Shown: positions 1 to 64,000 of the stretch, in pieces
How the letters are laid out: the number at the start of each line of letters is the position of its first letter
Position numbering within the stretch: position 1 is the first letter of the stretch
Position numbers and translations under genes: made by a program
Notes under the pieces: model-generated
What the model was told of the DNA's origin: nothing
The model's input: only the letters and a program-made list of their open reading frames with translations
Databases searched by the model: none
NCBI GenBank assembly: GCA_900473175.1
Contig: UCKM01000029.1
Location: 1 to 64,000, forward strand
Length of the DNA: 64,000 nt
Reading direction: 5' to 3'
Origin: Hyphomicrobiales bacterium
GTDB lineage: Bacteria; Pseudomonadota; Alphaproteobacteria; Rhizobiales; Rhizobiaceae

Positions 1-100
1 ACTCGGCGCGTTCCATCGAAGTGCGGACTGTCGCGATGTTGACGTTTTCATTGACTGGAAACTGTCGCACCTGATGGCATCGTCGGCGCTGCTTTGCCAT
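1..100 (-). CDS. Possible 5' end of an unidentified gene running off the left edge
   Basis: On the minus strand an open frame begins at ATG (98-100) or at an in-frame GTG about 14 codons later and continues off the window. The visible residues from the GTG include the stretch PVNENVNIATVRTSMERAE. Codon third positions are mostly G or C, as in neighbouring real genes. A palindromic repeat lies just outside the proposed start. About 33 codons are visible and no family is recognised. It could equally be non-coding sequence with chance codon bias. Confidence 0.35.
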   Translation of the reverse strand, partial: MAKQRRRCHQVRQFPVNENVNIATVRTSMERAE

Positions 101-103
101 GGG

Positions 104-124
104 TCCTCGGGTCAAGCCCGAGGA
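104..124. repeat. REP-like palindrome
   Basis: The sequence TCCTCGGG-tcaag-CCCGAGGA forms an 8-bp stem with a 5-base loop and is followed by ATGACGG. This CTCGGGTCAAGCCCGAGGATGACG type of palindrome is a common intergenic repeat in alphaproteobacteria. It could also end transcription of a gene on either side, although no T-run follows. Confidence 0.6.
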
Positions 125-245
125 TGACGGTGGGGTGGTGCTTCGCACACACTGCATCCCCGAGCTAGCCCAGAGGGGGTGTCAATCTTGCGGACACCTT
201 CCCCATCCAACGCAGAAGCCCTCACGAATCCATGCTGCCTAACCA

Positions 246-272
246 TGTCGCTTCCTTTGCGCTCGGCGTCGC
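246..272 (+). promoter_or_regulatory. Candidate GlxA/AraC operator upstream of the first MttB-like gene
   Basis: Two direct half-sites, TGTCGC at 246-251 and CGTCGC at 267-272, are 21 bp apart, which is two helical turns. The pair lies 80 bp before the ATG at 352. The same arrangement occurs upstream of three other transcription units of the pathway (10956-10982, 14114-14140 and 26634-26660 on the opposite strand). TGTCGC half-sites in direct repeat are known for the Pseudomonas ArgR regulator, which belongs to the same GlxA-type AraC family as the protein encoded at 22037-23035. Confidence 0.5.
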
Positions 273-351
273 TCACGCCGCGCACGCTGAATGCGCCTCT
301 GGCGATAGTGGCACCATCGCACGTACGGCGTGCAAGCGAAGGGCATGGGCA

Positions 352-1932
352 ATGAGCGAACCTGCAATTGAGATCGAAACAGGCAATTCACCGCGGGATC
401 ACGGCAGGCGCGGCGGTCGGTCACGGCCGCGCAGCGTTGAGAGCGGAGCATTCGATCAGCCGCCGTTCCGCCAGCTCAAAATCCCGTTTGCGCCGACGAA
501 GATCATCTCCGACGACGAGCTGGAATCGATCCATAACGCGTCGCTCAAGGTCTTGCAGGAGATAGGCGTCGAGGTCCTGCATGACGGTGCGCGCGAGATC
601 ATGAAAAAGGCCGGCGCCGATGTGACCCCAGGCTCGATGCGTGTCCATTTCGACAAGGACATGATCCTCGACTATGTCGGGCATGCACCTTCCGAGTTCA
701 CGCTGCACGCTCGCAATCCCGAGCACAACGTGCGTTTCGGCGGCAACAATCTCATTTTCGCGCAGATGGGCTCGGCACCGAATTGCTCCGATACCGATAA
801 TGGCAGGCGCTCAGGCAACCAGGCGGACTTTCGCAATTTCGTCAAGCTTGCCCAGATGCACAACATCATCAACACGACCGGCGGCTATCCGGTGGAACCG
901 ATCGATATTCACCCCTCGGTCCGCCATCTCGAATGCATCCGAGATCTTGCCACGCTTAGCGACAAGGCATTTCACGTCTATTCGCTCGGCAGGGAGCGCA
1001 ATCAGGACGGAATTGAGATCGCCCGGCTCGCCCGTGGCATCAGCCATGAGCAGCTGCAAAATGAAGCATCCTGCTACACCATCATCAACACCAATTCGCC
1101 GCTCAAGCTCGACGTTCCGATGATGGAAGGCATCATCCAGATGTCCGGCAACGGCCAGATCGTCATTGTAACGCCCTTCACGCTTGCGGGAGCGATGGCG
1201 CCGGTGACAATCGCCGGGGCGCTGGTCCAGCAGAACGCCGAGGCGCTAGCCGGCATTTCATTCACGCAGATGGTAAAGAAGGGTGCCCCGGTCGGCTATG
1301 GCGGATTTACCTCTAATGTCGACATGAAGTCCGGCGCTCCCGCTTTCGGTACGCCTGAATACATGAAAGCGCAGTTGGTCGGCGGCCAGCTTGCCCGCCG
1401 CTACGGCATCCCCTATCGCACCTCCAATGTCTGCGCGGCCAATACAGTGGATGCGCAGGCCGCGTACGAATCCGTCTTTTCTCTGTGGGGCGCCATCCAG
1501 GGCGGCGGCAATTTCATGCTGCATTCGGCGGGATGGCTCGAAGGCGGCCTGTGCTGCTCCTATGAAAAAATGATCCTTGATTTCGATCTGCTCCAGATGG
1601 TCGCGGAGTTCCTGACGCCGCTTGATCTGTCGGAGGACGCGCTCGGGGTGGACGCGATGCGCGACGTCGGCCCCGGCGGGCATTTTTTCGGCACGGCCCA
1701 TACCCAGTCTCGTTATAAGACCGCTTTTTACGCACCGATCATCTCGGACTGGCGCAACTATGAAACCTGGCAGGAGGCCGGTTCGCCGATAGCCATCGAG
1801 CGGGCTAACCGCATCTGGAAGGAGCGGCTCGCCACCTACCAGAAGCCGGCAATCGATCCGGCGGTCGAAGAAGAAATCAACGCATTTGTCGCGCGCCGCA
1901 AGTCTGAGGGCGGCGCCCCCACCGACTTCTGA
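352..1932 (+). CDS. MttB-superfamily (non-pyrrolysine) amine:corrinoid methyltransferase, first copy
   Basis: This is a 526-residue member of the trimethylamine methyltransferase (MttB) family. Such enzymes are TIM barrels that transfer a methyl group from a quaternary or tertiary amine to the Co(I) of a corrinoid protein in the cytosol. The frame is full length without an internal amber codon, so it is the pyrrolysine-free type; its relative MtgB of Desulfitobacterium is an established glycine betaine methyltransferase. Motifs such as NTNSPL, TPFTLAGAMAPVT and HSAGWLEGG are shared with the second copy at 9248-10834. Residues 15-28 form an Arg/Gly-rich N-terminal stretch (GRRGGRSRPR). An earlier in-frame ATG at 232 exists, but 352 fits the family and leaves a candidate operator outside the gene. 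A dimethylglycine dehydrogenase-like gene follows 59 bp downstream, which favours glycine betaine or a similar betaine as substrate; this is inference. Confidence 0.9.
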   Translation: MSEPAIEIETGNSPRDHGRRGGRSRPRSVESGAFDQPPFRQLKIPFAPTKIISDDELESIHNASLKVLQEIGVEVLHDGAREIMKKAGADVTPGSMRVHFDKDMILDYVGHAPSEFTLHARNPEHNVRFGGNNLIFAQMGSAPNCSDTDNGRRSGNQADFRNFVKLAQMHNIINTTGGYPVEPIDIHPSVRHLECIRDLATLSDKAFHVYSLGRERNQDGIEIARLARGISHEQLQNEASCYTIINTNSPLKLDVPMMEGIIQMSGNGQIVIVTPFTLAGAMAPVTIAGALVQQNAEALAGISFTQMVKKGAPVGYGGFTSNVDMKSGAPAFGTPEYMKAQLVGGQLARRYGIPYRTSNVCAANTVDAQAAYESVFSLWGAIQGGGNFMLHSAGWLEGGLCCSYEKMILDFDLLQMVAEFLTPLDLSEDALGVDAMRDVGPGGHFFGTAHTQSRYKTAFYAPIISDWRNYETWQEAGSPIAIERANRIWKERLATYQKPAIDPAVEEEINAFVARRKSEGGAPTDF

Positions 1933-1991
1933 CCAGTTGAATCACAATCTCAACGCATTGAATCACATTTCCATACAAGAGGCATAAGGCT

Positions 1992-4568
1992 ATGAAATCG
2001 CACGTTAAAGCAGTTGTCATCGGCGGTGGCGTTGTCGGATGTTCTGTCCTCTATCATTTGGCACGCGCGGGATGGACCGATGTCATGCTGATCGAGCGGT
2101 CGGAACTGACATCCGGCTCGTCCTGGCATGCGGCCGGCGGTTTCCATACGCTCAACGGCGATCCCAACGTTGCCAAGCTCCAGGCTTATACGGTGAGCCT
2201 CTACAAGGAGATCGAAGAGCTCTCCGGCCAGTCGTGCGGTCTTCACCTGACGGGCGGCGTGATGATGGCGGATTCGCCTGAACGGATGGATTTCCTCCGT
2301 CTCGCTCATGCCCGTGGCCGCTATCTCGGCATGGACACCGAACTGATCACGCCATCCGAGGCCAAGGCGATGTTCCCGCTCATGGACGAGACAAATTTCG
2401 TCGGCGCCATGTGGGATCCTGTCGAAGGCCACCTCGACCCGTCGGGCACGACCCATGCTTACGCCAAGGCGGCACGCAAGCTCGGCGCGGAAATCACCTT
2501 GCGCAACCGCGTCGTCGAATTGACGCAAGAAACGGATGGTACCTGGAATGTCGTGACCGAGCAGGGCACGGTCAAGGCCGAGCATGTCGTCAATTGCGGC
2601 GGCCTGTGGGCTCGCGAAGTCGGGCGCATGGTCGGTCTCGAACTGCCGGTTCTTGCCATGGAACACATGTATCTTCTCACCGAAGATGTTCCGGAAGTGA
2701 TGGAGTTCAACAAGTCCACCGGACGCGAACTCATTGGCGTCATGGACTTCAAGGGTGAGATTTATACGCGGCAGGAGCGCAACGGCATCCTGCTCGGCAC
2801 CTATGAGAAGGCGGCAAAGCCCTGGTCGCCTGTCAATACGCCCTGGGATTTCGGCCACGAACTGCTTGCGCCTGATATCGATCGCATCGCGCCATCGCTC
2901 GAAGTCGGATTTCGCCATTTCCCCGGCATTGAAAAGGCCGGCATCAAGCAGATCATCAACGGCCCCTTCACTTTTGCGCCCGATGGCAACCCGCTGGTCG
3001 GCCCGGTTCCGGGCCTCACCAATTATTGGACAGCCTGCGCCGTTATGGCCGGCTTCAGTCAGGGCGGCGGCGTCGGTCTTGCCCTGTCGAACTGGATGGT
3101 GCATGGCGAACCCGGTTTCGACGTATGGGGCATGGATGTCGCCCGCTTCGGCGAATGGGCGACGCTGCGCTATACCAATGCGAAGGTGCGTGAAAACTAT
3201 TCGCGCCGCTTCTCGATCCGCTTCCCCAACGAGGAATTGCCGGCGGCCCGTCCGCAGCAGACAACGCCACTCTACGACACCATGCTGGCGCAGAATGCGG
3301 TGATGGGGGATTCCTGGGGTCTCGAAACACCGCTCTGGTTCGCACCCGAGGGTACAGACCCGCGCGATATCGTTTCGTATCACCGCTCCAATGATTTCGA
3401 GCATATCGGCAATGAAGTCCGGGCGACACGCGAGAGCGTCGGGGTCACCGAGATTGCCAACTTCGCCAAATATGAGGTGACGGGCACCGGCGCCGAAGCG
3501 TTCCTGTCGCGGCTCATGACCAACACGATGCCGAAGACGAGACGGCTCGTCCTCACGCCCATGCTCAACCATGAAGGCAAGCTCATCGGCGACTTCACCA
3601 TTGCCAAGGCAGCCGACGACCGCTTCCTCATCTGGGGATCGTCCGCGGCCCAGCGCTATCACATGCGCTGGTTCCAGAAGCAGCAGCCGAAGGATGGCTC
3701 CGTCCATATTCACCGCTTCGACCAGACGCTGGTGGGCCTCGCAATTGCCGGGCCGAAATCCCGCGATCTCCTTGCCAAGCTTGTCGATGAAGACGTATCG
3801 ACCGCTGCCTTCCGCTTCATGGATTTTCGCGAGATGGCTGTCGGCGGCGCGCCGTGCAAAGTCAACCGCATCTCCTATACGGGTGATCTCGGTTATGAAA
3901 TCTGGATGGAGCCGGCCTATCAGCGGCTTGTCTACAAGGCGATCAAGGATGCCGGCGCCGAATACAACATTGTCGATTTCGGCATGCGCGCCCTGCTGTC
4001 GATGCGGCTTGAAAAGAACTTCCCGACATGGTTCCGCGAGCTGCGCCCGATCTACGGCGTATACGAAGGTTCAATGGACCGCTTCATCAAGCTTTCCAAG
4101 AATGACTTCATCGGTCGCGACATTGCAGCGAAGGAGAAGGCGGAGCTTGATGCCGGCACCAGCACCAAATTGCGCCGCGTGTCCTTCATCATCGACGTGC
4201 CGCATGGCGAAGGGGCCGCGGATGTGATGGGCGATGAACCGATCTGGGCGAAAGTTTCCAAGGATTACGGCACGGTGCAGGCGGGCCACGGCGTGGGCGC
4301 CCCCCGCTTCGATGCAACCGGCGAAGTCGTCGCCAATGCCGGCGACAAGGGCGCCGTACAGGGCGATTGGCGGGTGGTCGGCTGGGTCACGTCGGGCGGC
4401 TACGCTCACTATGTCCAGCATTCGATGGCACAGGGCTATGTTCCGGCAGAACTCGCCACCAGCGAGGCGCAAGGATTGTTCGAAGTCGAAATTCTTGGCG
4501 TCCGGCGCGCGGCCCGCATCAATCTGGAGCCGCCGTTCGATCCGTCAGGCGAAAAGATGCGCGGGTAA
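1992..4568 (+). CDS. FAD-dependent dimethylglycine/sarcosine dehydrogenase-like protein, first copy
   Basis: This is an 858-residue flavoprotein. The N-terminal dinucleotide fold GGGVVGCSVLYHLARAG (about residues 10-26) and the TSGSSWHAAG stretch are typical of the DAO/DMGDH family. The C-terminal half matches the GcvT/aminomethyltransferase fold that binds tetrahydrofolate in dimethylglycine and sarcosine dehydrogenases. The expected reaction is oxidative N-demethylation with formaldehyde units captured as methylene-THF. The start at 1992 follows AGAGGCATAAGGCT. It lies 59 bp after the first MttB-like gene and is probably cotranscribed with it, fitting a betaine to dimethylglycine to sarcosine sequence. 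Its last 24 bp overlap the end of a convergent gene. It is clearly divergent from the paralogue at 24021-26537, so the two may use different substrates. Confidence 0.88.
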   Translation: MKSHVKAVVIGGGVVGCSVLYHLARAGWTDVMLIERSELTSGSSWHAAGGFHTLNGDPNVAKLQAYTVSLYKEIEELSGQSCGLHLTGGVMMADSPERMDFLRLAHARGRYLGMDTELITPSEAKAMFPLMDETNFVGAMWDPVEGHLDPSGTTHAYAKAARKLGAEITLRNRVVELTQETDGTWNVVTEQGTVKAEHVVNCGGLWAREVGRMVGLELPVLAMEHMYLLTEDVPEVMEFNKSTGRELIGVMDFKGEIYTRQERNGILLGTYEKAAKPWSPVNTPWDFGHELLAPDIDRIAPSLEVGFRHFPGIEKAGIKQIINGPFTFAPDGNPLVGPVPGLTNYWTACAVMAGFSQGGGVGLALSNWMVHGEPGFDVWGMDVARFGEWATLRYTNAKVRENYSRRFSIRFPNEELPAARPQQTTPLYDTMLAQNAVMGDSWGLETPLWFAPEGTDPRDIVSYHRSNDFEHIGNEVRATRESVGVTEIANFAKYEVTGTGAEAFLSRLMTNTMPKTRRLVLTPMLNHEGKLIGDFTIAKAADDRFLIWGSSAAQRYHMRWFQKQQPKDGSVHIHRFDQTLVGLAIAGPKSRDLLAKLVDEDVSTAAFRFMDFREMAVGGAPCKVNRISYTGDLGYEIWMEPAYQRLVYKAIKDAGAEYNIVDFGMRALLSMRLEKNFPTWFRELRPIYGVYEGSMDRFIKLSKNDFIGRDIAAKEKAELDAGTSTKLRRVSFIIDVPHGEGAADVMGDEPIWAKVSKDYGTVQAGHGVGAPRFDATGEVVANAGDKGAVQGDWRVVGWVTSGGYAHYVQHSMAQGYVPAELATSEAQGLFEVEILGVRRAARINLEPPFDPSGEKMRG

Positions 4569-5312
4569 TTTCAACGCGGAGATAAAGGGCAGGCCCTTGC
4601 GCCTGCCCGTCCAGCCGACGACCACCAATGCACTCGCCGGCTCGTCATAGCGCTGCGCCAAGGCCCAGGTTTTGCAGTCGATGGCGGCTACATCCGCCCT
4701 GCCCGATGCAACCGCTTCAATCGAGGGGCGATGCCCCCCCGTCTCAACGTGGCTGACGAACAGGTCGAGCCCCTCTCCCAGCGCAGCAAGATCGCGCTGG
4801 ACCGCCAAATAGCCGGACATGGAGTCATGGCTGTTTAAGGCAAAACGCTTGCCACGAATCAATTCGAGCGGCAGCAGGGCTTGTCCATCGGCTGGGGCCG
4901 CAACCGCCGGGCCCTCGCCGCGCCGCATGACCAGCGCACTGGAATAGAGTTCGCCCGCCCCGCCCTCGATGCCGGAATAATCATCCTGTCCGGCGAAGTG
5001 CACGTGAGACTCGAGGCCGAGTTCCATCGGCCCCCAACAGCTCTGGGTGATAAGGAGGTCAGGATGACGCCACAATGTCGGCAGATCGAGCTCGTCGGGT
5101 GGAAGTGTCGCCGGATCGGGAGCAATGACATTGCCCGCCTTGTCCTTGATGCCACCCGGCACTGGCGGAAGATCGGCATTGCGCCGAACCAGATATTCGG
5201 GCGCGTCGTATCCGTTCGCGCGAAGGACACGGCGCATGCTTAGCCACTGCGCGTCCACTTCGGCGCGCCGTTCGGGCAGGTCGTACATCGGCAAAGCCGC
5301 AACAAACGTCAT
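4545..5312 (-). CDS. PhnD-like phosphate/phosphonate-binding domain protein, cytosolic
   Basis: This 255-residue protein resembles the PhnD-type substrate-binding fold of phosphonate ABC transporters, with a buried-core start (TFVAALPMYDLPERRAEVDAQW), a central LLITQSCWGPMEL segment and SGRADVAAIDCKTW near residue 205. No signal peptide or lipobox precedes the domain and no ABC permease or ATPase gene is adjacent, so a transport role is doubtful; a cytosolic ligand sensor or enzyme is possible. Its 3' end overlaps the convergent dehydrogenase gene by 24 bp. The desaturase gene on the same strand ends 9 bp upstream of it, so the two are probably cotranscribed. Confidence 0.7.
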   Translation of the reverse strand: MTFVAALPMYDLPERRAEVDAQWLSMRRVLRANGYDAPEYLVRRNADLPPVPGGIKDKAGNVIAPDPATLPPDELDLPTLWRHPDLLITQSCWGPMELGLESHVHFAGQDDYSGIEGGAGELYSSALVMRRGEGPAVAAPADGQALLPLELIRGKRFALNSHDSMSGYLAVQRDLAALGEGLDLFVSHVETGGHRPSIEAVASGRADVAAIDCKTWALAQRYDEPASALVVVGWTGRRKGLPFISALKLPAHLFA

Positions 5313-5321
5313 ATGGGAAGG

Positions 5322-6368
5322 CTACTCTTTAGGCGGCTCGGCGGGAATAGGAAGGGTGGAACCGCCCTGCAGGCTGATGCCATGGCGTCGTGGACGGAAG
5401 GCGCGTCCCGGTGCAGGCTCGCGGCGCAGTACGGGATGAACGACATCCTGCTTCTTGCGGAAGGCGTAGGCACGCAGGATTTCGAAATAATTGCGAAAGA
5501 CATAACCGCCATTCATCCGCTGCCACTCCTCGCGCTGTTCGCGATAGAGCTGCGGCAGGTCGTACCAGGGAACTGTCGGCCGCTTGTGGTGGACAAAATG
5601 CAGGTTGTTGTTGAGGAAAATCAGCGCCAGCGGCGATTTTTCGACGATGACGGTGCGCCCGTCCGGCCGCTCCGACCATTGATGTTCGCAGTAGCTGCGG
5701 ATGGCGATGATCGACAGTCCCCCATAGACGGAGGTTACCGCATAAAGCCAAAGCGGGATCCCGAAGACGAACTCGACGATGACGAGGACCGGAACGAGGC
5801 CAAGCCCATGCAGCAGCCACGCGGTGCGGGTTTTTTTATCACCCCCCGTAACCAGTTTCACCTCATTGATCAGGAAGCCGACAACCATCAGTGCCGGGCC
5901 AATGACAATCCGGCCCACCAAGGAATTATTCCAGTTGAGCAGCACCCTGACAGGCGCCGGCAGCTTTTCCCAATCGCCCAAGGCGCGGTAGTAGCTTTCC
6001 GGGTCATCGTAAGGGTCGGTCAGCCGTTCATCGGCGTGATGCTTAAGATGCAAATGCTTGTAGCGGCGATACGGAAAGACGAGGCCGATCGGCAGTGAAA
6101 CCAGGATTTCGTTGATTGTTCCGCTCCGAGTCGGATGACCGTGCAGAGCCTCATGTTGCAATGAGGAGTGGAAAGCAACGGCCACCGCCATCAAGCCAAA
6201 TGCGACGATCGGCAAGGCCGGGAATAGGTAAAAGCCCGATGCGAACCATAATCCGTAGCACGCGGTCATCAGGCCAATGGTGGGCCACTCAATGCCGAAG
6301 CGCTTTCGGGTCTGTTGAGGGTGAATTGAAGGTATGTGGGTATGTGTCTCTGATTCCATGATTTTCAT
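5322..6368 (-). CDS. Membrane fatty acid desaturase family protein
   Basis: This protein of about 348 residues has the di-iron histidine boxes of the membrane desaturase/hydroxylase family: HEALHG, HLKHH and HFVHH, with hydrophobic segments before and between them. Such enzymes use O2 and a reductase partner to desaturate or hydroxylate lipids or other hydrophobic substrates. The start is uncertain: ATG at 6368 or 6359 and a TTG at 6395 are in frame. It is divergent from an XRE regulator gene and shares a roughly 110-bp promoter region with it. Its place inside a methylated-amine cluster is unexplained; the substrate could be a membrane lipid, or an amine, and nothing visible decides this. 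Confidence 0.8.
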   Translation of the reverse strand: MKIMESETHTHIPSIHPQQTRKRFGIEWPTIGLMTACYGLWFASGFYLFPALPIVAFGLMAVAVAFHSSLQHEALHGHPTRSGTINEILVSLPIGLVFPYRRYKHLHLKHHADERLTDPYDDPESYYRALGDWEKLPAPVRVLLNWNNSLVGRIVIGPALMVVGFLINEVKLVTGGDKKTRTAWLLHGLGLVPVLVIVEFVFGIPLWLYAVTSVYGGLSIIAIRSYCEHQWSERPDGRTVIVEKSPLALIFLNNNLHFVHHKRPTVPWYDLPQLYREQREEWQRMNGGYVFRNYFEILRAYAFRKKQDVVHPVLRREPAPGRAFRPRRHGISLQGGSTLPIPAEPPKE

Positions 6369-6423
6369 GGTCTCACTGTCAGGAGCTGTCAGCAATGCGA
6401 TTTTTGTGAGAAAGCGTTGATTT

Positions 6424-6441
6424 TGCGCACCAAGTGGCGCA
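6424..6441. promoter_or_regulatory. Candidate operator for the XRE regulator
   Basis: The inverted arms TGCGC and GCGCA flank 8 bp (TGCGCACCAAGTGGCGCA) in the divergent region between the desaturase and XRE genes, about 35 bp before the regulator start. A related sequence, sharing GCAC-N4-TGGCGCAT, occurs at 10926-10940 between the second MttB-like gene and the corrinoid protein gene. This suggests autoregulation plus a link to the pathway, but rests on two sites. Confidence 0.35.
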
Positions 6442-6475
6442 TTTGTTGTATATTGTGAACAATGAGGACAGTAAT

Positions 6476-7306
6476 GTGGATAAGCGCGATCTTGCCCGCC
6501 TGTTTCAGGAACGGATCAAGAGCCTCCTGAGCCGCAATGGAGAGAATCAGTCTTCGTTCGCCGCTTCGGTTGGCATTGATCGCTCGGCCCTGTCACAGCT
6601 CCTGTCCGGGCAGTCCACCCGCCTGCCACGGGTTGAAACCTTGCTCAACATTGCCGAACGTCACGCGGTGTCACTCGACTGGCTCCTCGGCCTCAGCCAG
6701 GACGAAGGCATCACGGGCGAACTTCGTCCAAGCATGGAAATCGAGGAAGGCTTTGACAATCAGACTCTGCTTGTAAAATGGCATGCGGAGGCGACGGGCA
6801 GCAAGATACGCTATGTACCGGCTCGCATTCCTGACCTGTTACGCACGCAGGCGGTCATTTCGTACGAAACCTCCCTGGTTCATCGCGATCCTGCGACGCA
6901 GATCAGCGAAACGGCGTTCCGGCTGGATTATAACCGCCAGCCGGGCACGGACATGGAAGTGTGCATGCCGTTCCAGATGTTGCAGGACTTCGCCGCTGGT
7001 TGCAGCATCTGGGGTGATCTTCCGCGCAAGGTCCGCGTTGAACAACTGGAGCATATGGCAACGCTGCTCGACGAACTCTATCCCTCGTTCCGGCTCTATC
7101 TGTTCGACGGCCGTGAACGCTATTCGGTGCCCTACACGGTCTTCGGCCCCTATCGGGCCGCCATCTTCGTCGGGGAAATGTATCTGGTCCTCTATACGAC
7201 GGAAGCAGTGCTAACGATGCAGCGGCATTTCGACGGGCTGATCAGGGTCGCCAAGGTCAATGCCCATGAGGTCGCCAACTATGTTTCGTCGCTGAAAGTT
7301 GCCTGA
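6476..7306 (+). CDS. XRE-family transcriptional regulator with a C-terminal sensing domain
   Basis: A GTG start at 6476 preceded by GAGGA gives 276 residues; an upstream extension in frame lacks a good ribosome site. Residues about 5-65 form an XRE/Cro helix-turn-helix (QSSFAASVGIDRSALSQLLSG). The remaining ~200 residues are a C-terminal domain not resembling a peptidase or kinase and are probably ligand-sensing. The gene is divergent from the desaturase and precedes bmt. It most likely controls the desaturase, itself, or the amine pathway; the effector is unknown. Confidence 0.8.
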   Translation: MDKRDLARLFQERIKSLLSRNGENQSSFAASVGIDRSALSQLLSGQSTRLPRVETLLNIAERHAVSLDWLLGLSQDEGITGELRPSMEIEEGFDNQTLLVKWHAEATGSKIRYVPARIPDLLRTQAVISYETSLVHRDPATQISETAFRLDYNRQPGTDMEVCMPFQMLQDFAAGCSIWGDLPRKVRVEQLEHMATLLDELYPSFRLYLFDGRERYSVPYTVFGPYRAAIFVGEMYLVLYTTEAVLTMQRHFDGLIRVAKVNAHEVANYVSSLKVA

Positions 7307-7340
7307 GCGCCAACGCATGTCGCACAGAAGCATTGACCTC

Positions 7341-7360
7341 ATATAAAGACTTCCTTATAT
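7341..7360. promoter_or_regulatory. Near-palindromic operator upstream of bmt (SAM/SAH-responsive ArsR-type candidate)
   Basis: ATATAAAGACTTCCTTATAT is an imperfect 20-bp palindrome 35 bp before bmt. AT-rich palindromes of this kind (ATATAA..TTATAT with central GA/TC) resemble sites I recall upstream of methionine-cycle genes in alphaproteobacteria, attributed to ArsR-family regulators that sense S-adenosylhomocysteine or SAM. The assignment is from resemblance only; no such regulator is encoded here. A single TGTCGC half-site also lies at 7318-7323. Confidence 0.45.
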
Positions 7361-7394
7361 CGTTATCTAACCAATCTTCCAAGGAATGCGCCTT

Positions 7395-8408
7395 ATGACC
7401 ATTGCCAATCCACTCGCTGATCTCATCGCCGAAAAGGGCGTTCTGCTGGCCGACGGCGCAACCGGTACGAACCTGTTTGCCTCCGGTCTCGAGGCCGGCG
7501 AAGCGCCGGAACTGTGGAATGAGGCGCAACCCGAGAAGATCACTGCCTTGCACCAGGGCTTCGTCGATGCCGGCGCCGATATCATTCTTACCAACTCCTT
7601 TGGCGGCACGCGGCATCGCCTGAAACTGCATCATGCGCAGGATCGTGTGTTCGAGCTCAACAAGAAGGCCGCTGAGCTTGCCCGCGATGTTGCGGATAGG
7701 GCCGAACGCAAGGTCATTGTCGCCGGTTCTGTCGGCCCGACCGGCGAATTGCTGGTTCCGCTGGGCGCGCTGACCGAAGAAGACGCGGTTGCAGCTTTTA
7801 CGGAACAGCTTGAAGGTTTGAAGGCTGGCGGCGTCGATGTTGCGTGGATCGAGACAATGTCCGCGCCGGGCGAAATCCGCGCTGCGGCCGAGGCTGCGGT
7901 CAAGGTCGGCCTTCCTTATGTCTACACGGGCTCGTTCGATACCGCCGGCAAGACGATGATGGGCCTGCCACCCAAGGAAATTCACGGCGTCGTCGATGGC
8001 CTCGGCGAAAAGCCGGTTGCCGTTGGTGCCAATTGCGGCGTCGGCGCATCGGATATCCTCGCCTCGCTCCTCGACATGAGTGAAGCCGATCCGTCAGCCA
8101 CCATCGTCATCAAGGGTAATTGCGGTATTCCGGAGTTCCGCGGTTCGGAAATTTTCTATTCCGGTACGCCGGACCTGATGGCCAATTACGCTCACCTCGC
8201 GATTGATGGCGGTGCCAAGATCGTTGGCGGCTGCTGCGGCACGTCCTTCGAGCATCTGGCCGCCATGCGCAAGGCACTCGACAGCCACGCGCAGGGCCCT
8301 CGCCCGACGGTCGAGACAATTATCGAAACGATTGGGCCGATGCGCAACAAGCTCGCCGCCCATGCGGACGATACGCCAAAGCGTGAGCGCCGCGGGCGTC
8401 GCGGCTAA
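7395..8408 (+). CDS. bmt: Betaine-homocysteine S-methyltransferase (bmt type)
   Basis: This 337-residue homocysteine S-methyltransferase transfers a methyl group, probably from glycine betaine, to homocysteine to make methionine. It shows the family's ADGATGTNL start, NCGVG and the zinc-binding GGCCGTS signature near residue 280. The start at 7395 follows AAGGA at 7381-7385; an ATG at 7386 is also in frame. The last nine residues (KRERRGRRG) are an Arg/Gly-rich tail of the kind seen on four other enzymes of this region. Sinorhizobium meliloti Bmt is the established relative. A corrinoid or methyl-THF methyl donor cannot be excluded given the neighbours. A palindromic operator candidate precedes it and a hairpin terminator follows. 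Confidence 0.88.
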   Translation: MTIANPLADLIAEKGVLLADGATGTNLFASGLEAGEAPELWNEAQPEKITALHQGFVDAGADIILTNSFGGTRHRLKLHHAQDRVFELNKKAAELARDVADRAERKVIVAGSVGPTGELLVPLGALTEEDAVAAFTEQLEGLKAGGVDVAWIETMSAPGEIRAAAEAAVKVGLPYVYTGSFDTAGKTMMGLPPKEIHGVVDGLGEKPVAVGANCGVGASDILASLLDMSEADPSATIVIKGNCGIPEFRGSEIFYSGTPDLMANYAHLAIDGGAKIVGGCCGTSFEHLAAMRKALDSHAQGPRPTVETIIETIGPMRNKLAAHADDTPKRERRGRRG

Positions 8409-8426
8409 CAAGCGCCATCACTTCTG

Positions 8427-8454
8427 AAAATGGCTGGCACCTGCCAGCCATTTT
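8427..8454. terminator. Bidirectional hairpin terminator between bmt and the convergent Fe-S gene
   Basis: AAAATGGCTGGCA and TGCCAGCCATTTT form a 13-bp perfect stem with a very short central loop; T-rich ends on both strands allow termination from either direction. It lies 18 bp after the bmt stop and 16 bp after the stop of the opposite gene. Confidence 0.85.
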
Positions 8455-8470
8455 GCGTTTTGGGCGCCAC

Positions 8471-9157
8471 TCAGGCCCGTGCAAACGCAGCCATGTGAAA
8501 CTGCTGCTGATCCGGCACGTAGGCGTGGTTCCGTCCAACCGGACAGGCAAGGCGAGCAAGGCATCCGCCATCCATGCACCTCTTTCCCTCATGCGTTGCA
8601 AGATAATCCCGGCAACGATCCACCGCGAAACCTGCGCCATCGAAAGCGCCGACCGGACAGGCGACGAGACACGGCTTTTCAACGCAGCTGTCGCAGGGGT
8701 GAGCAACCGCCTTCAGTTCCGGAAACCTGATGGAATGCTTGAATAGCAGCGCACCGCGAAATGCTTGCCACAGCCCGTACCGCGGATGGATCAGCAATCC
8801 CAGCGGCGAGGCTTTTAGCCCTTCTGCCCGCCTCGCCCACTGCTGGAACGGCAGATAAGGCGTGTCGGACGGGAAAACGGCTCTCGCGCCAAGTGCCGCC
8901 GCCGCGTCATTGAGGACGCTCTTCGACCACGTGTCGAGCGGATCGGACGCATCGGCGTGGAACCGGTGCCATTCGGCAAACGGCAGCCAGATGGCCGAGC
9001 CGAAATGACCGATGAGGACGACGCTTTGCGGCGCCTCATCATTCACGCGCTGGGGAATGTCCTCCTCGGCGTCGAAATTGAAGCCGCCGCGCGGAACGAG
9101 ACCATGGGGTTCCAGCGCGGCGGCGATTTGATCAAGCATGGGATCGGCAATGGCCAT
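8471..9157 (-). CDS. CblC/MMACHC-like domain fused to a two-cluster ferredoxin region
   Basis: This 228-residue protein has two parts. Residues 1-150 contain IHPRYGLWQAFRG (123-135) after a DPLD motif (72-75). As I recall the human cobalamin-trafficking protein MMACHC (CblC), it has the closely similar IHPRFGGWFAIRG at the equivalent place, after a DPVD motif. The C-terminal part has eight cysteines in iron-sulfur arrangement: C155-x2-C158-x4-C163-x3-C167-P and C182, C194, C199, C205-P. The spacing of the first set departs from the usual CxxCxxCxxxCP. The fold is also related to QueG and reductive dehalogenases, which bind cobamides beside two 4Fe-4S clusters. It sits between bmt and the second MttB-like gene, in the same direction as the latter, 90 bp downstream. 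Inference: a corrinoid-binding or corrinoid-reducing electron-transfer protein serving the methyltransferase system. Databases would probably call it only a 4Fe-4S binding protein. Confidence 0.7.
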   Translation of the reverse strand: MAIADPMLDQIAAALEPHGLVPRGGFNFDAEEDIPQRVNDEAPQSVVLIGHFGSAIWLPFAEWHRFHADASDPLDTWSKSVLNDAAAALGARAVFPSDTPYLPFQQWARRAEGLKASPLGLLIHPRYGLWQAFRGALLFKHSIRFPELKAVAHPCDSCVEKPCLVACPVGAFDGAGFAVDRCRDYLATHEGKRCMDGGCLARLACPVGRNHAYVPDQQQFHMAAFARA

Positions 9158-9247
9158 CCGGTCCGGACCCTAACCCTTTACCGCAGAGGCCCAGACTTCC
9201 TTGTGGATCAGATTGGCCACTTTAGCCCGGCCGTCCTCGGGCTTCTT

Positions 9248-10834
9248 TCAAGTGAAGGCGTCGGGCATGGACGCCTTCTTCTTGGCGATGAACTCTTTCA
9301 GCGATTCGTCGATCGCAGGGTCGAGATACGGCGCTTCGTAGGTATCGAGCCAGCGGCGTGCGAGTTCGTTGGCGCGCTGGTCCGCGCGTTTTTCGCCTTC
9401 GGCCAGCCATTGCTCATACGAGTTGTTGTCGGCGATGTTGGACCGATAGAATGCCGACTGGAAATTCGCCTGGGTGTGGTCGCAACCGAGATAGTGGCTG
9501 CCGGGTCCGACCTGGCGTATCGCATCCATCGCCTGGCCGTTCTCCGAAAGATCAACGCCTGCCGCGAATTTCTGCGCCATGCCCAGCTGGTCGATATCCA
9601 TCATGAATTTTTCATAGGACGAGACCAGACCGCCTTCGAGCCAGCCAGCCGAATGCAGAACGAAATTGGTGCCGGCAAGCAAGGTCGAGTTCAGCGTATT
9701 TGCGCTCTCATAGGCCGCCTGCGCATCGGAAACCTTCGAAGCGCAAAGCGAGCCGCCGGTACGGAAGGGCAATCCGAGACGGCGTGCGAGCTGCGCCGCG
9801 CCGTATGAAACCAGAGATGGCTCCGGCGTGCCGAAAGTGGGCGCACCCGACTGCATGGAAATCGAGGAGGCGAATGTTCCAAACAGAACTGGCGCACCGG
9901 GGCGGATCAGCTGCGTGAACGACGCTCCAGCGAGAACTTCAGCCAGAACCTGGGTCAATGTGCCCGCCACTGTCACAGGGCTCATGGCGCCGGCGAGAAT
10001 GAATGGCGTGACGATGCAAGCCTGGTTGTTGCGCGCATAGACTTTCAATGCGCCCACCATGGTCTCGTCGAACACCATCGGCGAATTCGCGTTGATCAGG
10101 CTCGTCAGTACGGTGTTTTGCTCGAGATAGTTCTCGCCAAACACCAGTTTGCACATGGAAATCGTGTCTTCAGCGCGTTCCGGTGCGGTAACTGAGCCCA
10201 TGAACGGCTTATCGGAATACTTTATATGGGCGTAGACCATATCAAGGTGACGCTTATTGACCGGCACATCGACCGGCTCGCAAACCGTCCCGCCCGAGTG
10301 GTGGATCGATGGCGCCATATAGGCGAGTTTGACGAAATTGTTGAAGTCTTCAATCGTCGCGTAGCGGCGATTGCCATCAAGATCGCGCACGAAGGGCGGC
10401 CCGTAGACCGGAGCGAAAACCGTTGCATCGCCGCCGATCTGCACAGACCGCTCAGGATTGCGGGCATGTTGCGTGTAGATCGAAGGTGCAGTCTTCAGCA
10501 GGGAACGTGGGAGCCCCTTGGGAAAGTGCACGCGCTCGCCTTTGACGTCGGCACCAGCTTCTTTCCATAACGCCAGGGCTTCCGCGTCGTCGCGAAATTC
10601 GATGCCGATCTCTTCGAGAACGGTGTCGGCGTTCGCCTCGATCAGCGCGAGCCCCTCTTCGTCGAGCACTTCATAGGTGCGAATATTGCGCGTGATATAG
10701 GTCAGCGACTTGCCGGGCCCACCGCCTGAACGGGCCGCGCGCCGTGCCGCGGCACCGGCACCTGCGCCACGACCGCGGCGTCCACCACTGGATTCCGCTT
10801 CCGCGGGTGCATCGACTGGCGTTTCCTCAATCAT
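9248..10834 (-). CDS. MttB-superfamily (non-pyrrolysine) amine:corrinoid methyltransferase, second copy
   Basis: This 528-residue paralogue of the protein at 352-1932 has no internal amber codon. Conserved stretches include NANSPM, TPFILAGAMSPVTVAG and HSAGWLEGG. It should demethylate a quaternary or tertiary amine onto the corrinoid protein encoded by the divergent gene at 11079. The ATG at 10834 follows AAGGAGAGAAG, while a longer in-frame start lies at 10885. Residues 17-39 are Arg/Gly/Ala-rich (GGRRGRGAGAGAAARRAARS), which is not part of the barrel. The two copies may serve different betaines, as MtgB and MtpB do in anaerobes; the substrate of this one is not evident. Confidence 0.88.
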   Translation of the reverse strand: MIEETPVDAPAEAESSGGRRGRGAGAGAAARRAARSGGGPGKSLTYITRNIRTYEVLDEEGLALIEANADTVLEEIGIEFRDDAEALALWKEAGADVKGERVHFPKGLPRSLLKTAPSIYTQHARNPERSVQIGGDATVFAPVYGPPFVRDLDGNRRYATIEDFNNFVKLAYMAPSIHHSGGTVCEPVDVPVNKRHLDMVYAHIKYSDKPFMGSVTAPERAEDTISMCKLVFGENYLEQNTVLTSLINANSPMVFDETMVGALKVYARNNQACIVTPFILAGAMSPVTVAGTLTQVLAEVLAGASFTQLIRPGAPVLFGTFASSISMQSGAPTFGTPEPSLVSYGAAQLARRLGLPFRTGGSLCASKVSDAQAAYESANTLNSTLLAGTNFVLHSAGWLEGGLVSSYEKFMMDIDQLGMAQKFAAGVDLSENGQAMDAIRQVGPGSHYLGCDHTQANFQSAFYRSNIADNNSYEQWLAEGEKRADQRANELARRWLDTYEAPYLDPAIDESLKEFIAKKKASMPDAFT

Positions 10835-10920
10835 TTTCTTCTCTCCTTGCGCTACGCAAGCGCAGACTTTTCTCAATCGAACCAAATCCTAACCCCCATA
10901 CCCACAGGGGCGTTTCCGTG

Positions 10921-10982
10921 TGCGGCACGCAATGGCGCATCGGAGACAAACATCCGGTCGTTTTCGTCATTTACAAGGTCGC
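10921..10982. promoter_or_regulatory. Divergent promoter region with two candidate operators
   Basis: The 244 bp between the second MttB-like gene and the corrinoid gene hold two signals. Direct repeats GGTCGTTTT (10956) and GGTCGCTTT (10977) are spaced 21 bp, matching the repeat seen before three other pathway promoters. TGCGGCACGCAATGGCGCA (10921-10939) resembles the XRE promoter palindrome at 6424-6441. Either could coordinate the methyltransferase and its corrinoid partner. Confidence 0.45.
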
Positions 10983-11078
10983 TTTTAAGCAATGCGTTTT
11001 CAGCAACTTGCCCGATATGTTAAACGAATGCCAGCTATGATACAGACCTGTGCATAACGCGTGAAAGGAAGCAGACCC

Positions 11079-11774
11079 ATGGCCGATGATGAAATCATTC
11101 TTTCGGAGCTTTCGGACGATGAACTCGTCGAGCAAATGCATGATGATCTGTATGACGGGTTGAAGGAAGAGATCGAGGAAGGCACGCAGATTCTGCTTGC
11201 TCGCGGCTGGGTGCCCTATAAGGTGCTGACCGAAGCCCTCGTTGAAGGCATGCGCATCGTCGGCGAGGACTTCCGTGACGGCATTCTCTTTGTGCCGGAG
11301 GTTCTGCTGTCAGCCAACGCCATGAAGGCGGGCATGTTCATCCTTCGTCCCCTCCTCGCCGCAACCGGCGCGCCCAAGCAGGGCAAGCTCGTCATTGGCA
11401 CAGTCAAAGGCGACATTCACGATATCGGCAAGAACCTCGTCGGCATGATGATGGAAGGCGCTGGCTTCGATGTCATCGATCTTGGCATCAATAATCCCGT
11501 CGAGAACTACCTTGCGGCAATCGAGGAGCATCAGCCCGACATCCTTGGCATGTCGGCCCTTCTCACAACGACGATGCCCTATATGAAGGTCGTTATCGAT
11601 ACGATGAAGGAAAAGGGGATCCGCGACGATTACGTCGTGCTCGTCGGTGGTGCTCCGCTCAACGAAGAATTCGGCAAGGCCGTTGGCGCCGATGCTTATT
11701 GCCGTGATGCGGCGGTCGCCGTCGAGACTGCCAAATCGTTCATGAAGCGCAAGCACAACCAGATGTCCGCCTGA
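11079..11774 (+). CDS. Corrinoid-binding methyl carrier protein (MtgC/MttC type)
   Basis: This 231-residue protein has an N-terminal helical cap domain and a C-terminal Rossmann-type B12 domain. The cobalt-ligating motif G-D112-I-H114-D-I-G117-K-N is present, with H114 as the expected lower axial ligand, followed by a typical downstream GG (LVGGAPL). It carries the methyl group between the MttB-like enzymes and the methyl-folate transferase. The start at 11079 follows AAGGAAG. It is the only such carrier in the window, so both MttB-like proteins probably share it. A strong hairpin follows the stop. Confidence 0.93.
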   Translation: MADDEIILSELSDDELVEQMHDDLYDGLKEEIEEGTQILLARGWVPYKVLTEALVEGMRIVGEDFRDGILFVPEVLLSANAMKAGMFILRPLLAATGAPKQGKLVIGTVKGDIHDIGKNLVGMMMEGAGFDVIDLGINNPVENYLAAIEEHQPDILGMSALLTTTMPYMKVVIDTMKEKGIRDDYVVLVGGAPLNEEFGKAVGADAYCRDAAVAVETAKSFMKRKHNQMSA

Positions 11775-11785
11775 CAATGAAGCAA

Positions 11786-11811
11786 AACGGCCGCGGTTGA
11801 GCGCGGCCGTT
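11786..11811 (+). terminator. Hairpin terminator after the corrinoid protein gene
   Basis: AACGGCCGCG-gttgag-CGCGGCCGTT forms a perfect 10-bp GC-rich stem 12 bp after the stop codon and ends in TT only, so it is weakly canonical. It separates the corrinoid gene from the convergent small lipoprotein gene. Confidence 0.75.
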
Positions 11812-11872
11812 TGACATAAATGGAATGAAATTTGATCAGATACTTTTGGTCGAATAAGACCAGTAGGACGGA

Positions 11873-12028
11873 TTAGTTGGCGGCTTTTGCTACTTTATGA
11901 CCAGCACTCTGGGTAGCATTGACTGTATTTGCGGTATCTGCGCCGATGCCGCGGATCGTATTGGCGCAACCGGCGAGCGCAACCACAGCAAGGACAGCGG
12001 CAATCGGAACGATATGTGATAGTTTCAT
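11873..12028 (-). CDS. Entericidin-like small lipoprotein
   Basis: A 51-residue frame begins MKLSHIVPIAAVLAVVALAG followed by Cys-Ala-Asn, a clear lipoprotein signal peptide with lipobox (LAGC). The mature part, rich in Gly, Ala, Asn and Thr (TIRGIGADTANTVNATQSAG), matches the entericidin A/B family of membrane lipoproteins. GGGAG lies upstream of the ATG. It is a stress-type envelope gene and its place within the corrinoid cluster is probably incidental. Confidence 0.85.
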   Translation of the reverse strand: MKLSHIVPIAAVLAVVALAGCANTIRGIGADTANTVNATQSAGHKVAKAAN

Positions 12029-12098
12029 GGACTGTGTCTCCCGTTCTGCTAAAATTTAATCCAACGTTCGCATAACGCGATGGAGCATCATCAGTTCC

Positions 12099-12722
12099 AT
12101 GAATGTTCGCCAAAAGTCAACGAAATCAATAGAAACCGTGCGGGTCATCGCATGCGGGATGATTGCGCGTGAAATTCTGGCGATACGCGAACAGTTTGGT
12201 CTCGACCACATTGATCTGAAATGCCTGCCCGCGATTTATCATCACTACCCGGACAAGATCGCACCCTCGGTGGATCGCGCCATTGTCAAGGCTAAGGCCG
12301 AAGGCATCAACCGGATCTTTGTCGGCTATGCCGATTGCGGCACGGGCGGCATGCTTGATCGCGTATGCGAAAAGCATGGCGTCGAGCGCATTGCTGGCCC
12401 GCATTGCTTCTCCTTCTATGTCGGCAATGAAGCCTTCGCCTCGCAGTGGGACGACGACATGACGTCGTTTTTCATGACCGACTTCCTCGCCCGCCACTTC
12501 GAGGCCTTCATGGTGAAGCCTCTCGGCCTCGATCGCCACCCGGAATTGCGTGAAATGTATTTCGGAAACTATACCAAGATGATCTACATGGCGCAGACGG
12601 ACGATCCGGAGCTCAGCCGCAAGGCCGAACAGGCCGCCGCGTTTCTCGGCCTTGCTTACGAGCGCCGCCTGACCGGTTATGGCGATCTCGTGCCGGCGCT
12701 GACGGCGGCTGCCGTTCGCTAG
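12099..12722 (+). CDS. DUF1638 family protein
   Basis: This 207-residue soluble protein matches the DUF1638 pattern: VRVIACGMIAREI at the start, then LPAIYHHYPDKIAP, FVGYADCGTGGM and GPHCFSFYVG. Conserved cysteines and histidines (C and H in CGMI, YADCG and GPHCF) suggest a metal or corrinoid site. Family members are often found beside corrinoid methyltransferases, and this gene sits between the corrinoid protein and the MTHFR-MeTr-RACo operon. Its reaction is unknown; an ancillary role in the methyl transfer system is inferred from position. Confidence 0.82.
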   Translation: MNVRQKSTKSIETVRVIACGMIAREILAIREQFGLDHIDLKCLPAIYHHYPDKIAPSVDRAIVKAKAEGINRIFVGYADCGTGGMLDRVCEKHGVERIAGPHCFSFYVGNEAFASQWDDDMTSFFMTDFLARHFEAFMVKPLGLDRHPELREMYFGNYTKMIYMAQTDDPELSRKAEQAAAFLGLAYERRLTGYGDLVPALTAAAVR

Positions 12723-12763
12723 GCGAATCTCTCCAATAAATCGATATCCAAAGGAGCCATGAC

Positions 12764-13345
12764 ATGATCCATCGCGCTGCCATTGCCACGATGCTCTGCT
12801 TTGTCCTGGCTAGCTACGCCCACGCTGATGGTGCAATCACACGGCTGATCACGAAGTCCGATCAAGCTCGCCTGGACAAGTATGAGGATACCAGGACCAA
12901 GGCCATCGATGCGGCACGAAAAGGCGGTGGTGCCAATGACATCAAGCAACTCGATACAGTTCTCGCCAAGCCCAACCTCGCCTTTGGCGAAGAGTTTGAC
13001 ATGGTCGGCAACTGGAAATGCCGAACCATAAAGCTCGGCAAGCAGCCGCCACTCGTCATCTATGGCTGGTTCAAGTGCCGGGTCAGCGACGACGGATCAG
13101 GTTGGATGCTCGAAAAGACGAGCGGCTCGCAGCGCACCAAGGGGCGGTTCTACACCGAAAGCGACAAGCGCCTTACCTATCTCGGCGTCGGCTATATCGC
13201 CGGCGAAACGCCCAAGACCTACAACGCCGGTCCTGAGAATGACCAAGTGGGCTATGCCTATCGCACGGCGCCGAATGCCTTTCGCATTGAGTTCCCTGCC
13301 CCGGCCCGCGAATCCCTGATGGACATTCTTGAATTGCAACGCTGA
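12764..13345 (+). CDS. Exported DUF4893-like protein
   Basis: This 193-residue protein has an N-terminal signal peptide ending near YAHA (residues 1-21) and an ATG preceded by AAAGGAG. The body contains GNWKCRTIKLG, YGWFKCRVSDDG and RLTYLGVGYI, a pattern I associate with DUF4893, a periplasmic family of unknown function. Two cysteines could form a disulfide. It lies 41 bp after the DUF1638 gene but shows no obvious functional link to it. Confidence 0.7.
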   Translation: MIHRAAIATMLCFVLASYAHADGAITRLITKSDQARLDKYEDTRTKAIDAARKGGGANDIKQLDTVLAKPNLAFGEEFDMVGNWKCRTIKLGKQPPLVIYGWFKCRVSDDGSGWMLEKTSGSQRTKGRFYTESDKRLTYLGVGYIAGETPKTYNAGPENDQVGYAYRTAPNAFRIEFPAPARESLMDILELQR

Positions 13346-13414
13346 GACACTTCGTCATTGCAATGTCACCATTGCCGCGCCATATGCGTCGGAATGTGGA
13401 CCCAAGACGAAAAG

Positions 13415-14083
13415 ATGGCCGCCATCGACACTAACAATGAAATAAGGCCGCACAAGGCGGATATGCATGCAGCCGACAATGATCCGCGCTCGCTCTCCCA
13501 GGTCTTTCAGGACCTGTCGCTGACGGCAACAACACCGGTATCCTTCAGCGAACTCGAAGACGCCTTCACGGATCGCAGCTTTGCCGCGCTACTGACGTTT
13601 TTTGCCATCTTGAATCTGTTGCCATTGCCGCCCGGAACGGGTGTCGTTACCGGGATACCGCTGGTCCTCGTTTCAGTGCAGATGGTGATGGGACGCGAAT
13701 CTGTTTGGCTCCCCGCATTCATGCGGGACAAGACCATATCGCCCGAACGTTTTCGCCACATATCCGACAAGGTCGTTCCCTGGCTGCAATGGCTGGAAAG
13801 ATTTATCCGACCGCGCAACTGGCCGTTCGGGCGCAGGCAAGGCGATCGCTGGCTCGGCGTAGTAACTACAATTCTCGGCATGTCCGTCGTTATTCCCATG
13901 CCGCTTTCCAATTGGCTGCCTGCCCTGGCCACGGCGATTATCGGCATAGCCCTGTGCGAGCGGGACGGTCGATTGATGATGGCCGGCCTCATCCTCGGCA
14001 TCGTCTCGATCAGCATCGTCTTCGGTTTTGCCTTTGTTGCCGCAAGCGTGGTTGCTTACGCTGCGAGCTTCTGGCCGTTCTGA
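13415..14083 (+). CDS. exoD: ExoD-family integral membrane protein
   Basis: This protein of about 222 residues has an N-terminal soluble part (LSQVFQDLSL) and four or so membrane segments, with the family motifs LNLLPLPPGTGVVTGIPLVL and FRPRNWPFG-like basic stretches. ExoD proteins affect exopolysaccharide production and alkaline tolerance in rhizobia; the mechanism is unclear. The start at 13415 is the best family fit, but an ATG at 13394 is also in frame and neither has a strong ribosome site. Confidence 0.82.
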   Translation: MAAIDTNNEIRPHKADMHAADNDPRSLSQVFQDLSLTATTPVSFSELEDAFTDRSFAALLTFFAILNLLPLPPGTGVVTGIPLVLVSVQMVMGRESVWLPAFMRDKTISPERFRHISDKVVPWLQWLERFIRPRNWPFGRRQGDRWLGVVTTILGMSVVIPMPLSNWLPALATAIIGIALCERDGRLMMAGLILGIVSISIVFGFAFVAASVVAYAASFWPF

Positions 14084-14089
14084 TCCGCC

Positions 14090-14140
14090 TGTCGCAAACA
14101 CGCATATGGGGCACGTCGCATTTGAGTGGGCGCGCGTCGT
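14090..14140 (+). promoter_or_regulatory. Candidate GlxA/AraC operator upstream of the MTHFR-MeTr-RACo operon
   Basis: CGTCGC at 14114-14119 and CGTCGT at 14135-14140 are 21 bp apart, and a further TGTCGC half-site lies at 14090-14095. The group ends 62 bp before the ATG at 14202. The spacing equals that of the sites at 246, 10956 and 26634. Confidence 0.45.
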
Positions 14141-14201
14141 GAGACAGCAAGCTTAACCCCTGATATTCCGGCAAAAGGGTCGTTATCGGAGGATGAATTG
14201 C

Positions 14202-14504
14202 ATGGCTGATCTCATTGTCGTTTATTGGCGGGATATTCCTGCTCAAGTGACCGTCAAGAAAGGCCGCCAGGCAGCAAAGCGTGAGCTTCCCCTCCGCTTT
14301 ACCGAAGCCATCGACATGTGTGCGATGCGTATCGGCGCCAAGGACTCAGATGCTTATCTGGCCGAATGGCGCCGCGGCACCCCGGTGCCCGTGAGTGATG
14401 ATCTGGATACCGAGGCTGATGCAGCCCTCGCGCAAATTGACAAAGAATATGATCGGGAACGCCTTGTGGCGCTTGTAAAGGCAGGTGGACATGACAATTC
14501 ATGA
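14202..14504 (+). CDS. Small 'virulence factor' family protein (PF13769-like)
   Basis: This 100-residue soluble protein begins MADLIVVYWRDIPAQV and contains RFTEAIDMCAMRIGAKDSDAY, the pattern of the small proteins databases name virulence factor. ATG at 14202 is preferred because GGAGG lies 10 bp upstream; ATG at 14193 is too close to it. Its stop overlaps the start of the MTHFR gene by 14 bp, so the two are translationally coupled. No biochemical role is known. Coupling to MTHFR and MeTr suggests an accessory of one-carbon transfer rather than virulence. Confidence 0.8.
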   Translation: MADLIVVYWRDIPAQVTVKKGRQAAKRELPLRFTEAIDMCAMRIGAKDSDAYLAEWRRGTPVPVSDDLDTEADAALAQIDKEYDRERLVALVKAGGHDNS

Positions 14505-15393
14505 ATTGAGAGCGAAGCCAATGACAAAGATCGCAGCATCCATCGAAGTGGCGGCACGCCAGGCTATCGAATCGCAGGATTTGCCTGGTCTGTTTCCAGC
14601 CGGTACCCGCGTCTACATCACCGACATGGGCACCGACAGCGTCGATACGCTGACGTCAGCGGCCAAGCGCGTTCATGACCTCGGCTACAAGCCGGTGCCG
14701 CATTTCGCCTCGCGCCGCCTTTCGACCAGGGCTGCCCTCGAAACCCGCATCCGCCGCGCCGCTCAGGAAGCAGGCGTCACCGACGTTCTCGTCATTGGTG
14801 GCGGGCTCGAGCGTCAGGCCGGCGAATTCTCCTCGACCATGGAAGTCCTGGAAACGGGTTTCTTCGACAAGTATGGCATCACCGAAATGGGTGTGGCCGG
14901 GCATCCTGAAGGCAGCCCCGAATTCTCCGAGGCTGTCGCAATTGAAGCACTGCGCCTGAAAAAGAATTTCGGCGAGCGCACTGGCGCCAAGCTGCGCGTC
15001 GTCACCCAGTTCGGCTTCGATGCCGACCGCTTCATCCGCTATGCTGAATCGCTGCGCGAACATGGCGTCGACCTGCCGGTTCACCTTGGCGTGGCAGGTC
15101 CGGCCAAGATCACGACGCTGATCAAATATGCGGCCATGTGCGGCGTCGGCAATTCGATCAGCTTCCTGAAGAAGAACGCCCTGTCTTTGACTGCGCTTGC
15201 TACCAGCCATTCGCCGGAAGGCGTCGTCGGCCCGATCGAACAGCATGCGATTGCCAACCCGACGTCGGCCATCAAACAGATCCACCTTTTCCCGTTCGGC
15301 GGCCTGAAAAAGTCGTCTGAATGGCTTGTCGAGCGTGGCTCCTGGACAGTAAACACCGCCTCCCAAGCATCCGCAAACGCAGCAGCCAGCTGA
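14491..15393 (+). CDS. Methylenetetrahydrofolate reductase family protein (pathway-specific)
   Basis: This 300-residue protein has the MTHFR TIM-barrel pattern, with PHFASRRLSTRAALETRI, LVIGGG, GITEMGVAGHPEGSPE, TQFGFDADRF and GVAGPA. In a demethylation pathway it would run toward methyl-THF oxidation, giving methylene-THF, with FAD as cofactor. The start at 14491 overlaps the preceding small gene; ATG at 14521 is the alternative. The MeTr gene follows after 11 bp. It is shorter and more divergent than biosynthetic MetF, consistent with a dedicated catabolic role. Confidence 0.88.
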   Translation: MTIHELRAKPMTKIAASIEVAARQAIESQDLPGLFPAGTRVYITDMGTDSVDTLTSAAKRVHDLGYKPVPHFASRRLSTRAALETRIRRAAQEAGVTDVLVIGGGLERQAGEFSSTMEVLETGFFDKYGITEMGVAGHPEGSPEFSEAVAIEALRLKKNFGERTGAKLRVVTQFGFDADRFIRYAESLREHGVDLPVHLGVAGPAKITTLIKYAAMCGVGNSISFLKKNALSLTALATSHSPEGVVGPIEQHAIANPTSAIKQIHLFPFGGLKKSSEWLVERGSWTVNTASQASANAAAS

Positions 15394-15404
15394 GGACTCC
15401 CTGA

Positions 15405-16367
15405 ATGACCCGCACGATCGTTGCCTCGGCGACCAAAGAAATCATTATCGGATTTGATCAACCTTTCTGCGTTATCGGCGAAAGGATCAATCCGACCGGC
15501 CGCAAGAAGCTCGCGGCGGAGATGATCGCCGGCAATTTTGACACGGTTATCAAGGACGCACTGGAACAGGTCGCCGCCGGCGCGACCATGCTCGATGTCA
15601 ATGCGGGCGTGACTGCGGTCGATCCGAACGCGACCGAGCCTGGCCTTCTGGTCAAGACACTGGAGATCGTACAGAACCTCGTCGATGTACCGCTGTCCAT
15701 CGACAGTTCCGTTACCGCTGCCATCGAAGCCGCGTTGAAGGTTGCCAAGGGTCGCCCCCTCGTCAACTCGGTCACGGGTGAAGAGGAAAAGCTCGAAGCC
15801 ATCCTGCCTCTGATCAAAAAGTACAATGTGCCGGTCGTTGCCATCTCCAATGACGAGACCGGCATTTCCATGGACCCCGACGTCCGCTTTGCCGTCGCCA
15901 AGAAGATCGTTGAGCGCGCTGCCGATTTCGGCATCCCGGCGCATGACATTGTCGTCGATCCGCTGGTCATGCCGATTGGCGCGCTGGGCGACGCCGGACG
16001 CCAGGTATTCGCGCTGCTGCGGCGCCTGCGCGAAGAACTCAAGGTCAACACCACCTGCGGCCTCTCCAATATTTCCTTCGGTCTGCCACACCGTCATGGC
16101 ATCAATGCCGGCTTCATCCCCATGGTGATCGGCGCCGGCATGACATCGGCGATCATGAACCCCTGCCGCCCGCAGGAAATGGAAGCCGTTCATGCGGCCA
16201 ATGTCCTCAACGGCACTGACGCCAATTGCACCTACTGGATCAAGAAATATCGCGACCACCAGCCGGCAGCACCCGGCGCAGCGCCGGCCGTTTCCGTGCC
16301 CGCCGACAGCGCAGGCGGTGGCCGTCGCCGTGGCGGCCGCGAAGCGCGGCGCGGCGTCGCAGGCTGA
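15405..16367 (+). CDS. Methyltetrahydrofolate:corrinoid methyltransferase (pterin-binding, MeTr-like)
   Basis: This 320-residue protein has a pterin-binding TIM barrel: GERINPTGRKKL (residues 26-37), LDVNAGV, SIDSS, NSVTGEEEK and GLSNISFGLPHR. It should transfer the methyl group from the corrinoid protein to tetrahydrofolate in the cytosol. The last 17 residues or so (GGGRRRGGREARRG) form an Arg/Gly tail beyond the barrel, preceded by an Ala/Pro-rich linker. It is directly downstream of MTHFR, giving the order corrinoid methyl to THF to methylene-THF. Confidence 0.92.
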   Translation: MTRTIVASATKEIIIGFDQPFCVIGERINPTGRKKLAAEMIAGNFDTVIKDALEQVAAGATMLDVNAGVTAVDPNATEPGLLVKTLEIVQNLVDVPLSIDSSVTAAIEAALKVAKGRPLVNSVTGEEEKLEAILPLIKKYNVPVVAISNDETGISMDPDVRFAVAKKIVERAADFGIPAHDIVVDPLVMPIGALGDAGRQVFALLRRLREELKVNTTCGLSNISFGLPHRHGINAGFIPMVIGAGMTSAIMNPCRPQEMEAVHAANVLNGTDANCTYWIKKYRDHQPAAPGAAPAVSVPADSAGGGRRRGGREARRGVAG

Positions 16368-16400
16368 CCGTTTGCGCTTGGCAAACAGCTCGGCCTAATA

Positions 16401-16432
16401 AGGCGGTGGGGCAGCGATACTGCCCCTCGCCT
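16401..16432 (+). other. Intercistronic hairpin between MeTr and RACo genes
   Basis: AGGCGgtGGGGCAG-cgata-CTGCCCCtCGCCT folds into a long stem with small internal bulges, ending about 22 bp before the GTG start at 16454. There is no T-run. It could set relative expression by RNA processing or attenuation, or mark the end of most operon transcripts. Confidence 0.6.
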
Positions 16433-16453
16433 GTACGTATTGGAGCATCGATC

Positions 16454-18538
16454 GTGAACGCACCCGTCAAAGCACCAGAGGCATCGGCAAAGGAAGCGCT
16501 CGTTCTCTTCATGCCGTCGGGCAAGCGTGGCCGCTTTGCGGTTGGCACCCCAATTCTGGAAGCCGCTCGCACGCTTGGCGTCTATGTGGAAAGTGTTTGC
16601 GGCGGCCGCGGCATTTGTGGACGCTGTCAGGTCGAAGTGCAGGAAGGCCGCTTTGCCAAGCACGGGATCACCTCCTCCAACGACCACATTTCAGAATTTG
16701 GACCGAAGGAACAGCGCTATGCCGAAAAGCGCGACCTGAAGGAGGGCCGGCGCCTTTCCTGCTCCGCGACCATTCTCGGTGATCTGGTCGTCGACGTTCC
16801 GCAGGACGTTCAGGTCAACGCCCAGGTCGTCCGCAAGGACGCCGACACGCGTATCATCGAGCGCAACCCCGCCGTCCACATGTGCTATGTCGAAGTCGAA
16901 GAGCCCGACATGCACAAGCCTCTCGGCGATCTCGACCGCCTGAAGGCAGCGCTCGAGAAGGAATGGGGCGTTCGCAATCTCGAGGTCGACGCGCATATCC
17001 TGCCGAATGTGCAGAAAATCCTGCGCAAGGGCGAGTGGGGCGTCACCGCCGCCATCCATCACGATGAAGAGACCTCGCGGCCGACCATGATCGGCCTTTG
17101 GCCGGGGCTCAAGAACGAAGCCTATGGCATCGCCTGCGATATCGGCTCGACCACCATCGCCATGCATCTGTCATCATTGCTTTCGGTTCGTACAATCGCA
17201 TCGGCGGGAACATCCAATCCGCAAATTCGCTTCGGCGAAGATCTGATGAGCCGCGTCTCCTATGTCATGATGAACCCGGATGGCCGGCACGCCATGACCG
17301 CGGCTGTGCGCGAGGCGATCAATGCGCTGATCGACAAGGTCTGCGCTGAGGGCGGTGTTGCGCGCGAAGACATTCTCGATGCGGTCTTTGTCGGCAATCC
17401 GATCATGCACCACCTCTTCCTTGGCATCGATCCGACCGAACTTGGCGGCGCACCATTTGCCTTGGCGGTCTCCGGCGCGGTTCACCTCAAATCGTCCGAC
17501 ATCGGCCTGCCGATGAATCCTGGAACACGCATTTACATGCTGCCCTGCATCGCCGGCCATGTCGGGGCCGATGCCGCCGGCGCGACGCTGGCAGAAGGGC
17601 CGCACCGCCAGGACGAGATGATGCTTCTCGTCGATGTCGGCACCAATGCCGAAATCGTGCTTGGCAATCGGCAGCGCACCGTCGCCGCATCCTCGCCGAC
17701 CGGCCCGGCATTTGAAGGTGCGGAGATTTCTGGCGGTCAACGCGCTGCTCCAGGCGCGATCGAGCGCGTGCGCATCGATCCTGTCACGCTCGAACCGCGC
17801 TTTCGCGTCATCGGTACGGAACAATGGTCTGATGAACCCGGCTTTGCAGAGGCTGTCCAGGCCAGCGGCATCACCGGAATCTGTGGTTCCGCCATTATCG
17901 AAGTCATCGCGGAGATGTACCTTTCCGGAATCATTTCAGAGGATGGCGTCGTCGATGGCAGTCTCGGCGCAAAGTCGCCGCGCGTCATGGCGACCGGGCG
18001 AACGTTCTCCTATCTTCTGCACGAAGGTTCGCCGACGATCACCATTACCCAAAATGACGTGCGCGCGATCCAGCTGGCCAAGGCCGCGCTCTATGCCGGC
18101 GTCAAGCTCCTGATGGATAAGCTCGGTATCGATCACGTTGACCAGATCCGGTTTGCCGGCGCGTTCGGCTCGTTTATCGATCCCAAGTACGCGATGGTTC
18201 TCGGCCTCATCCCCGATTGCGATCTCGACAAGGTCAAGGCCGTGGGTAACGCTGCCGGCACCGGCGCCCGCATGGCGCTCCTCAACCGCAACTATCGCCG
18301 CGAAATCGAGGAAACGGTGACGCGCATCGAGAAGATCGAAACTGCACTGGAGCCGAAGTTCCAGGAACATTTCGTCTATGCCATGGCGATGCCGAACAAG
18401 ATCGACCCCTTCCCGAAACTGTCGCAGGCTGTGACCTTGCCCCCGCGCAAGAATGTCAGCGAGGATGGCGTTGCAGGCGACGCAACACCGCGGCGCCGTT
18501 CGCGCGAGGATCGCGCTGCCAGGCGCAACCGCGAATAA
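16454..18538 (+). CDS. RACo-type reductive activator of corrinoid proteins
   Basis: This 694-residue protein starts at GTG 16454, preceded by GGAG. Residues 15-105 are a plant-type 2Fe-2S ferredoxin domain with C49-x5-C55-x2-C58 and C103. The remainder is the DUF4445/ASKHA ATPase with phosphate-binding ACDIGSTTIAMH, DVGTNAEI and GxCGSA motifs. Such proteins reduce accidentally oxidised Co(II) corrinoid to Co(I) using ATP. The C-terminus (PRRRSREDRAARRNRE) is Arg-rich. It completes the operon of MTHFR and MeTr. A short insert after AMHL (about residues 240-255) is present compared with the family pattern I know. Confidence 0.92.
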   Translation: MNAPVKAPEASAKEALVLFMPSGKRGRFAVGTPILEAARTLGVYVESVCGGRGICGRCQVEVQEGRFAKHGITSSNDHISEFGPKEQRYAEKRDLKEGRRLSCSATILGDLVVDVPQDVQVNAQVVRKDADTRIIERNPAVHMCYVEVEEPDMHKPLGDLDRLKAALEKEWGVRNLEVDAHILPNVQKILRKGEWGVTAAIHHDEETSRPTMIGLWPGLKNEAYGIACDIGSTTIAMHLSSLLSVRTIASAGTSNPQIRFGEDLMSRVSYVMMNPDGRHAMTAAVREAINALIDKVCAEGGVAREDILDAVFVGNPIMHHLFLGIDPTELGGAPFALAVSGAVHLKSSDIGLPMNPGTRIYMLPCIAGHVGADAAGATLAEGPHRQDEMMLLVDVGTNAEIVLGNRQRTVAASSPTGPAFEGAEISGGQRAAPGAIERVRIDPVTLEPRFRVIGTEQWSDEPGFAEAVQASGITGICGSAIIEVIAEMYLSGIISEDGVVDGSLGAKSPRVMATGRTFSYLLHEGSPTITITQNDVRAIQLAKAALYAGVKLLMDKLGIDHVDQIRFAGAFGSFIDPKYAMVLGLIPDCDLDKVKAVGNAAGTGARMALLNRNYRREIEETVTRIEKIETALEPKFQEHFVYAMAMPNKIDPFPKLSQAVTLPPRKNVSEDGVAGDATPRRRSREDRAARRNRE

Positions 18539-18555
18539 CCATCTGCATAAAAGTT

Positions 18556-18832
18556 GTGCGTGGTTCGACAAGCTCACCATGAGGAAGGTGAGTGCCAAGC
18601 AAGGTCGTCGCAACGGTGAGTGCTGTGCAAGATCAGCTGCCGTTACAGATCTTGGCTACCTGCAACCCATCACCTCCCTCATGGTGAGCTTGTCGAACCA
18701 CGCACCACAACCGTGCAAGCAGCACTTTGTCCGCCAACAGTTCTCGGCTCCCTGCGGCCCATCACCTCCCTCATGGTGAGCTTGTCGAACCACGCATGGC
18801 AATCGTGCAAGCAGCACTTTGTCCGCCAAGGG
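18556..18832. repeat. Cluster of three REP-like repeats, two in tandem at 92-bp period
   Basis: The 342-bp gap between the RACo and ROK genes has no convincing gene. It holds a 30-35 bp element, consensus CACCTCCCTCATGGTGAGCTTGTCGAACCACGCA, at 18671-18704 and 18763-18796 as direct copies and at 18556-18590 inverted. The direct copies are followed by the same sequence, CGTGCAAGCAGCACTTTGTCCGCCAA, with small differences, so the repeat unit is about 92 bp. This resembles scattered rhizobial intergenic palindromes. Confidence 0.8.
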
Positions 18833-18881
18833 TTTTCCGCTATCACAGGTCGGACATGATTGATTCCGGATATGGTTTCTG

Positions 18882-19796
18882 ATGATAGCCTGCTTTGACA
18901 TCGGCGGATCGGCCATCAAGGGCGCGATTGCCTATTCGCCCGAAGATATAAGGCCGCTGCCAAAGGTACCGACCCCGCTCGACGACTTTGACGCCTTTGC
19001 ATCGGCAATCGCAACGATTGCTGCCGACGGCGGTGCCGACCCGAAAGGCCTCATTGCCATATCGATTGCAGGCGTGGTCGATTCCGACACAGGCAAGATC
19101 ACCTGCGCCAATATTCCTTGTGTGCACCAACGTACGCTCGTGGCCGATCTCAGTGAGAAGTTGCAAAGGCCGGTGCTCGTTGCCAATGATGCCGATTGTT
19201 TTGCGCTCTCCGAAGCTGTCGTCGGTGCGGGCCGTGGTCATCGCGTCGTCTTCGGCGTCATCCTTGGCACGGGCGTCGGCGGCGGTATCGTCATCAATGG
19301 CAAGATCCATGAGGGGGCTGGCGGCTTCGCAGGCGAGTGGGGCCACGGGCCGGTATCGGCGACGCTTGCCGGTAATCCGCCCGTGGCTATTCCCCGCTTT
19401 GCCTGCGGCTGCGGACAGGTTGGCTGCATCGATGCGGTGGGTGCGGCGCGCGGGATGGAACGGCTTCATGCCCATCTGCACGGCGTCAAATTGCCCAGCA
19501 CCGAGATCATCGCCGCATGGGATGCAGGCGATGCGGATGCCGAGCGCACCATCGACTGCTATATCGATATCGTCAGTGGCCCGCTCGCGATGACGATCAA
19601 TGTGGTCGGGGCTTCGATTGTGCCGGTCGGCGGTGGGCTTGCCAATTCCGTGCCGCTCATCCGGCGATTGGACGAAGCGGTCCGTGCCCGCATTTTGCGC
19701 AAGACCGACAAGCCATTGGTAGTGCCAGGCGAACTGAAGATTGAACCCGGCCTCATTGGCGCCGGTGTACTCGGATTGATGGAAACTGCCAAATGA
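18882..19796 (+). CDS. ROK-family sugar kinase (N-acetylglucosamine kinase-like)
   Basis: This 304-residue protein has the ROK ATP-binding start CFDIGGSAIKGA, the catalytic NDADC stretch, GTGVGGGIV, EWGH and the zinc-binding CGCGQVGCID. These mark a ROK hexose or N-acylhexosamine kinase. It phosphorylates a sugar with ATP in the cytosol; the sugar is not determined by the sequence. The following cutC overlaps it by 4 bp (ATGA), so the two are cotranscribed. Not linked to the methylamine genes by sequence. Confidence 0.88.
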   Translation: MIACFDIGGSAIKGAIAYSPEDIRPLPKVPTPLDDFDAFASAIATIAADGGADPKGLIAISIAGVVDSDTGKITCANIPCVHQRTLVADLSEKLQRPVLVANDADCFALSEAVVGAGRGHRVVFGVILGTGVGGGIVINGKIHEGAGGFAGEWGHGPVSATLAGNPPVAIPRFACGCGQVGCIDAVGAARGMERLHAHLHGVKLPSTEIIAAWDAGDADAERTIDCYIDIVSGPLAMTINVVGASIVPVGGGLANSVPLIRRLDEAVRARILRKTDKPLVVPGELKIEPGLIGAGVLGLMETAK

Positions 19797-20521
19797 GTGT
19801 TCTGCTTGAAATTTGCGTCGATAGCCCCGAGGGCCTCTCGGCTGCCATTACCGGGGGCGCCGACAGGGTTGAGCTCTGTTCGGCGCTGGAGCTTGGCGGA
19901 TTGACGCCGACGCCCGGCTTGATCGGGCAGGCTTCGGTTGCGCCGATCCCGATCTACGCCATGATCCGGCCGCGTCCGGGCAACTTCGTTTTTGGCGAAG
20001 CGGATATCGACGCAATGCTGCGCGAGATCGATGTCGTCCGCACCGCTGGACTGGCTGGCGTGGTCTTGGGCGCCAATCTTGCCGATGGAACGCTTGATCA
20101 CACCACCCTTGAGCGCCTCATGCGTCAGTGCCAGGGCCTTGGCGTTACACTGCACCGCGCCTTCGATCTCGTTCCGGACCTGAATGAAGCACTAGACCTG
20201 GCTATTGCGCTCGGCTTTGAGCGAATCTTGACCTCGGGGCGCGCGCTGACAGGCATGGAAGGCATCGATGACCTGGAAAGGACGTTCAAACGTGCGTCTG
20301 GCAGGATCACGATCATGCCTGGCTCGGGCGTCAATATCGGCAATGTCGACGCCCTGCTCGACCGCATTCCATTTACGGAAATCCACTCGTCGTGTTCCGT
20401 CGATGCGCCACTCGTCAGCGAAGCAGCAAGACGCCTCGGTTTCGAGACGCCTTTACAGAAGATGACGAGCGTGGAACGCGTCAGGGCATTGAAGGAATAT
20501 TGCCTGAACCGGCCGGCCTAA
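19793..20521 (+). CDS. cutC: CutC-family copper homeostasis protein
   Basis: This 242-residue TIM-barrel protein begins LLEICVDSPEGLSAAITGGADRVELC and has MIRPRPGNFVF and TSGRAL, as in CutC. Family members bind Cu(I) or act as lyase-like barrels; the true role is debated. The start overlaps the ROK gene stop (ATGA), and its 3' end overlaps the convergent LysR gene by 4 bp. Confidence 0.92.
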   Translation: MSVLLEICVDSPEGLSAAITGGADRVELCSALELGGLTPTPGLIGQASVAPIPIYAMIRPRPGNFVFGEADIDAMLREIDVVRTAGLAGVVLGANLADGTLDHTTLERLMRQCQGLGVTLHRAFDLVPDLNEALDLAIALGFERILTSGRALTGMEGIDDLERTFKRASGRITIMPGSGVNIGNVDALLDRIPFTEIHSSCSVDAPLVSEAARRLGFETPLQKMTSVERVRALKEYCLNRPA

Positions 20522-21420
20522 AGCCTGCCTGTCCTCTCGTAGCCTTCGAAATAGACCCGCAAATGCTGGGCCACGGCTTTGACATGGGCGCCGGCGTTCT
20601 TGGCGACGAGCATGCCGAGCTTGGATTCGCCGAGCGGCGGCAAGCCATGTTCGGCCCCGAGCTGAACCATGTTGTCGTCGAGCAGGAATTTCGAGAACGG
20701 TGCGACGGCAAGATCGGCGAGAATGGCGGCGCGTTGCCCCATCGTATGGGCACTCATATAGGCGACGCGATAGTCCCTGCCCGCGCGTTCAAGCGCGCTG
20801 ATCGCATTGGCGCGCCAGATGCATCCCTCTTCCCACATGGAAAGCGGCAGGGGGTTGCGCTCATGCGCGGTACCGCATTTCGCACCGGCCCAGATGATGT
20901 CTTCAGTCATGAGAATCTCGACCTCATCGACCTTGGCCAGTGTCTCGTTCACATTGACCAGCGTGACATCAAGGCGTTGCTCGTCCAGCCGTTTGCGCAG
21001 GCCGTTGCTCTGGTCGATGACGACATCGACCGTCACATCCGGATGCGTCTCTGAAAAACGTTTGAGGACGAAAGGCAGCACGCGTTCGCCGATATCGTCC
21101 GGTGCGCCGAGGCGCACGACGCCCGATACCGTCGGGGCGATGAATTTGGCAACCGTCTCGCGGTTGAGCGCCAGCATGCGCCTTGCATAGCCGAGAAGCA
21201 CCTCGCCGCTGGGCGTCAGTTTTACTGACCGCGCATCGCGCTCGAGCAGCACGTGGCCGAGGGTTTCTTCCAGCTTCTTGATCTGCATGGACACGGCCGA
21301 GGGCGTACGGAACACCGCATTGGCGGCGCTCGAAAAACTGCCCGTCTCCGCAATCATGGCGAAGGTGCGCAGAACATCGAGATCCAGGATCGGAATGGGA
21401 TGATGCATTGGTGCTGACAT
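20518..21420 (-). CDS. LysR-family transcriptional regulator
   Basis: This 300-residue protein has an N-terminal winged helix (LRTFAMIAETGSFSSAANAVFRTPSAVSMQIKKLEE region, residues ~15-50) and a substrate-binding-like effector domain. It is adjacent to cutC and ROK on the opposite strand and faces the small gene at 21560. The target and inducer are not evident. Confidence 0.88.
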   Translation of the reverse strand: MSAPMHHPIPILDLDVLRTFAMIAETGSFSSAANAVFRTPSAVSMQIKKLEETLGHVLLERDARSVKLTPSGEVLLGYARRMLALNRETVAKFIAPTVSGVVRLGAPDDIGERVLPFVLKRFSETHPDVTVDVVIDQSNGLRKRLDEQRLDVTLVNVNETLAKVDEVEILMTEDIIWAGAKCGTAHERNPLPLSMWEEGCIWRANAISALERAGRDYRVAYMSAHTMGQRAAILADLAVAPFSKFLLDDNMVQLGAEHGLPPLGESKLGMLVAKNAGAHVKAVAQHLRVYFEGYERTGRL

Positions 21421-21559
21421 CGCGTCATATCCTCCATCAATTTTTCTGAAACATAGTGTTCCGTAATTTCGTTTGATTGAACATCAACTTGCAGCGATAG
21501 TCAACATCATTGAAGCGAACCTGAGTGGATTTACTCCACTCGCCAAGAGGAGAAGGAAA

Positions 21560-21817
21560 ATGAGCACCTGTGACGAACTCTATCAAAGCCATCCGAGCTT
21601 AACCGAACGGATTGCGGCCGCCTTTGTCGATCATGCGAACCGCATCGTCCATAGAATCAACACTGCCCGCGAGATCTTTATCCGCGAGCGTCGCTTGCGC
21701 GAAACGGAAATGGCGCTCGAAGCGCTGCCCGATGACATTCGCTGCGATATCGGCTGGCCGGATCTCTATGAGCGACAGATCGAAGAGTGCAACAAACTCA
21801 AGCATTCGCGATATTAG
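21560..21817 (+). CDS. Small DUF1127-like protein
   Basis: An ATG at 21560 after AGGAGAAGG gives 85 residues. The C-terminal stretch ALPDDIRCDIGWPDLYE follows the DUF1127 pattern (L-x-x-L-x-D-x-x-L-x-D-I-G), small basic proteins that in alphaproteobacteria influence RNA or stress responses. The charged middle region (FIRERRLRETEM) is helical. A strong terminator follows. The full domain match is imperfect. Confidence 0.7.
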   Translation: MSTCDELYQSHPSLTERIAAAFVDHANRIVHRINTAREIFIRERRLRETEMALEALPDDIRCDIGWPDLYERQIEECNKLKHSRY

Positions 21818-21838
21818 ATCATGAGAAGAGCCTTGGGA

Positions 21839-21870
21839 GGGAGCAGATAACAACGTATCTGCTCCCTTTT
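21839..21870 (+). terminator. Rho-independent terminator after the DUF1127-like gene
   Basis: GGGAGCAGATA-acaacg-TATCTGCTCCC is an 11-bp perfect stem followed by TTTTATTATATTT. Confidence 0.92.
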
Positions 21871-22036
21871 ATTATATTTGATGCCTGCGCTTTTGCGACA
21901 CAGGGTCAGACCCTTCCATTTAGAATAATTCTATGGTTCTATCTGAAAAAAGCTCGAGAGACCACGCCCCGTGATTTGAAGCTGCTACTTCAGTTGCGAC
22001 ATGGCCTTGAAGCCAGTTACGGGAACCTAGAATCAT

Positions 22037-23035
22037 ATGGATCACGCCGGTCTCAACAAACGGTCATTCGTTTTTTTCCTTGTGCCGAATTTTTCAATGA
22101 TCGCGTTTGCGACGGCCATTGAGCCGCTGCGCATTGCCAATCGCATGCTTGGATATGAGGCTTATCGCTGGCGTCTCGCCTCGGTGGATGGAAAGCCAGT
22201 TACGGCATCCAATGGCGTGGAATGCGCGACCACCTCTTCACTGGAGGACGAACGCCGCTATCTGACCGGTGGCGAGCGGCCGTCCATGGTTTTCGTCTGT
22301 TCGGGTGTCCATGTGGAGAAATTCCAGAACAAGTCGGTTTTTGCCTGGCTGCGCGAGGAGTTCAACCGCGGCGTTGCCGTCGGCGGCCTGTGCACCGGCG
22401 CGCATATTCTGGCTGCGGCCGGGCTCCTTTCAGGCAAGCGCTGCGCCATCCACTGGGAAAACCTTCCCGGCTTTGCCGAATCCTTCCCCAAGGCCGATGT
22501 CTACGCCGACCTTTTTGAAGTCGATGGCAACATCTACACCTGCGCTGGTGGCACCGCGGCGCTCGACATGATGCTGAAACTGATCGGCGACGATTTTGGC
22601 GACAACATCGTCAACCGCGTCTGCGAACAGGCGCTGACGGATCGGGTCCGCAGCCCGCACGACCGCCAGCGTCTGCCGCTGCGCGCGCGTCTCGGCGTGC
22701 AGAACTCCAAGGTGCTTACCATCATCGAATTGATGGAGGCGCGCCTTTCGGAACCACTGTCGCTGATTGAAATTGCCGATCATGTCGGCCTGTCCCGCCG
22801 CCAGATCGAACGACTGTTCCGCCAGGAGATGGGCCGCTCCCCTGCCCGGTATTATCTGGAGATTCGGCTTGATCGCGCGCGCCACCTGCTTATCCAATCC
22901 TCCATGCCGATTGTGGAGGTGGCGGTTGCCTGCGGGTTTGTCTCGGCGTCGCATTTTTCCAAATGCTACCGCGAACTCTATGGCCGCTCGCCGCAGCAAG
23001 AGCGGGCTGATCGCAAGCAATTGATGGCGGCCTAG
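22037..23035 (+). CDS. GlxA-type AraC-family regulator (GbdR/ArgR-like)
   Basis: This 332-residue protein has an N-terminal DJ-1/PfpI-like domain (VFFLVPNFSMIAFATAIEPLRIANRM) and a C-terminal AraC DNA-binding domain with two helix-turn-helix units (SLIEIADHVGLSRRQIERLF, then IVEVAVACGFVSASHFSKCYR). This architecture is that of Pseudomonas GbdR, ArgR and CdhR, which sense glycine betaine/dimethylglycine, arginine or carnitine. It lies close to the second dimethylglycine dehydrogenase. Single TGTCGC half-sites (opposite strand) occur at 21895-21900 and 21996-22001. It is the best candidate regulator of the amine genes, inferred from family and position. Confidence 0.9.
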   Translation: MDHAGLNKRSFVFFLVPNFSMIAFATAIEPLRIANRMLGYEAYRWRLASVDGKPVTASNGVECATTSSLEDERRYLTGGERPSMVFVCSGVHVEKFQNKSVFAWLREEFNRGVAVGGLCTGAHILAAAGLLSGKRCAIHWENLPGFAESFPKADVYADLFEVDGNIYTCAGGTAALDMMLKLIGDDFGDNIVNRVCEQALTDRVRSPHDRQRLPLRARLGVQNSKVLTIIELMEARLSEPLSLIEIADHVGLSRRQIERLFRQEMGRSPARYYLEIRLDRARHLLIQSSMPIVEVAVACGFVSASHFSKCYRELYGRSPQQERADRKQLMAA

Positions 23036-23883
23036 CGCGACTCCCAATCCTGCATGCGCCGTTGCCATATCCGTTCTCCGGACAGGCAGTCATAGACGAG
23101 CTTGTCTTGCGCGAGCATGAGAGGCGCATGGACCGATCCGGTCCACGCGGCGTTCTGCGGTGCGGGCGTATCGCCCGCAAGCTCGAGAACGAGCTTGCGG
23201 CGAACCGCTTCGGGGAACTGATCCCACGAATTGACCGGGATCATGAACGCACCCGGTCCGCCGATAACGCAATTGCTGTAGTAGATATCGAGATCGGCGA
23301 CAGCCCAGTCCGAGTAGAAATCACCCCTCGTCATAAGGGGCAGGCCATTGACGGTAATGCCCTTGGCAACCGCCTGATCGCGCGCATCGGCGACAGGCCG
23401 GCCATTATTGTTGGCCCCATCGCCTGAAATGTCGATGACCTTTCTCATGCCCTTGTAGCCATTATTGTCGAACAGCGAACTGCCAAAATCGATGGCGCCG
23501 GATATGGATGTGCGGCTTTGCGTGGGCGGAATTGGCTGGTCCAGCGCATTCGCAAGCTTTTCCGAACTGTCGGCGCTATCCACCAGCGTCCACGGAATAA
23601 TGATCCGCTGCACCGTGGAACCCGCCCACTCGACATAGGTGATGGCGACGCGCCCATTGACGCCCTCGCGTATTGCTTCGATCACGTCCTTGCGCCGGAA
23701 GGCCGCAATGTAGCCTTCGCGCTGGATCTTTTGCTCAAACGGCTCCATGGACCGCGACGCGTCCACCGCGAGCACAAGTTCGACATCGACCGGAATATCA
23801 TCTGCGAGCGCATGTGTTGATGGACTGGCCAACAGAGCCGCCAGTGACAGAAAACTGCACAGAGCTTTCCTTCGCGATGACAT
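23032..23883 (-). CDS. DUF1194 von Willebrand factor A-type exported protein
   Basis: This 283-residue protein has a signal peptide (MSSRRKALCSFLSLAALLASPSTHALA) and a VWA-like domain with the MIDAS motif DASRSM (residues ~40-45). It matches DUF1194, periplasmic proteins of unknown role. The ATG at 23883 is preferred over an extension to 23991 because it places the signal peptide at the N-terminus. It overlaps the 3' end of the regulator gene by 4 bp in convergent orientation. Confidence 0.85.
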   Translation of the reverse strand: MSSRRKALCSFLSLAALLASPSTHALADDIPVDVELVLAVDASRSMEPFEQKIQREGYIAAFRRKDVIEAIREGVNGRVAITYVEWAGSTVQRIIIPWTLVDSADSSEKLANALDQPIPPTQSRTSISGAIDFGSSLFDNNGYKGMRKVIDISGDGANNNGRPVADARDQAVAKGITVNGLPLMTRGDFYSDWAVADLDIYYSNCVIGGPGAFMIPVNSWDQFPEAVRRKLVLELAGDTPAPQNAAWTGSVHAPLMLAQDKLVYDCLSGERIWQRRMQDWESR

Positions 23884-23967
23884 GCGCAAAGTGTAGCGCA
23901 AATCGCCAGAACGCAAAGCAACTTCCGGTGCATTCACATTCTGTTGAACAACCGTGGGTTCAAATGA

Positions 23968-23993
23968 GAATGGCGCCGATGCGGGCGCCATTC
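23968..23993 (-). terminator. Hairpin terminator after the second dehydrogenase
   Basis: GAATGGCGCC and GGCGCCATTC form a 10-bp stem with a 6-base loop between the DUF1194 gene start and the stop of the gene at 24021. On the minus strand it is followed by TCATTTGAACC, only weakly T-rich. Confidence 0.7.
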
Positions 23994-24020
23994 CTGAATT
24001 TCAGTGGTTTTATCAGGACC

Positions 24021-26537
24021 TTACGCTTTCAGGCGTTCGTTTTCGCTGTCGAACGGCGACTCCGGAATGACAGTCGCCTTGTAGGTCTTGCCCAGAATCT
24101 TGATCTCGAGTTCGGTGCCAAGCGCCGCGTATTCCGGCTTCACCATGGCAAGCGCGAGGCTCTTGCCGAGGCGCCATCCGTAACCGCCATGGGTTGCGCG
24201 GCCAATAAGCTCGCCACTGACATAGATCGGCTCGCTGCCGCGTGCGTCCACTTCCGAAATTCCAGGGACATTCACTTCAAGCGTGACAAAATTCCACTTC
24301 AAGCCGTCTTCGCGTGCCTTGACCACAGCTTCGCGGCCGATGAACTCGCCCTTGTTCGGATGCACGAAGCGATCAAGACCGCTTTCGAACGCATTGTATT
24401 CAATGGACAATTCGCGCGGGATCAAGCGGTATGACTTTTCCACCGCCATCGCTGTCATTGCACGAATGCCGAACGGCTTGATACCGAATTCCGCACCGGC
24501 CTCGAGCAGCAGATCATAGATCGTGTTCTGCTGTTCGATCGGATGATGCAGTTCCCAGCCGAGTTCGCCGACGAAGTTGACGCGCAAAGCATGGGCCGTT
24601 GCTGTCCCGACGCTGATCTCCTTGCCGGAAAGCCAGGGGAAAGCCTCGTTGGAAAGATCGGCACGAGTGAGCTTCTCAAGAACCTGACGGCTCTTTGGCC
24701 CGGCAAGGACAAGAACGCCATACATCTGCGTGATCGGGCGCAATGTCACTGAACCATCCGTCGGCAAGAGCTTGTGGAGGTAGTCGTGATCGTGGTTCTC
24801 GTAAGCGCCAGCCGAAACCAGGTAGAACTTGCCGGGAGCCCATTCGTAGACGGTGAACTCCGAACGAACGCCGCCGAGTTTGGTGAGCAGGTGGCAAAGC
24901 GCGATGCGGCCCTGCTTCTTGGGGATGCGGTTGGCAAGGATCGAGTCGAGCCAGGCGCGCGCGCCAGGACCGGTCACTTCCATCTTGGCAAAGGCCGACA
25001 TGTCGAGAAGGCCGACATTATTGGTCACGTTCTTTATCTCGTGACCGACATGTTCGAAGTAGTTGGACCGGCGGAACGACCAGAGCTCTTTGACCTTGCC
25101 TTCGGCGTCAGGCTTTGGATGGTTCTGGTTCATGATCACATCGGGCTTGTCGAGCTTGGCGACATCGAGGCCATAACCCTGCGGCGCAAACCAGTTTGCA
25201 CGCTCCCAGCCATAGACAGTACCGAATACCGCACCAAGCTGCTTCTGCCGGTCATAGGACGGCGAGCGCTTCAGCGGCCGTGCGGCGCCGCGCTCCTCGT
25301 CCGGATAGTGCACCGAGAACACTTCAGCATAGGCTTCCTCATTCTTTTCCTTGAGGTAGCCTTCCGTGGCGTAAGGCCCGAACCGGCGCGGATCTACGCC
25401 CATCATGTCGATGGAAGGTTCGCCCTCGACGATCCATTCGGCAAGCTGCCAGCCGGCACCACCGGCGGCGGTTACACCGAAGGAATGGCCTTCATTCAGC
25501 CAGAAATTCTTCAGCCGCGGTGCCGGTCCGATGATCGGCGAACCATCGGGCGTATAGGCGATCGCGCCGTTATAGACCTTCTTGATGCCGACTTCGGCAA
25601 AAGCAGGAACGCGGGCAATGGCAGTTTCGATGTGCGGTTCGAGGCGGTCGAGGTCTTCCTGGAAGAGTTCGTACTCGCTCTCATCCGACGGGCCATCGAC
25701 ATAGCAGACCGGCGCACCCTTTTCATAAGGTCCGAGCAGCAGACCGCCATTTTCCTCGCGCATGTACCAGGACGAGTCGCTCTCGCGCAAAACGCCCATT
25801 TCCGGCAGGCCCTTGGCCTTGCGTTCGAGAATGGCCGGATGCGGTTCGGTGACGATGTACTGATGTTCGACCGGGATGACCGGCACATCGAGGCCAACCA
25901 TCTTGCCGGTCTTGCGGGCGAAGTTTCCGGTCGCCGATACCACATGTTCGGCGGTGATGTCGCCCTTGTCGGTCTTCACCAGCCACTGGCCGGATGGCAG
26001 CTGCTCGATGCCGAGCACAGTCGTATAGCGATAGATCGTGGCGCCGCGATCGCGCGCGCCCTTCGCCAAAGCCTGTGTCAGGTCGGCCGGCTGGATATAT
26101 CCGTCTTCCGGATGCTGGATTGCGCCAAGAATGCCATCCGTTTCGGCCAGCGGCCAGATTTCCTTGACCTGTTCGGGGGTCAGCAGCCTGACCGGAACGC
26201 CGATGGTTTCGGCAACGCCGGCATAATACATGTATTCGTCCCAGCGATCCTTGGTGCGGGCGAGACGGATATTGCTGCAATTGGTGAAGCCGACATTCAT
26301 GCCGGTTTCCTTCTGCAGTTCCTGATAGAACTTGACCGAGTATTTGTGGATCTGGCCCACGGAATAGCTCATGTTGAACAGGGGCAGCAGGCCCGCGGCG
26401 TGCCAGGTAGAGCCCGAGGTCAGTTCCTTGCGCTCGATCAGAACGACATCGCTCCAGCCCTTCTTGGCCAGATGGTAGAGCGTCGAGACACCCACCACAC
26501 CACCGCCGATAACGACAACACGCGCCTCAGTCTTCAT
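24021..26537 (-). CDS. Dimethylglycine dehydrogenase-like flavoprotein, second copy
   Basis: This 838-residue protein has the FAD fold GGGVVGVSTLYHLAKKGW at residues 10-27, TSGSTWHAAG and a C-terminal GcvT-like THF-binding half (NVGLLDMSAFAKMEVTGPGA). It is expected to oxidise dimethylglycine or sarcosine with transfer of the methyl to THF. It is a paralogue of 1992-4568 but quite different in sequence. It is monocistronic here, with a candidate operator 97 bp upstream matching the regulator's presumed half-site, and a terminator after it. Confidence 0.9.
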   Translation of the reverse strand: MKTEARVVVIGGGVVGVSTLYHLAKKGWSDVVLIERKELTSGSTWHAAGLLPLFNMSYSVGQIHKYSVKFYQELQKETGMNVGFTNCSNIRLARTKDRWDEYMYYAGVAETIGVPVRLLTPEQVKEIWPLAETDGILGAIQHPEDGYIQPADLTQALAKGARDRGATIYRYTTVLGIEQLPSGQWLVKTDKGDITAEHVVSATGNFARKTGKMVGLDVPVIPVEHQYIVTEPHPAILERKAKGLPEMGVLRESDSSWYMREENGGLLLGPYEKGAPVCYVDGPSDESEYELFQEDLDRLEPHIETAIARVPAFAEVGIKKVYNGAIAYTPDGSPIIGPAPRLKNFWLNEGHSFGVTAAGGAGWQLAEWIVEGEPSIDMMGVDPRRFGPYATEGYLKEKNEEAYAEVFSVHYPDEERGAARPLKRSPSYDRQKQLGAVFGTVYGWERANWFAPQGYGLDVAKLDKPDVIMNQNHPKPDAEGKVKELWSFRRSNYFEHVGHEIKNVTNNVGLLDMSAFAKMEVTGPGARAWLDSILANRIPKKQGRIALCHLLTKLGGVRSEFTVYEWAPGKFYLVSAGAYENHDHDYLHKLLPTDGSVTLRPITQMYGVLVLAGPKSRQVLEKLTRADLSNEAFPWLSGKEISVGTATAHALRVNFVGELGWELHHPIEQQNTIYDLLLEAGAEFGIKPFGIRAMTAMAVEKSYRLIPRELSIEYNAFESGLDRFVHPNKGEFIGREAVVKAREDGLKWNFVTLEVNVPGISEVDARGSEPIYVSGELIGRATHGGYGWRLGKSLALAMVKPEYAALGTELEIKILGKTYKATVIPESPFDSENERLKA

Positions 26538-26633
26538 TTCACTCTATCCTTTGGTATCGATCGATGGTTCGGAACAGCTTTCGCCGATTTTTGTGCACTA
26601 TGCCGCTCAGCATGTCTATCTCTAAGCCTGTTT

Positions 26634-26660
26634 GCGACATGGCCAAAACACGCCGCGACG
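26634..26660 (-). promoter_or_regulatory. Candidate GlxA/AraC operator upstream of the second dehydrogenase
   Basis: Read on the gene's strand the sites are CGTCGC (26660-26655) and TGTCGC (26639-26634), again 21 bp apart, ending 97 bp before the ATG. The plus-strand 13-mer TTGCGACATGGCC at 26632-26644 also occurs at 21994-22006 upstream of the regulator gene, which is unlikely by chance. Confidence 0.55.
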
Positions 26661-26747
26661 CGCGGCAAACTGTCAGCATTGCTTGAAGAAATGCCGGGGC
26701 CTCTTCGCTGCAACGCTGGAAAGCTTTCGCTCCCATGAAAACCAAAA

Positions 26748-26773
26748 GCCGGCTGAAAATCAATTCAGCCGGC
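26748..26773 (-). terminator. Rho-independent terminator for the small exported-protein gene
   Basis: GCCGGCTGAA and TTCAGCCGGC form a 10-bp perfect stem with a 6-base loop; on the minus strand it is followed by TTTTGGTTTT. It lies 36 bp after the stop of the gene at 26809. Confidence 0.9.
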
Positions 26774-26808
26774 CAAGACATTTCTGGAATGCGGTCAATT
26801 CGATTTGG

Positions 26809-27072
26809 TTATTTGATCGAGACCTTGCCGCCCTTGATTTCGACGGTCTCGTTGCCCTTCAGGGCCTCGCGATCACCATTGGGGAAGGTAACAAAGCAGC
26901 CGCTGCTGCAGAAATCCACTGTCTCACCTGCGCCTACCTGCAATTGTGTCTTGCTGGAACCTTCTGTCACGACGATGGTCTGAGCGCTGTCGTCGCCGTT
27001 CTTGACGCTGGCAGCAAACGCCGAACCAGCCGAGATAGCGCTCAGCACAATGGCAACAATAATCTTGTTCAT
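26809..27072 (-). CDS. Small exported protein of unknown function
   Basis: An 87-residue protein with signal peptide MNKIIVAIVLSAISAGSAFA and a mature part of about 67 residues containing the pair CSSGC and a Lys-rich C-terminus (EIKGGKVSIK). No family is recognised with certainty; similar short periplasmic proteins are common in rhizobia. Start at ATG 27072. A good terminator follows. Confidence 0.75.
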   Translation of the reverse strand: MNKIIVAIVLSAISAGSAFAASVKNGDDSAQTIVVTEGSSKTQLQVGAGETVDFCSSGCFVTFPNGDREALKGNETVEIKGGKVSIK

Positions 27073-27199
27073 TCCTGTACCCGGTGTCGCCACCGCCCCT
27101 GTTCATCGGGCCCGCCTGGCCCCTTTTCGCTAACAGTTATAGCGGGATCAAAGTGAACGGCAACTGAACATGCCGTTGTTTTTGAACAGGGCAAATGTG

Positions 27200-29647
27200 C
27201 TACTGCTTGAACTTCTTTGCGTCCGCGGCAAGTTCCGCCTTAACCCGCTTCGTAAGCAGGTCGACAATCGAGTCGGCATCCTCCAGATGCAGATTGACGT
27301 CGCGTTGCGGATGCGGAATGTCGATCCCCTCTTCGGCAAACCGGTCGATGATCGCAAAGCGGATTTCATTCTGCACGGTTCCAGAGTTGGAAAGGTCCGC
27401 GAGATGCACGCGTATCTCAAAATCCATTGTTGAATCAAGGATCGCCTTGAACGCAACGAAGGGTTCGGGATTTTTCAATACCAGTGGATGGCTTCGCGCG
27501 ATTTCCACGAGGATCGCATGGACGCGGCGCGGATCGACCTTGTGCGACACGCCGATCGGGATATCTACACGCCCGAGCTTGTTGCGATGGGTCCAGTTGC
27601 CGACGCTGCCATTGATGAACGACGAGTTGGGGATGATGAGCGATTGCCGCTGGAAGGTTTCGACTTCCGTTGCGCGGACGCTGATCTTCTTGACAATGCC
27701 GCCGACGCCCCCGGTCTCGATCCAGTCACCGACCTTGAAGGGGCGCTCTGCAAGGAGAATGAGGCCGGACACGAAGTTCGACACGATCGCCTGCATGCCG
27801 AAACCGATACCGAGCGACAGACCGCCGGCAACCAGGGCGAGGCTCGAAAGATTGATCCCCGCGGCGGAGATGCCGATGACGCCGGCTATGCCAAGCCCAA
27901 GATAGCCGACGGCGGTGCGGATGGAATTGCGGACGCCCGAATCGAGCTTGCCGCGCGCCATCACCCGCGTATCGAGCCAGCCCTGGAACCAGCGGGTAAA
28001 GAAGTAGAACACTGCAAACAGCAGGACGCCGGTAGCGATGGCGACAAGCGAAATGTTGAAGGAGCCGATCTGGAAACCCGTCGCAATCGTAAGGAACCAT
28101 GCGGACATCTCACTCCACTGGAAACCCCAAAGCAGCAGTATGATCGGAATGCCAAGAATTACGACGAAGACGTTGATGACGATGCTCGCGACGAGGCCGA
28201 GTTGATCCATCGTCATATCGTCCATGCCGAACCGCGCCTGGACAGCGCGGCCAAGCTTGGTTCCAGCAAGCGCGTTCTCGTCGGATACCGCCCGAGCGGT
28301 CAGGAAACCAAGATACATCGTGACAAGGACGGCGCCGTTGATGACGATTTGCTGGGAAACGAAACGGGCAAGGCCGATATAGCCGAAGAGCGCCGCGATC
28401 ATTGGAACGAGGCCGATCGTATAGAGGAAGATGCGAATGGCTCTCGGCCAAGCCTTGATCTTTCCGGTCTCCTCGTCTTCGAGCGGCTTCAGCAAAGCCA
28501 TCGCAATGATGAGCAGTCCGACGAGAACTGTGGCAAAAAGGCTCTTTGCAACGGTAAGCGAGAGGGCAGAAGCCGCGATCTGGTTGATCGTGTCTGCGAT
28601 ATAGTCGAGCCCCGTGATGGTCGCCGTCGCCGTGATCAGAACCATCAGGATACGCCCGGGCCTTGGAGCCACGCGGACCAAACGCCAGTTCGGGGCTCCG
28701 GGGCAGATCACCGCCTGCGCCAAGGCATGAACGAAGTAGACGATGCCGATCACGCTGAACAGCATATAGATAAGCGACGCAATATCCGGCCGCATCACAT
28801 TGAAATAGCCAAGGAACAGATAGGTCGTGGCAAGGAATACGACGACGGTCAACGACCGCATCAAGGTCGACCAGAACGCAACGGCGAGCCGGCTGAGGTA
28901 GGAGGGCGCTTCAATCCTGGCGTCGCGCTGATAGAGATGACCAAGCGTTCTCTGCCCACCTATCAAGAGCACCAGCGCTGCAATTGCAGCGAAGAAGGCA
29001 GCCGCGAGCATCGATTGCCATTTGAAGGTAATGACGAAGCGCCACCAGGACGCGACGAGGTGGTTCATCGTCTGCAGTTCCTGGCCATAGGCCTCGACTA
29101 TCTCGCTGCCCAGCGAATAGTTGATGTTCACCCGCTGCGACAGCGTATGCGTGAAGAGCTCGCGCCTTGCCTCACCAACGGCGTCGATCATCTTGTTGAC
29201 CTGGATCAATTGATCTTCGGTGTCGCCGAGAACGGCATTGATCTCTGCTTTCTCCGTCGTCAGCCGCGTCCGCTCATCCGTTACGATCTGGGCTTCCGGC
29301 GGTTGACCCTGCGCCGGCGGCGGCCCCAACTGTTCCAGACGTGAATTGATTTCCGTGATGCGGGGCCGGAATGAGACGCCGATATCCAGAAGCTTTTTTC
29401 CAGTCGCTTCCAGATTGAGCCGAAGGCCCGCCAGCGCCGCATCAGTATCCGCCTTACCCTTCTGCTGATCGAAATCAGCAATCTGTTTTTTCAAGGCATC
29501 GATTGCAGGCCGCTGTTCGGCGACAATGCTCGATACGGCCTCCGGCGCGGCTGCGGGCGCCTGCGCACTAGCGCCATACGGGAAGGCGGCCAAAAGCAGA
29601 ACCGCGACAATCGTCAAAAGAAACTGCCGAAGGGGGCGGGAAATCAC
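27200..29647 (-). CDS. Large MscS-family mechanosensitive channel with DUF3772-like N-terminus
   Basis: A GTG start at 29647 gives 815 residues. A signal peptide (PLRQFLLTIVAVLLLAAFPYGASA) leads into a periplasmic coiled-coil region (residues ~30-190), then about ten membrane segments and a C-terminal MscS channel domain with the pore-type GLSLGIGFGMQAIVSNFVSGLIL stretch. It should release solutes during hypo-osmotic shock. A longer in-frame start has no ribosome site; the GTG sits 15 bp after a small upstream frame. Confidence 0.87.
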   Translation of the reverse strand: MISRPLRQFLLTIVAVLLLAAFPYGASAQAPAAAPEAVSSIVAEQRPAIDALKKQIADFDQQKGKADTDAALAGLRLNLEATGKKLLDIGVSFRPRITEINSRLEQLGPPPAQGQPPEAQIVTDERTRLTTEKAEINAVLGDTEDQLIQVNKMIDAVGEARRELFTHTLSQRVNINYSLGSEIVEAYGQELQTMNHLVASWWRFVITFKWQSMLAAAFFAAIAALVLLIGGQRTLGHLYQRDARIEAPSYLSRLAVAFWSTLMRSLTVVVFLATTYLFLGYFNVMRPDIASLIYMLFSVIGIVYFVHALAQAVICPGAPNWRLVRVAPRPGRILMVLITATATITGLDYIADTINQIAASALSLTVAKSLFATVLVGLLIIAMALLKPLEDEETGKIKAWPRAIRIFLYTIGLVPMIAALFGYIGLARFVSQQIVINGAVLVTMYLGFLTARAVSDENALAGTKLGRAVQARFGMDDMTMDQLGLVASIVINVFVVILGIPIILLLWGFQWSEMSAWFLTIATGFQIGSFNISLVAIATGVLLFAVFYFFTRWFQGWLDTRVMARGKLDSGVRNSIRTAVGYLGLGIAGVIGISAAGINLSSLALVAGGLSLGIGFGMQAIVSNFVSGLILLAERPFKVGDWIETGGVGGIVKKISVRATEVETFQRQSLIIPNSSFINGSVGNWTHRNKLGRVDIPIGVSHKVDPRRVHAILVEIARSHPLVLKNPEPFVAFKAILDSTMDFEIRVHLADLSNSGTVQNEIRFAIIDRFAEEGIDIPHPQRDVNLHLEDADSIVDLLTKRVKAELAADAKKFKQ

Positions 29648-29661
29648 GATTTCATATCCAT

Positions 29662-29820
29662 TTATGAATTGTCTTCGTTGCGCATCTGCCTGTTGATCTC
29701 GGCACAATCAAGGCTCTTCGTGAATTCCTCACGTTTGCTGGTCGGCACAGCGATAGTGCCCGCCGCTATCGTGGTGATCGAGTTATTCTTCCGACAGTAG
29801 CATAATCTGGGGATTATCAT
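29662..29820 (-). CDS. Possible 52-residue protein or leader peptide upstream of the MscS gene
   Basis: ATG at 29820 is preceded by TGAGGGAAGT, a good ribosome site. The frame (MIIPRLCYCRKNNSITTIAA...) ends 15 bp before the channel start, so translation of the two may be coupled. The sequence has no recognisable domain. It could be a true small protein or just a spurious frame. Confidence 0.4.
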   Translation of the reverse strand: MIIPRLCYCRKNNSITTIAAGTIAVPTSKREEFTKSLDCAEINRQMRNEDNS

Positions 29821-29936
29821 ACTTCCCTCACCTTGACCGGCCCCGCTCGTTTCTGCTGGATTGGTCTTCCCGACGACAATTCCGTAACCTGTTGCAATGA
29901 ACACACCAACCGATTCGCCTTCGAGACAATGAGACC

Positions 29937-30221
29937 ATGATCATCAAATGCCCCTATTGCGGACCGCGTGACGTCATCGAATTCACCTATCAGGGCGATG
30001 CCACGCGAACACGCCCGGAGCCGGGGTCTGCCGATCAGGAAGCTTGGAACAGATATGTCTTTGACCGGACCAATCCGAGTGGCGCGCACCGCGAGTTCTG
30101 GCTGCATGGCGGTGGGTGCCGCCAACATCTGCTCGTCACCCGGGACATGACGACCCATGCCATTTCATCGGTTGCATTCGCGCGGGACGCAGTGAAATCT
30201 GCGACCGGTGAGCGTAAATGA
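29937..30221 (+). CDS. soxD: Sarcosine oxidase delta subunit
   Basis: This 94-residue protein has the zinc-binding start IKCPYCGPRDVIEFTY and GHREFWLHGGGC-like end (AHREFWLHGGGCRQHL), typical of SoxD, the small zinc subunit of heterotetrameric sarcosine oxidase. The stop overlaps soxA (ATGA). In most bacteria soxB precedes soxD; here the upstream gene is a divergent channel. Confidence 0.93.
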   Translation: MIIKCPYCGPRDVIEFTYQGDATRTRPEPGSADQEAWNRYVFDRTNPSGAHREFWLHGGGCRQHLLVTRDMTTHAISSVAFARDAVKSATGERK

Positions 30222-33205
30222 CCAGCACGCGGCTTTCCAAAGGCGGACGCATCGATCGGTCCAAGTCCGTAAGGTTCACATTCGACGGCAAGGCCTATAG
30301 CGGGCATCCGGGAGACACGCTCGCCTCGGCCCTCCTTGCCAATGGCATCACCCTTTTCGGGCGTTCGTTCAAATATCACCGTCCGCGCGGTGTCTTTGCC
30401 GCCGGAACCGATGAGCCAAACGCGCTCGTCACCGTCTTTTCGGGGGATGTGCGCGAACCCAATGTGCGCGCGACGGAGCTTGAGATTTACGACGGACTGG
30501 TCACACGGAGCCAGAACCGTTTCCCGTCGCTCGAACACGATTTCATGGCTGTCAATCAGTTGGCCGGGCCGCTTTTCTCCGCCGGTTTCTACTACAAGAC
30601 CTTCATGGGACCCGCGATTGGTCCGCTGCGCGGCACGCGGTTCTGGATGTTCTGCGAGAAGTTCATCCGCCGCGCGGCCGGACTTGGCAGGGCTGGTACC
30701 GCGCCCGATCCGGAACGCTACGAGCGTATGAATGCCTATTGCGACGTTCTCGTTGTTGGTAGCGGTCCTGCGGGCCTTATTGCTGCGGAAGCCGCGGCCA
30801 GCACCGGCGCCCGCGTCATCATCGCCGAAGAAAGACCCATTGCAGGCGGTTCGTTGCTTGCATCGGGCGAAACAATCGACGGGCGCAGCCCCGCGGTGTG
30901 GGCGCGCGAGAAAGCGGCCGCGCTTGCCAGCCTGCCCAATGTCCGGTTTCTGACGCGGACCTCTGTGTGGGGCTATTATGACGGTAACGTGCTGACCGCC
31001 GTCGAGCACGTATCCGACTTCAAGCCGAATCGAACCAAGGGCCAGCCGCGCCAGCGCCATTGGGTTATCCGCACCGGCAAGACCGTTCTCGCAACCGGCG
31101 CATTCGAACGTCCCATCGTGTTCCCGGGCAATGATTGCCCGGGTGTGATGCTTGCGGATGCCGTGCGCCGCTTCGCGGTCGAATACGGCGTTGCCACGGG
31201 CAACAATGTCACCCTGTTTACCAATAATGACAGCGCTTACGATGCCGCGCGCACGCTGTCACTCGCCGGCGTCAACATCGTCGCGATCATTGACGTTCGC
31301 GCCGATGTATCGGGCACCTGCCGGGATATCGCGAATGTCGCGGGGGCAGAGCTTCTCTTAGGTCACGCGGTCACCGGCACCCATGCGGGCAAGACGCTGA
31401 GCTCGATCACCGTTCAGCACTTCAATGCCGAGACCGGACGGGTCTCAGGCGCTCCACGGGAGATCAAGACCGATTGCCTTGGCGTCTCGGGAGGCTGGTC
31501 GCCTGCCATTCATCTTGCCAGCCAGGCGGGCGGCAAACCGGAATGGGACGAGGATCTGCAGGCCTTCCTGCCGCCGGAGCCGAACCAGAACTGGGTGATG
31601 ACAGGCTCCGCCTCCGGATATATGGACACGATCAGCGTGGTGTCCGACGCCGCGACGAAAGGCTCTGCCAAGAGCAGGCTGGTCCTGCCTCCGGTCGAAG
31701 CGCCCATGCTCGACGCCTCCCCAGCGCCGGTCTTCCAGATCGAACCCTCGGCAAAATCGCAAAAGGCCTTCGTCGATTTTCAGCATGACGTGACCGCCGA
31801 TGATATCCGCCTTGCCTATCGGGAAGGCTTTCACTCGGTCGAGCATCTGAAACGCTATACAACGCTTGGAATGGCGACCGATCAGGGCAAGACCTCCAAT
31901 GTTCCGGGCCTTGCTATCATGGCCGATGCGCGTGGAATTTCGATCCCGCAAGCTGGCACGACACGGTTCCGCCCGCCCTTCACCCCGGTCTCGCTGGGGG
32001 CTCTTGCCGGCGAGCGCTACGGCGACCTGCGCCCGCACCGGCTGACGCCGATGCATGACTGGCATCTGGCCAACAGTGCCAAGACCTATGAAGCCGGGCT
32101 CTGGCACCGGCCGATGATTTACGGCAGTCACGGCGAAACCGTCGAGCAGGCCTATGTGCGCGAGGCCCGCGCCGTCCGGCAAAGCGTCGGGATCGTTGAT
32201 GTGTCCACGCTTGGCAAGATCGACATCCAGGGGCCCGATGCGGCGGAATTGCTCGACCGCGTCTACACCAACATGTTCTCGACCCTGCCGGTCGGCAAGG
32301 CGCGCTATGGGTTGATGTTGCGCGAAGACGGCATTGCCTTCGACGACGGCACCACCTGGCGGCTCGGCGAAACCCAGTTCCTCATGACCACGACCACCGC
32401 CAATGCCGGGACGGTCATGCAGCACCTCGAGTATTATCTCGACTGCATCTGGCCGGATCTGCGCGTACATCTGACGTCAGTCACCGACGTGTGGGCGGGC
32501 ACAGCCGTGTCAGGGCCAAAATCCCGCGCACTGCTCGAAGCCTGCGTGACCGGGACAAAGGTCGACAATGACACCTTGCCATTCATGGGCATCGTCCACG
32601 GCAAGATCGACAACATCCCCGTCATGATCTGCCGCCTCTCCTTCTCTGGCGAACTGGCCTACGAGGTCTATTGCGGCGCGGGGTTCGGTACCAAGGTCTG
32701 GGAAGCATTGCTTGCCGCGGGCCAGCCATTCGACGTCATGCCCTACGGACTTGAGGCTTTGGGAACGCTGCGCATCGAGAAGGGGCACGTCACAGGTGCT
32801 GAAATCGATGGACGCACCAGCGCCCACGATCTCCATCTCGACTGGATGCTGTCGAAGAAGAAGCCGTTCATCGGCTCGGCCATGCTCGAACGCGAAGGGC
32901 TGACGGATGAAAACCGCCTCTCGCTCGTCGGCCTGATCTCCCTCGACAATCAATCGATCACCGGCGGCAGCCATATCGTGACCGACGCCAATCCGCGTGA
33001 GCCTGCCGACAGCTTCGGTCACGTCACCGCCGCCTGTTATTCACCCGCCCTCGGCAAATACATTGCGCTGGCGCTGGTCAAGCACGGAACGTCGATGATC
33101 GGCAATCGCGCCTTCGCAACGGATCTGCTTCGGGGCAAGCATTGCCCGGTCGAGATCGTCAGCCATCACATGTTTGATCCAGAAGGGAGCCGGATGCATG
33201 GCTGA
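30218..33205 (+). CDS. soxA: Sarcosine oxidase alpha subunit
   Basis: This 995-residue protein has an N-terminal ferredoxin-like region (RFTFDGKAYSGHPGDTLASA), FKYHRPRG, an NAD/FAD fold (VLVVGSGPAGLIAAEAAAS, ~residues 177-195) and a C-terminal GcvT-like THF-binding half. With SoxB, D and G it oxidises sarcosine to glycine, formaldehyde or methylene-THF, and H2O2. Length matches the family. It overlaps soxD and soxG, so soxDAG is one operon. The beta subunit that carries covalent FMN is not encoded in this window. Confidence 0.95.
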   Translation: MTSTRLSKGGRIDRSKSVRFTFDGKAYSGHPGDTLASALLANGITLFGRSFKYHRPRGVFAAGTDEPNALVTVFSGDVREPNVRATELEIYDGLVTRSQNRFPSLEHDFMAVNQLAGPLFSAGFYYKTFMGPAIGPLRGTRFWMFCEKFIRRAAGLGRAGTAPDPERYERMNAYCDVLVVGSGPAGLIAAEAAASTGARVIIAEERPIAGGSLLASGETIDGRSPAVWAREKAAALASLPNVRFLTRTSVWGYYDGNVLTAVEHVSDFKPNRTKGQPRQRHWVIRTGKTVLATGAFERPIVFPGNDCPGVMLADAVRRFAVEYGVATGNNVTLFTNNDSAYDAARTLSLAGVNIVAIIDVRADVSGTCRDIANVAGAELLLGHAVTGTHAGKTLSSITVQHFNAETGRVSGAPREIKTDCLGVSGGWSPAIHLASQAGGKPEWDEDLQAFLPPEPNQNWVMTGSASGYMDTISVVSDAATKGSAKSRLVLPPVEAPMLDASPAPVFQIEPSAKSQKAFVDFQHDVTADDIRLAYREGFHSVEHLKRYTTLGMATDQGKTSNVPGLAIMADARGISIPQAGTTRFRPPFTPVSLGALAGERYGDLRPHRLTPMHDWHLANSAKTYEAGLWHRPMIYGSHGETVEQAYVREARAVRQSVGIVDVSTLGKIDIQGPDAAELLDRVYTNMFSTLPVGKARYGLMLREDGIAFDDGTTWRLGETQFLMTTTTANAGTVMQHLEYYLDCIWPDLRVHLTSVTDVWAGTAVSGPKSRALLEACVTGTKVDNDTLPFMGIVHGKIDNIPVMICRLSFSGELAYEVYCGAGFGTKVWEALLAAGQPFDVMPYGLEALGTLRIEKGHVTGAEIDGRTSAHDLHLDWMLSKKKPFIGSAMLEREGLTDENRLSLVGLISLDNQSITGGSHIVTDANPREPADSFGHVTAACYSPALGKYIALALVKHGTSMIGNRAFATDLLRGKHCPVEIVSHHMFDPEGSRMHG

Positions 33206-33785
33206 GATTCAATCGCCGCTCGGCAAGGCATATGTTCCGGGTGATCATGGCAATGCGGCCGGAGGCGTTGGCGTGACCATCCGCGAGCGCAGGAACCTCT
33301 CGATCATTCAGGTCACCGCCTGGAGCGATACCATTCCCGCCGTATTGACGGCGATCGGCAGCGCCACTGGCCTTGTCCTTCAGAACAAGGCCGGACTTGG
33401 CCGTGTTGCCGGCGAGAAGTCCGTCTTCGGCTTTGCGCCGGGGCGGTATTTTATTGTCGGCGCCACGCCGGAACTTGAATTGCGGCTGCGGTCAGTTATC
33501 GCGCCGGACCTCGCAACCATCATCGACCTCACCCATGGCCGCACGGTGATCCGCGTCAGCGGTCCCCGTGCCGAGTGGGTACTCTCGAAGCTTTTTGCGA
33601 TCGATTTTTCCGAACATGCGTTCCCCATCGCCTATGGAAGGGCGACGCTTCATCACGACATTCACACCAATATCCAGCGCATCGACGACGAAACCTTCGA
33701 TCTCTACGTGTTCCGCACCTTCGCCCGCTCGTTCTGGCAAACGCTGGGGCACGCCGCCGAGGAGGTCGGCTACCGGGTGGAGTGA
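33198..33785 (+). CDS. soxG: Sarcosine oxidase gamma subunit
   Basis: The ATG at 33198 lies inside the end of soxA and gives 195 residues starting MAEIQSPLGKAYV. The body (DLTHGRTVIRVSGPRAEWVLSK, QRIDDETFDLYVFRTFARSFW) is the SoxG pattern, the subunit whose fold resembles the GcvT C-terminal part. It completes the soxDAG operon. Confidence 0.93.
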   Translation: MAEIQSPLGKAYVPGDHGNAAGGVGVTIRERRNLSIIQVTAWSDTIPAVLTAIGSATGLVLQNKAGLGRVAGEKSVFGFAPGRYFIVGATPELELRLRSVIAPDLATIIDLTHGRTVIRVSGPRAEWVLSKLFAIDFSEHAFPIAYGRATLHHDIHTNIQRIDDETFDLYVFRTFARSFWQTLGHAAEEVGYRVE

Positions 33786-33789
33786 AGTT

Positions 33790-33924
33790 CTATTTGAACG
33801 CGAAGACGTCTTCGTCCGGGTCGCCGGTCCCGCTTTCGAGCAGCAGGTTCGTCTGGATGCGAGGGGTTCGCTTGCCAAACCATATCGGCTGCCCGGTGCG
33901 CAAATCGCGGTGTTGCGTTGTCAT
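33790..33924 (-). CDS. Putative small protein of 44 residues
   Basis: The frame starts at ATG 33924 and ends in TAG. It begins MTTQHRDLRTGQPIWFGKR and ends DPDEDVFAFK. Third codon positions are strongly G or C biased (most codons end in G or C), as in real genes of this DNA. It lies between convergent soxG and guaD and shares the strand of guaD. No family assignment; the start resembles the N-terminus of some flavin oxidoreductases, but a stop follows soon. Confidence 0.45.
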   Translation of the reverse strand: MTTQHRDLRTGQPIWFGKRTPRIQTNLLLESGTGDPDEDVFAFK

Positions 33925-33993
33925 GAGATGTTCCGAAATCCGAGGAAATGATCATGCGCAACGGTCGTGCAACCAGTCTAGTTCCGTCGCTTC

Positions 33994-35310
33994 TCAGTTT
34001 GCCAGCGCGCTCTTGGCCGCCCGCCCGGCCACGTAGACCTCGGCAATGGACCTGTCGTCGCCCATGGTCTGCATCAGGAAAAGCTCCTCAACCAACGTCT
34101 CGACTGTCTCCATGCGGATTCGCATCGCCGGCGTTGCGCGCGCATCGAGCACAACACAGTCGGCCTCGGCGCCGGGCGTGAAAGAACCGATGACACCTTC
34201 CAAAGATAGGGCACGCGCGTTGCCAAGTGTTACCTGATAGAAGGATCGCAGCGGATGATAGCGCTGGCCCTGAATATTGAGGATCTTGTAGCCTTCGTCG
34301 AGCGTGCGCAGCATCGAATAAGACGTACCTCCGCCAATATCCGTAGCGATGGCATTGCGCACGGGAGGATTTGAGGTGCGCAAACGCGCCAGATCGAACA
34401 GCCCGCTGCCAATGAAAAGATTGGAGGTCGGGCAGAACACCGCCACCGAACCCGCATTTGCGATCGCACCGATCTCCGCATCGGTCAGATGGATGCAATG
34501 TCCGAGTAATGTCTTCTGTCCAAGCAATCCGTAGTGCTCGTAGACGTTGGTGTAGTCGCGGCTCCACGGGAACAGCTCCGCCACAAAGGCGATCTCGGCA
34601 GTATTCTCGCAAAGATGCGTCTGCACGTGCAGGTCCGGGTGTTCCTGCACCAGCGTGCCGGTCATTTGAAGCTGTTCTGGCGTCGATGTCGGCGCAAAAC
34701 GCGGTGTGATGGCGTAGAGCTGGCGTCCCTTGCCGTGCCATTCGGCGATCAGTGCCTTGCTGTCGTCATAGCCGGATTGCGGTGTGTCCAGCAAACCGGG
34801 AGGCGCATTTCGGTCCATCATCACCTTGCCGGCGACCATGCGTAGGTTGCGCCGGTGCGACTCGGCGAAAAAAGCCTTAACCGACGCTTTGTGCACCGAG
34901 CAATAAGCCGCGGCCGTAGTTGTGCCATGCCGGATCAATTCATCGAAAAAGGCCGAAGCAATGCGTTCCGGATGCCCCTGATCGGAGAATTTCTGTTCCT
35001 CCACAAAAGTATATTTGCTCAGCCATTCCATCAGCGCGCCGGCATAGGATCCGACCACCTGCATTTGCGGGAAATGGATGTGCGTGTCGATGAAGCCCGG
35101 CAGGATCAGGTGCGGACGGTGGTCCTTGACCTCGACGTTCCGGCCGTCACCCGCTTGCAGAACGGCGAAATCATCCATGGCAACGATCCTGCCGTCGCGA
35201 ATGAGCAATCCGCCATCCTCGATATAGGTGAATACCCCCGTGCTTTCCTCGCCGGCCAGCGGCTCGTCGTTGAAGCTCAGGAGACGCCCCCGCAACAATA
35301 CGTCCGTCAT
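33994..35310 (-). CDS. guaD: Guanine deaminase
   Basis: This 438-residue amidohydrolase has the metal-binding THIHFPQ, HLCEN, GHCIHLTDAEI and DIGGGTSYSML motifs of guanine deaminase. It converts guanine to xanthine and ammonia in the cytosol. Its start overlaps the 3' end of puuD by 4 bp, so the two genes form a purine-catabolism operon. Length is as expected. Confidence 0.94.
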   Translation of the reverse strand: MTDVLLRGRLLSFNDEPLAGEESTGVFTYIEDGGLLIRDGRIVAMDDFAVLQAGDGRNVEVKDHRPHLILPGFIDTHIHFPQMQVVGSYAGALMEWLSKYTFVEEQKFSDQGHPERIASAFFDELIRHGTTTAAAYCSVHKASVKAFFAESHRRNLRMVAGKVMMDRNAPPGLLDTPQSGYDDSKALIAEWHGKGRQLYAITPRFAPTSTPEQLQMTGTLVQEHPDLHVQTHLCENTAEIAFVAELFPWSRDYTNVYEHYGLLGQKTLLGHCIHLTDAEIGAIANAGSVAVFCPTSNLFIGSGLFDLARLRTSNPPVRNAIATDIGGGTSYSMLRTLDEGYKILNIQGQRYHPLRSFYQVTLGNARALSLEGVIGSFTPGAEADCVVLDARATPAMRIRMETVETLVEELFLMQTMGDDRSIAEVYVAGRAAKSALAN

Positions 35311-36536
35311 CGCGCTGACTTCCCTGCTGTCGCTCCACGATACCAGGCGACGATCAAAGCGCGTTCGTCGTCGGTGATGTGGGTCAGGTTTCCGGGCGGC
35401 ATGGCGTGGGTGGCGCCCGCCTGAACGTAGATCTCGCTTGCATGCACCGCGATCATTTCGGCCGAATCAAGCCGGACCCCTTTTGGCGGCATCATGATCC
35501 CTTCCCATGAAGGCTCCGCCGCATGGCACATGGAACAGCGTCCCATGACCGTGTCGCGCACCTGCCCGAAATTCGCGGCCATCAGAAACGGTTCGGCGGC
35601 GCGCGAGACCTTCTCTTCACCGGTCAGGACTTTCGGGACAGTCGAAAGCCAGATGATGATGATGAACAGAATCGTGCTCGCCAGCCAGGTCCAATGCGGA
35701 TTGCCGGTTCCTGCGTGTTTGGAGTTGAAATAGTGGCGGATCAGGACGCCGATGATGAAGATCAGCGCCGCAATGATCCAGTTGAACTCTGTCGACGTTG
35801 CCAGCGGATAGTGGTTCGACAACATCAGGAAAATGACAGGCAGCGTCAGATAATTATTGTGTGTCGAGCGTTGCTTTGCCTGTTTTCCAAGCTTGGGGTC
35901 CGGAGATCTCCCTGCAATCAGCTCCGCCACCACCTTCTTCTGGTTGGGAATGATCAGCAGGAAGACATTCGCGGACATGATCGTCGCGGTGAAAGCGCCA
36001 AGATGCAGGAAGGCGGCGCGCCCGGTAAACAGATGGGTGTAGCCCCAGGCCATGAACACGATCACGCCATAGAGGATGATCATCAATGCCGTATCGTTGG
36101 AAGCAAGCGGCGATTTGCACAGGAAATCATAGATCAGCCAGCCAATGGAGATCGACGCCAGCGAGATCAGGATGGCAACCGGAGTGAAAACGTCGAGGAC
36201 GTTGCGGTCGATCAGGTAGAGATCAGCGCCAGCGTAATAAACGATGCAAAGCAGCACAAATCCCGACAGCCACGTCGCGTACGATTCCCATTTGAACCAG
36301 ATGAGGTGCTCCGGCATATGCGCCGGGGCGACCATGTATTTCTGGATATGGTAGAAACCGCCGCCGTGAACCTGCCATTCCTCGCCGTTCACGCCTTGCG
36401 GAAGATTGGCGTGGCGGCGCAAGCCAAGATCAAGCGCGATGAAATAGAAGGATGACCCGATCCACGCGATCCCGGTGATCACGTGCAGCCAGCGCACGGC
36501 AAAGTTCAGCCATTCCCAGAAAATCAGATAATCCAT
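35307..36536 (-). CDS. puuD: Membrane urate hydroxylase PuuD
   Basis: This 409-residue protein has about eight membrane segments and a C-terminal cytochrome c-type domain with CSMCH (GRCSMCHAAEPSWEG). This combination marks PuuD, the membrane urate oxidase of rhizobia that passes electrons to the respiratory chain. It precedes guaD in one operon, giving guanine to xanthine and later urate to 5-hydroxyisourate; xanthine dehydrogenase is not in the window. Confidence 0.93.
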   Translation of the reverse strand: MDYLIFWEWLNFAVRWLHVITGIAWIGSSFYFIALDLGLRRHANLPQGVNGEEWQVHGGGFYHIQKYMVAPAHMPEHLIWFKWESYATWLSGFVLLCIVYYAGADLYLIDRNVLDVFTPVAILISLASISIGWLIYDFLCKSPLASNDTALMIILYGVIVFMAWGYTHLFTGRAAFLHLGAFTATIMSANVFLLIIPNQKKVVAELIAGRSPDPKLGKQAKQRSTHNNYLTLPVIFLMLSNHYPLATSTEFNWIIAALIFIIGVLIRHYFNSKHAGTGNPHWTWLASTILFIIIIWLSTVPKVLTGEEKVSRAAEPFLMAANFGQVRDTVMGRCSMCHAAEPSWEGIMMPPKGVRLDSAEMIAVHASEIYVQAGATHAMPPGNLTHITDDERALIVAWYRGATAGKSAR

Positions 36537-36651
36537 TGGCGCCCCATCAAAACCAAGGGTCAGGACCCTCGCCTTACAATGCGGTCGTTCGCGGGCCGAT
36601 GCAACTAGAGCCTTTCTTGCTTAAATGGAATCGTTCGAGCGGTTCTGCGGC

Positions 36652-37362
36652 CTACTTCGAATCGTGGAAGATAATGCCGAGCGTGTGGCGCTTGCCCTTG
36701 CGCAGACGGCTGACTCCGTGGCGCATGTTGACGCGATAGTGGCCGCGCGAACCCTTCACCGGGCGGTGGCTGACTGGAAAGATGACAGCGTCGCCCTGCT
36801 CCAGAGCCACGACCTCGGCACGCGACTGCATGCGCGGCCGCTGTTCAGTGAGCACGAACTCGCCCCCGCTGAAATCCTCGCCCGGCTGCGACAGCAGGAA
36901 TGCCACCTGCAACGGAAAAACGTGGGCGCCATAAATGTCCTGATGCAGGCAATTGTAGTCACCTTCGCCATATTCCAGCAGCAGCGGGGTCGGGCGGTCC
37001 TGTCCGGCGGCGTGGCATCTTTCGATGAAGGCTTCGTGCCCGTCAGGATAACGGACATCAATGCCCATCAATTCGTTCCAGCGGTTGGCAATTGCAGCAA
37101 GCGGCGGATACAGCTCCGTGCGAAGGCTATGAACGAGCGGCGGCAGCGGATAATTGAAGTACTTGTATTCGCCCCGTCCAAATCCATGCCGTGCCATGAC
37201 GATGCGCTTGCGAAACTGACTGTCGTCCGGATATCCGGCTGCCAGTTGCTCGCAATCGGCCTTGGACAATGCGCCTTTCAGTACCGCGCAGCCGAACTGG
37301 TCCAAATCCGCTTCGATGTGATCCCACCGGGTGAAAGAAAGGGCGTTACTTGCATCAGTCAC
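36652..37362 (-). CDS. 2-oxoglutarate/Fe(II) oxygenase of the Oxygenase-NA type
   Basis: A GTG start at 37362 with GGAG at 37370-37373 gives 236 residues; the longer frame from 37506 has no ribosome site. The iron site is visible as H-x-D in CLHQDIYGAH and a distal H with R in GHYRVNMRHGVSRLRKGKR. The whole matches a family I know as PF09859, described as acting in oxidative demethylation of damaged DNA, though direct evidence is thin. It reads in the direction of puuD and guaD with a 115-bp gap. A purine-catabolism role cannot be excluded. Confidence 0.78.
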   Translation of the reverse strand: MTDASNALSFTRWDHIEADLDQFGCAVLKGALSKADCEQLAAGYPDDSQFRKRIVMARHGFGRGEYKYFNYPLPPLVHSLRTELYPPLAAIANRWNELMGIDVRYPDGHEAFIERCHAAGQDRPTPLLLEYGEGDYNCLHQDIYGAHVFPLQVAFLLSQPGEDFSGGEFVLTEQRPRMQSRAEVVALEQGDAVIFPVSHRPVKGSRGHYRVNMRHGVSRLRKGKRHTLGIIFHDSK

Positions 37363-37562
37363 GATAATTCTCCTGCAGTCGAAATCTGCGATATCAGTGC
37401 AATTTTGCGGCCGTCGTTCCACCCGTTTCCTGCAAAACGCCGACCTTTCACAACAATCGCCGGCTTTACACGTCGATTTTAAGTGACTCAGGCCCCGAGA
37501 CTTCATAATACAGAAACAGCGAGGCGCTTTGCGCCGCGATGAATTGAATATTGGATTGTTGC

Positions 37563-37991
37563 ATGGACGTTCAGGGAAATAGCAAGACAGGAAAGCGCAG
37601 CGCTGCTCCGCTCCTGATTTCTATTTTCTGGCTCGTATCCACCATTGGCGCTGCCTTGGGCACGGTCTATGCGGCGAGCCCGGAAGCCAACCGGGCCGCG
37701 AGCGAAATCGGGTCGCCAAATCGGAACGAGACCCGCGTTGCGCATGAGAGCGACAATCACTCGGCTCCGGTCCAAAGGCCGATGCGCGTTGTGGCGCTTG
37801 AGGCTCTGCACCTGAAAATCAAGAGCGGAATGCGGACCGATGGCGGATCGCAGGACGCCCTGTTGCCCGAAGTGTCAGCATTGGCAATTGCGGGCTGTGA
37901 CAATGCCCGCGCGGCTCTGGCGACCAAGCCCATCCTGCTCGCTCACCAGTCTCTTTTCAGCGCCCGCGCCCCGCCGCGCGCTTTGGGCTGA
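37563..37991 (+). CDS. Small single-span protein of unknown function
   Basis: A 142-residue protein with a basic N-terminus and one hydrophobic segment (LLISIFWLVSTIGAALGTVYAA, residues ~15-36) that serves as signal anchor or signal peptide, followed by a hydrophilic, low-complexity part. No domain recognised. It precedes secDF by 109 bp in the same direction; no clear link. Confidence 0.55.
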   Translation: MDVQGNSKTGKRSAAPLLISIFWLVSTIGAALGTVYAASPEANRAASEIGSPNRNETRVAHESDNHSAPVQRPMRVVALEALHLKIKSGMRTDGGSQDALLPEVSALAIAGCDNARAALATKPILLAHQSLFSARAPPRALG

Positions 37992-38100
37992 TATCACCAT
38001 TTCCAATACGGAAATGACGAAAACAAACTCCGGCGGCCGCCAAGGTAGACTCGTAGATCAGTTCTCCGCAGCGCCGCATATCTCATAACGGAACACAGCT

Positions 38101-40629
38101 ATGCGTACTTCGAGATGGGTCCTCTGGACCTATATTTTCATCATTCTGGCGGGCATTGTGCTCGCGCTTCCGAACCTCTTCACCAAGGCGCAGCTTGACG
38201 CCCTCCCGAACTGGCTACCGAAGAAGCAGGTGGCGCTGGGTCTCGACCTGCGCGGCGGCTCCTATCTCGTTCTCGAAGTCGATGCGGCCGCGCTCAAGAA
38301 AGACCGCATCCGCTCCATTCTGGACGATGCGCGCGGCCATCTGCGCACCGCGAAGATTCAACCGCAATCCGTGCGTGTCGCCGGCGATTCCGTGATCGTC
38401 ACGCTCGCCGATGCGTCGCAGCGCGATGCCGCCATCGCCGCCTTGCGCGAACTGACGACACAGGTCGCGCAGGTCGGTTTCGCGGCCCCGGTCAGCGACA
38501 TCGACATCAGCGGCACCGACAATCAGATCCGCCTGACGCTGACTGAGGCCGGCTTGAAGGACAAGCTCGACAACGCCTTGCAGCAAAGTCTTGAGATCGT
38601 TCGCCGCCGCGTCGATCAGGTCGGCGTTGCCGAACCTTCCATCCAGCGCGTCGGTTCCGATCGTATTGTCGTCCAGCTGCCCGGTCTGCAGGACCCCAGC
38701 CAGTTGCGCGCGCTGCTCGGCAGCACCGCCAAGATGACCTTCCACATGGTTGCCGATCAACCCACCGGAGCAACGCCGCCTCCCGGCGTATCGATCCTGC
38801 CGGATGCGAAGAACCCGGCAATCACCTACCCGGTTGAAGATCGCGTCGCCATCAGCGGCGAACGCCTGACGGATGCGCGCGCCGCCTTCGAACAGCAGAC
38901 GAACCAACCGATCATCACCTTCCGCTTCGACAATGTCGGCGCCCGCCAGTTTGCCGAAATCACCAGTCAGAATGTCGGACGTCCCTTCGCCATTGTCCTC
39001 GACGGCAAGGTCCTGACCGCACCGGTCATCCAGGTACCGATCACCGGCGGCTCCGGCCAGATCACCGGCAATTTCACGGTGCAGGATACGGTAACGACCG
39101 CGGCGCTCTTGCGCGCCGGCGCCCTGCCCGCTCCGCTGACCGTCATCGAAGAACGCACGGTCGGTCCGGATCTAGGCGGCGACGTCATCAAGATGGGTCT
39201 CCTGACCGGCTTTATCGGGTTTGCGCTGGTCGTCGCCTTCATCTTCATCCTCTATAGCGGCTGGGGCCTCATCGCCAACCTTGCCCTGGCACTCAACGTC
39301 GCCCTGACCTTCGGCATACTCAGCCTGCTCGGAGCAACGCTTACCCTTCCCGGCATTGCCGCCATCATCCTTGGTATCGGCTTCGCGGTCGATGCGAACA
39401 TCCTGATCAACGAGCGTATTCGCGAAGAGGCGCGCAAGGGTATCGGTGCGATGGCTGCGGTCGATCGCGGGTTCCGGCTTGCCTATTCGACGATTGTCGA
39501 CGCCAACGCCACCCACTTGATCGCGACGTTCCTTCTCTTCCTGTTCGGCACCGGCCCCGTGCGCGGCTTCGCCATCACCATGATCATCGGCGCCCTGGTA
39601 TCGATGTTCACGGCGGTGACGGTCGTGCGCATCATCATGATGGAAATCGTCCGCCGCCGTAAGATGAAGACGATCCATATCGAGCATCTGTTCAAGCTCG
39701 TTCCGGAAAACACGAACATCTCGTTCATGAATGCGCGGTTCTTCGGTATCGGCGTTTCGATCTTCCTGTCGATCGCATCGATCATCCTGTTCATCCATCC
39801 GGGCCTCAACTACGGCATCGACTTCAAGGGCGGTATCCAGGTTGATGTCACGACCTCGAAACCCGCCGACCTCGCCACCATGCGTTCCACGCTCGAAGGC
39901 CTCGGCCTTGGCGAAGTCGCCCTGCAGCAGGGCGGCGGCGACAACCGGGTGCTGATCCGCGTGCAGCGCCAGGAGGGCGGTGAGACGGCCCAGACCGAAG
40001 CTGTGACCAAGGTCAAGGCTGCGGTCGAGCAGCTTGATCCGGGTGTGAAGATCGAAAGCTCGGAAGTCGTCGGGCCGAAAGTCAGCGGCGAATTGGCAAG
40101 GTCCGGCATTCTCGCGGTCGTCCTCGCCAGCCTTGCCATGCTGTTCTACATCTGGTGGCGTTTCGAATGGCATTTCGCGCTCGGCGCCATTGCCACCCTC
40201 ATCCTCGACACCACGAAGACCGTCGGCTTCTTTGCGTTGATGGGGCTCGACTTCAACCTGACCGCCATCGCCGCCCTTTTGACCATCATCGGTTATTCGG
40301 TGAACGACAAGGTGGTCGTCTACGACCGCATGCGTGAAAACCTGCGCATTCACAAGAAGATGCCGCTGCGCCAGATCATCGATCTCAGTATCAACCAGAC
40401 ATTGGCACGCTGTATCTACACCTCCCTGACCGTCTTCCTCGCCATGCTTCCCATGGCGATCTGGGGCGGCAAGGCCGTGGAAAACTTTGCGCTGCCGATG
40501 CTCTTCGGCGTGATCATCGCGACGAGTTCCTCGCTCTTCATCGCTGCACCGATCCTGCTGCTGCTCGGAACCTGGTGGGAAAAGAACCACCCGCAGCGCA
40601 TCGGCGAAAAGCCGGTCGCCCAGAGCTGA
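38101..40629 (+). CDS. secDF: Fused SecD-SecF protein translocase subunit
   Basis: This 842-residue protein joins SecD (residues 1-~520, with LGLDLRGGSYLVLEVD and the P1 domain) and SecF (from ~540, GLNYGIDFKGGIQVDV) in one chain with twelve membrane segments. It uses the proton gradient to aid late steps of export through SecYEG. Such fusions are frequent in Rhizobiales. A yajC gene, often upstream, is absent. A terminator follows. Confidence 0.96.
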   Translation: MRTSRWVLWTYIFIILAGIVLALPNLFTKAQLDALPNWLPKKQVALGLDLRGGSYLVLEVDAAALKKDRIRSILDDARGHLRTAKIQPQSVRVAGDSVIVTLADASQRDAAIAALRELTTQVAQVGFAAPVSDIDISGTDNQIRLTLTEAGLKDKLDNALQQSLEIVRRRVDQVGVAEPSIQRVGSDRIVVQLPGLQDPSQLRALLGSTAKMTFHMVADQPTGATPPPGVSILPDAKNPAITYPVEDRVAISGERLTDARAAFEQQTNQPIITFRFDNVGARQFAEITSQNVGRPFAIVLDGKVLTAPVIQVPITGGSGQITGNFTVQDTVTTAALLRAGALPAPLTVIEERTVGPDLGGDVIKMGLLTGFIGFALVVAFIFILYSGWGLIANLALALNVALTFGILSLLGATLTLPGIAAIILGIGFAVDANILINERIREEARKGIGAMAAVDRGFRLAYSTIVDANATHLIATFLLFLFGTGPVRGFAITMIIGALVSMFTAVTVVRIIMMEIVRRRKMKTIHIEHLFKLVPENTNISFMNARFFGIGVSIFLSIASIILFIHPGLNYGIDFKGGIQVDVTTSKPADLATMRSTLEGLGLGEVALQQGGGDNRVLIRVQRQEGGETAQTEAVTKVKAAVEQLDPGVKIESSEVVGPKVSGELARSGILAVVLASLAMLFYIWWRFEWHFALGAIATLILDTTKTVGFFALMGLDFNLTAIAALLTIIGYSVNDKVVVYDRMRENLRIHKKMPLRQIIDLSINQTLARCIYTSLTVFLAMLPMAIWGGKAVENFALPMLFGVIIATSSSLFIAAPILLLLGTWWEKNHPQRIGEKPVAQS

Positions 40630-40648
40630 CAGACAAAAGTCTAAATAT

Positions 40649-40691
40649 CTGCGGCACATGGAAAAAAACACATTCCGTGTGCCGCAGTTTT
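40649..40691 (+). terminator. Rho-independent terminator after secDF
   Basis: CTGCGGCACA and TGTGCCGCAG form a 10-bp stem around a loop of about 19 bases with A-rich content, followed by TTTTG, 20 bp after the stop. Confidence 0.85.
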
Positions 40692-40792
40692 GACGAAAGC
40701 GGTTTGCAAGACATCCCCGGTACGCAATACTGCGCATGCTCGCAGGATCACCAATTTTTCCGATCAATACCCCACGGAGGAGACGCCGACAT

Positions 40793-42538
40793 ATGCCTCA
40801 TGAAACGCCGCTGATTGCGACAATCGTCATAGGTCTTGTATTGGCCTTCATATTCGGTGCGATTGCCAACCGGTTGCGTATTCCTCCCCTTGTCGGATAT
40901 CTCATCGCCGGCGTACTCGCCGGCTCGCACACACCAGGATTTGTGGCCGATCAGAAACTGGCGGCCGAGCTCGCCGAAATCGGCGTCATCCTGCTGATGT
41001 TTGGCGTAGGCCTTCATTTTTCCCTGAAAGACCTGCTTTCGGTTCGCGCCATCGCCATTCCGGGCGCAATTGTCCAGATCGTCGTCGCGACCCTGCTTGG
41101 CGCTGGCCTTGCCTGGATTCTCGGCTGGGGCTTGCAGGCCGGTCTCGTTTTCGGTCTCGCGCTGTCTGTTGCAAGTACCGTCGTCCTGCTGCGTGCCATG
41201 CAGGAGCGCCGCCTGATCGAGACGGAACGCGGCCGCATCGCCGTCGGCTGGCTGATTGTCGAAGATCTGGCCATGGTCCTGGCGCTGGTTCTGCTGCCCG
41301 CCATCGCCGGAGCGGTCAATGGTGGCGGCGAGATCCGTGCCGCCAGCGATCCCATTGTCAACTATTTCGACCTTGGCGTTGGCGGGGTTATCCTGCTGAC
41401 GCTTGCCAAGGTCGTGGCTTTCGTCGCGGTCATGCTCATCGTCGGACGCCGGGTCATCCCCTGGACCCTTCATACCATCGCCCATACCGGATCACGCGAA
41501 CTTTTCCGCCTGGCGGTGCTGGCGATCGCGCTTGGCTTTGCCTTCGGTGCGTCAAAGCTTTTCGGCGTCTCGCTGGCGCTCGGCGCCTTCTTCGCCGGCA
41601 TGATCATGAGCGAATCCGAACTCAGCCAGCGCGCCGCCGAAGAATCGCTTCCCCTGCGCGACGCCTTCGCAGTTCTGTTCTTCGTTTCGGTCGGCATGCT
41701 GTTCGATCCGATGACCATTGTCCATGATCCGCTGCCGCTGCTGGCGACGCTTGCGATCATCGTGGTCGGCAAGTCGCTGGCAGCGTTCTTCATCGTGCAA
41801 GCCTTCGGCTTTCCGTCGGGCACGGCGCTGATCATTTCCGCAAGTCTCGCTCAGATCGGCGAATTCTCCTTCATCCTGGCGGAGCTTGGCGTCGATCTCG
41901 GCATGCTTCCGCAAGAAGGCCGCGATCTGATCCTTGGCGGCGCCATTCTCTCTATTCTGGTCAACCCATTGATCTTCGCCGCGGTGACCTATTTGAAACC
42001 GAGGCTCGAAAAACGCGGCGCTGAGCCGGTTGCCGATACAAACGAACCCATTGAGGAGGAACAGGCTGCCGAGGAAATCCACCCGACAGCCCTCACCGAC
42101 CATTCGGTGCTCGTCGGCTATGGCCGCGTTGGCAGTCTTGTCGGCGACGCCCTCAAGGAACTGGGAAAGCCGTTCCTCGTGATCGAAGACGCCGACAAGA
42201 CCGTGGCAAAATTGCGCGACGACAATATCGAAACCATTGTCGGCAATGCCGCCAATGGCGACGTGCTTGCTGCAGCCAATCTGTTGGGCGCCAGACAGTT
42301 GATCCTTGCCATCCCGAACGCCTTTGAAGCCGGACAGGTCGTTGTGAAGGCACGCGCCGCCAACCCCGCGATCAATATTCTGGCGCGCGCCCATTCGGAT
42401 GCCGAAGTGCAGCACTTGCAGGATCTCGGCGCCAATACGGTTATCATGGGCGAGCGTGAGATTGCCCGAGGCCTTGTCTCCCACATTCTCGGCCTTGACG
42501 AGCCGATCGGCCGAGGACCATTGACCGAACAACAATAA
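40793..42538 (+). CDS. CPA2-family cation:proton antiporter with TrkA-N domain (Kef/YbaL type)
   Basis: ATG at 40793 follows ACGGAGGAG; upstream in-frame codons lack a ribosome site. The 581 residues comprise twelve or so membrane segments (Na/H exchanger family, SVASTVVLLRAM region) and a cytosolic RCK/TrkA-N domain (HSVLVGYGRVGSLVGDAL, ~residue 440). It exchanges K+ or Na+ for H+. It is followed by a YbhN-like gene after 36 bp. Confidence 0.9.
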   Translation: MPHETPLIATIVIGLVLAFIFGAIANRLRIPPLVGYLIAGVLAGSHTPGFVADQKLAAELAEIGVILLMFGVGLHFSLKDLLSVRAIAIPGAIVQIVVATLLGAGLAWILGWGLQAGLVFGLALSVASTVVLLRAMQERRLIETERGRIAVGWLIVEDLAMVLALVLLPAIAGAVNGGGEIRAASDPIVNYFDLGVGGVILLTLAKVVAFVAVMLIVGRRVIPWTLHTIAHTGSRELFRLAVLAIALGFAFGASKLFGVSLALGAFFAGMIMSESELSQRAAEESLPLRDAFAVLFFVSVGMLFDPMTIVHDPLPLLATLAIIVVGKSLAAFFIVQAFGFPSGTALIISASLAQIGEFSFILAELGVDLGMLPQEGRDLILGGAILSILVNPLIFAAVTYLKPRLEKRGAEPVADTNEPIEEEQAAEEIHPTALTDHSVLVGYGRVGSLVGDALKELGKPFLVIEDADKTVAKLRDDNIETIVGNAANGDVLAAANLLGARQLILAIPNAFEAGQVVVKARAANPAINILARAHSDAEVQHLQDLGANTVIMGEREIARGLVSHILGLDEPIGRGPLTEQQ

Positions 42539-42574
42539 AAACAAGACGACAGAAATGCGTCGGCAGGACAGAGC

Positions 42575-43525
42575 ATGAAGCTGAAGGATTATGTATGGCC
42601 AGTGATCGGACTGGCCGCCGTCGTGATTTCCGTATGGCTCCTCTACAAGGAACTGCGGAGTATCTCGCTGGATGACGTAATTCACAGCATCTACGCCATT
42701 CCGACGCACCGCTGGGTTCTGGCCGGCCTGTCATCGCTTGCCGCTTATGCCGCGCTTGCCGGCTACGACCGCATTGCGCTTCTGCATCTTCGCCGCAAGA
42801 TTTCCTGGCTGTTCATCGCGCTCTGCTCGTTCACCACCTATGCGCTATCGCACAATATCGGCGCATCTGTCCTCTCCGGAGCCGTCGTTCGATACCGCGC
42901 CTATTCCTCGCAGGGGCTGAGCGGAACCGAAATTGCACTGCTGATCGCCTTCTGTTCATTCACCTTCATGCTTGGCATATTGACGCTAACCGCCTTCGTG
43001 CTTCTGATCGAACCCGAACTGTTGCAGCGGTTCAATACCGACTTGCCGGTTTATGTGGGCTATATCCTCGGCTTCGGCTCGCTGGCGCTGGTGTTGCTCT
43101 ATATCTTTGGCAGCTGGCTGCATTTCAAACCCTTGCACATTCGCCATTTTACGCTGGAGTATCCGCGCCTGACGGTTGTCGCACAGCAACTGATCGTCGG
43201 ACCTCTGGAACTCATCGGCGCCGCGGCGATCATCTATTTCACCCTCCCCGCCGCCGGAAACCCTGGCTTCCTTGTCATCCTCGGCATCTTCCTCGTGTCC
43301 TTTTCCGCCGCGTTGATCTCGCACGCGCCCGGCGGCCTCGGCGTACTGGAACTGGTTTTCCTGACGGGCCTGCCTGACATGAATCATGCGGATGTTCTGG
43401 CGGCACTCATCATTTTCCGCCTGTTCTATCTGTTGATCCCCTTCGCCCTTTCCCTTCTCGTGGTTCTTTATTTCGAACGCTCGCAATTGCTTCTGCGTTG
43501 GTACAAGAAGGACGGCGACAGGTGA
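42575..43525 (+). CDS. YbhN/lysylphosphatidylglycerol synthase-type integral membrane protein
   Basis: This 316-residue membrane protein has about eight hydrophobic segments and the family motif TYALSHNIGASVLSGAVVRYRAYSSQGLSGTE-like region (residues ~88-120), then HAPGGLGVLELVFL. It matches the flippase-like domain of the UPF0104/MprF N-terminal family. The substrate is unknown. Likely cotranscribed with the antiporter. Confidence 0.85.
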   Translation: MKLKDYVWPVIGLAAVVISVWLLYKELRSISLDDVIHSIYAIPTHRWVLAGLSSLAAYAALAGYDRIALLHLRRKISWLFIALCSFTTYALSHNIGASVLSGAVVRYRAYSSQGLSGTEIALLIAFCSFTFMLGILTLTAFVLLIEPELLQRFNTDLPVYVGYILGFGSLALVLLYIFGSWLHFKPLHIRHFTLEYPRLTVVAQQLIVGPLELIGAAAIIYFTLPAAGNPGFLVILGIFLVSFSAALISHAPGGLGVLELVFLTGLPDMNHADVLAALIIFRLFYLLIPFALSLLVVLYFERSQLLLRWYKKDGDR

Positions 43526-43690
43526 CGAGAATCCGGACGGGCGGGATTTCACAATAACGGCAAACGCCGAAAGTAATATTTTCCATATTTCAAAGTCTTT
43601 AGTGCCCTGTTCCTTCAAGGATCAGCGCGACGAACCTATTTTGAGGTCACACTTCAGGAAGTTCCCTTGATTTAAGGAGTGATGGCACCG

Positions 43691-44251
43691 ATGACGACAT
43701 TGATCATTCCAGGATATCGCGGATCCGAAAGCGGCCACTGGCAACGGCAATGGCTGGAGGAAGACGATACCGCGCGTCTCGTGGAACAGGACGATTGGGA
43801 AAATCCAGTCCTGTCGCAATGGCTCTACGTGCTGGAAGCAAAGCTTGCGGAGACCCCCGACGCCATCCTCGTCGCCCATAGCCTCGGCTGCGTTCTGGTG
43901 TCCCACCTTGCCAGCCGCCCCTCTGCCGCGCATGTGGCGGGCGCACTTCTCGTTGCCCCTGCCGATGCCGAGCGCATGGCCACGCAGGATCCGAAATTCC
44001 GCAGCTTCGCGCCCTTGCCGCGCCAAAACCTCGGTTTTCCGTCGATCGTCGTTGCCAGCCGCAACGATCCCTACATGTCGTTCAACAAGGCGCAGGCTTT
44101 GGCCGGCGTCTGGGGATCGGGTTTCGTCGATGTGGAATATGCCGGCCACATAAATGTCGAGAGCGGATTCGGTTCGTGGCCGGACGGCCATATCCTGGCC
44201 AATTCGATGCGCCGGCCACAGGAAGCTTTTCGCACGCAGCGCGCGGCTTGA
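43691..44251 (+). CDS. RBBP9/YdeN-type alpha/beta serine hydrolase
   Basis: This 186-residue protein starts MTTLIIPGYRGSESGHWQRQW, with the nucleophile elbow AHSLG (serine near residue 71), SRNDPYMSF (acid) and the catalytic His in AGHINVESGFG. The start at 43691 is 11 bp after AAGGAG; ATG at 43682 is too close. The natural substrate is unknown. Confidence 0.88.
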   Translation: MTTLIIPGYRGSESGHWQRQWLEEDDTARLVEQDDWENPVLSQWLYVLEAKLAETPDAILVAHSLGCVLVSHLASRPSAAHVAGALLVAPADAERMATQDPKFRSFAPLPRQNLGFPSIVVASRNDPYMSFNKAQALAGVWGSGFVDVEYAGHINVESGFGSWPDGHILANSMRRPQEAFRTQRAA

Positions 44252-44287
44252 TAAGAATAAAGAGGCCCAAACTTAAAATCATAAAGC

Positions 44288-44328
44288 AAAAACCGGCCGG
44301 ATAGGCGCTTGCCTGTCCGGCCGGTTTT
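44288..44328. terminator. Bidirectional terminator between the hydrolase and a convergent small gene
   Basis: AAAACCGGCCGGATAGGC-gctt-GCCTGTCCGGCCGGTTTT is an 18-bp stem with a single mismatch and A/T-rich flanks. It serves the genes converging on it. Confidence 0.9.
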
Positions 44329-44341
44329 CGCATGGCTCACA

Positions 44342-44533
44342 TCACCAGAAGCCGCGGTGCTGCCAGCACCAGAGGAAATCTTCTTCCGTCCAGTTGCGGT
44401 GCTTCTTGGCCGATGCTTCCTCGCAATCCCGCTTGCTGGCATCGTTCCTATTGCGGTCAAGCGTTTCGATCGCGAAAACCTCGCGCCACAAGCGTTCCGC
44501 CCGATTAAAGATGCCTGATACTTCACTGTACAT
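44342..44533 (-). CDS. Small protein of unknown function, 63 residues
   Basis: ATG at 44533 lies 5 bp after GGAGG, so the longer frame from 44617 is rejected. The protein is Trp- and charge-rich (RLWREVFAIETL, HRNWTEEDFLWCWQHRGFW) and soluble. No family recognised; strong ribosome site and conserved-looking hydrophilic/aromatic pattern suggest a real gene. Confidence 0.7.
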   Translation of the reverse strand: MYSEVSGIFNRAERLWREVFAIETLDRNRNDASKRDCEEASAKKHRNWTEEDFLWCWQHRGFW

Positions 44534-44836
44534 TGCGACCTCCATGAAACAATTCGGGTGCAGAGTGCAGTTGCCTTTTGGGTCAACCGATAGCCGATGA
44601 TGACCGCTTGAAATCATTTGTCAACAATCTCTACCAAGTTAATCGTGTATTAAAAGTGTGAACGCACCGTGTGTGGTTCGGGGAGAATCTTAATGAATTA
44701 TTATTTTTCAGCGCCTTACACGTCATTTTTAAGCCATTTCTCCGCCCTAAAAAAACTCACTTTTTTAACGTTTCTACACTAGAAAATATCGCGCGACGGA
44801 CTATGACTGCATGCCAACGGTAGTCAGGCAGAGAAA
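44534..44836. other. 303-bp AT-rich intergenic region
   Basis: This gap is the most AT-rich stretch in this part of the window, with TTAATGAATTATTATTTTTCAGC and CACTTTTTTAACGTTTC near the right end. It must hold the divergent promoters of the small gene at 44342 and the Rrf2 gene. No RNA gene or repeat is evident. Confidence 0.5.
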
Positions 44837-45286
44837 ATGATATCGCAAAAAGCCAAGTACGCACTGCGGGCGCTTGTCGTTCTCGCCAGGGCGGACGCCG
44901 AGAAAGCCCTCTTCATCTCGGACATTGCCGAAGAGCAAAACATTCCGAAGAAGTTCCTTGAACAGATCCTTCTCGATCTGAAGCACCAGGGCATTGTCAT
45001 GAGCCGCCGCGGCAAGATGGGCGGCTACCTGCTGCTCAAGCCAGCCGAGGACATTACCTTCGGCGAGGTGCTGCGTCTCATCGATGGCCCGATCGCTCCC
45101 CTGCCATGCCTCAGCAAAATTGCCTATCGCCGCTGCGAGGATTGCCAGAGTGAGGAGACGTGCGAAATCCGCCACGTCTTCAACGAAGTCGCCAATGTGA
45201 CGCGCGGCGTTCTCGACAAGACAACAATTGCCGACTGCCTTGTGTACGGCGCAAACGGCAAGGTAGCGGCGATGCTCGATAGCTGA
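44837..45286 (+). CDS. Rrf2-family transcriptional regulator
   Basis: This 149-residue regulator begins MISQKAKYALRALVVLARA with the winged helix (NIPKKFLEQILLDLK) and has cysteines C91, C100, C103 and C109 near the C-terminus that suit an iron-sulfur sensor like those of RirA/NsrR relatives. Targets are unknown; it converges with thiG and is probably not related to it. The four cysteines are unevenly spaced compared with IscR. Confidence 0.88.
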   Translation: MISQKAKYALRALVVLARADAEKALFISDIAEEQNIPKKFLEQILLDLKHQGIVMSRRGKMGGYLLLKPAEDITFGEVLRLIDGPIAPLPCLSKIAYRRCEDCQSEETCEIRHVFNEVANVTRGVLDKTTIADCLVYGANGKVAAMLDS

Positions 45287-45318
45287 GGATCATTTCCTCA
45301 ACTTGGGTACCGCACGTC

Positions 45319-46092
45319 TTATGTAAACACCGCCCTGCCGATCACCGGCGTCGAGGGCACCGCCACATCGCGCGGCTCCAGCATGCCGGCATGACAGGCC
45401 GCATGCCCGGCCTCGCTCGCCATGGCAAAAGCACGAGCCATGGCCACCGGATCACCGGCCTTCGCGACAGCCGTGTTGAGGAGGATCGCTTCGAACCCGA
45501 GTTCCATGACTGTCGCCGCATGCGATGGCCGGCCGAGGCCAGCATCGATGATCATGGGAACGTCCGGAAAATGTCCGCGCAACGAGCGCAATGCGTGCGT
45601 GTTCAGCGGACCCTGAGCCGAACCGATCGGTGCGCACCAGGGCATCAATACCTCACAACCCGCGTCGAGCAGGCGCTCCGCGACGATCAGGTCATCCGTC
45701 GTATAGGGAAAGACCTTGAACCCCTCATCCGACAATACACGGGCGGCCTCGACCAGCGCGAAGACATCCGGCTGCAGCGTGTCGTGATTGCCGATGACTT
45801 CGAGTTTGATCCAGTCGGTCGCGAATAGATCACGCGCCATCTGGGCCGTCAAAACCGCTTCTTTCGCCGTGTGGCATCCCGCCGTGTTCGGCAGCACATG
45901 GACATCCAGCGACCGGATGATGGACCAGAATCCGTCACCGGATCTGCCGCCTGCCGTTTCCCGCCGCAACGACACGGTGACAATTTGTGTGCCTGAAGCC
46001 TTGATCGCATCGAGCAGGATCGAAGGCGATGGATATTGGGCGGTGCCAAGCAGCAGGCGCGATGAGAGTTGCTTATTATAGAGGGTAAGCAC
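45319..46092 (-). CDS. thiG: Thiazole synthase
   Basis: This 257-residue TIM barrel makes the thiazole phosphate of thiamine from 1-deoxyxylulose 5-phosphate, dehydroglycine and ThiS-thiocarboxylate. The Schiff-base lysine is K96 in [16 protein letters not shown] and GSAQGPLN also fit. It is last of the thi genes here and is separated from thiS by 254 bp that include a repeat. thiE, which often follows, is not present. Confidence 0.94.
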
Positions 46093-46151
46093 GATGGCAC
46101 CTCCCCGATATTATCGCATATGGAAGAACGTGGCGCAGTGAGCGGCGCCAT

Positions 46152-46200
46152 TCACCCTCCCCCAACGTGGGGAGGGTCGACGCGAAGCGGCGGGGTGGGG
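46152..46200. repeat. GC-rich repeat between thiS and thiG
   Basis: ACCCTCCCCCAACGTGGGGAGGGT forms a 10-bp stem with a 4-base loop and is followed by CGACGCGAAGCGGCGGGGTGGGGG. Similar CCCTCCCC...GGGGAGGG units are seen at 54330-54503. Such elements are scattered in Rhizobiales genomes. It splits the thi operon, leaving expression of thiG uncertain. Confidence 0.75.
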
Positions 46201-46346
46201 GAAATATCGGGATGATGCCCTCAACACCGAGCCTGTTGCCGGATCCGGCCCCCGCTGGGGAAAGGTAAGCCGAGGCCCGGATTGCCCTATTCACATATGC
46301 GGTTGCCTTGCCGGAGGGTGCCACGACGCAATGGAACTTGAGCATG

Positions 46347-46544
46347 CTACCCTCCTTGCTTTGGTGTGAGGATCTCGATGCGGTCACCGTCCTGCAGAAG
46401 GCATTCTCGTCGCTCCGCGGCCCTTACCAACTCATTGTTCACTGCAGTCGCAAGCCATTCCCCCTCGAACTCCAGTTCGATCATCAAACCGTCGAGGGAC
46501 TGCGCCGAGACCTGATGCGGTTCGCCGTTGACGATAAGCTTCAT
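46347..46544 (-). CDS. thiS: Sulfur carrier protein ThiS
   Basis: This 65-residue ubiquitin-like protein begins MKLIVNGEPHQVSAQSL and ends in the required GG (TPKQGG) for adenylation and thiocarboxylation. It overlaps thiO by 4 bp at its start (ATGA). It supplies sulfur for ThiG. Confidence 0.93.
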   Translation of the reverse strand: MKLIVNGEPHQVSAQSLDGLMIELEFEGEWLATAVNNELVRAAERRECLLQDGDRIEILTPKQGG

Positions 46545-47509
46545 GGCGTCCTGTTCCTTTCATCCAAAATCATGTCGGCCGCCTGCTGCGCCATTGCCGG
46601 TGCAAGCAGGAACCCATGGCGATAAAGTCCATTAATGGCGATCGTCCTGCCCTCACGAACCACGCGCGGCAGATTGTCGGGATAGGCGGGGCGAACACCG
46701 GTCCCCGTCTCGATGATCTCCGCCTCGCCGAATGCCGGGTGCAGACCATAGGCCGCGTTGAGGAGTTCCATCATCGACCGCGCGGTGATCGGCCCCGTCG
46801 CATCGCTCTCGATCATGGTCGCACCGACCATAAACGTATGATCGCCCCGAGGCACGATATAGACCGGAAAGCGCGGATGGATGAGCCGGACAGGCCGCGA
46901 CAGCGAAACGTCCGACGTTCGCAGCAGAAGCATTTCCCCGCGCACGCCGCGTATGGCCTTATCCGGCGTGGAACGGCCAATGCACTCGATTATCCAATCG
47001 AATCGCGTCGAATCGTATTGGGATAGATCGGTCTCGAATGAGACGCCGGAAGCAGCAAGCTTCGCCGCCAGACTTACCAGCACATGCCGCGGATCAAGGT
47101 GCGCTTCCGTCGCAAAGAACAATCCCTTGCGAAAGCGCGCTCCAAGATCCGGCTCCAGCGTGGCAATCGATTCTTCCCCAACCCGCTCGAAACCAGTGGT
47201 GCGGGAAGCAAAACGGTCGAGTTCCTTTGCGTCGCGCACCGGTGCAAGCACCAGCGTCCCATTGCGCAATACGCAGCCCGGAAGCGCGGCCTCCCACCAA
47301 TCAGCCGCGCGCAAGCCGAGTTCGACAACCGGCTGCTCGGCGCTTTCCCGCTCGCAATAGGGAGCGAGCATGCCGCCCGCATACCACGAGGCCGCGGCAC
47401 GTCCGCCGCCCCGCCACGGATCGGCGACCGTAACGCGCAAACCGCGCGCGGCCAGCTCGTGAGCAGCCGCAAGGCCGGCAACGCCGGCCCCTTTGACGAG
47501 TACCTCCAT
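46541..47509 (-). CDS. thiO: Glycine oxidase ThiO
   Basis: This 322-residue FAD-dependent amine oxidase starts with KGAGVAGLAAAHELAARG (residues 6-23) and ends GLYRHGFLLAPAMA. It oxidises glycine to iminoacetate for thiazole synthesis in aerobes. It lies between thiC and thiS in the operon. Confidence 0.93.
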   Translation of the reverse strand: MEVLVKGAGVAGLAAAHELAARGLRVTVADPWRGGGRAAASWYAGGMLAPYCERESAEQPVVELGLRAADWWEAALPGCVLRNGTLVLAPVRDAKELDRFASRTTGFERVGEESIATLEPDLGARFRKGLFFATEAHLDPRHVLVSLAAKLAASGVSFETDLSQYDSTRFDWIIECIGRSTPDKAIRGVRGEMLLLRTSDVSLSRPVRLIHPRFPVYIVPRGDHTFMVGATMIESDATGPITARSMMELLNAAYGLHPAFGEAEIIETGTGVRPAYPDNLPRVVREGRTIAINGLYRHGFLLAPAMAQQAADMILDERNRTP

Positions 47510-47513
47510 CCGG

Positions 47514-49358
<1,845 letters not shown>

Positions 49359-49497
49359 TCAAACAGCCGCAGCGTCGTTAAATCCTGAATAAACGACGCC
49401 GCGAGCGCGGAAACCCAGTTCTGTGCCGGAAGGATGAAAGGAGTTCGCGAGCCCGAACAGGAATCAAGAGCCAATTGGCCCGCGAAAACATTTGCAC

Positions 49498-49596
49498 CGT
49501 CCCTACGCCAGTATGAACTGGATCAGGTTCAACGGGTCACTGCGCTTGCTCAAAGCCAGCAGTATCTCAGCCCCTTGTCGGGACTCCCCTGGTGAA
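49498..49596 (-). promoter_or_regulatory. TPP riboswitch (THI element)
   Basis: Read on the minus strand, the sequence runs GGGGAGTCCCGACAAGGGGCTGAGAT, then after a variable stem GAACCTGATCCAGTTCATACTGGCGTAGGGA, which are the two conserved halves of the TPP aptamer (each motif quoted here in part). It lies 179 nt before thiC. It should switch off the operon when thiamine pyrophosphate is plentiful. Confidence 0.97.
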
Positions 49597-49692
49597 TGGT
49601 TCTAAGAGAGCCGCCCGCGACGCTCTTGTCAAGCGGGCGACTGCGTCATCAGCCGCGCAGCGGCTCCAGTGCTGTTGCTTCGCGCAAAACGA

Positions 49693-49721
49693 AACCCGCC
49701 CCGGCGCAGGCCGTGCGGGTT
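49693..49721 (-). terminator. Terminator after rpsU
   Basis: On the minus strand AACCCGC and GCGGGTT flank a GC-rich loop and are followed by TCGTTTTGC. It is 39 bp after the rpsU stop. Confidence 0.75.
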
Positions 49722-49760
49722 CTGTCGCGTTCCGAAACAACCGGCAAAACCGGTCGAGGA

Positions 49761-50042
49761 TTATCTGTTGTTGTTGAAATCGCCGCCGGCGGCGCCATTG
49801 CCGTTCGGACGGACCCGTTCCTTCTTCTTCGGACCGGGCAAGAGACCTTCGCGCTGAGCCTGTTTGCGGGCAGCCTTGCGGGCGCGGCTCACGGCTTCAG
49901 CTTTTTCACGCACACGGCGCTCGGATGGCTTTTCAAATGCCTGGCGCGCCTTCATTTCGCGGAAGAGACCCTCCCGCTGCATCTTCTTTTTCAGGACCCG
50001 CAGGGCCTGTTCAACGTTGTTATCGCGGACGAGTACTTGCAA
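49761..50042 (-). CDS. rpsU: 30S ribosomal protein S21
   Basis: This 93-residue protein begins [25 protein letters not shown], as in rhizobial S21, with a long basic tail ([12 protein letters not shown]). The start is a TTG at 50042, preceded by AAGGA with five bases between; the only nearby ATG (50057-50059) is out of frame. S21 helps initiate translation. Confidence 0.94.
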
Positions 50043-50293
50043 TCGTTTTCCTTACCCATGCTTGCCTCGCCTTGCACACCGAGGAATGGTCACAATCAGA
50101 CAAGCGTTTGAAGAATTGCCCCAGCGGCAATCCGGAGAAGCGCGGACTTTATGCATTTCCGCGCCAAAAATCCAGTGTACCCAAGTAATTTACTCGGGTT
50201 TTCTTGCAGCTCCAGGTGCTATTCTCACCATTTGGACCACGCAAGCCAGCATTGTGCGGGCAACCATCACACCTGAAAGCTGCCCGGCACGAA

Positions 50294-50638
50294 TCAGATA
50301 GCCGCCGTGATGATGATCTCGACCTTGTATTCCGGCGTCGCAAGCTTGGCTTCGCCTGTCGCCCTGGCAGGTGAATTGGCCGGGTCGACCCATGCATCCC
50401 AGACCGCGTTCATCTCGCCGAAATCCTTCATGTCGTCGAGCCAGATGATAGCCTGCAACAGCTTCGACTTGTCGGTCCCGGCTTCCTTGAGCAGGCGATC
50501 GACTGCAGCGAGAACATCCTTCGTCTGTTCCGTCACGCTCTTGCCGGGTCCACCGACCTGGCCGGCGAGATAGACCGTGTTGCCATGTATAACGGCCTGG
50601 CTCATGCGCGGACCAACTTCAATACGGCGAATGCTCAT
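50294..50638 (-). CDS. RidA-family protein
   Basis: This 114-residue protein belongs to the YjgF/YER057c/UK114 family (YLAGQVGG, DKSKLLQAIIWLDDMKDF), here with the C-terminal EYKVEIIITAAI. Canonical RidA hydrolyses 2-aminoacrylate enamines; this one lacks some of the usual residues near the end (R-x-x-V-E-V replaced by YKVEIII), so it may be a subfamily with a different substrate. Confidence 0.85.
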   Translation of the reverse strand: MSIRRIEVGPRMSQAVIHGNTVYLAGQVGGPGKSVTEQTKDVLAAVDRLLKEAGTDKSKLLQAIIWLDDMKDFGEMNAVWDAWVDPANSPARATGEAKLATPEYKVEIIITAAI

Positions 50639-50690
50639 GGAAAGTCTCCTCTAGCGTTTGCGGACAGGCGGAATCTGCCCTGCGTGCATG

Positions 50691-50716
50691 AAAAAAGGGC
50701 CGTGCGGCCCTTTTTT
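50691..50716. terminator. Strong terminator after tRNA-Lys
   Basis: AAAAAAGGGCC-gtgc-GGCCCTTTTTT is an 11-bp stem ending in six T on either strand. It is placed 9 bp after the tRNA (minus strand) and can also stop transcripts from the other side. Confidence 0.94.
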
Positions 50717-50724
50717 CAAAAGAA

Positions 50725-50800
<76 letters not shown>

Positions 50801-50915
50801 GTCAGCCGCTTTGACGACCGAAAGTGAGGGCTCTATAACGGGGCAAATCTTGCCTGTCCAGCCCTTCTTGAAAACTTTATGACGGCTGCCAACAAGAACA
50901 ATGCCAAGTTGAACG

Positions 50916-51833
50916 TCATACAAAAAGCCGGCCCTCGGCGATCTTGACCGCCGAGCCGCCAATGCGCCCACCGGTCAGCTTCTGATCGGTGATGTCGAGT
51001 TCCAGCTGCAGGTGCGACGGCCTGCCCATTTCATGCCCTTGTTCGATCGACAGACGCAGTATCCCGTCGAGGGGCTTGTCGAATGCATGGATGGCGCCGG
51101 CAAAGGCGGCAGTCGCTGATCCCGTGGCGGGGTCTTCATAGGTGCCCTCGTCACTGACGAACATGCGTGAATGAAAGTGCCTGTCGTGCAGGATCGTCTC
51201 GCGGCAATAGCAGTAAACAGGTAGCTGGCGATGCCCGATCATCGGCGCCGCATCCTTCATCGCGATCTGGTTGATGCGTATCCGTTCTGCTGCCTCCAGC
51301 CCATGAACTGGTACCAGAAGAAACGGTACGCCGGCATCCCAGATACTTGGGATGTGGTTCTCGAAGCCGATTTCCCTCGGCTCCAGCCGCAGCGCGTTGG
51401 CGAGCGCGATCCTGTCAAATCGGTATTCAATCTCCACGGGCAGTTTCGGCAGGTCGAATTCGGCAAATGCGCTCGTCGCGCCCAGCCTGACGCCGCATCG
51501 CACCGGGCCGACCTGTTCCTCAAGGATGATCAAGGCATCCTGATCGTCCTCAACGTTTCCGAAACGCCGCTGTGCCAGCGCCACCGCGGTTCCAACCGTC
51601 GGATGCCCGGCAAATGGCATCTCGTAGTCAGGCGTGAATATTCTCGCCCAGGCCGTGTGTGCCGGGCTCTTTGCGGGCAGGACAAAGACCGTCTCGGACA
51701 GGTTGAACTCCCTGGCGATGCGTTGCATCGCCGCGTCGTCGAGGCCCCCGGCGTCGTGGACAATCGCCAGTGGATTGCCCGTCAACACCTTATCGGTGAA
51801 AACGTCGTAAACCTCATAGGTCCGGCCAGTCAT
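50916..51833 (-). CDS. PhzF-family isomerase/epimerase-like protein
   Basis: This 305-residue protein begins MTGRTYEVYDVFTDKVLTGNPLAIV and has the catalytic glutamate in NLSETVF and the GHPTVGTA and DPATGSATAAF motifs of the PhzF fold. Members catalyse isomerisations of diverse small molecules; no phenazine genes are present. Substrate unknown. Confidence 0.9.
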   Translation of the reverse strand: MTGRTYEVYDVFTDKVLTGNPLAIVHDAGGLDDAAMQRIAREFNLSETVFVLPAKSPAHTAWARIFTPDYEMPFAGHPTVGTAVALAQRRFGNVEDDQDALIILEEQVGPVRCGVRLGATSAFAEFDLPKLPVEIEYRFDRIALANALRLEPREIGFENHIPSIWDAGVPFLLVPVHGLEAAERIRINQIAMKDAAPMIGHRQLPVYCYCRETILHDRHFHSRMFVSDEGTYEDPATGSATAAFAGAIHAFDKPLDGILRLSIEQGHEMGRPSHLQLELDITDQKLTGGRIGGSAVKIAEGRLFV

Positions 51834-51963
51834 CTGCTTGCTCCCACACGATTTCCGCAGAAATTAGAGCATGGCCTCACTTGTTCAAGTCAAAGCTTGT
51901 GACCGTTACATTTATGGCAAGACCGCAATGCTTGCGCCAATACTACGCCAGAGGCGTATAAGC

Positions 51964-52689
51964 TCAAGCTTGCCTTGCCGTAACCTCAAAATGCCAGTCA
52001 GCAAAGGTGCGGAAGGTCGGCGGCGTCGCCTCATCCATTTCTCCGGCGGCGGCAATCGCGGTAATGTCGTCAAGTTCGGAATCGACCTCCGAAGCAATAT
52101 GCAATCGAATGCGGCCGAGCAATTCGGCGGCGCTCGCATCGAAATAATGGCGGCGAAACAGCGCGATGCTCCGGTTGACGGTCACGAGATGGATATCCTC
52201 GTCGCGGCGCATCGCCTTTGAAAGGTCGACGCCCGTCTCCTCTTCGACTTCGCGCAGCATATTGCCATCAATGTCGATATGGTCCCCTACCACATCGTCC
52301 TCGTCGAAGGAGCCGGCCGGAAAATAGATACGGCCCGCTGCCGAGGTAGAAGGGGCCATGCGCCCGGCGATGAGCCTGTTGTCGCCCGAAACGATGACGC
52401 CGACGCCGAAAATATGCCAGGGCTTTGCGGCCGAATGATCGGCTTTCCAGTGCATCATCGTCGCAAAGCGGGTGCGGTGGTAGCGCGCGTTGAACGCACC
52501 ACCAGTCACGCCGGCTTCCTCGGCCATGAAGAACGGGCCATTGAATAGCGCCGGATTGGCACCCCGCGCCTTTCGCCAATAGGCCTCGATTCCGTCTCCG
52601 TGCTCTATCGCATATTGCAGGGGCGCTGCATCGATGCGCACGGTGGCGCTGCGCAGCGGAAGCACCTGGCCTTCGGGGATATCATGCAT
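51964..52689 (-). CDS. Nudix hydrolase
   Basis: This 241-residue protein carries a Nudix box with REVEEETGV after an enlarged loop (AGSFDEDDVVGDHIDIDG). It should hydrolyse nucleoside diphosphate-linked compounds with Mg2+. It lies 3 bp downstream of the EEP phosphatase gene and is probably cotranscribed with it. The long N-terminal region (~100 residues) before the box is not recognised. Confidence 0.86.
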   Translation of the reverse strand: MHDIPEGQVLPLRSATVRIDAAPLQYAIEHGDGIEAYWRKARGANPALFNGPFFMAEEAGVTGGAFNARYHRTRFATMMHWKADHSAAKPWHIFGVGVIVSGDNRLIAGRMAPSTSAAGRIYFPAGSFDEDDVVGDHIDIDGNMLREVEEETGVDLSKAMRRDEDIHLVTVNRSIALFRRHYFDASAAELLGRIRLHIASEVDSELDDITAIAAAGEMDEATPPTFRTFADWHFEVTARQA

Positions 52690-52692
52690 TTC

Positions 52693-53808
52693 TCAAACCA
52701 TATCGAGAGTGACGGCGACGGGACAATGGTCGCTGGCTTTCGGCCGGTCCCAGCCAGTGCGGGGAAAGAGCTCGACCTTCTGGCCGGGCGGAAAGATGGT
52801 CCGGTGCGGTTGCCCGCCGCGGATAATGTCGGGCACTGCGCCGCCATTTGTCCGCGCCAGCGCCGGGGATGCCAGGATATAGTCGAGCTGGCACAGGTGC
52901 CGTTCCTCCGGGCCGCGCGTGTGATAGAGCGTCCAGCGATCCATCGCCGGCCGGCGCTCGATGAGGTTTTCGCAAAACCCGCCTTCCAGCAGGATATCCA
53001 CGCTGCTCACCGGCTCGCTCACCGGCGCAAATGTGTACCCGGCGAGCGAATCGCCGCCGATCACAACCCGCTCCCGATAATCGTTGAAATCGCCGCAGAT
53101 CACCCAGTGCTTGTCGGCCGAACCGCCTGCTTGAGCGAATTTCATGTCGATGATCCGCCGCACCGCTTTTGCCTCGGCGATCCGCACCGGCATGGTCGAA
53201 GCGCGCCCGTCGAGCCCGTTGCGCGGCGAGCCCATCGACTTGAAATGGCAGACGAACAGGGTCAGCGGCCTGCCGGCTATGCGCACGTCGATCTCGAGAC
53301 AATCGCGCTTGAAGATGCGTTCATGCGGCTCGATGCCGACCAGCGCCAGCTGCGGGTCATAGATCCCGAAATCCGTATAGGTCACGTGGGCGTGGCTAGT
53401 CATGGCGACGAATTCGATCGGCTCCCCATGGCGGGTCTGATCGCGCATCAGGACGGCCACGTCGATGCCGCGGCTGTCATTGCCCTCGACCATATATTTG
53501 TGGCGATAGCCTTCGCCCACCATCTTGAACAGATAGCCGAACTCGAAGGCGCTCAGCGCATTGATATTGTCGACCTCCTGCAGGCAGAGAATATCCGCAT
53601 GCGTCTCGGCAATGGCGAGTGCCGTCAGCTGGCGGGTATCATCTGCATGCGCGATGGTCCGTGCCTGCTCCAGGAGCCGGTATTGCGCCTCATCCTGAAT
53701 CTGGAAGAGCTGCAGCGTCCGGTCTTTGTTGAGATTGTTTTTGAATCCCGAATAGTCGAAACGGTTCATCAGGTTCTCGACGTTGAATGTGGCAATGCGG
53801 ACGGACAT
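52693..53808 (-). CDS. Endonuclease/exonuclease/phosphatase family protein
   Basis: This 371-residue protein has the EEP metal motifs: ATFNVENL, CLQEVDN, VCHFKSMG, GDFND and SDHCPV. Such enzymes cut phosphodiester or phosphate bonds in nucleic acids or lipids. No signal peptide is seen, so it is cytosolic. The substrate is not evident. Confidence 0.88.
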   Translation of the reverse strand: MSVRIATFNVENLMNRFDYSGFKNNLNKDRTLQLFQIQDEAQYRLLEQARTIAHADDTRQLTALAIAETHADILCLQEVDNINALSAFEFGYLFKMVGEGYRHKYMVEGNDSRGIDVAVLMRDQTRHGEPIEFVAMTSHAHVTYTDFGIYDPQLALVGIEPHERIFKRDCLEIDVRIAGRPLTLFVCHFKSMGSPRNGLDGRASTMPVRIAEAKAVRRIIDMKFAQAGGSADKHWVICGDFNDYRERVVIGGDSLAGYTFAPVSEPVSSVDILLEGGFCENLIERRPAMDRWTLYHTRGPEERHLCQLDYILASPALARTNGGAVPDIIRGGQPHRTIFPPGQKVELFPRTGWDRPKASDHCPVAVTLDMV

Positions 53809-53947
53809 GCGAGACTCGAGCGTTTGAAACTATCTGCCGGTAAACGACGTTGCTGGACAGAACCTAGCCGCAATGGCGCAGCGCGACCAGTGGCGATAGC
53901 ACCGGCAAGCACCTATATTGAACCACGACACGTAGAGACATTTGACC

Positions 53948-54286
53948 ATGAGACTGATCAGCACCGTATTTCTGGCGCTCAGCCTGACTTTTGCTACACT
54001 TAGGGCAGGCGTATCCGCACAGGAGATCCAGACCTATCGCCCGGCGCCGCGCGGTCTTGATGTGGTTCCCCGCAAACCAATCATCCTGCAGAACAATTCG
54101 CCGGCGAATATTGCTTCGCCCGACTGCACCGGCTCGTCGCGCTGCTATGACTTCCGCGTGCACCGACCAGTGGGTCCGTCGGGACCGACACAGACCGAGC
54201 GCTGCCGCGCCCAATACCAAACCTACCGCGCCCGCGACAATACGTATCAGCCATTCACCGGACCGCGGCGCCGCTGCGATCTTTGA
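53948..54286 (+). CDS. Small exported protein of unknown function
   Basis: A 112-residue protein with a signal peptide (MRLISTVFLALSLTFATLRAGVSA) and a basic, Cys-containing mature part (DCTGSSRCYDF, RCRAQYQTYRARDN). No family recognised. ATG at 53948 chosen over a TTG at 53942. It is convergent with ilvC. Confidence 0.65.
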   Translation: MRLISTVFLALSLTFATLRAGVSAQEIQTYRPAPRGLDVVPRKPIILQNNSPANIASPDCTGSSRCYDFRVHRPVGPSGPTQTERCRAQYQTYRARDNTYQPFTGPRRRCDL

Positions 54287-54329
54287 TTTTACACGACTAT
54301 CTCCCCGCTGTTGGGAACGGTTGCGTGAT

Positions 54330-54503
54330 ACCCCTCCCCGGACCTGCGGTCCGACCCTCCCCACAGGTGGGAGGGTAAGGGGTGGCGCTCTTGTTGTGAT
54401 GGCCTGCCACTACGGCGCTAGGACGACAGTTCCAACCGCCGCAGGATTGGCACCTTACCCTCCCCTTTGTGGGGAGGGTCGGACCGCAGGTCCGGGGAGG
54501 GGA
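54330..54503. repeat. Pair of inverted 55-bp repeats
   Basis: A unit of about 58 bp (CCCCTCCCCGGACCTGCGGTCC... at 54330-54387) is repeated in inverted orientation at 54449-54503 with a ~60-bp spacer. Each unit also holds internal palindromes (GACCTGCGGTC and CCCTCCCC...GGGGAGGG). A relative occurs at 46152-46200. The arrangement could form a long hairpin between the convergent genes. Confidence 0.85.
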
Positions 54504-54545
54504 ATTTCTTGAGCGGTTCTTTCGGGTTAACCCCGCCCCATAACG

Positions 54546-54577
54546 AAAAGGCCGGCGGAGCGATCCACCGGCCTTTT
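54546..54577 (-). terminator. Terminator after ilvC
   Basis: AAAAGGCCGG and CCGGCCTTTT form a 10-bp stem with a 12-base loop, 24 bp after the ilvC stop, with T-rich end on the minus strand. Confidence 0.9.
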
Positions 54578-54600
54578 GCAACCCTGTCCTGCGTCGAGGC

Positions 54601-56300
<1,700 letters not shown>

Positions 56301-56311
56301 GTTTCCACTCC

Positions 56312-56336
56312 TACCGTACCGTACCGTACGTTACGG
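56312..56336. promoter_or_regulatory. Likely TetR operator with CCGTAC repeats
   Basis: TACCGTACCGTACCGTACGTTACGG contains a palindrome with arms CCGTA and TACGG around cGTACg, plus an extra CCGTAC copy. It lies 12 bp before the regulator start. Confidence 0.65.
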
Positions 56337-56528
56337 CCAGCGTTCTAGTATGCGCAAACGGGTTTGGCAAGCCAAAATGAATAAAAGTTTTTGGCCGAAT
56401 CCAACGGCGTTTCACGCATATCAGGCCCGAACCTGCGGACTTTTCAGGAATATCGACCAAGACTCCTCCGTTCTTGGTTACGACCATCTATCCCTGATTG
56501 CATTTTGCGTGCGCACGGTTGCGCAGCG

Positions 56529-58457
56529 CTAGATATTGACCTGCGTTCCAATCTCGACGACGCGGCCGGTCGGTATCTGGAAGTATTCGGTCGCATCGCT
56601 CGCGGTTCGCGCCAGGGCGATGAACAGCCGATCCTGCCAAAGCGGCATTTCCGAACGGGCCGACGCCTTCAGCGAACGGCGCGACAGGAAGAAGGAGGTG
56701 GTCATGATGTCGAACTTCCAGCCCTGCTTGCGACAGATCGCCAGGGTGCGCGGAATGTTGGGGCGCTCCATATAGCCGAAGGTCAACGTGACCCGCATGA
56801 ACAGGTCGTTGATCGGCTCGATCCGCACGCGGTCGCTTTTCTTCACCAGCGGCGTTGGCGCCGTGATGACCGTCAGGATGACATTGCTTTGGTGCAAGAC
56901 CTTGTAATGCTTGAGACTATGCATCAGTGCGGTCGGCGTGCTCTTCGGATCGCCGGTCAGGAACACAGCTGTGCCGGGCACCAGCGTCGGCGGGCTTTCG
57001 GCCATTTTCCGCGAAATCAGATCGAGCGGAACCTCGCCCTTGCGTGTCTTTTCGAAGAGCTGGCGGCTACCCCGTACCCAGGTGAACATCACGAGGACGA
57101 TCAGGAATGCCACCACCAGCGAAGCCCAGCCGCCGTCAACGACTTTGATCAGGTTGGCGCTGACGAAGGTGAGATCAATGATCAGGAAAGAAAGCGTCAA
57201 CGTTACCGCTACCCACAGACGCCATTTCCAGATCCGGCTCATGACGATGAACAGCAGCGTGGTCGTGACGAGCATATTGCCGGTGACCGCAATACCGTAG
57301 GCCGAGGCGAGGTTGGACGAGCGCTCGAAGCCGAGCACCAGCAGGATCACCACGATGCCAAGGAGCACATTCACGCGTGGCAGATAGACCTGTCCGGACT
57401 GCTTCTCCGAGGTGTGCTCGATGTTGAGGCGCGGCAGAAGATTGAGCTGAACCGCCTGCCTCGACAGCGAATAGGCGCCTGAAATGACCGCCTGGCTGGC
57501 AATAACGGTCGCGGCCGTGGCGAGCAGCACCATGGGCAAGAGGGCCCAATGCGGGAACATTTCGAAGAAGGGATTCTTGGCAGCTTCGCCATTGGCCAGG
57601 ATGAAGGCGCCTTGCCCGAAATAGTTGAGAAGCAGGCAGGGAAAGACGATCCACATCCACGCGGTGGCAATGGGTTTGCGGCCGAAATGGCCAAGATCGG
57701 CGTAGAGAGCCTCCGCGCCAGTCACCGCCAGAAATACTGTACCGATCGTCGGAAAGGCCGTGACCGGATTATCGATAATATATTCAAAGGCATAGACGGG
57801 ATTGGCGGCGGCAAAAACAGTGAGATCGTCCGCAAGATGCCAGAGCCCGAAAAAGCCAATGGCGAGGAACCAGATCAGGGTGATCGGCCCGAAAATCGTC
57901 GCAACGCGCGCCGTACCGAACCGCTGCACCGAAAACAGCGTCAGGAGGATGACGAGCGTGATCGGGACAATGAACGGCTCAAGCGTAGGCGTCACGATCT
58001 CCAGGCCCTCGACCGCGGAAAGCACGGAGATCGCCGGGGTGATGACTGCATCGCCGTAGAAGAGCGATGCGCCGATGATTCCAATCGCAAGAATGAGTTG
58101 CGGGCGAGTCTTGAAGCTCGCCCGCGCCAAAGCCATCAAGGAAAGGATGCCGCCCTCGCCGTCATTGTCGGCGCGCAGCACGAAGAGCACATATTTGATC
58201 GTCACGATGACGGTCAGTATCCAGAAGATCATCGATACGACGCCGAGGACGTCGGTGCGGCTCAGCGTACCGTCGAGCGATGCTGCGTGAAGAGCTTCAC
58301 GAAAAGCGTAGATCGGACTCGTTCCGATATCGCCATAGACGACACCGAGAGCACCGAGCACAAGCACCGGAAAGGTTTCTTTATGATGATGCAAATCCGG
58401 TTCATGGGCGACGGGATCTTTAGAAAAGTTCTCGTCAGCCAATTGCTCGTCACTCAT
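56529..58457 (-). CDS. kup: Kup-type low-affinity potassium transporter
   Basis: This 642-residue protein starts with a His-rich N-terminus (HEPDLHHHKE), then LGALGVVYGDIGTSPIYAFREA and about twelve membrane segments, and a C-terminal cytosolic domain. It imports K+ with H+. Length fits the family. Confidence 0.94.
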   Translation of the reverse strand: MSDEQLADENFSKDPVAHEPDLHHHKETFPVLVLGALGVVYGDIGTSPIYAFREALHAASLDGTLSRTDVLGVVSMIFWILTVIVTIKYVLFVLRADNDGEGGILSLMALARASFKTRPQLILAIGIIGASLFYGDAVITPAISVLSAVEGLEIVTPTLEPFIVPITLVILLTLFSVQRFGTARVATIFGPITLIWFLAIGFFGLWHLADDLTVFAAANPVYAFEYIIDNPVTAFPTIGTVFLAVTGAEALYADLGHFGRKPIATAWMWIVFPCLLLNYFGQGAFILANGEAAKNPFFEMFPHWALLPMVLLATAATVIASQAVISGAYSLSRQAVQLNLLPRLNIEHTSEKQSGQVYLPRVNVLLGIVVILLVLGFERSSNLASAYGIAVTGNMLVTTTLLFIVMSRIWKWRLWVAVTLTLSFLIIDLTFVSANLIKVVDGGWASLVVAFLIVLVMFTWVRGSRQLFEKTRKGEVPLDLISRKMAESPPTLVPGTAVFLTGDPKSTPTALMHSLKHYKVLHQSNVILTVITAPTPLVKKSDRVRIEPINDLFMRVTLTFGYMERPNIPRTLAICRKQGWKFDIMTTSFFLSRRSLKASARSEMPLWQDRLFIALARTASDATEYFQIPTGRVVEIGTQVNI

Positions 58458-58600
58458 GCAGGTATTCCCCTCGCTCTGACAGCGTGGGCGGACGAGTTAG
58501 TCGTGTTGCATCGCAATATCAATCGCCATTTCTTCATAGCTAGTCACCTACGATATGCAAAAACGCATGACAAATCAAATCCTGCACCCGAATCAACGGT

Positions 58601-59341
58601 CTAGCCATTGAGCGCATCCAGGAATCTTTCTACAGCTCCGGACATTCCGTGCACCAGCGCCTCCGCCGTCAGACCATGACCGATTGAAACCTCAACAAGA
58701 TTGGGCACTTTTTTGACCAGTGCGGGAAGGTTGGCGACGGTAAGATCATGGCCGGCATTGACCGCAATCCCCGCCTTCGCCGCTGCGGCAGCTGCAACTT
58801 CAAGCTTTCTCAATTCTGAGGCTTCACGGCGCGGATCATCATAAGCACCGCCGTAGGGGCCAGTATAGAGTTCGATCCTGTCCGCGCCAAGCGCCTTGGC
58901 GCCAGCCGGGGCCTCGGGATCCGGGTCGACAAACAGGGAAACGCGCGCGCCCTGCTCTTTCAGGCGCACAATAATGGGCCGCAAAAGGCCGGCATGCTTC
59001 GCAAGATCCCAGCCATGATCCGAGGTGGCTTGCGAGGGATCGTCTGGAACCAGGGTCACCTGTTCCGGTTCGTTTTTGGCTACAAGTTCCAGGAATTCAG
59101 CGGTGGGATAGCCCTCGATGTTGAATTCGGCTTGCGGAAACTCGTCATCGATCAACGCGCGGATTTCCGGTAGATCGGAAAAGCGGATATGCCGCTCGTC
59201 GGGGCGCGGATGCACCGTCAACCCGGCAGCCCCCGCAGCCAGGGCGATCCGTCCAAGACCGGTAACGCTAGGCCATGGCAGATCGCGGCGGTTGCGCAAC
59301 ATGGCGATGGCATTGAGGTTGACGGAGAGTTTGGCAGTCAT
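58601..59341 (-). CDS. pdxJ: Pyridoxine 5'-phosphate synthase
   Basis: This 246-residue barrel begins [26 protein letters not shown] and has the [17 protein letters not shown] and NAGHDLT motifs. It makes pyridoxine phosphate from 1-deoxyxylulose phosphate and aminoacetone phosphate. The ATG at 59341 is preferred over an extension to 59356. Confidence 0.95.
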
Positions 59342-59466
59342 GGTCGATATCCGCACTGGAAGGTACTCGGATATCTTTTAGCTGAGAAATTCGACATAAG
59401 ACATTGGTAAATCGTTCTAGGCCGTAAACTCATCAACAGGTCGAAATGGCGCCGGAGAGGCTGGTT

Positions 59467-60594
59467 CTAGCGAACCACTGTCAATCGTTCGGCAGCGCGC
59501 GTGATGGCGGTATAGAGCCAGCGCTCGCGCGTATCGCGAAATGCATAACTTTCATCGAAAAGCACAACGTCGTTCCATTGCGACCCTTGAGCCTTGTGCG
59601 TCGTCAAGGCATACCCATAGTCGAAATCGTCGAACCGCTTCTTCGTCTGCCACGGGATTTCCGCGTCCGGATCTTCGAACTGCGCCTTAAGGAGCTTGAT
59701 CTTGGCGACGCCCCTGCCCGGCTCTTCGTCCTCCGGCGCGACGAGAAGGTTTATGCCGGGTTTGACTGTCTCCCGCGAAGACGTCATGACCTTCCACAAT
59801 GAGCCATTCAGCAGGCCCTTGGCTGGATCGTTGCGCAGACACACCAGTTTGTCGCCCGTCTGCGGAAAGGACGCCGAAAACCCCTTCAACTCGCGCAGCC
59901 GCTGGTTGTAACGCCGGCGCGTCCGATTGGTACCCACCAGGACCTGGTCGGCGCCAAGCACCAGTTCCTGGGTCACATCCGTCTTGGCGATGACTTTCGC
60001 GGCACCGAAATCGCCGTAGCCAAATTCACGCCCTTCGCGCACATCGAGCGCGAGACGGATGATGGGGTTATCCCGCGCCTGGCGGTGAATTTCGCTCAGA
60101 AGAAAATCCGGCTCATGCTCGGTGAAGAAGCCTCCACCTGAAATTGGCGGCAACTGCCCCGGATCGCCAAGCACAAGAATTGGAGTGCCGAAGCTCAACA
60201 GGTCCCGTCCCAATTGTTCGTCCACCATCGAGCACTCGTCGACGACAATGAGCTTGGCCTTGGCGACGGGGCTTTGCCGATTGAGGGAGAATGTCGGCGA
60301 AATGCTGGTCTTGCCCGTCGTCTCGTTTTCGATGGCCTCTTCGCCGCGCGGCCGGTAGATCAGCGAATGGAGTGTCCTTGCATTCGCCGCGCCCTTGGAG
60401 CGAAGCACCTGCGCCGCCTTTCCGGTGAAGGCAGCAAACTGGACGTCGCCCTCAATATGTTCGGCGAAATAACGGGCAAGCGTGGTCTTGCCGGTGCCGG
60501 CATAGCCGAAAAGCCGGAAAATCGGCTTGCGCCCTTCCTTCAGCCATTTGGAAACGGCGCGCAGCGCTTCATCCTGTTGCGGTGATAATTGCAT
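59467..60594 (-). CDS. RecD-like ATP-dependent DNA helicase
   Basis: This 375-residue superfamily 1 helicase has Walker A GYAGTGKTT (~residues 31-39), DECSM, GDPGQLPP, and the C-terminal UvrD-like TTHKAQGSQW motif VI region. The N-terminal RecD extension is absent. It unwinds DNA or RNA-DNA; role in repair or recombination is inferred. Confidence 0.88.
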   Translation of the reverse strand: MQLSPQQDEALRAVSKWLKEGRKPIFRLFGYAGTGKTTLARYFAEHIEGDVQFAAFTGKAAQVLRSKGAANARTLHSLIYRPRGEEAIENETTGKTSISPTFSLNRQSPVAKAKLIVVDECSMVDEQLGRDLLSFGTPILVLGDPGQLPPISGGGFFTEHEPDFLLSEIHRQARDNPIIRLALDVREGREFGYGDFGAAKVIAKTDVTQELVLGADQVLVGTNRTRRRYNQRLRELKGFSASFPQTGDKLVCLRNDPAKGLLNGSLWKVMTSSRETVKPGINLLVAPEDEEPGRGVAKIKLLKAQFEDPDAEIPWQTKKRFDDFDYGYALTTHKAQGSQWNDVVLFDESYAFRDTRERWLYTAITRAAERLTVVR

Positions 60595-60656
60595 GGCCCT
60601 GACTGACAGGATTCGTGGTCAAAGGGCAAGAAAAATGGGCGGTGTGGGCTCTATTA

Positions 60657-61103
60657 CTACAGGTTATCCGGATTTCCGGGGCGAATTTGGCCCTCACCCA
60701 CCCGGCCGAATTTCTGGTCCACCATGCGGAACCGATCGCCCTTGATCTGCAACCGCCAACAGATTTTCTGCTCTTCACCCTCATAGGCAAGACAGAGATT
60801 TTCGTTCTCCAGCGTCCAGTCGCCTGAATAGGACATGCCATTGGTTGCCACCTGTTCCGGCTTGCAGCACTCGATCATCTTCCCGCGCGACTTTCCATCT
60901 GGCCCAAGGAATTCGGTGAAGTTGAACGGCGGCTCGGCCTTCACCTCACCCGTCAGGGTTGCTCCAGTGATGATCTTGCGCAAATCATCTTCAGTGGATG
61001 TCGGCCACGCATCATCCTGCGCCATGGCGCTTGCGGAAAATATCGAAAGCGCAAGAGCCAGAAGGATTGCCGCGGCGCGGCATGGTCTCGGTAAAATCTG
61101 CAT
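60657..61103 (-). CDS. Exported protein of unknown function, coupled to the nitrile hydratase operon
   Basis: This 148-residue protein has a signal peptide (MQILPRPCRAAAILLALALSIFSASAMA) and a mature part with a paired cysteine (ECCKPEQVAT) and two more (LCLAYEG, KICWRL). ATG at 61103 overlaps the stop of the upstream gene (TGATG), implying translational coupling. No family recognised. Confidence 0.65.
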   Translation of the reverse strand: MQILPRPCRAAAILLALALSIFSASAMAQDDAWPTSTEDDLRKIITGATLTGEVKAEPPFNFTEFLGPDGKSRGKMIECCKPEQVATNGMSYSGDWTLENENLCLAYEGEEQKICWRLQIKGDRFRMVDQKFGRVGEGQIRPGNPDNL

Positions 61104-61486
61104 CAATGTGGTTCCGGATCGTTTTCAAGCTTGATCGGCTGGCCGTGGGGCGTCGCGTGAGCGGCACGCTGCCAGGCTGCGGCCAAATGGTCAATGTCGG
61201 CCACACGCGCAATATTCTTATGTGCAATCAGCGATTCCAGCGCGGCGACCCAGCAATGATAATAGTCGCTCGCATCTTCCAGCGCCCCGGGCCGCTTCAA
61301 TTGCGCCGAAAGGGCCTGAGCCCATTCATCCCAACTGAACAACGCCTTATCATGCAGGGCTACGACCATGGCAAAGGCATCGGCCTGCCACGGCTCGGCA
61401 AAAACCGGGCCGCCATCTTTCAAGGCGAGGCCCTGCGAGTGCGCGATAAGCTCACGCAGGCTCAAGATAGCTCTCCCAGGCGTCAA
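61103..61486 (-). CDS. Nitrile hydratase accessory (activator) protein
   Basis: This protein of about 127 residues (start uncertain: TTG at 61486 overlapping nthB by 35 bp, or a later codon) has PVFAEPWQADAFAMVVALHD and the ending YYHCWVAALESL of NHase activators such as P14K. Activators insert cobalt into the alpha subunit. Position directly after nthB fits. Confidence 0.82.
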   Translation of the reverse strand: MTPGRAILSLRELIAHSQGLALKDGGPVFAEPWQADAFAMVVALHDKALFSWDEWAQALSAQLKRPGALEDASDYYHCWVAALESLIAHKNIARVADIDHLAAAWQRAAHATPHGQPIKLENDPEPH

Positions 61487-62111
61487 TGCTGACGGTCAGT
61501 TTCGGGTCTGCGCCGTCGCCCCATAGTTCGGGGGCGGAAAAGACGATCGTATAGAGATATTGCGGGTTTTCGCCCTTGCCGTGTGCATTGCTGTCGGGGA
61601 AAACAAAGCCCTCGCGTACGGCATCGACGATACCGCGCTTGCCGCGGGCATAGCGCGGCAGCCGCGTATGGGTTTCAGGGTTGAAGTTGTGCGTTCGCAC
61701 TCTGTCGCCAGCCTTGAAGCGCGGCGCGCCCGCGACCGGCCTGTCGCATGGCCCACCCTTGGCCAGCGCCGCCGCGACGTTCTCCGCCTTGAGGGTGCGT
61801 TTGGGGTCGGTCCCCTTGCTGATCGAGTGGCCTTCTTTCAGTTCCTGCGCAGTCACGAAGCCGTGGCGCTGCAGCAACCTTTCCAGCCCCTTGATCCAGA
61901 TTTCGTAGTAGGTCGAGGAATAATAGTCCGCGGGGTGCAGGCTTTCGCGCGTGTGCCGGCTCTCATCGATATTCCAATGCCCCATGGCGCCGGCGGCAAT
62001 CGTCAGCCCGAGTGCACGTTTCTCCCACCCGGCATGAAAGATCGGTTCGTCCTTTTCCGGTGCGATGGGACCGAAGCCCATCTGCCCGCCAAGGTCCTGC
62101 GGGCCGTTCAT
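61452..62111 (-). CDS. nthB: Nitrile hydratase beta subunit
   Basis: This 219-residue protein begins [16 protein letters not shown] and has [15 protein letters not shown] and the C-terminal beta-barrel [20 protein letters not shown]. It pairs with the alpha subunit to hydrate nitriles to amides. The ATG at 62111 overlaps the alpha gene stop (ATGA). Confidence 0.95.
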
Positions 62112-62728
62112 GCCGCCTCCGGCGCCAGGGCAATGCCCGTTCCAATCATCGCATCTCGGGTGACCAGCTTTGCGAGCTGTGCCTCGCTCAAAGCGTCCGT
62201 TCCATCCGGGCGGAGCGGAATGACGAGATAACGCAGTTCGGCGGTCGAATCCCACACGCGAATATTTGTGGTTTCTGGAAGCACCAGATCAAATTCGGCA
62301 AGGACCCCGCGGGGGTCGATGACCGCCCTCGAACGGTAGGGCGGCGATTTGTACCAGACCGGCGGTAGTCCCAATACAGACCACGGGTAGCATGAGCACA
62401 GGGTGCACACGACAAGGTTATGCGTATCGGCGGTGTTGAACACCGCCTGCATGTGCTCACCCTGACGACCGGAGATGCCGAGCGAGGCGATCGCTGCCGT
62501 TGCATCCCGCTTCAGCCAGTCGGCAAATTGCGGGTCGGACCACGCTTTCGCCACGACTTTCGCGCCGATGTGCGGTCCGACCTTCGTCTCATAGGTCTCG
62601 ACAATTGCATCGATTGCCGCCGGATCAACCAGACCTTTTTGCGTCAATATCGTTTCGAGAGCCCGCACCCGCGCAGCCATCGGATCGAGTTCGTTGTCGT
62701 GATGGTGGTCGTCGTGATCGTGTGCCAT
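62108..62728 (-). CDS. nthA: Nitrile hydratase alpha subunit, cobalt type
   Basis: This 206-residue protein has a His/Asp-rich N-terminus ([13 protein letters not shown]) and the metal motif [11 protein letters not shown] with C108, C111, S112 and C113. Thr after the first Cys marks cobalt-type enzymes, whereas iron types have Ser. It is first of a nthA-nthB-activator set. Two cysteines should become oxidised to sulfinic and sulfenic acids. Confidence 0.94.
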
Positions 62729-62765
62729 GCCGGAATCTTAAGCCCCATCGATAAACGGCGCAAGC

Positions 62766-63365
62766 TTACTTGAGCATCGGCCACATGCTGGCGACAAGCA
62801 GGATCGCCATGGAGATATTGAACCATTTCAACCGTACCGGATCGGCAAGCCAGCCACGCATCATCTGGCCAAAAGCAGCCCAGGTCGAAACCGAAGGTAT
62901 GTTCACCAGCGCAAAGGCCATGCCGACGATCAATACAGTGGCGAGATAGTCGTTTGACGATGTGTAGGTCGCCATCGCAGTTACCGCCATTACCCATGCC
63001 TTCGGATTGATCCACTGGAATGCTGCAGCTTCCAGAAACGTCATCGGCCGGGCCTTGGCGTCGACCGCGCCCATGGATCGCGAGCTTGCGATTTTGTAGG
63101 CGAGGTAAACGAGATAGGCGCCGCCGGCGAACTTCATCACGGTATAAAGCGTCGGAAACGCCTGGATCAGAGCGCCCAAACCCAGCCCGACGCCGATCAG
63201 CAAGGTGAAAAACCCGCTGCCGATCCCGAACATGTGGGGAATGGTGCGCCGGAAGCCGAAATTGACGCCCGAGGCCAGAAGCATCAAATTGTTGGGTCCC
63301 GGCGTTATCGACGTCACAAATGCGAAGACAAGCAGTGTCAGAAAAATCTCAAGCGTCATTCTCAT
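62766..63365 (-). CDS. LysE/RhtB-family amino acid exporter
   Basis: This 199-residue membrane protein has six hydrophobic segments and the family start TSITPGPNNLMLLASG. It probably exports an amino acid or derivative. ATG at 63365 or 63359 are alternative starts. It is downstream of ilvH in the same direction. Confidence 0.87.
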   Translation of the reverse strand: MRMTLEIFLTLLVFAFVTSITPGPNNLMLLASGVNFGFRRTIPHMFGIGSGFFTLLIGVGLGLGALIQAFPTLYTVMKFAGGAYLVYLAYKIASSRSMGAVDAKARPMTFLEAAAFQWINPKAWVMAVTAMATYTSSNDYLATVLIVGMAFALVNIPSVSTWAAFGQMMRGWLADPVRLKWFNISMAILLVASMWPMLK

Positions 63366-63479
63366 ACCCGACTTTATAAGATGGCTGCACGCTAAGATCC
63401 GATATGATCTGGCTCAACGGCAATCTTGTCAGGGATACAATTGCGTACCCCTGCAAAGATTTCGGCGATCGTCGGATCG

Positions 63480-64000
63480 TTACATGCCTTGCGGACCGCG
63501 GTTCATCGCGGCGACACCGGTTCGGCAAATCTCGACAAGACCGAGCGGCTTCATGATGGCGATGAACTGGTCGATCTTGGAGCCCTTGCCCGTGATCTCG
63601 AAGATGAAGTGCTCGGTCGTCGCGTCGACCACCTTGGCATGGAAGGCGTCGGCAAGACGCAACGCCTCATTGCGGTTGTCGCCAAGGCCCGCGACCTTGA
63701 CCAGCGCGAGTTCACGCTGGATCGGCTTCTCGTGGCCGAGTTCGTCTGCGCGCACCGAAAGATCGACCACGCGGTGGACCGGAACGATGCGCTCCAACTG
63801 GTGGCGGATCTGGTCGAGGACATGCGGCGTGCCGCGCGTCACGATGGTGATGCGCGACAGATGCTGTTCGTGTTCGGTCTCCGACACAGTCAGGCTTTCA
63901 ATATTGTAGCCCCGTCCGGAAAACAGGCCGATGACCCGGGCAAGGACGCCCGGTTCGTTGTCGACAAGCACGGAGAGCACCGTGGTGACGGGTAGCTCCG
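63480..64000 (-). CDS. ilvH: Acetolactate synthase small (regulatory) subunit, partial
   Basis: The 5' end is beyond the window; 173 codons are visible and the frame stays open to position 64000 (ELPVTTVLSVLVDNEPG). The ACT domain (LSVLVDNEPGVLARVIGLFSGRGYN) and the C-terminal part (AFHAKVVDATTEHFIFEITG) match the valine-sensing subunit of AHAS (IlvH/IlvN). It regulates the first step of branched-chain synthesis, one step before IlvC. Confidence 0.95.
   Translation of the reverse strand, partial: ELPVTTVLSVLVDNEPGVLARVIGLFSGRGYNIESLTVSETEHEQHLSRITIVTRGTPHVLDQIRHQLERIVPVHRVVDLSVRADELGHEKPIQRELALVKVAGLGDNRNEALRLADAFHAKVVDATTEHFIFEITGKGSKIDQFIAIMKPLGLVEICRTGVAAMNRGPQGM

Follow-up and report, generated by a model that had tools for sequence, protein, structure and literature searches.

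A CblC-like protein with a predicted two-cluster ferredoxin part, encoded among corrinoid methyltransferase genes, is a candidate self-powered cobamide reductase

CblC (MMACHC) is the human vitamin B12 processing protein, for which a flavin or glutathione serves as reductant. Animal CblC is a single module without a ferredoxin part (PMC4646009). The class III architecture, combining cobamide with two [4Fe-4S] clusters, is described in the same source, in which Payne et al. (2015) considered it possible that more cobamide/[4Fe-4S] families exist but noted the lack of a distinct motif for cobalamin binding (PMC4646009). Bacteria also possess BtuM, a membrane protein with a cysteine ligand that decyanates vitamin B12 (PMC6072759), and the RACo/RamA activators, which are ATP-driven in methanogens (PMC5764234). 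The MtgBCDE betaine demethylase/split methionine synthase was recently described in roseobacters, which are marine bacteria, and has also been pointed out in S. meliloti (PMC12478193; PMC5764234). A genetic screen in Phaeobacter named RamA-like and DUF1638 genes as required for methionine synthesis and linked the DUF1638 homologue to B12 reactivation; the available portion of that report names no gene of the CblC-like type, and "ferredoxin" there refers to other proteins (PMC5764234). The terms "ferredoxin," "4Fe-4S," and "iron-sulfur" have no occurrence in the main text of PMC12478193.

The window, by which we mean the whole 64,000-nucleotide stretch of DNA analyzed, encodes a 228-aa CblC-like protein at 8471..9157 (minus strand, ATG start) together with the parts of the MtgBCDE system. 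A gene for an MttB superfamily methyltransferase (MtgB-like; 9248..10885, minus; PF06253, 782 bits) lies directly 5' on the same strand, separated from the CblC-like gene by a 90-bp gap, and the other flank is occupied by betaine–homocysteine S-methyltransferase (bmt, the MtgE-like part of split methionine synthase; 7386..8408, plus; PRK07534, 560.6 bits, cut-off 338), in agreement with the neighbors named in the preliminary description. The plus strand further encodes an MtgC-like corrinoid protein (11061..11774; PF02310 and PF02607; best NCBIfam model NF047996 at 215 bits, under its cut-off of 370), a DUF1638 protein (12099..12722; PF07796, 90.7 bits), an MTHFR-like protein of the methyl-transfer cluster (14485..15393; PF02219, 35 bits, cut-off 24), an MtgD-like methyltetrahydrofolate:corrinoid methyltransferase (15405..16367; PRK07535, 398 bits, cut-off 259), and a RACo/RamA-like reductive activator with an N-terminal 2Fe-2S domain (16226..18538; PF14574, 302 bits; PF17651, PF17650, and PF00111). 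The listed TTG start of the last gene, which overlaps MtgD, is probably too early. A second MttB superfamily methyltransferase is located at 232..1932 (plus; PF06253, 669 bits).

The CblC-like protein carries DPLD at residues 72–75 and IHPRYGLWQAFRG at residues 123–135. It contains exactly eight Cys residues (155, 158, 163, 167, 182, 194, 199, and 205), all C-terminal of IHPRYGLWQAFRG and spaced C-x2-C-x4-C-x3-CP ... C-x11-C-x4-C-x5-CP, and ends 23 residues past the last Cys. The preliminary description had given the reading frame, both motifs, and the eight downstream cysteines exactly, and the human MMACHC motif it gave, IHPRFGGWFAIRG, matched PDB chain sequences; the sequence alignments stopped before the region of the DPVD that it ascribed to MMACHC. 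Residues ~1–150 are predicted from the sequence and a structural model to form an MMACHC/QueG-type cobamide-binding module, and residues 155–205, with the eight Cys residues, are predicted to hold two [4Fe-4S] clusters. This order of a nitroreductase-like cobamide module followed by an eight-Cys ferredoxin in the predicted model and sequence corresponds to the class III architecture. No Pfam or NCBIfam model scored above its cut-off on the window protein, matches of 4Fe-4S profile models were sub-threshold, and no Pfam model exceeded its cut-off on the divergent family members scanned.

Likeness to MMACHC was examined in sequence and in predicted structure. PF16690 (MMACHC) scored 18.8 bits, under its curated cut-off of 27, and the match to MMACHC PDB sequences was weak (E 0.17–0.22). 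Since residue 119 aligned to residue 146 of 3sby_A (construct 1–244), R134 aligns with Arg161 of MMACHC. The sequence alignments to MMACHC stopped short of the glutathione-pocket arginines 206 and 230; in the window protein, the cysteine region occupies that part. The predicted model showed an MMACHC-type fold of the N-terminal module with confidence, and MMACHC ranked above QueG in fold. In a Foldseek comparison with this model, only two of 84 rows passed an E of 0.001, and TM-scores to MMACHC were 0.39–0.48 at a root mean square deviation of 8.4–10.1 Å. A shared fold alone demonstrates no function.

The module order of the window protein (cobamide module, then ferredoxin) is common to QueG, and the predicted model aligned to the QueG structure 5d0b across 183 residues. 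Local hhalign comparison with 20 QueG sequences gave a probability of 94.5 for a 77-sequence set of the family and 75.7 for the A1 profile, and global mode gave 58.1; the local alignment stopped short of the DYH catalytic motif named for QueG (PMC4646009). However, QueG possesses a C-terminal HEAT domain, which is absent from the 228-aa window protein, its Cys spacing differs, and it has Leu at position 134, where the window protein has Arg. TIGR00276 (QueG) scored 15.3 bits against a curated cut-off of 200, and PF08331 (DUF1730) matched none of 81 family members, whereas two real QueG proteins did match. RdhA reductive dehalogenases are much longer than the window protein, which gave no match to TIGR02486 (RdhA) at E ≤ 0.01.

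A contig scan yielded 146 relatives, of which 80 (48–70% identity; mainly Phyllobacterium, Mesorhizobium, and Ensifer) were retained. Across the resulting 81 sequences, 39 columns were invariant, including D75, H124, G128, W130, R134, and all eight Cys residues (81/81), and Pfam MMACHC matched 80 sequences at E ≤ 1 (best 1.6e-4); these two results place the feature above chance. The 77-sequence set took in divergent members as well: it combined 21 of the 81 sequences with 55 loci obtained by whole-genome searching and a single plasmid copy. R134 was invariant in this set (77/77), G128 was found in 76, W130 in 73, and D75 in 72, and position 124 was His in 60 and Asn in 16. All eight Cys residues were conserved in 74/77, the exceptions having four (locus L146), five (the short copy from Methylibium), and seven (one sequence). 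In a 62-sequence alignment, R134, C155, C158, and C163 were present in every sequence, and W57, P73, D75, P96, P103, G128, and W130 were nearly invariant.

The class search matched 45 of 190 genomes at E ≤ 0.001, comprising 38 strong (E ≤ 1e-20) and seven weak matches, and the phylum search matched 44 of 249 genomes, including, outside the class, 17 in family f157 and two in family f155. Because the weak matches examined (≤29 bits to the A1 profile) proved to be QueG or QueG/RDH-like, with an SCP2 domain in some cases, while family members scored at least 44 bits, the family is separate from QueG. The protein of genome G116, at 44 bits, is a divergent family member.

Genomic contexts were compared across the relatives. 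Of the 80 retained loci, 78 had an MttB gene upstream on the same strand, and in 65 of the 78 no more than 97 bp separated it from the open frame; this close synteny partly reflects shared ancestry. MttB, MtgC, DUF1638, and RACo genes were neighbors in relatives as in the window. The same arrangement was found on S. meliloti pSymB, where the CblC-like gene is annotated "ferredoxin," and on Paracoccus aminovorans plasmid IV, where it is annotated "hypothetical protein." Beyond the rhizobial-type cluster, the gene was mostly solitary, with MttB, MtgC, MtgD, RACo, or DUF1638 within the fetched DNA at five of 34 class loci; it lay near MtgC and DUF1638 at L132 and L142 and near MtgD and RACo at L134. 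Two distant members, the Methylibium petroleiphilum plasmid copy (70 bits to the A1 profile) and that of genome G315, the only one of 16 fetched f157 loci to adjoin cob genes, were encoded in cobamide nucleotide-loop/salvage operons, a pattern more in line with a general part in cobamide handling than with one confined to MttB.

Raw co-occurrence was counted among the 190 class genomes, which represent 168 genera but are not independent of one another. RACo was carried by 41 of them, DUF1638 by 34, MTTB by 40, and cobN over its cut-off by 59. The 38 strong member genomes contained RACo in 28, DUF1638 in 25, MTTB in 28, RACo or MTTB in 30, and cobN in 26 cases, compared with 13, 9, 12, 13, and 33, respectively, of the 152 others (odds ratios 30, 31, 33, 40, and 8). 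The co-occurrence with MttB-like and RACo genes that the preliminary description proposed as a check held in 30 of the 38 class members (RACo or MTTB). The RACo association persisted within cobN-positive genomes (23/26 members, 10/33 others) and cobN-negative genomes (5/12 members, 3/119 others), while cobN showed no added association inside RACo-positive or RACo-negative genomes; in these genomes, the family tracks the RACo/MttB system independently of B12 synthesis. RACo was present in all 12 member genomes tested from family f24 of the class. Since 13 of the 41 RACo genomes were without the family, it is not obligatory. An exclusive link is also spoken against by eight of the 38 class members, which had neither RACo nor MTTB, and by the 19 member genomes tested outside the class (17 f157 and two f155), which contained MTTB in none and RACo in four. 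B12-binding proteins were found in 22/22 tested member genomes without MTTB, but this link is weak because 12 of 14 controls were positive too.

Given the predicted CblC fold and two predicted iron-sulfur sites, the protein probably acts as a self-powered reductase, readying or restoring vitamin B12 for enzymes such as those of betaine demethylation. We lean toward reading the gene as encoding an Fe-S-powered cobamide reductase and upper-ligand remover for MtgC and other B12 enzymes. Such a two-module redox protein would bind cobamide in its N-terminal ~150 residues, as MMACHC/CblC and QueG do, and two [4Fe-4S] clusters in its C-terminal ~75 residues, at positions as in QueG and RdhA. It would take up cob(III/II)amide base-off, and electrons would pass from a low-potential cellular donor through the two clusters to cobalt. 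Reduction of the cobalt and removal of the upper ligand (hydroxo, cyano, or alkyl) would give cob(II)/cob(I)amide, which might then go to MtgC, the corrinoid protein encoded nearby, or be directed into adenosylation and salvage. In this role the protein would stand in for CblC, built-in Fe-S clusters taking over from flavin or glutathione as the reductant; the animal protein is a single module, whereas the present family is bacterial and has an added C-terminal ferredoxin part. The original reading of a CblC-like domain joined to ferredoxin clusters with a corrinoid role was supported. The analysis established the reading frame, the conserved residues, the predicted fold with its matches, the co-occurrence, and the gene neighborhoods, while cobamide binding, cluster occupancy, the reaction, the electron donor, and the acceptor protein are inferred. 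Weighing against the proposed activity are the weak sequence match to MMACHC, the low Foldseek scores, the mostly solitary position of the gene beyond the rhizobial-type cluster, its absence from 13 of 41 RACo genomes, and the Phaeobacter screen, which named other genes. BtuM would offer a parallel as a bacterial route for removing the cobalamin upper ligand, but is itself a membrane protein with a cysteine ligand.

The strong co-occurrence with RACo and MTTB, the adjoining MttB, MtgC, DUF1638, and RACo genes in the window and relatives, and the MtgC and DUF1638 genes at L132 and L142 and MtgD and RACo genes at L134 would also suit a protein devoted to the MttB/MtgC–RACo system as its reductive activator or electron donor, which would deliver electrons to RACo or directly to inactive cob(II)amide on MtgC, process no free cobamide, and use its cobamide-type fold for docking. 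We consider this unlikely, albeit the most serious of the competing explanations, given the members outside the class (MTTB 0/19, RACo 4/19), the eight class members with neither gene, and the two members in cobamide salvage operons. RACo/RamA itself shares the neighborhood and likely a related task, keeping cobalt reduced, but differs in its domains (PF14574, PF17651, PF17650, and PF00111), and the window cluster already has its own copy at 16226–18538.

The QueG module order, the 183-residue alignment with 5d0b, and the local hhalign probability of 94.5 would be compatible with a new QueG/RdhA-type catalytic reductase that retains cobamide as a bound cofactor and acts on a small-molecule substrate. 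This appears improbable: the protein ends at 228 aa without a QueG-like C-terminal substrate domain, MMACHC outranks QueG in fold and shares R134, the hhalign probability drops to 75.7 (A1, local) and 58.1 (global), and informative contexts concern either cobamide handling or methyl transfer via corrinoids and reveal no clear substrate pathway. A plain electron-transfer ferredoxin with a degenerate N-terminal domain, as the S. meliloti annotation and the sub-threshold 4Fe-4S matches might imply, is very hard to reconcile with an N-terminal module that is conserved too (R134 invariant and seven more residues nearly so in 62 sequences) and has a confident MMACHC-type predicted fold. The sub-threshold QueG match (15.3 bits) could indicate a truncated or decaying QueG; this candidate was refuted for practical purposes by a full QueG elsewhere in the genome (G000:C23, 457 bits), the failure of all 81 members to match PF08331, and the separation of the family by A1 score.

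Beyond the proposed cobamide reductase activity, we place roughly even odds on a broader proposition, namely that the proteins form a further base-off cobamide/[4Fe-4S] family beside QueG and reductive dehalogenases, a self-sufficient bacterial CblC that reduces incoming or damaged cobamide with its own Fe-S clusters. Such a family would support betaine demethylation in one set of bacteria and B12 salvage at large in another, and would connect the lineage of CblC with that of QueG/RdhA both in fold and in sequence. The family resembles the further member of the cobamide/[4Fe-4S] class considered possible by Payne et al. (2015; PMC4646009). We found no apparent description of it in searches of the open-licence literature; the CblC/QueG-type architecture is recognizable, the combination is new, and the role is probably new. 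The PxYGxW..R motif and eight spaced cysteines provide a handle on cobamide/[4Fe-4S] families, and the family may be what maintains B12 in the betaine-demethylating/methionine-synthesizing system (PMC12478193).

Several additional features were observed among the relatives and in the window. The divergent member at L146:3140-4024, with four of the eight cluster cysteines left and a Pfam MMACHC score of 20.1 bits, could represent an intermediate between CblC and the two-cluster form. The plasmid-borne homologue of Methylibium petroleiphilum (L192:7878-8498), located where a cobamide operon ends, appears truncated, with five of eight cysteine positions in the annotated protein and two pieces in tblastn. 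Three ORFs of 434–495 aa in the same class (L147:3132-4616, L148:3406-4743, and L149:3514-4815) combine a QueG/reductive-dehalogenase-like Fe-S region with a C-terminal SCP2 (sterol carrier) domain, which exceeds its Pfam cut-off for L147 and L148 and falls just short of it for L149, and represent another relative of the cobamide/[4Fe-4S] class. Inside the methyl-transfer cluster, a small protein at 14193–14504 matched Pfam "Virulence_fact" (PF13769), a name that looks misleading here, and was found in 69 of 111 loci, many of which are too short to reach it. Two genes at 4545–6395, which we take to be PhnD-like and fatty-acid-desaturase-like, were recovered together with the cluster at 51 and 55 of 111 loci when their window proteins served as phmmer queries. 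A TPP riboswitch was located at 49482–49600 (minus), upstream of a 601-aa ORF (47514–49319), and a tRNA at 50728–50800.
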